Shown here: positions 1 through 32,258 of the stretch, piece by piece
Numbering within the stretch: position 1 is the stretch's first letter
Layout of the letters: each line of letters starts with the position of its first letter
Source: Burkholderiaceae bacterium
GTDB taxonomy: Bacteria > Pseudomonadota > Gammaproteobacteria > Burkholderiales > Burkholderiaceae_D
Length of the DNA: 32,258 nt
NCBI GenBank assembly: GCA_022701635.1
Contig: JAKOOD010000016.1
Span: forward strand, 1 to 32,258
Direction: 5' to 3'
Program-made: the position numbers and the translations under genes
Notes under the pieces: model-generated
The model's input: only the letters and a program-made list of their open reading frames with translations
The model's database searches: none
What the model was told of the DNA's origin: nothing

Positions 1-1536
1 GACTACGCCCGCCTGTACCAGGAAGTGCGCCTCGGCGCCGCGACCGCGGACCCCACCTTCACCTACGACATGACGACGCCGGTACCGTCGGCGTATCCGG
101 TGCTGGCCAACGCCGGCGACCTCTTGAACCCGTCGAACTACTGGGCCGGCAATGCGCTGTATTTCCGCCAGAAGAACGAGGGCAAGGAAACCACCTGGCG
201 CGCCGACGGCGAACGCAGCCTCGACCTCGGCGCCGTCACCCGCGTGCGTACCGGTGTGCGCTATGCCGACCGCGACGCCAGCAGCGCCGAGATCAACACC
301 ATCGACAATATCTGGCGCGATGGGAACAGCGGTTCGGTGGGCGGGGCCGTGCCCGGCCTGGCCAGCCAGATCGCGCCGATCCCGTACAGCGATCTGTTGC
401 ACCGCGAGGGCGTCGGCATCTATCCGCGCCAGTGGCTGTCGGTCTCGAACCTCGACTGGCTGCGCGATCCGCAGGCGGTGCGCGGCACGCTCGGCCTGAG
501 CGTGCCGGGCTTCGATGCGGCCCAGACCTTCGACTTCTCGGAAAAGTCGACCGCGCTGTACGGCGTGCTCGACTTCGAATCGGCGCTGTTCGGCAAGGAC
601 CTGAGCGGCAACGTGGGCGTGCGCTATGTCCACACCAGAACCGGACGTACCTGGCAGGAAGCCGTGGCCGGCGGTACGTACGCGAGGCGTACCGGCGACA
701 GCACCGACAACGACTGGCTGCCCAGCCTCAACGCCAAGCTGGCGCTGACCGACCAGCTGCAGGCGCGTTTCTCGGCCTCCAAGGTGATCACCCGTCCGAA
801 CTTCGACCAGCTGACCCCGAGCCTGTCGCTGAACGCCAACGACCGCACCGGCTACCAGGGCAATCCGACCCTGCAGCCCCTGAGCGCGCGCCAGCTCGAC
901 GCCACGCTCGAGTACTACATGAGCAGCAGCGACTACCTGTTCGGCGCCGCCTTCTATAAAAAGGTGGACGGCTTCATCCAGACCTCGGCCACCAACCTGC
1001 AGTACGGCGGCACCTCGTACACGGTCAGCACCCCGAGCAACGGCCAGGACGGCACCATCAAGGGCGTGGAGCTGGGCTACCAGGGCTTCTTCAAGAACCT
1101 GCCGGGCATGCTGCGCGGCCTCGGCGTGCAGGCCAACTTCACCTATGTCGACAGCCGCGCGCCGGGGCCGCTGGAAGGCCAGCAGACCGCGCTGGAAGGC
1201 CTGTCGCGCCAGAGCTACAACCTGGTGGCGATGTACGACTGGGAGAATGTCTCGGCACGCCTGGCCTACAACCACCGCGGCAAGTACCTGGCCGGCACCA
1301 CCAACTACTACCCCAACAACGGCAACACGATCGCGCAGACGCCGTACTACATGGATGGCTACGGGCTGGTCGACGCCTACCTGAGCTACGGCCTGAGCAA
1401 GACGCTGAAGCTGGCGGTCGAGGCCAACAACCTGACCCGCACCTCGCGCCACAGCTACTACGGCGTGAGCGGCCTGCCGTTCGGGCGCTACGTGGACGAC
1501 CGCCGCTTCGCGGTGAGCCTGCATGCGGACTTCTGA
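1..1536 (+). CDS. TonB-dependent receptor, C-terminal part (5' end outside window)
   Basis: The reading frame is open from the first base, and 511 residues are visible before the stop. They look like the beta-barrel half of a large outer-membrane TonB-dependent receptor: alternating aromatic/polar strands, the segment GYQGNPTLQPLSARQLDATL typical of the late barrel, and a C-terminal Phe (HADF) as needed for BAM-dependent assembly. The plug, TonB box and signal peptide lie outside the window. The stop overlaps the start of the GH53 galactanase by 14 bp, so the two are co-transcribed. By that context this receptor probably imports galactan or arabinogalactan oligosaccharides. The family call is secure; the substrate is inferred from neighbours only. 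Confidence 0.9.
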   Translation, partial: DYARLYQEVRLGAATADPTFTYDMTTPVPSAYPVLANAGDLLNPSNYWAGNALYFRQKNEGKETTWRADGERSLDLGAVTRVRTGVRYADRDASSAEINTIDNIWRDGNSGSVGGAVPGLASQIAPIPYSDLLHREGVGIYPRQWLSVSNLDWLRDPQAVRGTLGLSVPGFDAAQTFDFSEKSTALYGVLDFESALFGKDLSGNVGVRYVHTRTGRTWQEAVAGGTYARRTGDSTDNDWLPSLNAKLALTDQLQARFSASKVITRPNFDQLTPSLSLNANDRTGYQGNPTLQPLSARQLDATLEYYMSSSDYLFGAAFYKKVDGFIQTSATNLQYGGTSYTVSTPSNGQDGTIKGVELGYQGFFKNLPGMLRGLGVQANFTYVDSRAPGPLEGQQTALEGLSRQSYNLVAMYDWENVSARLAYNHRGKYLAGTTNYYPNNGNTIAQTPYYMDGYGLVDAYLSYGLSKTLKLAVEANNLTRTSRHSYYGVSGLPFGRYVDDRRFAVSLHADF

Positions 1537-2740
1537 AGCGCGCCGCAGGCTGCTGCGCGCCTTGGCGGCGGCTTGCGGCGGCCTGGCCGCCGGGCTGCCC
1601 GCCGGCGCCGCCACGCGCGTCGACGCCGGCCGGTTCCACGCCGGCGGCGACGTCTCGGTGCTGGGCTGGCTCGAACGGAGCGGCGCCCGCTACCACGACC
1701 GGCGCGGGCGCCGCGGCGATGCGCTGGCCATCCTGCGCGATGCCGGCTTCGATATCGTGCGCCTGCGCCTGTACGAGCAGCCCGGCCCCGGCCGCGGCCA
1801 CGACGGCTGGCACTGGCCGGCCGACTGCATGAACTTGCCCGACCTGCTGGCGCTGGCGCGCCGCAGCGCCGCGCTGGGCATGCGGATCCAGCTGACCTTC
1901 CACTACAGCGACTTCTGGACCAACGGCAAGGTACAGACCGTGCCTGCGGCCTGGCAGGCGCAGCTCGATGCCTTGCCGAGCGAGGACGCGCGCTTCGAAC
2001 ATCTGCGCGAGCGGGTGGCCGGGCGCACGCGCGAGGTGATGCTGGCGCTGCAGGCCCAGGGCACGACGCCGCAGTTCGTCTCGATCGGCAACGAGATCGA
2101 GGGCGGCATGCTGTTCCCCTACGGTGCCTTGCATGGTCCGAACGGCGAGGACAACTGGCCACGCCTCGGCAAGCTGCTGCAGGCCGGCCACGATGCGGTG
2201 AAGTCGGTGGCGCCGTCCAGCCGCACCATCCTGCACCTCGACGACGGCGGCAACATGGACAAGTACACCTGGTACTTCGACCACCTGCGGGCGCTCGGCG
2301 TGGACTGGGACGTGATCGGCGCCTCCTACTATCCGTTCTGGACGAAGAAGAGCGTGCCCCAGCTGGCCGACTTCATCCGCGCCGTCACGGCGCGCTACGA
2401 CAAGGACCTGTTCGTGATGGAGGCCGGCTTCAACTGGCATCCGACCCTGCCGGACGGCCACCGCGGCCAGCTGGCCGACAACGGTCCCTATCCGGCGGCC
2501 ATGAGTTCACCCGCAGGCCAGCAACGCTTCATGCGCGAGCTGCTGTCGACCCTGCGCCGCACCCCGCGCACGCTCGGCGTGCTGTACTGGGACCCGGTCA
2601 TGATCGAGACCCCGGGCGTCGGCTGGGCGCTGCGCGACGCCGACGGCAAGCCGGGGCCGAACGTGGTCTCGAACACCACGCTGTTCGACTTCAAGGGCAG
2701 GGCGCTGCCGGTACTCGACAGCTGGCGCGGCAAGCAATAA
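1523..2740 (+). CDS. GH53 arabinogalactan endo-beta-1,4-galactanase
   Basis: This 405-residue exported glycoside hydrolase would cut internal beta-1,4-galactosyl bonds of type I (arabino)galactan. GH53 signatures occur in the expected order: GGDVS near residue 41, RLRLY, the HYSDFWTNGKVQ loop, IGNEI with the likely acid/base Glu191, and VMEAGF with the likely nucleophile Glu300. The N-terminus (residues 1-30) has an arginine cluster, ARRRLLRAL, then an Ala/Gly-rich hydrophobic stretch, so it is a Sec or possibly Tat signal peptide. The ATG lies inside the end of the upstream receptor gene (14-bp overlap), consistent with translational coupling. The GH35 gene follows 16 bp after the stop. Length is normal for a single-domain GH53. 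Substrate specificity beyond the family is not shown directly. Confidence 0.93.
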   Translation: MRTSEARRRLLRALAAACGGLAAGLPAGAATRVDAGRFHAGGDVSVLGWLERSGARYHDRRGRRGDALAILRDAGFDIVRLRLYEQPGPGRGHDGWHWPADCMNLPDLLALARRSAALGMRIQLTFHYSDFWTNGKVQTVPAAWQAQLDALPSEDARFEHLRERVAGRTREVMLALQAQGTTPQFVSIGNEIEGGMLFPYGALHGPNGEDNWPRLGKLLQAGHDAVKSVAPSSRTILHLDDGGNMDKYTWYFDHLRALGVDWDVIGASYYPFWTKKSVPQLADFIRAVTARYDKDLFVMEAGFNWHPTLPDGHRGQLADNGPYPAAMSSPAGQQRFMRELLSTLRRTPRTLGVLYWDPVMIETPGVGWALRDADGKPGPNVVSNTTLFDFKGRALPVLDSWRGKQ

Positions 2741-2756
2741 TGTACAAAGAGAGACG

Positions 2757-5225
2757 ATGAAGATGACGATCCACCACCGCCATGCGGCCGCCTTGGTGTG
2801 CGCGCTGCTGTTCCCCGGCGCGGCCGCGCTGGCTGCGTTTAATTCCGATCAATTGCTGACGGTCGACGCCAGCGCACCCGTCAGCGCGCCGCTCGAAGGC
2901 CACCTGAAGCAGGGCAGCAACCGTTCGCCGCAGGGCGCCACCATCGGCATCAACAGCCGCTACCTGACCCGCGCCGGCAAGCCCTGGCTGCCGGTGATGG
3001 GCGAATTCCACTACACCCGCATGCCGGCCTCGCAGTGGGAACTCGAACTGCGCAAGATGAAGGCGGCCGGCGTCGACGTCGTCGCCAGCTACATCATCTG
3101 GAACCACCACGAGGAGCAGGAAGGCAAGTTCGACTGGAGCGGCCGGCGCGACCTGCGCCGTTTCGTCGAACTGTGCCGCAAGGTCGGCCTCGACTTCGTG
3201 GTGCGGGTCGGTCCCTGGGCCCATGCCGATGTGCGCTATGGCGGCGTCCCCGATTGGGTGGTGGATGCGATGCCGACCCGGGGCGACGATCCGCAATACC
3301 TGTCGTATGTGGAGCGTTTCTACGGCCAGATCGGCCGCCAGCTGCGCGGCCTGCTGTGGAAGGATGGCGGGCCGGTGATCGGCCTGCAGATCGAAAACGA
3401 ATACAACCTGCGCGGGCCGGGGCAGGGCGCGGCCCACATCGCCCGGCTGAAAGGCCTGGTGCTGAAGGCCGGGCTGGACGTGCCGCTGTACACCGTCACC
3501 GGCTGGGACGGCACCGTGTATCCGCCGGGTGAGGTAACCCCGGTGTTCGGCGGCTACATCGACGAACCCTGGTCCACCAGCACCAAGGAATTGCCGCCGA
3601 AGGAGACCCACGCCTTCCGCTTCGACACCCGTGTCAGCGGCGACCTCGGTGCCCAGACCGCCTCGCACGGCGCCGGCACCGCCGACCAGGAAACCGACAA
3701 GACGCCCTTCCTGGGCGCCGAATACGGCCCCGGACTGCCCTTCATGTACCGCCGCCGCCCGGTGCTCTCGCCCGACGACGTGGCCTCGATGCTGCCGGTG
3801 CAGCTGGGGTCGGGCCTGAACCTGCTCGGCTACTACATGTTCCACGGCGGGCGCAATCCGGAAGGGCGCACCTGGCTGCAGGAGAGCAGCGCCAGCGGCG
3901 GCTATAACGACCTTCCGCTGATTAACTACGACTTCCAGGCACCGCTCGGCCCCGACGGCCAGGGGCGCCCGGTGCTGGCGCGCCTGCGCCCGTTCCACTG
4001 GTTCCTGCACGACTTCGGCGCGCAGCTTGCCACCATGACGGTACGCAAGCCGGACCGGGTGCCGGCCAATCCGGCCGACCTCGCCACGCCGCGCTTCGCC
4101 GTGCGCAGCCAGGGCAGGTCGGGCTTCGTGTTCATGAACAACCACGTGCGCCAGTACGCGATGGCGCCGCACAAGGGCGTGCGCTTTTCGGTCAAGCTGC
4201 CGGGCGAAACCCTGGTCTTCCCGAGCAAGGCGGTGGATGTGCAGGAGGGCGATTATTTCATCTGGCCGTTCCACCTCGACCTCGACGGCACCGACCTGCG
4301 CTACGCCACCGCGCAGCCGATGGCGCGCATCGATGCCGGCAAGGAGGGCATCGTCTACGTGTTCGCGGCCCACAAATCGATTCCGGTGGAGTTCGGCTTC
4401 GATGGCGCTGCGGCGGGCAGCATCGCGCTGGCGGGCACGCAGGGAAGCATGCGCGACGACACTTACGTGGTCGATGCCGTCACGCCCGGCACCTCGGCCG
4501 CGGTGACGATCCGCCGTACCGGCGCGCGCCCGGTACGCATCGTGGTGCTGAGCGCGGCGCAGGCCGAGCAGGTGAGCATCGGGCAGGTGGCCGGCGCGCG
4601 CCGGCTCCTGATGAGCGCCCAGCAGGTGGTGGTGGCGGACAAGGCGCTGCAACTGCGCTCGCCCGGCCAGCCGCATTTCCACCTTGGCGTGTTCCCGGCG
4701 CTGAGCAAGCCGCTGGCCGGCACGCACCTAGGCCAGGACGGCATCTTCCAGACCTTCGAGGCCGACCTGCCCGAACGCCGCATCGCGGCCACCATCACGC
4801 CGGTGCGCGACGCGCGCGACGCCCCGCCGGTCAGGATCGGCGGCCCCGCACGCGCGGCCGTGGAACCGGCGCCGGAAAGCTTCAAGGCCGCCGCCAGCTG
4901 GCAGATCGCGGTGCCGCGCGCGCAACTGAAAGGTCTCGACGATGCGCTGCTGAACATCGACTTCGTCGGCGACGTCGGCCGCCTGTACAGCGGCGTGCAC
5001 ATGCTCGACGACTGGTACTACAGCGGCTACGGCTGGCAGTTCGGCCTGCGCGATGCGGAGGCGGCGCTGGACCGGCCGCTGACGCTGTCGGTGATGCCGC
5101 TGCGCGCCGATGCGCCGGTGTACATCCCGAAGGAGGGCCGGCCCGACTTCGGCGGCAAGCCGCAGCTGGCCGCGCTGCGCGGCGTGAGCGTCACCCCGGT
5201 GTACCTGCTGACCCTGACGCCGTGA
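2757..5225 (+). CDS. GH35 beta-galactosidase
   Basis: This 822-residue exported GH35 enzyme is expected to release galactose from the non-reducing end of galacto-oligosaccharides, finishing what the GH53 enzyme starts. It has a signal peptide (about residues 1-26, ending ALAA), then the GH35 barrel: GEFHYTRMPASQWELELRKM, YIIWNHHE, RVGPWAHADVRYGGVPDW, QIENEYN with likely acid/base Glu215, and GAEYG with likely nucleophile Glu322. The last ~400 residues are beta-rich accessory domains, ending in a jelly-roll-like region (MLDDWYYSGYGWQFGLR). The ATG has a GAGAG-type ribosome site and lies 16 bp after the galactanase stop. The stop is followed by nine C residues, a short decamer array and a hairpin. 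Galactan specificity comes from context. Confidence 0.92.
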   Translation: MKMTIHHRHAAALVCALLFPGAAALAAFNSDQLLTVDASAPVSAPLEGHLKQGSNRSPQGATIGINSRYLTRAGKPWLPVMGEFHYTRMPASQWELELRKMKAAGVDVVASYIIWNHHEEQEGKFDWSGRRDLRRFVELCRKVGLDFVVRVGPWAHADVRYGGVPDWVVDAMPTRGDDPQYLSYVERFYGQIGRQLRGLLWKDGGPVIGLQIENEYNLRGPGQGAAHIARLKGLVLKAGLDVPLYTVTGWDGTVYPPGEVTPVFGGYIDEPWSTSTKELPPKETHAFRFDTRVSGDLGAQTASHGAGTADQETDKTPFLGAEYGPGLPFMYRRRPVLSPDDVASMLPVQLGSGLNLLGYYMFHGGRNPEGRTWLQESSASGGYNDLPLINYDFQAPLGPDGQGRPVLARLRPFHWFLHDFGAQLATMTVRKPDRVPANPADLATPRFAVRSQGRSGFVFMNNHVRQYAMAPHKGVRFSVKLPGETLVFPSKAVDVQEGDYFIWPFHLDLDGTDLRYATAQPMARIDAGKEGIVYVFAAHKSIPVEFGFDGAAAGSIALAGTQGSMRDDTYVVDAVTPGTSAAVTIRRTGARPVRIVVLSAAQAEQVSIGQVAGARRLLMSAQQVVVADKALQLRSPGQPHFHLGVFPALSKPLAGTHLGQDGIFQTFEADLPERRIAATITPVRDARDAPPVRIGGPARAAVEPAPESFKAAASWQIAVPRAQLKGLDDALLNIDFVGDVGRLYSGVHMLDDWYYSGYGWQFGLRDAEAALDRPLTLSVMPLRADAPVYIPKEGRPDFGGKPQLAALRGVSVTPVYLLTLTP

Positions 5226-5238
5226 TCGCCCCCCCCCA

Positions 5239-5280
5239 GTGCCACTCGGCGCCGTTTAGCGCCACTTAGTGCCACTTAGC
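5239..5280 (+). repeat. 10-bp tandem repeat array after the GH35 gene
   Basis: Four adjacent, imperfect 10-bp units run from 5241 to 5280: GCCACTCGGC, GCCGTTTAGC, GCCACTTAGT, GCCACTTAGC. The array starts 13 bp after the GH35 stop, behind a run of nine C residues (5229-5237). The phased unit GCGCCACTTA matches 7 of 10 bases of GCGTCCCTGA, the - strand unit of the array at 25761-25810, and both follow a stop codon in the sense of the transcript. Ten is not a multiple of three and the array is non-coding. Its function is unknown. Confidence 0.75.
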
Positions 5281-5284
5281 CCCG

Positions 5285-5337
5285 CACGCGCCGGACCCGA
5301 CAGGTCCGGCGCGTGGCCGGGTACAACATACCTTTTT
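5285..5337 (+). terminator. Hairpin, probable terminator of the galactanase/GH35 operon
   Basis: There is a perfect 13-bp stem (arms CACGCGCCGGACC at 5285-5297 and its complement at 5303-5315) with a CGACA loop. A five-T run lies at 5333-5337, about 17 nt beyond the stem. The T run is further away than in a classical intrinsic terminator, so termination may be partial or the hairpin may mainly protect the 3' end. It separates GH35 from the next TonB receptor. Confidence 0.6.
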
Positions 5338-5419
5338 CGCTCTTCTTCACCCGGCCTGCATGGCCGCCGCAGCGCTTTCCTCGCGCGTACGCGTTCGATA
5401 CCCATTTCGATATCACGGC

Positions 5420-5540
5420 GACAAAAAAAGTTGTTGGTCTTCCTGTATTTACTCCGATAAATTTCTTATATATTAGTGTAGAAGCAAGAGTGGCACCAAA
5501 GCAGTGCCACGCAAGAAGACAACAACAGAGGAGACAGACC
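5420..5540 (+). promoter_or_regulatory. AT-rich promoter/leader region of the second TonB receptor, with inverted repeat
   Basis: This is a clear AT-rich island in otherwise GC-rich DNA. A weak sigma70-like pair is possible: TTTACT at 5448-5453 and TATTAG at 5471-5476, spacing 17. Downstream is a perfect 7-bp inverted repeat, GTGGCAC (5490-5496), 7-nt loop, GTGCCAC (5504-5510), which could be an operator or a leader hairpin. An AGAGGAGA ribosome site at 5527-5534 precedes the ATG at 5541. The promoter assignment is tentative; the AT island and the inverted repeat are directly visible. Between the hairpin after GH35 and this island (5338-5419) nothing recognisable was seen. Confidence 0.4.
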
Positions 5541-8500
5541 ATGAACAAGCACTGGAAGGGTGCCGCGCGGCGCCGGCTGGATGCCGGGCGCGAGGTTTTC
5601 GTGATGACCGTCCTGGCGGGCATGATATCGAGCACCTACGCGCAAACCGGCGCCGCACCGGGCGCCACCGACCCGGCCGGCACGCCGGTGACGGCGCCGC
5701 AGACGGCGTCGCAGTCCACCGATACCACGCCCGACAAGGTGGCCGCCAACGGCAACGGCAACGCCAGGGCGGCCGCCATCTCGACCGTCAACGTGAGCGG
5801 CTACCGCAGCTCGCTGGCGCTGTCGGCCAACGAAAAGCGCGACAACAACGGCTTGACCGATACCGTGTTTTCGGAAGACATCGGCAAGTTCCCCGATCCG
5901 AACATCGCCGACGCGCTCTCGCGCATGCCGGGCGTGCGCGTGCAGCGCGCCGCCATCGACGGCGAAGGCATGAGCATCTCGATCCGCGGCATGGGCGCGG
6001 CCTTCACGCGCGTGCTGCTGAACGGCGCGCCGATGGCGGCGGCGTCGGCCGGCAGCTGGGGCGGGACCATCAGCGCCAACCGCGAAGTCGACATGGACTT
6101 CCTGCCGTCCGAACTGTTCCGCAGCGCGACCGTGTACAAGAGCCAGCAGGCCGACATCATGGAAGGCGGCGTGGCCGGCACCGTCAACATGCGCAGCGTG
6201 CGGCCATTCGACAAGGCCGGCTTCCGCTCGGCCTTCACCGCCAGCGGCAACTACCGCGACCAGGACGGCAAGTGGGGCAATACCGGCTCGGCCCTGGTCA
6301 GCAATACCTGGAACACGCGCTTCGGCAAGGTCGGCGCGCTGGCCGGTTTCGCCTGGGGCAATACCAAGTACCACACCGACGTGTTCCAGACGGTCGACAT
6401 GCGCACCTTCCGCCTCAACGCCAACCAGAGGAATGGGTCAGACCCGGCCTCGCTCGGCGGCGACTACTTCAACAGCCCGGCCACCGTGCCCTCGGGACTG
6501 CCGATGAACCTGCTGCCGGCCTACGCGCAGGCGGTGCTCAAGCCCGGTGCGGCGATCGACCGCAACATGCTGCTGGCGCTGAACCCCGGCGCCACCATCC
6601 AGCAGATCGACAACGGCCTGATGGGCCGCCTGCCGCGCTACCTGGTCTACGACGGCGCGCGCAAGCGCCGCGGCGAAGCGCTGAGCTTCCAGTGGCAGCC
6701 GAACGAAAGCTGGGACTTCTACCTCGACGCCCTGTTCGCCCAGAAGGGCAACAAGATGACGCAGGAGTCGATGAACGTCGGCATGCGCGCCAACACCCCG
6801 ATCCCGATCGGCCTGCAGTTCGACCGCAGCGATTGCTCGGCCTATTGCACGATCACGCAGGCGACGCTGGCGAATACCTTCTGGTCGCTCGAGTTCCGTC
6901 CGCTGCAGGAAAATACCCACTTCCGCAGTCTCAACCCGGGCTTCGAATGGCGCGCGACCGACAAGCTGACGATCGACGGCCACGTCAACTACACCGACAG
7001 CGGCTTCTGGCGCGACACGCCGTCGGTGCTGGTGGCGACCCGCTCGGCGCCGTCGCTGGTCAACTACAGCAACACCGATCCGGGCCAGATCCCCAAGATC
7101 ACCAGCAACATCGACATCAACGACCCCAGCGCCTTCGGCTGGTACCAGGCGGGCCAGAACCTGTCCGGCCTGCGCACCGACCTGTACCAGCGCACCAACA
7201 CGACCAAGGGCACGCGCCTGAACCTCAACTGGGGCGAGGAAAAGTTCGCGATCAAGGTCGGCGGCTCCTTCGACGACATCACGCGCCGCTTCACCGGCAG
7301 CGACTTCACCAATCCCGAGGCGTGGATGAACTACACCTGCGGGAACAACGTGAGCTACCAGTTCTACGCGCCGAACACCGCGTTGCAGGGGCAGTGCGAC
7401 GGCCGCTCGACCCCGGGCGTGGCCGTGGCGCCGACCCTGTATCCGGGCTACGGCACCGGCGTCAGCGCCGGCCAGACCGCGCCGCTGGTCTACCTGGGCT
7501 CGAAAGTGACCAACGCCGACCTGGCCAAGTACGTGCACAAGAGCGACCACGGTTTCATCACCGTCGACTGGGACCAGTTTGCCAAGGACACCAATTACCA
7601 GTACTTCAAGGAGCACATGTACGGCGTGGCCACCGCCGGCGGCGGCTACCTGCGCGAAAAGGTCAGCGCCTTCTATGTCGAGACCAACGGCCGGCTGCCG
7701 GTGTTCGGCCACACGCTGCGCTACAACGCCGGCGTGCGCTACGCCGCCACCGAGCAGACCATCGGCGCGCCGCAGAACCCGGCCGATCCGCGCAACGCCG
7801 CGCAGAACCTGCAGAACGGCGGCCGCTATCCGAACGTGCAGACCTGGGTCTACGAGACCACCAAGTACCACAACGTGTTGCCGTCGTTTAACCTGTCCTA
7901 CAACCTGACGCGCGACCTGATCGCGCGCGTCTCCGGCTCCAAGTCGATGACCCGCGCCAACCCGGCCGATTTGCACCAGACCCAGCTGACGGTCGGCGAC
8001 CAGGGCGTCAACCAGGGCAGCGTGTCGAACCCGAACCTGAAGCCGTTCAAGGCCAACGCGCTCGACCTGGCGCTGGAGTGGTATTTCAGCCGCGAGGGCT
8101 ACGTGGCGCTGTCCGGCTTCGCCAAGGACATCGTCAGCCGTCCGGGCCAGCGCCTGGTCGACTACACGCTGTCCCAGCTGGACCAGATCTACGGGACGGT
8201 GGGCCTGACCGCCGCGCAGCAGGCGGCGGTGGATGCGGCCGGCGGGCGCGACCAGAAGCACGTGATCATCACCGAGCCTTACGACATCAACACCAAGCTC
8301 AAGGTGCGCGGTTTCGAATTCACCTGGCAGCAGCCGCTGGACATGTTGCCGGTCAAGGGCTTCGGCTTCACCGGCAACTTCACCTACACCAAGCAGACCG
8401 ACGAAGTGGCCGGTTCGCCGCCGGTGGCGGGCGTGCCGCCGCGCACCAACAACCTGACCCTCTACTACGAGCGCAACGGCCTGAACATGCGGGTGTCGCG

Positions 8501-8768
8501 CCAGTACACCTCGAGCCTGATCAGCAATACCAGCACCGGCCTGGCACCCGGCGTGTATGCGTATTCGACCGGGCGCTCGCAGGTGGACCTGTCGGCCGGC
8601 CTGAACCTGCAGCGCATGTTCGGCTTCCGCTACAACACCGACCTGACGCTGAGCGTGTGGAACCTGAACCGGGCCAAGAGCCAGAACTACACCCAGTTCA
8701 CCAACGCGGTGTACGACCAGAACGATCCGGGCCGCAGCTATACGATGTCGCTGCGGACCGCGTTCTAA
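5541..8768 (+). CDS. TonB-dependent receptor, Xanthomonas/Caulobacter oligosaccharide type
   Basis: This 1075-residue outer-membrane receptor resembles the large TBDRs of proteobacterial carbohydrate-utilisation loci. It has a long signal peptide (about 1-35, cleavage near TYAQ), a Thr/Pro/Ala linker, a likely TonB box around residues 81-88 (STVNVSGY) and a plug with the signature SEDIGKFPDPNIADALSRMP typical of the TonB-Xanth-Caul subfamily. The barrel ends in Phe (RTAF). The frame is open further upstream, but ATG 5541 has a strong AGAGGAGA site and begins the signal peptide, so earlier starts were rejected. It is a separate transcription unit: a hairpin lies before it and a terminator after it. 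Import of galacto- or arabino-oligosaccharides is inferred from the surrounding GH53, GH35 and GH43 genes. Confidence 0.93.
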   Translation: MNKHWKGAARRRLDAGREVFVMTVLAGMISSTYAQTGAAPGATDPAGTPVTAPQTASQSTDTTPDKVAANGNGNARAAAISTVNVSGYRSSLALSANEKRDNNGLTDTVFSEDIGKFPDPNIADALSRMPGVRVQRAAIDGEGMSISIRGMGAAFTRVLLNGAPMAAASAGSWGGTISANREVDMDFLPSELFRSATVYKSQQADIMEGGVAGTVNMRSVRPFDKAGFRSAFTASGNYRDQDGKWGNTGSALVSNTWNTRFGKVGALAGFAWGNTKYHTDVFQTVDMRTFRLNANQRNGSDPASLGGDYFNSPATVPSGLPMNLLPAYAQAVLKPGAAIDRNMLLALNPGATIQQIDNGLMGRLPRYLVYDGARKRRGEALSFQWQPNESWDFYLDALFAQKGNKMTQESMNVGMRANTPIPIGLQFDRSDCSAYCTITQATLANTFWSLEFRPLQENTHFRSLNPGFEWRATDKLTIDGHVNYTDSGFWRDTPSVLVATRSAPSLVNYSNTDPGQIPKITSNIDINDPSAFGWYQAGQNLSGLRTDLYQRTNTTKGTRLNLNWGEEKFAIKVGGSFDDITRRFTGSDFTNPEAWMNYTCGNNVSYQFYAPNTALQGQCDGRSTPGVAVAPTLYPGYGTGVSAGQTAPLVYLGSKVTNADLAKYVHKSDHGFITVDWDQFAKDTNYQYFKEHMYGVATAGGGYLREKVSAFYVETNGRLPVFGHTLRYNAGVRYAATEQTIGAPQNPADPRNAAQNLQNGGRYPNVQTWVYETTKYHNVLPSFNLSYNLTRDLIARVSGSKSMTRANPADLHQTQLTVGDQGVNQGSVSNPNLKPFKANALDLALEWYFSREGYVALSGFAKDIVSRPGQRLVDYTLSQLDQIYGTVGLTAAQQAAVDAAGGRDQKHVIITEPYDINTKLKVRGFEFTWQQPLDMLPVKGFGFTGNFTYTKQTDEVAGSPPVAGVPPRTNNLTLYYERNGLNMRVSRQYTSSLISNTSTGLAPGVYAYSTGRSQVDLSAGLNLQRMFGFRYNTDLTLSVWNLNRAKSQNYTQFTNAVYDQNDPGRSYTMSLRTAF

Positions 8769-8788
8769 GTCGGCAGGCTCAGTAGTGG

Positions 8789-8821
8789 ACAACCCCGGCG
8801 TCGCGGCGCCGGGGTTGTTTT
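8789..8821 (+). terminator. Rho-independent terminator after the TonB receptor
   Basis: There is a perfect 12-bp stem (ACAACCCCGGCG at 8789-8800, TCGCGG loop, complement at 8807-8818) followed by a short T stretch. It lies 20 bp after the receptor stop. The T tail runs into the stop codon of the convergent GH43 gene (8820-8822). On the - strand no T run follows the stem, so it mainly serves the + strand, although the stem would also sit at the 3' end of the GH43 mRNA. Confidence 0.8.
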
Positions 8822-10931
8822 ATCGTCTCGCCGCCGCTGCCGGCGACCACGAGAAGCGCACGCCGTCGCGCGCGTCCGGGCCCGGTCCGGGGCTGTCGGC
8901 GCCGATGGCGCCGGTGGCCGGATCGATGCGCAGGTAGCGCTGGGTGGCCAGCGACATCAGCAGCAGTTCGCCGTTCAGGGTCTCGCTCCACTGGAACCCT
9001 TGCGCCTCTTTCGCCGGTCCCGGCGCCAGCCCCGCGCGTCCGTCCGGGCCGACCGTCAGGTAGCGGGTGCCGGCACGCAGGGCGACGCGGCCCAGTCCCT
9101 GGTCCTCGACCGTGAACGGGGTCGGTGCCGCCACGGACAGATTGGCGCCGTCGGCATGCAGTCCGGCACCGGTGCCGATGCCGGCCAGCCGGATCGACTG
9201 GCCGTAGGGGATGGCGCGCATCAGGCCATGCGGCGTGGGCTGGTAGACGTCGATGCTGTCGAAGTCGGCGTGGCCGCCTTCCTTGCCCTGCGTGTTGTAG
9301 TTGAACAGGGCATAGCGCACGCCCTGGAAGGTGGTCAGCTGGAACACCATCGTGAACGGTTCGCCGATCGGCTGGAAGGCCTTGCCGTCCAGCGAGTAGG
9401 AGAAGCGGGCCTGCTCGCTCAGGAAATCGCAGTCGGCGCGCAGCCACACGCGCGCGGTGTTGGAGGAATCCGCGAGCGCGATCCGGCGGGTGGCCGCGCG
9501 CGCCCCGTCGAACAGCACGATGGCCAGGCCGGCGCCGGTCTTTTCGACGCCGAGGGTGGCGTACGGCAGGTTCAGCAGCCCCAGGCCGGCGATGTCGCCC
9601 GGCCGCATGCCGGCCGCGTCGAGCGCCACCGTGGGCGAGGAGCGCGGGCCGATGGCACGCTGGGTCAGGCTGTTGCGCGCGTCCCAGAACGATGCCGCCG
9701 GCAGCGCGTGCAGGCGCAGGAAGCCGGGACGTTCCGTCAGCGACCATTTGCCGTCGACCGGCACGTGGTTCCATTGCCACAGCGGCTGCAGCGCCGTGCT
9801 CGAAAAATCGTCGCTGCGCCTGAATGGCACGCGGATCGGCTGCAGCGTGTCCGTCTTCGGCTTGACCCAGGTGCGGGGCGTGCGTCCCGGGTTGCCGGGC
9901 AGGCCGAACCAGGGCCAGCCATCCTTCCATGTCACCGGCGACAGGGCGGTCAGGCGGCCGACCGCGTTCGCATCCATCATCGAGAACCCCCACCATTCGC
10001 CGGCCGGGGTCAGCACGATGCCGCCCTGGTGCAGCGGTCCGGCCGACTTGCCCGGCTGCGGCGGCGCGATCGCGAACGACGCGCCGGTCTGCTTCACGCC
10101 ATGTCCGCCCGCCAGGCCGAAGGCTTCGTCGCGGCTGATCGCCTGATTGACTTCGTAGGGACCGAATACGTGGTCGGCGCGCGCGGCCGGCATGCGGAAG
10201 CCGCCGGCATAATTGGCGCTGATGATGTAGTAGCGGCCGTCGATCTTGTAGAAGTGCGCGCCTTCGCCCATGCCGGCGGTCTTGGAGAACACGACTTGTT
10301 CGGTCTCCGGGACGATGTCGGTCAGGTCCGCCGTCAGCTCGGCCACGTGCATGTCCTGGTGGCCCCAGACCGCGTAGGCCTTGCCGTCGTCGTCGAACAG
10401 CACGGACAGGTCGTGCAGGCCGCGCTGCATCTCGCGGTGGGTCCAGGGGCCGCGCGGATCTTGTGCGCTGTAGACCTGGGTGGCGCGCCGGTTGACGTTG
10501 CTGAAGATGTAGAAGGTGCCGTCGCGGTAGCGCAGGCTCGGCGCCCAGATGCCCTGGCCGTAGATGCCCTTGCCGTCTTCTAGCCGGTAGCCGGGGCCGT
10601 AGTCGAGGCGGTCGGCGGCGTAGGCGAGGAATTCCCAGTTGACCAGGTCTTGCGAGCGCAGCACCGGCAGGCCCGGCATGGTGTGCATGGTGGTGCCGGT
10701 CAGGTAGAACCAGTCGCCCACGCGCATCAGGTCGGGGTCGGAGAATTCGTCATAGAACAGCGGGTTGGTGAAGGTGCCGTTGCCGTTGTCGGCGGTCCAG
10801 GTGGCGCTCGACAGGCCGGCGGCCGGACGCGGCACCTGCTGGGCGGCGGCGGGCAGGCCCGCCAGGATCGCGCACAGGAGCAGAGGCCAGGTGCGCGGGC
10901 TGCGCGGCAGGGTGGGATGTGATTGACGCAA
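8820..10931 (-). CDS. GH43 glycoside hydrolase (arabinofuranosidase/xylosidase type) with C-terminal beta-sandwich
   Basis: This 703-residue exported enzyme probably removes arabinofuranosyl or xylosyl side groups. After a signal peptide (about 1-31, ending PAAAQQ) comes a five-bladed propeller with the GH43 triad in order: Asp65 in FSDPDLM (base), Asp174 in HDLSVLFDDDG (pKa modulator) and Glu223 in GEGAHFYKIDGRYY (acid). Residues from about 385 onward form a concanavalin-like sandwich of the GH43_C2 type (PLWQWNH...WSLTERPGFLRL), followed by about 130 more residues. The start is a TTG preceded by GGAGGAG four bases away; it is the only start that yields the whole signal peptide. The gene is last in a three-gene operon, 21 bp after the serine hydrolase. 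Arabinan/arabinogalactan is the likely target given GH53 and GH35 nearby, but GH43 specificity cannot be read from sequence alone. Confidence 0.9.
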   Translation of the reverse strand: MRQSHPTLPRSPRTWPLLLCAILAGLPAAAQQVPRPAAGLSSATWTADNGNGTFTNPLFYDEFSDPDLMRVGDWFYLTGTTMHTMPGLPVLRSQDLVNWEFLAYAADRLDYGPGYRLEDGKGIYGQGIWAPSLRYRDGTFYIFSNVNRRATQVYSAQDPRGPWTHREMQRGLHDLSVLFDDDGKAYAVWGHQDMHVAELTADLTDIVPETEQVVFSKTAGMGEGAHFYKIDGRYYIISANYAGGFRMPAARADHVFGPYEVNQAISRDEAFGLAGGHGVKQTGASFAIAPPQPGKSAGPLHQGGIVLTPAGEWWGFSMMDANAVGRLTALSPVTWKDGWPWFGLPGNPGRTPRTWVKPKTDTLQPIRVPFRRSDDFSSTALQPLWQWNHVPVDGKWSLTERPGFLRLHALPAASFWDARNSLTQRAIGPRSSPTVALDAAGMRPGDIAGLGLLNLPYATLGVEKTGAGLAIVLFDGARAATRRIALADSSNTARVWLRADCDFLSEQARFSYSLDGKAFQPIGEPFTMVFQLTTFQGVRYALFNYNTQGKEGGHADFDSIDVYQPTPHGLMRAIPYGQSIRLAGIGTGAGLHADGANLSVAAPTPFTVEDQGLGRVALRAGTRYLTVGPDGRAGLAPGPAKEAQGFQWSETLNGELLLMSLATQRYLRIDPATGAIGADSPGPGPDARDGVRFSWSPAAAARR

Positions 10932-10952
10932 GTCTCCTCCAGGATGTCGGTG

Positions 10953-12503
10953 TCAGTGCCTGCTTTCCGCTTCGAGCCGCGCAATCGCGCGCTTCGCATC
11001 CGCCATGTCGGGCCAGAAGCCGAGCACGCGCCGGTAGGCCGCGATCGCCGCGGCGTTGTCGCGCTGCCTGTCGTAGGTCATGGCGAGGTAGAACATGGCA
11101 CGCCCGCTGTCCGGATAGAGGCTGGTGGCGAGGCGGTAGATGTCGACCGCCTCGGCATACCGCTTCAGGTCCAGGAAGCGCTCGCCCCACGAGATCAGCG
11201 CGCGCTCGTCCGGCTTGAAACCGGCGTCGCGCCGTTCCATGTCGCGATAGATCTTCTCGAGGTCCTTGTGGCCCTGGCTGGCATAGCGCGCGGCCAGCGT
11301 GGCCAGCGTCGCCGGTTCGCCTTCGGCGCGGTGGATGTCGACCGCCAGCAGGTGGGGCGGCACCGCGTTGGCCGCCGGCTTGTTGCCCATGAAGGCCAGG
11401 GCGGCCGCGTCGCCGCGCAGGTAGGCGTCGAGGAAGGCGCGCACGTAGCGCCCCATCCAGCCGTGGGCGCGCAGGGCTTCCTCGCGCGAATAGTCGCCGA
11501 AACGGTCTTCGGGCCCCAGTCGCAGCGCTTCCGCCTGGAAGGCGGCATGCGTCATGGTGTCCATGGTCACGTTGTACAGCGTCGCGTACTTCATCCGGTT
11601 CATCAGGCTGTAGCTTGCCGCCACCTGTGCCGAGCGGTTCATGGCCTCGGCGGTCGCCGGCTTGCCGCCCAGGTACAGCATCGGCAGCGCCAGGCGTTCC
11701 GGTGTCGCATACGCGGCTTGCTGGACGACCGCCGGGTGGTAGCGCACCGACCCGTCGAGCGAGACCAGCGCCGCGATCCGGTCGTCGCGCGCGGCGGCCA
11801 GCACGTTGGCCAGCCCGCCCCAGCTGTAGCCCATGGCGGCCACATGGCGGGCGTCGGCCTGGGGCAGGGTCGCGGCATACCCCACCAGGAAGGAGATGTC
11901 GCGTGCCTCGGATTCCGCGCTGACGAGGTCGAGGTCGATGCTGCGCGTATGCACGCCGACACTGGCGCTGGCAACGACCAGGTAACCATGGCTGGCGAGG
12001 TATTCGCACAGGTCGGCGTTTTCATGCGCGGACATGCTCGAACCCGGCGCGTAGATCACCACGGGGAACCGTCCTGCGGCCGGCCGGCCGTCGCGCCGCG
12101 CCAGCATCGGCTGGTCGAGCGCGCTCCTGGCCTGGCCCGGGTCGAGGACCGGGTAGTTGTCCTGCATGTAACCGGCGACGAAACGCTCGATCGCCGCGGC
12201 GTCGCGCCCGAAATGGTCTTCGGTGGCCGCGGTGCGCAGGTAATCGGCGTAGCGGACCGGCGTGCCCGCCCCTTTTTCGGCCGGATACCATACCAGTGCC
12301 TGGATCGGGCGCGCGCGTTCGCCATCGGTCGGCATGCCGGTTACCATGTCCATCCTGTCCTGGTAGGCGCGCGACCTGTCGTGCAACTGCACGACGCGCA
12401 GTCCGACGCCGTATGGCCCCGCTCCGCCGGGAAAGGCGGGGGTGGCGGCATCCGCGACGTGGGATGCCAGTCCGATTGCGAACAACAGCAGCAGTTTGCG
12501 CAT
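10953..12503 (-). CDS. Exported alpha/beta-hydrolase with C-terminal TPR-like region
   Basis: This protein has 516 residues. A signal peptide (1-19, ending VADA) leads into an alpha/beta-hydrolase domain of the dienelactone-hydrolase/acetylhydrolase kind: PVVIYAPGSS, then the nucleophile elbow GYSWGG with Ser227. The last ~90 residues (from about ERALISWGERFLDLKRYAEA) look like two or three tetratricopeptide repeats (YAEAVDIYRLATSLYPDSG, then NAAAIAAYRRVLGFWPD). The ATG has an AAAGGAAG ribosome site. The gene sits 17 bp after lldD and 21 bp before the GH43 gene, so all three form one transcript. An esterase acting on acetyl, feruloyl or other ester groups of the polysaccharide is plausible from context. 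The precise reaction is unknown, and the hydrolase-TPR arrangement is uncommon. Confidence 0.8.
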   Translation of the reverse strand: MRKLLLLFAIGLASHVADAATPAFPGGAGPYGVGLRVVQLHDRSRAYQDRMDMVTGMPTDGERARPIQALVWYPAEKGAGTPVRYADYLRTAATEDHFGRDAAAIERFVAGYMQDNYPVLDPGQARSALDQPMLARRDGRPAAGRFPVVIYAPGSSMSAHENADLCEYLASHGYLVVASASVGVHTRSIDLDLVSAESEARDISFLVGYAATLPQADARHVAAMGYSWGGLANVLAAARDDRIAALVSLDGSVRYHPAVVQQAAYATPERLALPMLYLGGKPATAEAMNRSAQVAASYSLMNRMKYATLYNVTMDTMTHAAFQAEALRLGPEDRFGDYSREEALRAHGWMGRYVRAFLDAYLRGDAAALAFMGNKPAANAVPPHLLAVDIHRAEGEPATLATLAARYASQGHKDLEKIYRDMERRDAGFKPDERALISWGERFLDLKRYAEAVDIYRLATSLYPDSGRAMFYLAMTYDRQRDNAAAIAAYRRVLGFWPDMADAKRAIARLEAESRH

Positions 12504-12520
12504 GACTTCCTTTCAGGTGT

Positions 12521-13651
12521 TCAGGCCAGGATGCGGCCGTCGATCTCGCGCACCGACTTCACCCCGGTCAGCACCATGCTGGTCCGCATGTCCTTTTCGA
12601 GGATCGCCAGCAGGTTGCGTACGCCGGCCGCGCCGCCCACCGCCAGCGCATAGATGAAGGCGCGGCCGATCAGCACGCCGTCCGCGCCCAGCGCCAGCAG
12701 GCGCACCACGTCGAGGCCGGTGCGGATCCCGGAGTCGGCGAAGATGGTCAGGTCGCCCTTCACGGCGGCGGCGATCGAGGGCAGCGCCTTCGCGGTGGAC
12801 AGGGCGCCGTCCAGCTGGCGCCCGCCGTGGTTGGAGACCACGATGCCGTCGGCGCCGAAGGCCTTGGCGTCGCGCGCGTCGTCGGCGTCGAGGATGCCCT
12901 TGATGACCATCGGGCCGTCCCACTCGTCGCGGATCCACTGCAGGTCGGCCCAGTCGATGCCCGGGTCGAAGTTGGCGGCCAGCCAGCCCATGTAGTCGGC
13001 CAGGCCGGTGGGGTTGCCGCGGTAGGCCGAGATGTTGCCGAGGTCGTGCGGGCGCCCGAACACGCCGACATCGAAGGCCCAGCGTGGGTGAAGCATGGCC
13101 TGGCACACGCGCCGCAGCGGGCCGCTGCGTCCGCTCATGCCGGAATGGGCATCGCGGTAGCGCGCGCCGGGCACCGGCATGTCGACCGTGAACACCAGCG
13201 TCTTGATGCCCAGTTCGCGCGCGCGGCGCAGGTAGTCGCGCATGAAGCCGCGGTCCTTCAGCACGTACAGCTGGCACCAGATCGGACGCGCCGACTGCGC
13301 CGCGACTTCCTGCAACGGGCATACCGACACGGTCGACTGGATGAACGGGATGTTGCGTTCGGCCGCGACGCGCGCCGCCTGCACTTCGCCGCGGCGCGCA
13401 TACATGCCGGCCAGGCCGATCGGCGCCAGCGCGATCGGCAGGTCCTGCCTGACGCCGAACCATTCGGTGCCGAGGTCGAGGCTTTCCGAGCCCTTGAGCA
13501 CGCGCTGGCGCAGCGCCACTTCCTGCAGGTCGCCGACGTTGGCGCGCAGCGTGGATTCGGTGCCGGAGCCGCCGTCGAGGTAGTGGAACAGGAAGGGTGG
13601 CAGCTTGCGGCGTGCCGCTTCGCGGTAGTCGGTTGCGGAGGAAATGATCAT
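12521..13651 (-). CDS. lldD: FMN-dependent L-lactate dehydrogenase
   Basis: This 376-residue alpha-hydroxy-acid oxidase oxidises L-lactate to pyruvate and feeds electrons to the respiratory chain at the inner membrane. It closely follows remembered E. coli Lld[67 protein letters not shown] and [10 protein letters not shown], whose His275 is the catalytic base at the same number as in E. coli. The start is ATG 13651, giving MIIS as in E. coli; an in-frame TTG 30 bp upstream would add ten unconserved residues. A -35-like TTGACA lies upstream on this strand. It is the first gene of an operon with an exported hydrolase and a GH43 enzyme, an unusual partnership for lldD. No lldP permease or lldR regulator is in view. 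Confidence 0.95.
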
Positions 13652-13680
13652 GTTCGCGTCGGGAGATGATAAGCCCGACA

Positions 13681-13710
13681 AGAATGACGGCGCGGGGGCT
13701 TGCCTGTCAA
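13681..13710 (-). promoter_or_regulatory. Candidate promoter of the lldD operon
   Basis: On the - strand a perfect -35 hexamer TTGACA (13710-13705) is followed after 18 bp by CATTCT (13686-13681), a weak -10 match. It would start transcription about 20-25 bp before the lldD ATG. The 14-bp inverted repeat GCATAT-TG-ATATGC at 13760-13773 lies 50 bp further upstream and might be an operator. Neither is tested. Confidence 0.35.
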
Positions 13711-13834
13711 CCCGGCGCTGTGCCGGACAGGAATGTGAGCAGCGAACTGATCGTTTTGCGCATATTGATATGCTTTAAATGATCGATTGATCGGTTTCCG
13801 TACCGGTTTCTCCCGGGCGCGTACTATCGGTGGT

Positions 13835-13905
13835 GGCGAGGTAGCAAAGAGGTTATGCAACGGCTTGCAAAGCCGTCCAGACAGGTTCGAATCCTGTCCT
13901 CGCCT
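13835..13905 (+). tRNA. tRNA-Cys (anticodon GCA)
   Basis: A full cloverleaf can be drawn. The 7-bp acceptor stem is GGCGAGG (13835-13841) with CCTCGCC (13898-13904). The D arm is GCA/TGC. The 5-bp anticodon stem ACGGC/GCCGT encloses TTGCAAA with anticodon GCA at 13867-13869. The T arm is ACAGG-TTCGAAT-CCTGT. The discriminator is T (13905), as expected for tRNA-Cys. The 3' CCA is not encoded, since TCT follows. TACTAT at 13822-13827 with a GC-rich discriminator is a possible -10 element. The gene lies between the lldD operon and the end of the diguanylate cyclase gene, both on the opposite strand. Confidence 0.93.
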
Positions 13906-13954
13906 TCTTCTCCTCCAGATTCACTGCACCCGGCCGTTTCCCCAAAGTTCCGAT

Positions 13955-14856
13955 TCAGCGCCACACCACCCGGTTGCGCCCGGCCTGCTTGGCCCGGTAC
14001 AAGTGATTGTCGGCCGCTTCGAACAGCGCGGCCGCGCTTTCGGCACCGTGCGTTTCGAGCGTCGCGCCGCCCACGCTGACGGTCAGCACCGGCGCCACGG
14101 GCGACGCCGCATGTGTCAGTTGCAGCTCCGCCAGCGCCGCGCACAGGCCGTCGACCACGCCGCGCGCCTCGTCGGCGCCGGTGTCGGGCAGTATCAGCAC
14201 CAATTCCTCGCCGCCGTAGCGCGCCGCCAGGTCGGCCGGACGGCGCATCGTCTTGCGCGCCGCCCGCGCCACGGCGCGCAGCGCCCGGTCGCCGGCCGGG
14301 TGGCCGTAATGGTCGTTGTATTGCTTGAAGGCATCGATGTCGAGCAGGGCGATCGACAGCGGCGTGCCGCTGCGCTGGGCGCGCGCCCATTCCTGGGCAT
14401 ACACCTCGTCGAAGCGGCGCCGGTTGGCCAGTTCGGTCAGGCCGTCGACGTTGGCCAGGCGCTCGAGCATGCGGCGCTGGCGCACCATCTGCAGGTGCAG
14501 CGCCACGCGTGCCATCACCACCGTGGCGTTGAAGGGCTTGGCGATGTAGTCGGCGGCGCCCAGCTTGAGGCCGTTGGCTTCGTCCTCGGGCCGGTCCAGG
14601 CCGGAAATGAAGATCACCGCCAGTTCGGCAGTGGCCGGATCGGCGCGCAGGCGGCGCAGCACGTCGAAGCCGTCCATGTCCGGCATGAGCACGTCCAGCA
14701 GCAGCAGGTCGGGCATGAGGCGGGCGGCGCGTTCCAGCGCCTGTTCGCCGTTCTTCGCCAGCAGCACCGTGTAATCGGGCTTCAGCAATTCCGCCAGCAG
14801 CTGGCGGTTGATCGGATCGTCGTCGCAGATCAGGACTTTCTGGGGTTCGACCGGGT

Positions 14857-14860
<4 letters not shown>
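13955..14860 (-). CDS. Response-regulator diguanylate cyclase (REC-GGDEF)
   Basis: This 301-residue protein would make c-di-GMP from two GTP when its receiver is phosphorylated. The REC domain (about 8-125) has the acidic pocket CDDDP and phospho-acceptor Asp56 in [13 protein letters not shown], plus the KPF lysine. The cyclase domain (about 140-300) has [26 protein letters not shown] and the active loop GGEEL at 216-220. An RxxD inhibitory site (Arg207-Asp210) lies five residues before it, so product feedback is expected. Its ATG overlaps the stop of the upstream hybrid kinase (ATGA), which makes it that kinase's obvious partner through the HPt domain. It is last in the five-gene operon. The layout resembles a short, one-receiver PleD/WspR-like protein. 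Confidence 0.93.
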
Positions 14861-18387
<3,527 letters not shown>

Positions 18388-18392
18388 GGGGG

Positions 18393-19760
18393 TTATCCTT
18401 TGGGAGGGAGGCGGCGTGTGGTGAGGCGCCGTTCGACCGCATTCATCCAGCGCGGTGCGCCCGGATCGCCGTGCCATGCGCGGACCACGCCGTCGACCTG
18501 GTTCAGCAGCGCAGCCGGCAGCTTGAGCGGGCGCGTCTGGTCCATCAGCAGCTTGACGGTGAGGTGGTAGCCGAGGATGCGCGACACCAGGCGCGCCAGC
18601 GAGAAGCCGGGCGAGAACAGGCGCCCGACGCGGTCGATGCCGCGCAGCGCCGCCATCGCCAGCGCGAATGCCAGGCGCGAGGTCCAGGCCACCCGTCCTT
18701 CGAGGCCGAGGTCGCGCGAGGCGGCCTTGCCGCACAAGTAGCGGGTCAGCAGGACGGGGACGGGTTTCAGCAGGCGCAGCGGAATGTACGCCTGCAGGTT
18801 GCCGACCAGGGCCCGGCCGAGTGCCGGGCGCGGATCGTCCGGGCGCACCGCGGCGCGCCCGCGCGCCTGGATCGCCTCGAACATCGCCTGCGCTTCGTCC
18901 ATGGTGTCCGCCATCAGGCCGCGCTCGATGCCCAGCAGGTGGCCGAGCACGTTCCACACGTGCAGGTAGGCTTCCTCGTCGGCGGGCGCCAGGCCGATGC
19001 CGAGCCGGCGCAAGCCTTGCAGGAACACGTAGCCGAAGGTCAGCAGGGTGTAGGCCAGCTCTTCCTGGTTGCAGGGCAGGCCGTGGCGGTCGACGTCCCA
19101 GCCGTGCGCGTACAGCGCCTGCTGCAGGCCGGGACCGCGCGCCGCCAGCGGCGGCACGGCGCGCGCCGGCGCGGCGCCCGGTTCGCCGCGCAGCACCAGG
19201 TGACGGATGGTGGCGTGGATCAGGCGTACCTTGAGGGCCTGCGCCACGCCGCCGCCAGCCGCTCCGGTGAGGCCGCCGCGCATCATGACCGGGAAGATCA
19301 TGGCGGCGGTGGCGCGCACGCGGTAGTCGGTGTGCTGCTCCAGCTGGCCGGCCACGTGCAGCACGGCGGCCAGGTCCGGCACCACGTAGCACTGCGGCAG
19401 GCTGGCGCAGAACAGCAGGGTGCACGAGGTCATGCTCAATTCCATGAACAACTGTTCCGCGCGCGCGATGCGGGCCGGATCGGCCCAGGCGGGCAAGGCG
19501 CACGCCGCCGCCACGTAGCCTTCGAGGGCGGCGGCGGCGTGCGGCGGCAGGTCGGCGCCCGCACGCCAGCCGGCCAGGTCGGCGTTGCTCTGCCAGCGCG
19601 CGATCTCGCGGTTGAGCAGGCCGATGGCGGCCATGTCGGGCCCCTCGCTGGGGGCGTTGTCCGCGCGCGGGCCGAGGATGGCGCCGATGACGCCATCGGC
19701 CAGCGGATCGGCGCGCAGGCCGGGAGGCCCGGCGTCCAGACGGACGGCATCGCGTTTCAA
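18393..19760 (-). CDS. MpaB/rubber-oxygenase (Lcp)-like DUF2236 protein
   Basis: This 455-residue protein belongs to the DUF2236 family, whose known members include latex-clearing protein Lcp (haem oxygenase cleaving polyisoprene) and fungal MpaB (oxidative cleavage of a farnesyl side chain). Family landmarks visible are YRVRAT (Arg147, Thr151), [11 protein letters not shown] (His182, a likely haem ligand by analogy with Lcp, and Arg186), [27 protein letters not shown], and [18 protein letters not shown]. There is no signal peptide, unlike secreted Lcp, so it should act inside the cell or at the inner membrane. The start is probably TTG 19760 behind GAAGG; the first in-frame ATG would lose 42 residues. 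It lies 10 bp after DUF422 and 5 bp before the kinase. The substrate is unknown. Confidence 0.82.
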
Positions 19761-19770
19761 GGTGTCACCT

Positions 19771-20664
19771 TCATGCGGCTTCCTTCAGCGGCGCGGCCGC
19801 CACGGCGCCGGGCTCGCCCGTGGCTGCGCCCAGGGCGGTGGCGACGCTGGCCTCGCGCTGCCAGCGCAGCAGGCCGCAGGCCGCCGCCAGCAGCGGAAAG
19901 CCCATCGCGAACAGCGCGATGGTACGCGTCTCGACCGGGTTGCCGAGACCGACCAGGAACAGCATCAGGCCGCCGTACACGCCCAGCGGCACCAGCGCAT
20001 GGCGCAGCATGACCGGCGCCGCCGGACGCGGCGGCTTGCGGCGCAAGCCGCGCCGGAACACCAGCAGGATCGTGAACGAGACCAGCATCCAGCCGCCGAA
20101 TCCCTGCACGGTCTCGCCGAACCACCAGCCGTCCTTGTCGGTCATGGTCCAGGCCTGGAGCGTGTTGACCATGTAGGGATCGGCGGCCAGGTCGTAGCAG
20201 GTCACGACCATCGCGCCCAGCAGCGACATCAGCAAGTCCTGCCCGAGCGGCGGCGCGCCGGCACTGTCGGAGGGCGCCTGCCAGACGATCAGGTTGGCGA
20301 TCACGTAGGCGACGTAGCACAGCGCGAACCACATCATCGGGATCACCAGCGGCACCTCGCCCAGGCGCGGCCCCAGCACCCCGGTGTAGGCATAGCTGCC
20401 GAAAAACCAGCCGCGGCTGGATCCCAGCTGTTCGGCCGCCCAGCCCAGGACGAGCGCTATCAGGACCAGTCGCCATGCCGCGTGGCCGCCCAGCAGATGC
20501 GCGGCGCTGACCCAGCAGCAGCCGAACATGACCAGCGAGCTCAGTACCAGCAGGACGGTGGTCTCGCCGGCGCCGCGCGTGGCCAGAATGACGAGGAAGG
20601 CGGCCAGCAGCGCGCCCGCGATCATGGGCAGGCTGGCGTACGCACGGGGCATCGGCAAGGTCAT
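19771..20664 (-). CDS. DUF422 carotenoid-biosynthesis-type membrane protein (CruF-like)
   Basis: This 297-residue, very hydrophobic protein has about seven or eight transmembrane helices. It carries the DUF422 pattern EQLGSSRGWFFGSYAYTGVLGPRLGEVPLVIPMMWF, then a loop TCYDLAADPYMV. Characterised relatives hydrate the psi-end groups of C50 or C40 carotenoids (CruF, bisanhydrobacterioruberin hydratase). No phytoene synthase, desaturase or cyclase lies in the window, so a normal carotenoid pathway is not evident. The protein may act on another isoprenoid, or on carotenoid made elsewhere in the genome. The ATG follows a GAGG ribosome site that overlaps the receptor stop (12-bp gap). The next gene, the DUF2236 oxygenase, starts 10 bp after its stop. 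Confidence 0.82.
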   Translation of the reverse strand: MTLPMPRAYASLPMIAGALLAAFLVILATRGAGETTVLLVLSSLVMFGCCWVSAAHLLGGHAAWRLVLIALVLGWAAEQLGSSRGWFFGSYAYTGVLGPRLGEVPLVIPMMWFALCYVAYVIANLIVWQAPSDSAGAPPLGQDLLMSLLGAMVVTCYDLAADPYMVNTLQAWTMTDKDGWWFGETVQGFGGWMLVSFTILLVFRRGLRRKPPRPAAPVMLRHALVPLGVYGGLMLFLVGLGNPVETRTIALFAMGFPLLAAACGLLRWQREASVATALGAATGEPGAVAAAPLKEAA

Positions 20665-20676
20665 GGTGTCAGTGCC

Positions 20677-22959
20677 TCAAAAGCGGTAGTCGAGCCGCAG
20701 CTCGCCGGTGCGCGGATCGCTCGGCACCGTGATGCCGGTCGAGTTGATGGTCAGCGGACGCACCTGGTTTTCGAGATTGCGCACGCGCGCCAGCAGGCTC
20801 CAGCTGGCAGCGAGCGGCTCCCAGCCCAGGCGCAGGTCGGATTCGGTGTGGCCCGGGATGCGGTAGACCAGTCCCTTCGATGGCACGCCCAGGATGTAGG
20901 CGGCGCTGGCGCGGGTGCCGCCACCGAGCACCAGGCTGCCGCCCGGCAGCGCGAAGCGGTGCTCGTAGCCGAGCGCCAGCGTGCGCGCCGGCGCGCGGTC
21001 GAGTTTGGTGCCGGACAGGTCGCGGGTGGCGTCCGGCCGGTAGCTGGTGTAGTGCGCATCGAGCAGGCTCAGGGCATAAGTGACGCGGTCGGCCGCCGTC
21101 ACGCGCACCTGGCCGTCGGCTTCCAGGCCGCGCACCTTGGCTTCGCCGGCGTTGGTGGTTTCATAGCGCGGCTTGCCGTTGACGACTTCCTGCGACGACA
21201 GCTGCAGGTTGCGGTAGTCGTAATGGAACACGGCCAGGTTGAGGCTGGCGCGCTTGTCCCAGAAGCGGGTCTTGAGGCCGGCTTCGAGCGCGCGCAGGGT
21301 TTCGGGCTGGTACACCAGGCTGTGCGCCGGCACCGCGCTGGCGGCCGGGCAGCCGACGCCGGCCAGGCGGCCGCTGCCGACCGCGCCGGCGCTGCAGCCG
21401 TCGTTGAAGCCGCCCGACTTGTAGCCGGTGGCGAGCGAGCCGTAGAGCAGGGTGCCCGGCGCCAGGTCGTAGTCCAGGGCGAGGCGCCAGGTGGTCTTGT
21501 TGCTCGAGATCGCGCCGGCATTCAATTCGCGCGGGTCGGTCGCGGTGTTCAGCGTCGCCGCCTGCTGGTAGCCGATATAGCCGTAACGCGACTTGTCGTC
21601 CTCGGTATAGCGCGCCCCGGCGGTGGCGCGCAGGCGCGGGCTCAAGGCATAGGTCGCCTGGCCGAACACGGCGCGGCTCCAGGCGTCGACTGGATCGTTG
21701 TCGAACACGTAGTAGGGCGTGAGGCCGGCCGCCCTCAGGTCGCGGAAGGTGTAACGGTCGCTGACGTTCTCGTGGAACCAGTACACGCCGCCCTGGGCGC
21801 TGAGCGGCCCCTGGCCGTTGGTGGCGATGCGCAGCTCGTGCGAATCCTGCGTGTAGTCGCCGTGGAAGTTCTGGCGCACGCCCAGCGCGACGCTGGGCGC
21901 CACGCGGTAGAAGTAGTTATACAGGTAGTCGTGCTCGAAATTGCGGTGCGAGCCGAGCCAGCTGAGGGTGGCCGGGCCGAGGTCCCAGCTGACGTCGGCG
22001 CTCAGGCTGGACGAGGTCTTGTGCGAGAATCCCTGGTCCGGCACGTTGTTGGGCGACTTGAAGCGGTTGGTCAGGCGGCGCGCGCCGTCGTCGCTGTTCC
22101 AGACCGGCTTGCCCTGGGCGATGCCGCCATAGAAATTGGTGTCCGCGACCGTGCTGTCGTTGTTGGTATTGTCCAGGCCCGCCTCGTAGCGCACGATCGC
22201 GGTGATGCCGTGGCCCGGCGTGAGCCTGGCCGACAGCCGCGCGGCGCGGTCGTCGCGGTCGAGGCCGGGCCGGTAGCCGGTGCCTTGTCCATTACGCAGA
22301 TAGGGATCGTGGCGGTTGGCAGTGAACGCGGCGCGCAGCGCCAGCACCTCGCTCACCGGCACGTTGACCATGCCGCCCAGCTGGCGCGTGTCGTAGCTGC
22401 CGACCGCGGCATTGACGGCGGCCTCGAAATACGGCACCGGCGCCTTGCTGATCACGTTGACGGCGCCGGCGGTCGTGTTGCGGCCGTACAGCGTGCCCTG
22501 CGGGCCGCGCAGCACTTCGATGCGCTCGACGTCGTAGAACGATGCATTCTGGGCCTGTGGCCGGGCGACGTAGACGCCGTCGACCAGGTAGGCGGCCGAC
22601 GGATCGCCCTTCTCGGTGGCGTCGGCATTCGAGACGCCGCGCATCGTGATGCGCAGGCCGTCGTAGGAATTCTGCAGGTAAGTATTCGGCAGGCGGTCGG
22701 CGATCGCACCCGGGCTGTCGATGCCCTGCTGGTCGAGCTGGGCGGCGGTGAGCACGCTCATCGCCACCGGCGTCCGGGATGCCGGCGCGGCGTTGCGCTG
22801 GGCGGTGACGATGACTTCCGGGAGCGTGGCGTCGGCGCTAGGTTCCTGCCGTGATGGCTGGACCTGCGCGGCGGCATGGAACGGTACGGCGAACGAGGCG
22901 ATGCCGGCAATCGACGCTGCCAGCAGAGTGGGGTTCAGGCGAACCCATTGCTTCTTCAT
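20677..22959 (-). CDS. TonB-dependent receptor heading the oxygenase/kinase operon
   Basis: This 760-residue outer-membrane receptor has a signal peptide (1-31, cleavage at HAAAQ), a TonB box LPEVIVTAQ at 46-54, a plug with DGVYVARPQAQNASFYDVERIEVLRGPQGTLYGRNTTAGAV (two adjoining blocks), and a barrel ending DYRF with the terminal Phe. It belongs to the medium-size receptor type common in sphingomonads, many of which serve hydrophobic or aromatic compounds or siderophores, and is clearly unlike the two carbohydrate receptors earlier in the window. The ATG has a GGGGAAG site. It is the first of five close genes, so the compound it imports may be what DUF422 and DUF2236 act on and what the kinase senses. 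The ligand is unknown. Confidence 0.92.
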   Translation of the reverse strand: MKKQWVRLNPTLLAASIAGIASFAVPFHAAAQVQPSRQEPSADATLPEVIVTAQRNAAPASRTPVAMSVLTAAQLDQQGIDSPGAIADRLPNTYLQNSYDGLRITMRGVSNADATEKGDPSAAYLVDGVYVARPQAQNASFYDVERIEVLRGPQGTLYGRNTTAGAVNVISKAPVPYFEAAVNAAVGSYDTRQLGGMVNVPVSEVLALRAAFTANRHDPYLRNGQGTGYRPGLDRDDRAARLSARLTPGHGITAIVRYEAGLDNTNNDSTVADTNFYGGIAQGKPVWNSDDGARRLTNRFKSPNNVPDQGFSHKTSSSLSADVSWDLGPATLSWLGSHRNFEHDYLYNYFYRVAPSVALGVRQNFHGDYTQDSHELRIATNGQGPLSAQGGVYWFHENVSDRYTFRDLRAAGLTPYYVFDNDPVDAWSRAVFGQATYALSPRLRATAGARYTEDDKSRYGYIGYQQAATLNTATDPRELNAGAISSNKTTWRLALDYDLAPGTLLYGSLATGYKSGGFNDGCSAGAVGSGRLAGVGCPAASAVPAHSLVYQPETLRALEAGLKTRFWDKRASLNLAVFHYDYRNLQLSSQEVVNGKPRYETTNAGEAKVRGLEADGQVRVTAADRVTYALSLLDAHYTSYRPDATRDLSGTKLDRAPARTLALGYEHRFALPGGSLVLGGGTRASAAYILGVPSKGLVYRIPGHTESDLRLGWEPLAASWSLLARVRNLENQVRPLTINSTGITVPSDPRTGELRLDYRF

Positions 22960-23059
22960 GAGACTTCCCCAGCTTTATTATGATGGTTCTCCGGTTCTAT
23001 GCTCAATAAACATTGCGAACCGTCAACGTGAAATTGTGAGAGATTTTATTTCACGCCGA

Positions 23060-23077
23060 GGTAACTGGGCAGTTACC
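23060..23077. promoter_or_regulatory. 18-bp near-perfect palindrome upstream of the receptor operon, candidate operator
   Basis: Two perfect 8-bp arms, GGTAACTG (23060-23067) and CAGTTACC (23070-23077), are separated by GG. The site lies 100 bp before the start of the TBDR-DUF422-oxygenase-kinase operon, in an AT-richer gap of 252 bp (22960-23211). On the - strand a TTGACG hexamer lies between it and the gene as a possible -35. The two-fold symmetry fits a dimeric repressor or activator of TetR/MarR type. No regulator gene is adjacent. Confidence 0.5.
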
Positions 23078-23138
23078 GGGGAGAGTCGGATGCAAAAATA
23101 GTTCTTCAAAGCCACAAAAAAGTGACCATAAAGCAACC

Positions 23139-23176
23139 TGACAGCCAAATTCGCGTCGCTGTCATGAAACTGAAAT
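23139..23176 (+). promoter_or_regulatory. Pho-box-like sequence and adjoining inverted repeat in the receptor/rimJ gap
   Basis: CTGTCATGAAACTGAAAT (23159-23176) matches the E. coli pstS-type Pho box at about 15 of 18 positions, with two CTGnnAT half sites in 11-bp phase. It overlaps an inverted repeat TGACAGC (23139-23145) / GCTGTCA (23158-23164). It reads toward the + strand, where no gene follows closely; the receptor gene starts 180 bp away on the other strand. The inverted repeat could instead be the weak 3' hairpin of the rimJ-like gene. Resemblance only. Confidence 0.25.
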
Positions 23177-23211
23177 GATGGATGTATGTCCTGGCTAAAC
23201 AGTTGGTTAAC

Positions 23212-23766
23212 TTAATCGGCAGAATTGATGAGTGAACTCAACACCATATCTTCCCATTTGCCATCGATGCGCAGGTAGGAGCGCGCATGGCCCTCGCGTT
23301 CGAAGCCGAGCTTGGCCAGCAGTGCGGCACTGCGCAGGTTGCGCGGCAGATGGCTGGCCATGATGCGATGCAAGCCTTGCGATCCGAACATATGCTCGAT
23401 GCCCGCCCTTGCCACTTCGTGCATCAGGCCCTGGCCCTGGCAGGCCGCCGCCACCGAAAAACCGATGTGGCAAGCCTGGAACACGCCGCGCACGATGTTG
23501 GTAAAGGCGCAGGTGGCCACGATGGCGCCGCTGGCGCGGTCGCGTGCGATGAAGTGCAGGGCGCTACCGGCGCGGGCCTCGGCCACCGACTGCGCCAGGC
23601 GCCGCCGTGCGGCCGCCTCGGTGAAATAGTCGGCGCTGCGCGCCGGTTCCCACGGCGCCAGGTGCCCGCGGTTGTGCAGCCGGTAGGCCAGCAGCAGCGG
23701 CGCGTGGTCGGGCGCCGGCACCGTCATCACGGTGCGCGCGGTATCCAGGATCGGCAGCTCGCTCAT
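23212..23766 (-). CDS. rimJ: GNAT acetyltransferase, RimJ-like (ribosomal-protein alanine N-acetyltransferase)
   Basis: This is a 184-residue cytoplasmic acetyl-CoA-dependent N-acetyltransferase. It parallels remembered E. coli RimJ along its length: HLAPWEPARS, TCAFTNIVRGVFQACHIGFSV, the acetyl-CoA loop QGQGLMHE, LHRIMASHLPRNLRSAALLAKLGFEREG, and SYLRIDGKWEDMVLSSL. RimJ acetylates the N-terminus of ribosomal protein S5; that exact role here is inferred from similarity. Start ATG 23766 (MSELPILD) was chosen. A GTG 27 bp further upstream would add MRQLRYNRR, and neither start has a clear ribosome site. TACAAT at 23779-23774 on this strand could be a -10 element, which would favour ATG 23766 with a very short leader. 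It is divergent from the glycosyltransferase. Confidence 0.85.
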   Translation of the reverse strand: MSELPILDTARTVMTVPAPDHAPLLLAYRLHNRGHLAPWEPARSADYFTEAAARRRLAQSVAEARAGSALHFIARDRASGAIVATCAFTNIVRGVFQACHIGFSVAAACQGQGLMHEVARAGIEHMFGSQGLHRIMASHLPRNLRSAALLAKLGFEREGHARSYLRIDGKWEDMVLSSLINSAD

Positions 23767-23865
23767 GCGGCGATTGTAGCGGAGCTGGCGCACGACTGAT
23801 ACCGCGCAAACCCTGGGCGGCAGCGCTGTCTATGCTGGCTGCATGTTCAACCGGCAGGAGCTTCC

Positions 23866-25710
23866 ATGCCCCAGGCGCCCGCGGTCAGCGTGCTGATGCC
23901 CAGCTTCGAGCAGGCGGCCTTTATCGGCCGCGCGCTGGCCAGCCTGCAGGGCCAGACCCTGCGCAATTGGGAGGCGATGGTCGTCGACGACGGCTCCGAG
24001 GACGGCACCGCCGGGGCCGTGGCGCCTTTCCTGGCCGATCCGCGCATCCGCAGCGTCCGGCTGGAGCGCAACGAGGGCCTGGGCCGCGCACTGAACACCG
24101 CGCTGGACCGGACGGCCGCGCCGCTGGTGGCCTACCTCCCCAGCGACGACGTGTTCTACCCGCGCCATCTCGAACTGCTCGTCGGCGCGCTGGACGCAAC
24201 CCCGCAGGCGGTGCTGGCCTTTGCCGGCCTGCGCCATCACTACAACCGCTGGCATCCGGGCCAGCTGCCGGACACGCCCCTGCAGCTGGTGCAGGTGATG
24301 CACCGCCGCAGCGGCCTGCGCTGGCTCGAACGGGCAAGCCTCGAATCGGACGACCTCGAGCGCCTGTACTGGGGACGCCTGCGTGCCGCGGGCGGCTTCG
24401 TCGGCACCGGCGAGCCGAGTTGCGAGTGGGTCGACCATCCCGGGCAGCGCCACAAGCGCATGCAGGAGCCGGTGGGCGGCATCAATCCGTTCCGCCAGCA
24501 TTACCGCGTGACGGCGCCGCTGCGCTTTCACACCACAGCCGGCAACGCGATCGACGAGGACACCCTGTACCGCCGCCTGCGCGAACGCCCGCCGACGCCG
24601 CGCGCCGCCGACGGCTTGCGCATCCTGCTGGTGGGCGAACTCGCCTACAACGCCGAGCGCGTGCTGGCGCTGGAAGAGCAGGGCCATGCCCTGTACGGCC
24701 TGTGGACCGACACCCCTTACTGGTTCAATACGGTCGGCCCGCTGCCCTTCGGCCACGTGACCGAGCTGCCGCGCACGGACTGGCGCGCGGCCGTCCGCGC
24801 ACTCCGTCCCGACCTCATCTACGGCCAGCTGAACTGGCAGGCCGTGCCCTTCGTGCATGCGGTGATGCTGGCCACGCCCGGTATTCCCTTCGTCTGGCAT
24901 TTCAAGGAAGGCCCCTTCATCTGCATCGACAAGGGCAGCTGGCCCGAGCTGCTGGACCTGTACCGTCGTGCCGACGGGCGCATCTTCGGCAGTCCGGAAA
25001 CGCGCGACTGGTTCGACCTGGCGTCGCCCGGCCTGGCGACGTCGAAGCCGGCCATGGTGCTCGACGGCGACCTGCCCAAGCGCGACTGGTTCGATGCACC
25101 GCGCAGCAGCCTGCTGGCCGCGCGCGACGGCGGCCTGCACACGGTGGTGCCGGGACGGCCGATCGGGTTGCATCCGACCACGGTGGCGGCACTGGCGGCG
25201 CAGGACATCCACCTGCATTTCTATGGCGACTTTACCCACGGCCAGTGGAAGGAATGGATCGCCAAGGCGCGCGGCCTGGCGCCGCAACACCTGCACCTGC
25301 ATGCCAATGTCGCGCAGGACCGCTGGGTCGACGCGTTCTCGCGCTACGATGCCGGCTGGCTGCACTGCTTCACCAGCCACAATGGCGGCGATTTGCGTCT
25401 GGCCGACTGGGACGACCTGAATTATCCGGCGCGACTCGCGACGCTGGCGATGGCGGGGCTGCCGATGATCCAGCGCGACAATCGCGGGGCGGTGGTGGCC
25501 GCGCAGACGCTGGCGCGCGAACTCGGCATCGGCATCTTTTACGACGATATCGACGGCCTGGCCGCGCAATTGCGCGACGCCGCGCGCATGCGCGGGGTGC
25601 GCCAGCGCGTGTGGCAGGAGCGCGAGCGCTTCAGCTTCGACAGCCACGTGCCGGCGCTGCTCGGCTTCTTCCGGCGGGTGATCGCCGAAGGCGGCCACAC
25701 CCGCGCATGA
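23866..25710 (+). CDS. Two-domain glycosyltransferase (GT2 plus GT-B-like domain)
   Basis: This 614-residue cytoplasmic protein has no signal peptide. Residues 5-~120 are a GT2 (GT-A) domain: VSVLMPSFEQAAFIGRALASLQGQT, VVDDGSEDGT, and YLPSDDVFYPRH with the SDD metal/nucleotide site. After about residue 245 a second module begins with LRILLVGELAYNAERVLALEEQG. It carries GT-B features, including HFKEGPFICIDKG, a FGSPETRDW segment and a YPARLATLAMAGLPMIQR tail like group-1 transferases. Such fused enzymes usually add two sugars in succession to O-antigen, capsule or exopolysaccharide. The ATG has an AGGAG site. The gene stands alone, with no other polysaccharide genes nearby, so its product cannot be named. 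Confidence 0.8.
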   Translation: MPQAPAVSVLMPSFEQAAFIGRALASLQGQTLRNWEAMVVDDGSEDGTAGAVAPFLADPRIRSVRLERNEGLGRALNTALDRTAAPLVAYLPSDDVFYPRHLELLVGALDATPQAVLAFAGLRHHYNRWHPGQLPDTPLQLVQVMHRRSGLRWLERASLESDDLERLYWGRLRAAGGFVGTGEPSCEWVDHPGQRHKRMQEPVGGINPFRQHYRVTAPLRFHTTAGNAIDEDTLYRRLRERPPTPRAADGLRILLVGELAYNAERVLALEEQGHALYGLWTDTPYWFNTVGPLPFGHVTELPRTDWRAAVRALRPDLIYGQLNWQAVPFVHAVMLATPGIPFVWHFKEGPFICIDKGSWPELLDLYRRADGRIFGSPETRDWFDLASPGLATSKPAMVLDGDLPKRDWFDAPRSSLLAARDGGLHTVVPGRPIGLHPTTVAALAAQDIHLHFYGDFTHGQWKEWIAKARGLAPQHLHLHANVAQDRWVDAFSRYDAGWLHCFTSHNGGDLRLADWDDLNYPARLATLAMAGLPMIQRDNRGAVVAAQTLARELGIGIFYDDIDGLAAQLRDAARMRGVRQRVWQERERFSFDSHVPALLGFFRRVIAEGGHTRA

Positions 25711-25738
25711 GCGCCGGTCACGACCTTGGACGCCGCTG

Positions 25739-25810
25739 TCAGGGACGGCTCGGCGACAAGTCAGGGACGCTCAGGGGCGCTCAGGGACGCTCAGGGACGC
25801 TCAGGGACGA
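25739..25810. repeat. 10-bp tandem repeat array after the VOC gene
   Basis: Five adjacent units of TCAGGGACGC lie at 25761-25810 (second unit with one A-to-G change, last ending in A), with an outlying copy TCAGGGACGG at 25739-25748. The last unit contains the stop codon of the - strand VOC gene (25801-25803), so in that transcript the array reads GCGTCCCTGA repeated right after the stop. It begins 28 bp after the stop of the convergent glycosyltransferase. It resembles the array at 5241-5280 (7 of 10 bases in phase). Non-coding; role unknown. Confidence 0.85.
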
Positions 25811-26190
25811 AAAGCGGCGCACAGCTTGTTGCCGTCCGGATCGCGCACATAGGCCAGGTGCATCGTACCCATGCTGCTCTCGCGCGGGCCCGGCGGCGCC
25901 TCGATCGAGGTGCCGCCGTTGGCCACGGCGAGGTCGTGGAACTGCTTGACGTGTTCCGGGGAGCTGCATTTGAAGCCGATGGTGCCGCCGTTGGCCGGCG
26001 TTGCCTGTTCACCATTGATCGGTTCGCTTACAACGAAGCTGCTGCCGGCGTGGCGGTAGAATAGGCGGGTATGGCCCGAGGCGGCCACGTTGCGCATCGC
26101 TTCGCCCGCGCCCAGCGTGCCGAGCACGGCGTCATAAAAACGTTTGGATCGTTCGATATCGTTCGAGCCGACTACGACGTGATTGAGCAT
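25801..26190 (-). CDS. VOC-superfamily (glyoxalase/dioxygenase fold) protein
   Basis: This is a 129-residue single-module protein of the vicinal oxygen chelate superfamily. It begins MLNHVVVGSNDIERSKRFYDAVLG, where His4 is the usual first metal ligand, and ends with the typical strand LAYVRDPDGNKLCAAF. In many members a Glu sits near this last strand; here it reads KLCAAF, so the metal site may be incomplete or different. The ATG at 26190 has a GGAAG ribosome site. The frame is open upstream, but the ATG starts exactly at the conserved domain boundary. Reaction and substrate are unknown: lyases, dioxygenases and resistance proteins share this fold. Its 3' end lies in the decamer repeat array. 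Confidence 0.82.
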   Translation of the reverse strand: MLNHVVVGSNDIERSKRFYDAVLGTLGAGEAMRNVAASGHTRLFYRHAGSSFVVSEPINGEQATPANGGTIGFKCSSPEHVKQFHDLAVANGGTSIEAPPGPRESSMGTMHLAYVRDPDGNKLCAAFRP

Positions 26191-26330
26191 CCTTGATCTT
26201 CCTTTCGTGAGTGGGTCTTGCAGGGCGGTGGCCTTGCAGCGGCGACTATAGCACCGGTCGCGGATCCTACCCGAGCCGCATGTCGTCAACGGTCGCGCAT
26301 GCTATCGTGCGGGGTTGCTGCATCAAAATA

Positions 26331-26347
26331 GTCATAATACATATGAC
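26331..26347. promoter_or_regulatory. Inverted repeat in the VOC/pqiA divergent gap, candidate operator
   Basis: GTCATA-ATACA-TATGAC is a perfect 6-bp inverted repeat around a 5-nt centre. It overlaps CATAAT (26333-26338), a good -10 match for + strand transcription toward pqiA, though no well-placed -35 was found. In E. coli pqiAB responds to SoxRS; no SoxS-box match is claimed here. The rest of the 247-bp gap (26191-26437) holds nothing else recognisable, and the pqiA leader would be about 90 nt. Confidence 0.35.
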
Positions 26348-26437
26348 ATCGCCATTCTTTCTGGAGTCCCGTTTGCCCTATTCCCCCTCAGCATCAACCT
26401 CTCAAGCCGGTCCCGTACCCGGGGAGCGTGCGTCCGC

Positions 26438-27724
26438 ATGAGGGAAGGGGAACTGATCGGATGCCACGACTGCGGCCAGGTCTACCGCTGGCGGCCGCTG
26501 GCGCGGCGTGAACGGGCGCGTTGCACGCAATGCCGCAAGGAGTTGTATCGCTGGCAAGCCGCGGGGCCGACCCCGCACCCGCATACGATGATGGCCGTCA
26601 CCCTGGGCGCGGTGCTGGTGTGGCTGATCGCGCAGTGCTTCCCGATCGTCTCGCTCAATCTCGAAGGCATGGTCACCAGCGTCACGCTGCTGCAGTCGAT
26701 CGGTGTCCTGTGGCACGAACGCATGCAGATCATCGCCGTACTGGTGTTCTTTTGCGCGATCGTGTTCCCCTTGCTCGACCTCGGCGCCCTGCTGTACGTG
26801 GCGACCGGGCTGGCGCGCGGCCGCCGCGTGCCCGGTTTCGACCTGCTGCTGCGCATCGTGCAGGCGGCACGTCACTGGGCCATGACCGAAGTGCTGATGA
26901 TGGGTATCCTGGTTACCGTGATCAAGATGACCAGCCTGGCCAGGGTGGCGCCGCATCCGGGCCTGTTCGCCTTCGGCGCGCTGACGCTGCTGTCGGCGCT
27001 GGCCATGCGCTACGACCCGCGCGCGCTGTGGGCACTCGGCGACCAGGTGGCGCCGCGCCGCATGCAACGGGCGGCGCCGGCGCCCGGCACGCCCACCGAC
27101 TACGTCAGCTGCCACGCATGCGGCCTGGTCAATTTGTGCGCCTGCCACGGCCCGGCGGCGCGCTGCGCGCGCTGTGCGACGCGGCTGCACCGGCGCATCC
27201 CGGACAGCATCAAGCGCACCTGGGCACTGCTGATCTCTGCCGCGCTGCTGTATATTCCGGCCAATATCTTGCCGATCATGTATACCACCTCGCTCGGCAG
27301 CGGCAGCGAGGGCGACACCATCATGAGCGGCGTCAAGCTGTTCTGGGACACCAATTCGCGCGGGCTGGCGATCATCATTTTCGTTGCCAGTATCTTCGTG
27401 CCGGTCGGGAAGCTGCTGGCATTGACCGTGCTGGTCGTAACCGCGCAATTGCGCTCGCGCCGGGCGCCGCTCAGGCGTACCCGCCTGTACCGTATCGTCG
27501 AGTTCATCGGCCGCTGGTCGATGCTCGACATCTTCGTCGTGACCCTCACCGTCGCCCTGGTGCGCTTCAACGCCGTGGCCACCATCATCGCCGGTCCCGG
27601 CGCCCTGGCCTTCGGCGTGGTCGTCGTGCTGACGATGTTCGCGTCGAGCCAGTTCGACCCGCGCCTGATCTGGGATCCCATCGAACCCCGGAGCGACGCT
27701 CGTAAAGAAGGAGAAAGAACATGA
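26438..27724 (+). CDS. pqiA: PqiA, inner-membrane protein of the Pqi lipid-transport system
   Basis: This 428-residue polytopic protein has the two-module PqiA architecture. Each half has a zinc-ribbon-like cysteine cluster (Cys9/12 with 29/32; Cys225/228 with 243/246, plus Cys234 and Cys236 between) followed by about four transmembrane helices. The signature GRWSMLDIFVVTLTVALVRF lies in the second half, and the matching motif MTEVLMMGILVTVIK in the first. PqiA partners with the PqiB periplasmic tunnel and PqiC in moving lipids between inner and outer membranes. ATG 26438 starts directly before the first cysteine motif. The frame is open upstream from a TTG at 26315, but those residues show no PqiA similarity. 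The stop overlaps the pqiB ATG (ATGA). Confidence 0.92.
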   Translation: MREGELIGCHDCGQVYRWRPLARRERARCTQCRKELYRWQAAGPTPHPHTMMAVTLGAVLVWLIAQCFPIVSLNLEGMVTSVTLLQSIGVLWHERMQIIAVLVFFCAIVFPLLDLGALLYVATGLARGRRVPGFDLLLRIVQAARHWAMTEVLMMGILVTVIKMTSLARVAPHPGLFAFGALTLLSALAMRYDPRALWALGDQVAPRRMQRAAPAPGTPTDYVSCHACGLVNLCACHGPAARCARCATRLHRRIPDSIKRTWALLISAALLYIPANILPIMYTTSLGSGSEGDTIMSGVKLFWDTNSRGLAIIIFVASIFVPVGKLLALTVLVVTAQLRSRRAPLRRTRLYRIVEFIGRWSMLDIFVVTLTVALVRFNAVATIIAGPGALAFGVVVVLTMFASSQFDPRLIWDPIEPRSDARKEGERT

Positions 27725-29382
27725 TTGACCAGGAGGGCGGCAACGCCCCTGCGACCCAGGCACCGCCGCCGCAGGCGCGGCAGATGCCGGAACCGCCCCC
27801 GCCCGAGATCGACAAGCCGAACCGCTGGCTGCCGTCGCTGATCTGGCTGATCCCGCTGCTGGCCGCGATCATCGGCGCTACCCAGGTCGTGACCTGGCTG
27901 TTCGACAAGGGACCGTCGATCACGGTCAGCTTCGCTACCGGCGAAGGACTCGAAGCCGGCAAGACCAAGGTCAAGTTCAAGGAAGTCGACATCGGCCAGG
28001 TGACCAAGGTGACGCTGGGGCCGGACGGCAACCGGGTGGTCGCCACGATCCAGATGGCCAAGGAAGCCGAGCGCTTCTCCGCCGTCGACACCAGGTTCTG
28101 GGTGGTGCGGCCACAGATCGGCACCAGCGGCGTCACCGGCCTCGGCACGCTGCTGTCGGGTGCCTATATCGGCGCCGACCCCGGCACGTCCAAGGAAACC
28201 AATACCAGCTTCGTGGGACTGGACAAGGCGCCCGCCGTGCCGCCGGGCCTGAAGGGACGCGAATTCAAGCTGCACGGCGACAGCCTCGGCTCGCTGGCGG
28301 CCGGCGCGCCCGTGTATTACCGCCGGGTGCGGGTCGGCCAGGTCGCCTCGGCCAGGCTCGATCCGGCCGGCAAGGGTGTCGATTTGTCGGTCTTCATCGA
28401 AGAGCCCTACATCGGCCTGGTAGGCCTTGACACGCGCTGGTGGCATGCCAGCGGCGTCGACGTGCGGCTCGACGCCAACGGCTTCAAGCTGAACACGCAA
28501 TCGCTGGCGACGCTGGTCACCGGCGGCATCGCCTTCGAAACGCCGAGCGGCGAAAAACCCGCCGTCCCGGCCAGCGCCGAGACCAGCTTCCTGCTCGCCG
28601 ACGACCGCAATGCGGCGCTGCGTCCGCCGGATGGGCCGGCCGTCACCACGATCATGTACTTCGACCAGTCGCTGCGCGGACTGGCGGCCGGCGCCCCGGT
28701 CGATTTCCGCGGCATCGTGCTCGGCGAGGTGCGCACGGTCGGGATCGAGTACGACCCCATCCGCAAGAAATTCCGCATGCCGGTGACGGCGGACATCTAC
28801 CCGAGCCGCCTCGGCCAGTCGGTGCTGACGGCGCTCGGCACCGACGCCGTCAGCCCGGAACAGGCGCTGTCGCAGATGGTCACGCGCGGCTTCCGCGCCC
28901 AGTTGCGCACCGGCAGCCTGCTGACCAATCAGCTGTACCTCAATCTCGACTTCTTCCCGAAGGCGCCCAAGGTCAAGCCGGCCGCGCTGACGGCTTTCCC
29001 CGGTGTGCTGGTGCTGCCGACGGTGCCGGGTCCGCTCGACGAACTGCAGAGCCAGCTGTCGCGCATCGCGGGCAAGCTCGACAAGATTCCCTTCGACGAG
29101 ATCGGGAATAACCTGAACAAGACGCTGCAGCAGGCGAACGCGATGATTGCCCGCCTCGACGGCAAGGTGCTGCCGGAAATGCAGGAAGCGCTGAACGCCG
29201 CCAAGAAGACGCTGTCCAGCGCTGACGCCCTGCTGCAGCAGGATTCGCCGCTGCAATCCGAGCTGCGCCAGACGCTGCAGGACGTGCAGGGCACGGTGGA
29301 ATCGCTGAACTCGCTGTCCGATTACCTCGAACGCCATCCGGAATCGCTGATCCGCGGCAAAGCAAAGGAGAAAAGCAAATGA
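27721..29382 (+). CDS. pqiB: PqiB, MCE-domain intermembrane lipid-transport protein
   Basis: This 553-residue protein has a Pro-rich cytoplasmic N-terminus, a single transmembrane anchor (about 36-60) and three MCE domains in the periplasm: about 65-155 (GEGLEAGKTKVKFKEVDIGQV), 180-255 (LAAGAPVYYRRVRVGQV) and 310-400 (LAAGAPVDFRGIVLGEV). A long helical C-terminus (about 440-545) follows, with heptad-like Leu spacing. In E. coli PqiB hexamers form a needle-like channel across the periplasm. Length and domain number match PqiB rather than MlaD (one MCE) or YebT/LetB (seven). Both ends overlap the neighbours by ATGA, so the three genes are translationally coupled. Confidence 0.94.
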   Translation: MIDQEGGNAPATQAPPPQARQMPEPPPPEIDKPNRWLPSLIWLIPLLAAIIGATQVVTWLFDKGPSITVSFATGEGLEAGKTKVKFKEVDIGQVTKVTLGPDGNRVVATIQMAKEAERFSAVDTRFWVVRPQIGTSGVTGLGTLLSGAYIGADPGTSKETNTSFVGLDKAPAVPPGLKGREFKLHGDSLGSLAAGAPVYYRRVRVGQVASARLDPAGKGVDLSVFIEEPYIGLVGLDTRWWHASGVDVRLDANGFKLNTQSLATLVTGGIAFETPSGEKPAVPASAETSFLLADDRNAALRPPDGPAVTTIMYFDQSLRGLAAGAPVDFRGIVLGEVRTVGIEYDPIRKKFRMPVTADIYPSRLGQSVLTALGTDAVSPEQALSQMVTRGFRAQLRTGSLLTNQLYLNLDFFPKAPKVKPAALTAFPGVLVLPTVPGPLDELQSQLSRIAGKLDKIPFDEIGNNLNKTLQQANAMIARLDGKVLPEMQEALNAAKKTLSSADALLQQDSPLQSELRQTLQDVQGTVESLNSLSDYLERHPESLIRGKAKEKSK

Positions 29383-29972
29383 GATCGATCCAGGCCGCGG
29401 CTTGCATCGGGATGGCCGCGCTGCTGGCGGCGTGCGCCACGACCGACAGCGACCATTTCTATACCCTGAACGGCCCCGCCACGCCGGCGCCGACGGCCCA
29501 GGCCGCCGCACAGCCGGTCTATATCGAGATGCTGGCGGTGAACGTGCCGGCCCAGGTCAAGCGCAAGGAGCTGGTGGTCACCACCGGCGCCGGCCAGGTC
29601 GACATGCTCGACCATCACCGCTGGATCGGACCGCTGGCGGACGAGATCGGCCATGCGCTGTCGCTGCAGGTGAGCGCCGAGCTCGGCGCGATCGACGTCT
29701 ACCGCACCCCCTACCCGGCCGGGGCGGCGCCCTACCGGATCAGCACCAACGTTCAGCGCTTCGAGTCGGTGCCCGGGCAGTATGCGCTGGTCGACGCCAC
29801 CTGGAGCGTGCGCCAGGTCGGCAGCGAGACCGTGCTGACCTGCCGCAGCGTGCTGCGCGAACCGGTGGGGCAGAGCTATGACGCGCTGGTCGCCGGCCAC
29901 CGCGCGGCGCTGGCCAAGCTGGGGACGGCGATGGCGGCCGCGGTGCGCAAGGGGCCGGGCGGCGGCTGCTGA
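29379..29972 (+). CDS. pqiC: PqiC, outer-membrane lipoprotein of the Pqi system
   Basis: This 197-residue protein of the ABC-transport auxiliary lipoprotein family (DUF330) has a type II signal peptide with lipobox LLAAC; Cys19 is the lipidated residue. The early FYTLN segment and the following core (VYIEMLAVNVPAQVKRKELVV) are typical of PqiC, which sits at the outer membrane and docks the PqiB tunnel. Asp does not follow the Cys, consistent with outer-membrane sorting. Its ATG overlaps the pqiB stop (ATGA). The convergent small membrane-protein gene ends only 7 bp after its stop, so there is no room for a separate terminator. Confidence 0.92.
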   Translation: MRSIQAAACIGMAALLAACATTDSDHFYTLNGPATPAPTAQAAAQPVYIEMLAVNVPAQVKRKELVVTTGAGQVDMLDHHRWIGPLADEIGHALSLQVSAELGAIDVYRTPYPAGAAPYRISTNVQRFESVPGQYALVDATWSVRQVGSETVLTCRSVLREPVGQSYDALVAGHRAALAKLGTAMAAAVRKGPGGGC

Positions 29973-29979
29973 CTTTATC

Positions 29980-30519
29980 TCATACGCTGCGCAGCAGGGC
30001 GACCGCGGTCAGCCACAGGATGGCGCCGGTCGCCAGCAGGGTCAGGGCGACGCCGTTGACGGCGTCGCCGGCCAGCAGGGCCGCGCCGGCGACCACGACC
30101 AGTGCGGCCGCGGTCAGGTTGTAGGCGCGGAAACCGAACAGTTTGGCCAGCGGGAAGAAATGCAGTCCGACGACCAGGATCACGGCCGGGAGGATCCAGG
30201 CCACGTGCCCGGTCAGGTTCAGCAGCAGCACCGCGAGACCGATGCTCGACCACTGCACGGCGTTGACCACCATGAAGCCCTTGCGTACCCGCTTGCTCGC
30301 GGTGGCGTCGGCGGCCGCGCTGAAGCTGCGGCGGCGTGCGCGGAAGGTTGCGATGGCCCACGCCGTCATCAGCAGTGCGGCGATCGCGATGGCCGCCAGC
30401 AGCGGCAGGTTGGGGCCGGCGTAGGCGTAGCTGGCGCCGCACAACCAGGTGGCGCCGAACAGGGACAGGAAGATGCCGCCCAGCGCCATGCCGGGGTGGT
30501 GGGGAGTGGCTTCGCTCAC
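29980..30519 (-). CDS. Small integral membrane protein of unknown function
   Basis: This 179-residue protein has about five predicted transmembrane stretches (roughly residues 11-34, 38-58, 83-103, 107-127 and 133-176, the last perhaps two helices). A basic loop FRARRRSF...SKRVRKG lies between the second and third. No catalytic motif was recognised. The segment LHFFPLAKLFGFRAYNLTAA resembles one seen in uncharacterised bacterial membrane proteins, but no family name is claimed. The start is GTG 30519 with AAAGG upstream. It is convergent with pqiC, and a 110-bp gap separates it from the YdjM-like gene behind it on the same strand, so it is probably its own unit. Confidence 0.75.
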   Translation of the reverse strand: MSEATPHHPGMALGGIFLSLFGATWLCGASYAYAGPNLPLLAAIAIAALLMTAWAIATFRARRRSFSAAADATASKRVRKGFMVVNAVQWSSIGLAVLLLNLTGHVAWILPAVILVVGLHFFPLAKLFGFRAYNLTAAALVVVAGAALLAGDAVNGVALTLLATGAILWLTAVALLRSV

Positions 30520-30629
30520 GATGGCCTTTGCGTGGTCAGAGGATACAGGTTGGGAATCGATCTACGCAGAAACGATACCAGACCTGCCATGGCGCAAAAT
30601 GCGCACATTTCCACCATACCTCGCCGCCG

Positions 30630-31871
30630 TCAACGCGCGCTATCGAGCAAGTCGGCACGTGGATAGCGCCAGTCCGGCACTGGATGCGGGCAGGGCGTGT
30701 CCGCCTGCGCCGCGATCTCCATGGTCGAGAAATTCGTGCTGCCGAGCGGGCCCCAGCGCACGTCGGTGGCCAGGCCGCCGGCGATCGACGGCGCCCGCGC
30801 GAAGCGCAGCCAGGCGTTCACGTGGCAATCGCGCGCCAGCGTGCGCAGCGCGGCCAGGCTTTCGCGGCGCTCGCCCAGCCAGGCCAGCTGCGGCGTCGCA
30901 TCTTCCGACGCGCGGCCGGCGATCGACGCCGGGCAGGCGCGCACCGGATCGATGCCGGGCGCGACGCTGAGCAGGCCGCGCCGCAGGTGGTAGCTGCCGC
31001 CGGCCTGGTCCTGCGCCACCGTCACGAAGGACCAGCACAGCGGGTTGGCGGGGTAGGCGGACAGCGCGCTGTCGAGCAGGCGCTCGCCCGGATCGAGGGT
31101 GCGTACGGCGGCCGCCAGCACGCTGCGCGCCCCCTGCAGCGCCACCGCCTGCACCCCGACAAAGGCGAGCGACACCGCCAGCCCGGTCGCCAGCGCCAGC
31201 CGGCCGCGCGCGCCGTGGCGTTCGTGCGCATGGCGCGTCACCCAGGCCAGCACCAGGCCGATCGCGAGCAGGGCGGCCAGCGAACCCCATTGCAGGAACC
31301 CGAGCAGGGTGGCGGCCACCGGGATCAGCACCATCAGGCCGAGGAACAGCCAGCGCAGCCGCGGCCGCGGCACGATGGCCGCCAGCGGCGCCCCGAACGC
31401 GAACCAGAACACCGGCTCGACGATGAATACCAGGTCGCCGTACACCCAGTGGGTGTTCCAGGGCCAGAACGGATGCACCCCGTAGACGTTCATGCCATCC
31501 ATCGACAGGTGCAACAGCAGGCCGGCACAGGCGGCGATGACGGCGCCCCGGCGGGCGCTGGCGCTGACCTGCAGCAGCCGGCGCGCGTTCGGCCACAACG
31601 CCCAGACCAGGGCCAGCAGCAGGATCGCTTCGCCCAGCGCCGCCAGCAGCGTGTGGGTGTGGCCGCGGTGGTGCAGCAGGTAGCCGAGCGGTGCCGGCAG
31701 GATGCGGGTGTACACCAGGTCCAGGTCGGGGAAATTGCTGGCCAGGCAGCCGACCGTCAGCAGCATGCGCTGGCGCGTGCGTTCGCGGGCGGTGTCGGGT
31801 TCCGGCGGCAGGCTACGGTCGATCAGGGCGCCGACGCCGAGGCCGACGACCGAGTGCGTAATATTGTCCAT
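30630..31871 (-). CDS. YdjM-like membrane-bound metal-dependent hydrolase family protein
   Basis: This 413-residue protein carries the YdjM/YbcI (LexA-binding, DUF457-type) motif set: MDNITHSVVGLGVG at the start, SNFPDLDL, LLHHRGHTHTL, and LLHLSMDGMNVYGVHPFWP. The spaced His/Asp residues would form a metal site at the membrane. About five to six transmembrane helices follow to residue ~245. The remaining ~165 residues form a soluble tail (LDPGERLLDSALSAYP onward). E. coli YdjM is, from memory, about half this length, so the tail is an extension. The biochemical activity of the family is poorly known. The ATG has only a weak AAGG site. Neither neighbour gives a clear functional link. Confidence 0.85.
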   Translation of the reverse strand: MDNITHSVVGLGVGALIDRSLPPEPDTARERTRQRMLLTVGCLASNFPDLDLVYTRILPAPLGYLLHHRGHTHTLLAALGEAILLLALVWALWPNARRLLQVSASARRGAVIAACAGLLLHLSMDGMNVYGVHPFWPWNTHWVYGDLVFIVEPVFWFAFGAPLAAIVPRPRLRWLFLGLMVLIPVAATLLGFLQWGSLAALLAIGLVLAWVTRHAHERHGARGRLALATGLAVSLAFVGVQAVALQGARSVLAAAVRTLDPGERLLDSALSAYPANPLCWSFVTVAQDQAGGSYHLRRGLLSVAPGIDPVRACPASIAGRASEDATPQLAWLGERRESLAALRTLARDCHVNAWLRFARAPSIAGGLATDVRWGPLGSTNFSTMEIAAQADTPCPHPVPDWRYPRADLLDSAR

Positions 31872-32019
31872 GCTGCAATCTTACCTTGATCACAAGCTTG
31901 GCAGGATTCGAATGCGTTCGTCTTGCGTTTCGCCTACTATTGCAACTAACCGACAAGAGATCCTAGAAATAAATAAAAACGCCAGCAGGCAGCACAGGCA
32001 CCAATAAAGGCGCCACCAG

Positions 32020-32258
32020 TCAGGCGGCCTCGGCAGCCAGCGCCAGATAACCGACGTAGCCAGCCGGCAGCGCCAGCGGGAAACAGCGGCAGGCTTGCAG
32101 CGCCGGCGCGCGCTCGGCATGCCACTCGTCCAGTTGCAGGCCGAGGCATTTCAAGCGCGCCTCGTGTTCGCTCCAGGCTTGCGCAAACGCGGCATCGCGC
32201 GCTGCCGCGGGCAGGGCGGCAAGCCGGGCCGCCACGGCTGGCCCGAGATAGTCGCGCG
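32020..32258 (-). CDS. C-terminal part of an unknown protein (5' end outside window)
   Basis: The frame is open to the window edge and 78 residues are visible: an Ala-rich segment, then WSEHEARLKCLGLQLDEWHAERAP, then a Cys-containing stretch ending GYVGYLALAAEAA. Third codon positions are strongly GC, as in the neighbouring genes, which supports real coding. No family was recognised. The 148-bp gap before the YdjM-like gene (31872-32019) is AT-richer. It holds GGCACC-AATAAA-GGCGCC (31997-32014), which on the - strand forms a short stem just after the stop, with a T-rich stretch further on. It may be a weak terminator. Confidence 0.6.
   Translation of the reverse strand, partial: RDYLGPAVAARLAALPAAARDAAFAQAWSEHEARLKCLGLQLDEWHAERAPALQACRCFPLALPAGYVGYLALAAEAA

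Follow-up and report, generated by a model that had tools for sequence, protein, structure and literature searches.

SagS, LadS and RetS of Pseudomonas aeruginosa are 7TMR-DISM hybrid kinases with the domain layout DISMED2-7TM-HisKA-HATPase-REC, and RpfF/RpfC/RpfG make up a diffusible-signal system of synthase, sensor and c-di-GMP. SagS has been linked to c-di-GMP in the available part of PMC8544897. For the rubber oxygenase LcpK30, the accessible portion of PMC5522427 describes His198 as the haem ligand and Arg164 and Thr168 as required for activity, Lys167, conserved in 59% of Lcps, as a distal ligand, and the base Glu148 as helpful; the roles of the Arg164, Thr168 and His198 equivalents in Lcps are given also in an excerpt of PMC6311187. 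A literature search, which ran mostly outside the subscription journals, returned no paper that covers DUF2236 together with 7TMR-DISM.

The stretch of DNA analysed here, referred to as the window, is the entire 32,258-nt contig C135, which belongs to a draft genome of 5.48 Mb and 87.8% completeness; the titled relatives closest to it point to a position near Massilia. Its minus strand carries five ORFs in nearly gapless succession, encoding a TonB receptor, a DUF422 protein, a DUF2236 protein, a 7TMR-DISM hybrid kinase and a REC-GGDEF protein (Table 1). Families were searched for seven proteins of the window, between 13955 and 25710, and a Pfam family was assigned to all five ORFs of the set. 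The sequence-only reading of this DNA had described DUF422 and DUF2236 as neighbours, and they do lie side by side on the same strand with 10 nt between them.

Table 1. The five-gene set of the window and its upstream region
Feature	Position	Strand	Remarks
TonB-dependent outer-membrane receptor	20677..22959	-	760 aa; 12 nt upstream of DUF422; Pfam
DUF422 / PF04240 membrane protein, CruF-like family	19771..20664	-	297 aa; Pfam, tree, AF2 model
DUF2236 (PF09995) haem oxygenase-like protein	18393..19760	-	455 aa; TTG start at 19760; 10 nt after DUF422
7TMR-DISM sensor hybrid kinase	14857..18387	-	1176 aa; starts 5 nt after DUF2236 stop
REC-GGDEF response regulator	13955..14860	-	301 aa; start overlaps kinase stop by 4 nt
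Weak sigma-70-like site	22977..23006	-	just upstream of TonB receptor start

Pfam resolves the kinase into DISMED2, 7TM, HisKA, HATPase, REC, REC and Hpt, in that order, with 86.9 bits for PF07695 (cut-off 29) and 61.6 bits for PF07696 (cut-off 22); the listed ORF at 14857-19503 is an overlong reading of the same frame. The GGDEF motif of the response regulator reads GGEEL, and its activity as a cyclase is not assured. The sigma-70-like site above the TonB receptor, one found against 0.6 expected, is suggestive at most. Upstream of the operon lie a GNAT acetyltransferase (23212-23793) and a GT2 glycosyltransferase (23866-25710), each of which is present in a minority of Massilia-group loci.

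The DUF2236 protein and its haem site

The window DUF2236 protein matches PF09995 with 63.2 bits against a cut-off of 23. When it was compared by phmmer with solved structures (E up to 1), LcpK30 was the only match (5o1m, E 3.5e-12; 5o1l, E 9.6e-12), and in this alignment Arg147, Thr151, His182 and Arg186, the residues that the sequence-only reading held to be kept, fall on LcpK30 Arg164, Thr168, His198 and Arg202. Related proteins were taken from a comparison set of 80 titled loci (15 named genera plus MAGs), searched with profiles built in this analysis. R147, T151, R179, H182 and R186 are invariant in all 48 rows of an alignment of the window with 47 of these loci, and in all 21 rows of a second alignment, five rows of which are distant homologues (25-33% identity). 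By sequence alignment only, the place of LcpK30 Lys167 is held in the 48 rows by S (31), A (9), Q (5), H, T and M (1 each), and that of Glu148 by D (41), Q (3), N (2), E and W (1 each).

The AF2 model of DUF2236, built without haem, has a mean pLDDT of 90.4 and a pTM of 0.91. It superimposes on LcpK30 with Z 29.9 and rmsd 3.3 over 336 residues (Foldseek E 5.4e-10), the haem-pocket fold on which the earlier reading depended; its second fold match is t-anethole oxygenase 8s1j (Z 18.3 over 255 residues). The lack of an Lcp-type export signal, likewise claimed before, agrees with a Kyte-Doolittle scan, the one method applied, which found no hydrophobic segment in the 455 residues. Since the predicted fold is LcpK30-like and the haem-site residues are invariant, DUF2236 is likely a haem enzyme. 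Rubber as its substrate is not implied by these alignments and the model. DUF2236 proteins also occur on plasmids, in 10 distant records, of which the one inspected carried no annotation.

The sensor gene beside DUF2236

The most constant partner of DUF2236 is the downstream 7TMR-DISM sensor, which the sequence-only reading did not mention. In 73 of the 80 titled loci it comes directly after DUF2236 on the same strand, no more than 450 nt away; DUF422 lies directly upstream in 60 and both neighbours are present in 57, counts that are not independent, as the loci are related to one another. Four of the 60 loci (L056, L057, L058 and L084) encode DUF422 and DUF2236 as a single ORF, confirmed by Pfam, and adjacency and fusion alike bear out the proposal of an enzyme pair. 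In L064 and L103 the contig ends within the locus, and a missing DUF422 is uninformative there. A candidate correlation between DUF2236 and sensor distances (r 0.80 over 72 loci) was uncorrected for species descent and was set aside.

Seven loci have no such sensor beside DUF2236 (L063, L088, L090, L091, L094, L098 and L101). One of these, L091, has a convergent hybrid kinase that gives no Pfam 7TM match, and no signalling neighbour was identified beside DUF2236 in L088 and L090. Three others encode, in convergent orientation, a protein that has domains of the class III nucleotide cyclase and AAA types (L094:10241-14326, L098:10123-14214 and L101:11393-15523).

Of 399 genomes searched in the order, 14, the source genome among them, gave a DUF2236 match of the window clade (over 300 bits, best 3 to 7 candidates per genome scored). 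The sensor is adjacent in 11 of them; the neighbourhood of DUF2236 holds no sensor in G254, G416 and G521, the first two of which may be among the seven sensor-less titled loci. In nine positive genomes, picked after adjacency was known, the DUF2236 neighbour is the sole PF07695 gene in six; besides this neighbour, G000 and G018 each have one other PF07695 gene and G343 has five. PF07695 itself exceeds its cut-off in 11 of 25 DUF2236-negative genomes of the same families. Among these 25, the clade-type sensor was found only in G079 and G126 (518 and 510 bits on a profile built in this analysis), G032 and G063 scoring 135-146 bits. Adjacency in 11 of 14 positives versus presence in 2 of 21 negatives of the clade's families gives a Fisher p of 5e-5 with relatedness ignored.

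Both G079 and G126 keep the sensor, and no DUF2236 match was found in either genome or in the 18.5 kb around the sensor. Such enzyme-less sensors would either be pure receivers or have a ligand unrelated to DUF2236. In G126 (L189:5422-12608) a TonB receptor, 54% identical to that of the window, a 7TMR-DISM hybrid kinase and REC-GGDEF stand together, the operon minus both enzymes; the sensor kinase of G079 likewise lacks DUF422 and DUF2236 beside it.

Several loci show further arrangements. At L062:7604-20857, TonB, DUF2236, kinase and REC-GGDEF are followed by a 153-aa ORF and by a second kinase and REC-GGDEF; the short ORF resembles part of DUF422 (62 bits on our own profile, no Pfam match), and the arrangement suggests a tandem duplication that left a remnant of DUF422. 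In the Acidovorax-type loci L067, L069, L072, L079 and L108, DUF2236 is followed by three 7TMR-DISM sensor genes in tandem. DUF422, DUF2236 and the sensor also occur, at 56% identity, on a contig labelled uncultured Acidobacteria bacterium (L093), probably through either horizontal transfer or a binning error.

For the 73 adjacent sensors, a profile built in this analysis placed GGDEF in the sensor ORF in 35 and in a following gene in 33. A partial Pfam GGDEF was detected in four of the remaining five (L084, L092, L104 and L106; the fifth, L107, lay outside the Pfam search), and these four domains may be inactive. The predicted output of the set is c-di-GMP. Among 109 sensor rows, no position conserved in 95% is a lysine, and the idea of a retinal-type photoreceptor found no support.

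Membrane enzymes that adjoin DUF2236

The DUF422 protein of the window matches PF04240 with 102.4 bits (cut-off 25) and stays under every CruF equivalog cut-off: 64.2 vs 400 bits for NF045693, 61.8 vs 154.7 for TIGR03460 and 45.5 vs 300 for NF041333. All 22 operon rows group as a single clade (99/98) in a 33-row tree. A Deinococcus row from a carotenoid context is the sister of this clade with weak support (95/72), which leans towards the earlier view of DUF422 as a relative of carotenoid enzymes; this row and the only other carotenoid-context CruF row sit on very long branches, about which the tree program warns. The AF2 model is helical (pLDDT 90.1) and a fold search with it returned weak matches only, the best being an Insig homologue (Z 7.8 over 143 residues).

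Scoring the best 3 to 7 candidates per genome, we found PF04240 over its cut-off in 10 of the 399 order genomes, four of which are among the 14 with the DUF2236 clade. DUF422 is dispensable to DUF2236, since PF04240 was not found in the other 10 of these 14. Relatives of DUF422 also occur on plasmids from Vibrio, Bradyrhizobium and Legionella lytica; for the stretches viewed around them the gene table, which is incomplete, lists neither DUF2236 nor 7TMR-DISM.

Eight distant DUF2236 proteins were found, six as weak matches in the order search and two more (G694 and G689) in 175 genomes of the class. In G433, G512 and G241, at 30-33% identity, a divergent DISMED2-7TM-HisKA-HATPase-REC kinase (Pfam) adjoins DUF2236 in all three, in a different orientation from that of the window clade. 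Directly after DUF2236, all three also encode a Pyr4-like transmembrane terpene cyclase (PF25129; 80.8, 74.1 and 73.3 bits). The substrates of Pyr4-like cyclases are, according to the available part of PMC13307353, prenyl chains of meroterpenoids and triterpenoids. Beside the distant DUF2236 gene of G415 are a REC-GGDEF gene, convergent with it, and a gene for a giant hybrid kinase. No 7TMR-DISM neighbour was seen in G449, in G689, where a molybdopterin oxidoreductase precedes DUF2236, or in G334, where the gene is near a contig end; in G694 a TonB receptor takes the neighbouring place. Homology between DUF422 and the Pyr4-like cyclase was considered and is unsupported (an hhalign comparison, one side of which was a single sequence, gave a probability of 0.2%).

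Taken together, these results show that the place of DUF2236, with its haem-site residues, beside a 7TMR-DISM membrane sensor has long been conserved; in most titled loci DUF2236 also adjoins a membrane isoprenoid-type enzyme, DUF422 or, in a distant lineage, a Pyr4-like cyclase. An isoprenoid substrate is to be expected mainly because two unlike isoprenoid-type membrane enzymes occupy the DUF422 slot.

A possible isoprenoid-derived signal and its alternatives

The reading that we tentatively favour, plausible and still short of probable, is that DUF2236 and the membrane isoprenoid-type enzyme make or adjust an isoprenoid-derived ligand for the c-di-GMP sensor; its chemistry, substrate and ligand are what we infer. 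DUF2236 would cut an isoprenoid lipid, such as squalene or another polyprenoid (a carotenoid being possible in the source genome), oxidatively at a C=C bond, and the membrane enzyme would hydrate or cyclise the substrate before or along with this cleavage. The sensor could then read either the cleavage product or the loss of its precursor and would signal through the REC-GGDEF protein to change c-di-GMP. In the Massilia group, the TonB receptor may import the ligand. The overall layout would resemble that of RpfF/RpfC/RpfG, operating on isoprenoid chemistry. Binding of a terpene at DISMED2 is disfavoured, since this domain is predicted to sense carbohydrates in the part of PMC8846402 available. 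The favoured reading is further weakened by the 7 of 80 titled loci and 3 of 14 order genomes in which DUF2236 has no adjacent sensor, by the distant DUF2236 genes that lack a 7TMR-DISM neighbour, by the change at the aligned place of Lys167, and by G079 and G126, whose sensors occur without the enzyme.

It is possible as well, if doubtful, that the set represents an undescribed class of bacterial signalling, in which DUF2236 and a membrane hydratase or terpene cyclase yield a hormone-like ligand of terpene origin, recognised by a dedicated 7TMR-DISM receptor that controls c-di-GMP. The apocarotenoid hormones of plants are similar in outline to such a signal. On this terpene-hormone reading G126, with its TonB receptor, sensor and REC-GGDEF and without the enzymes, would be a listener.

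The haem could instead serve sensing, DUF2236 being no enzyme but a haem-based O2 or redox sensor whose target is the 7TMR-DISM kinase or cyclase next to it, on the model of H-NOX proteins, which act on partner kinases. We consider this unlikely. It would fit the invariance of the haem-site residues and the greater constancy of the sensor beside a dispensable DUF422, and the accessible part of PMC5522427 likens the globin fold of LcpK30 to globin-coupled sensors. However, the equivalents of Arg164 and Thr168, for which the same source reports a catalytic need in LcpK30, are invariant here too, and pairing or fusion with two kinds of isoprenoid-type membrane enzyme would be hard to account for if DUF2236 only sensed gas.

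Equally improbable in our judgement is a catabolic or clearance module, in which a terpenoid from the environment enters through the TonB receptor and is degraded by DUF422 and DUF2236, while the sensor reports its presence. The receptor gene is the immediate upstream neighbour in the window, a homologue occupies the same place in Massilia-group loci, and a TonB receptor also comes after the distant DUF2236 of G694. Yet no homologue of the window receptor was found in the retrieved flanks of Acidovorax, Undibacterium and Variovorax loci, the flanking genes vary among loci (MutS, IleRS, LspA, hydrolases) with no constant catabolic set, and the linked output is c-di-GMP.

The favoured proposal, of a ligand made for the sensor, must also be set against carotenoid tailoring, in which DUF422 and DUF2236 turn the cell's own carotenoids into apocarotenoids. 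The sequence-only reading had the pair standing without carotenoid genes; this holds among the seven searched proteins of the window, the PF04240 protein aside, but not for the genome, where contig C566 carries crtB, crtY and crtI (CrtB 505 bits, cut-off 480; CrtY 475, cut-off 215; CrtI 748, cut-off 238). Beside them lie polyprenyl-synthase-like and glycosyltransferase-like genes, for which even the highest NCBIfam scores stay below the cut-offs. A binning error is unlikely, because 8 kb of C566 aligns at 83% identity with a congeneric genome assembled into 3 contigs. An ORF that resembles metH by eye also adjoins the crt genes (L028), and HpnC is encoded on another contig of the source genome, C156.

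Scoring the best 3 to 7 candidates per genome, we found CrtI over its cut-off in 6 of the 14 DUF2236-clade genomes (the source among the 14) and in 62 of the 385 others (Fisher p 0.019, relatedness ignored). This enrichment and the crt genes of the source speak for tailoring. Against it, CrtI over the cut-off was not found in the remaining 8 of the 14, including G085 and G011, which keep DUF422. The CrtI and PF04240 counts across the order thus indicate that the gene set can exist without carotenoids, though some CrtI enrichment remains, and DUF2236 without DUF422; carotenoid dependence as a general rule is not borne out, and we regard carotenoid tailoring as quite unlikely. Squalene was likewise considered as a specific substrate by co-occurrence. 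At least two SQS_PSY matches were present in all 48 DUF2236-positive genomes searched (of 80), but with at least one match at E 1e-30 in 352 of the 399 order genomes (best 3 to 7 candidates per genome) the family is near universal in the order and does not discriminate.

The hydration-then-cleavage route for a membrane isoprenoid proposed by the earlier reading, with the sensor genes incidental, draws on the adjacency and fusion of DUF422 and DUF2236 but is very improbable, given that the sensor is more constant than DUF422 (73 vs 60 of 80 loci) and recurs beside distant DUF2236 proteins in another orientation.

The gene linkage ties an orphan Gram-negative branch of rubber-oxygenase relatives to a class of membrane receptors, few of which have a known ligand, and the favoured reading names a testable chemical class for that ligand. 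If this reading is true, a bacterial isoprenoid-cleavage signal feeds c-di-GMP. Even with the chemistry wrong, the conserved partner points DUF2236 here to signalling and away from rubber degradation.

Compared with LcpK30, the window DUF2236 protein shares the PF09995 family, the fold and the Arg, Thr and His residues of the haem site, but is only about 20% identical, has no export signal that we could see and, by sequence alignment, has another residue at the place of the distal lysine; in its clade the aligned place of Glu148 is mostly Asp, and it adjoins a sensor. To t-anethole oxygenase of Stenotrophomonas maltophilia (8s1j), by its name an alkene oxygenase of a Gram-negative, the likeness is one of fold, at 13% identity. 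CruF, the carotenoid 1',2'-hydratase, has the family PF04240 in common with DUF422, whereas the operon DUF422 rows form a clade of their own and are not inside a carotenoid cluster.

SagS, LadS and RetS resemble the window sensor in domain layout and in the link to c-di-GMP; in contrast to them, the window kinase has a second REC and an Hpt domain and is co-encoded with a haem oxygenase-like protein. With the Rpf system the likeness is one of gene layout only, a putative enzyme, a hybrid kinase with REC and Hpt, and a c-di-GMP response regulator in one cluster. The enzymes and the sensor domain are unrelated, the signal of the window set is putative, and where Rpf has HD-GYP the window set has GGDEF.
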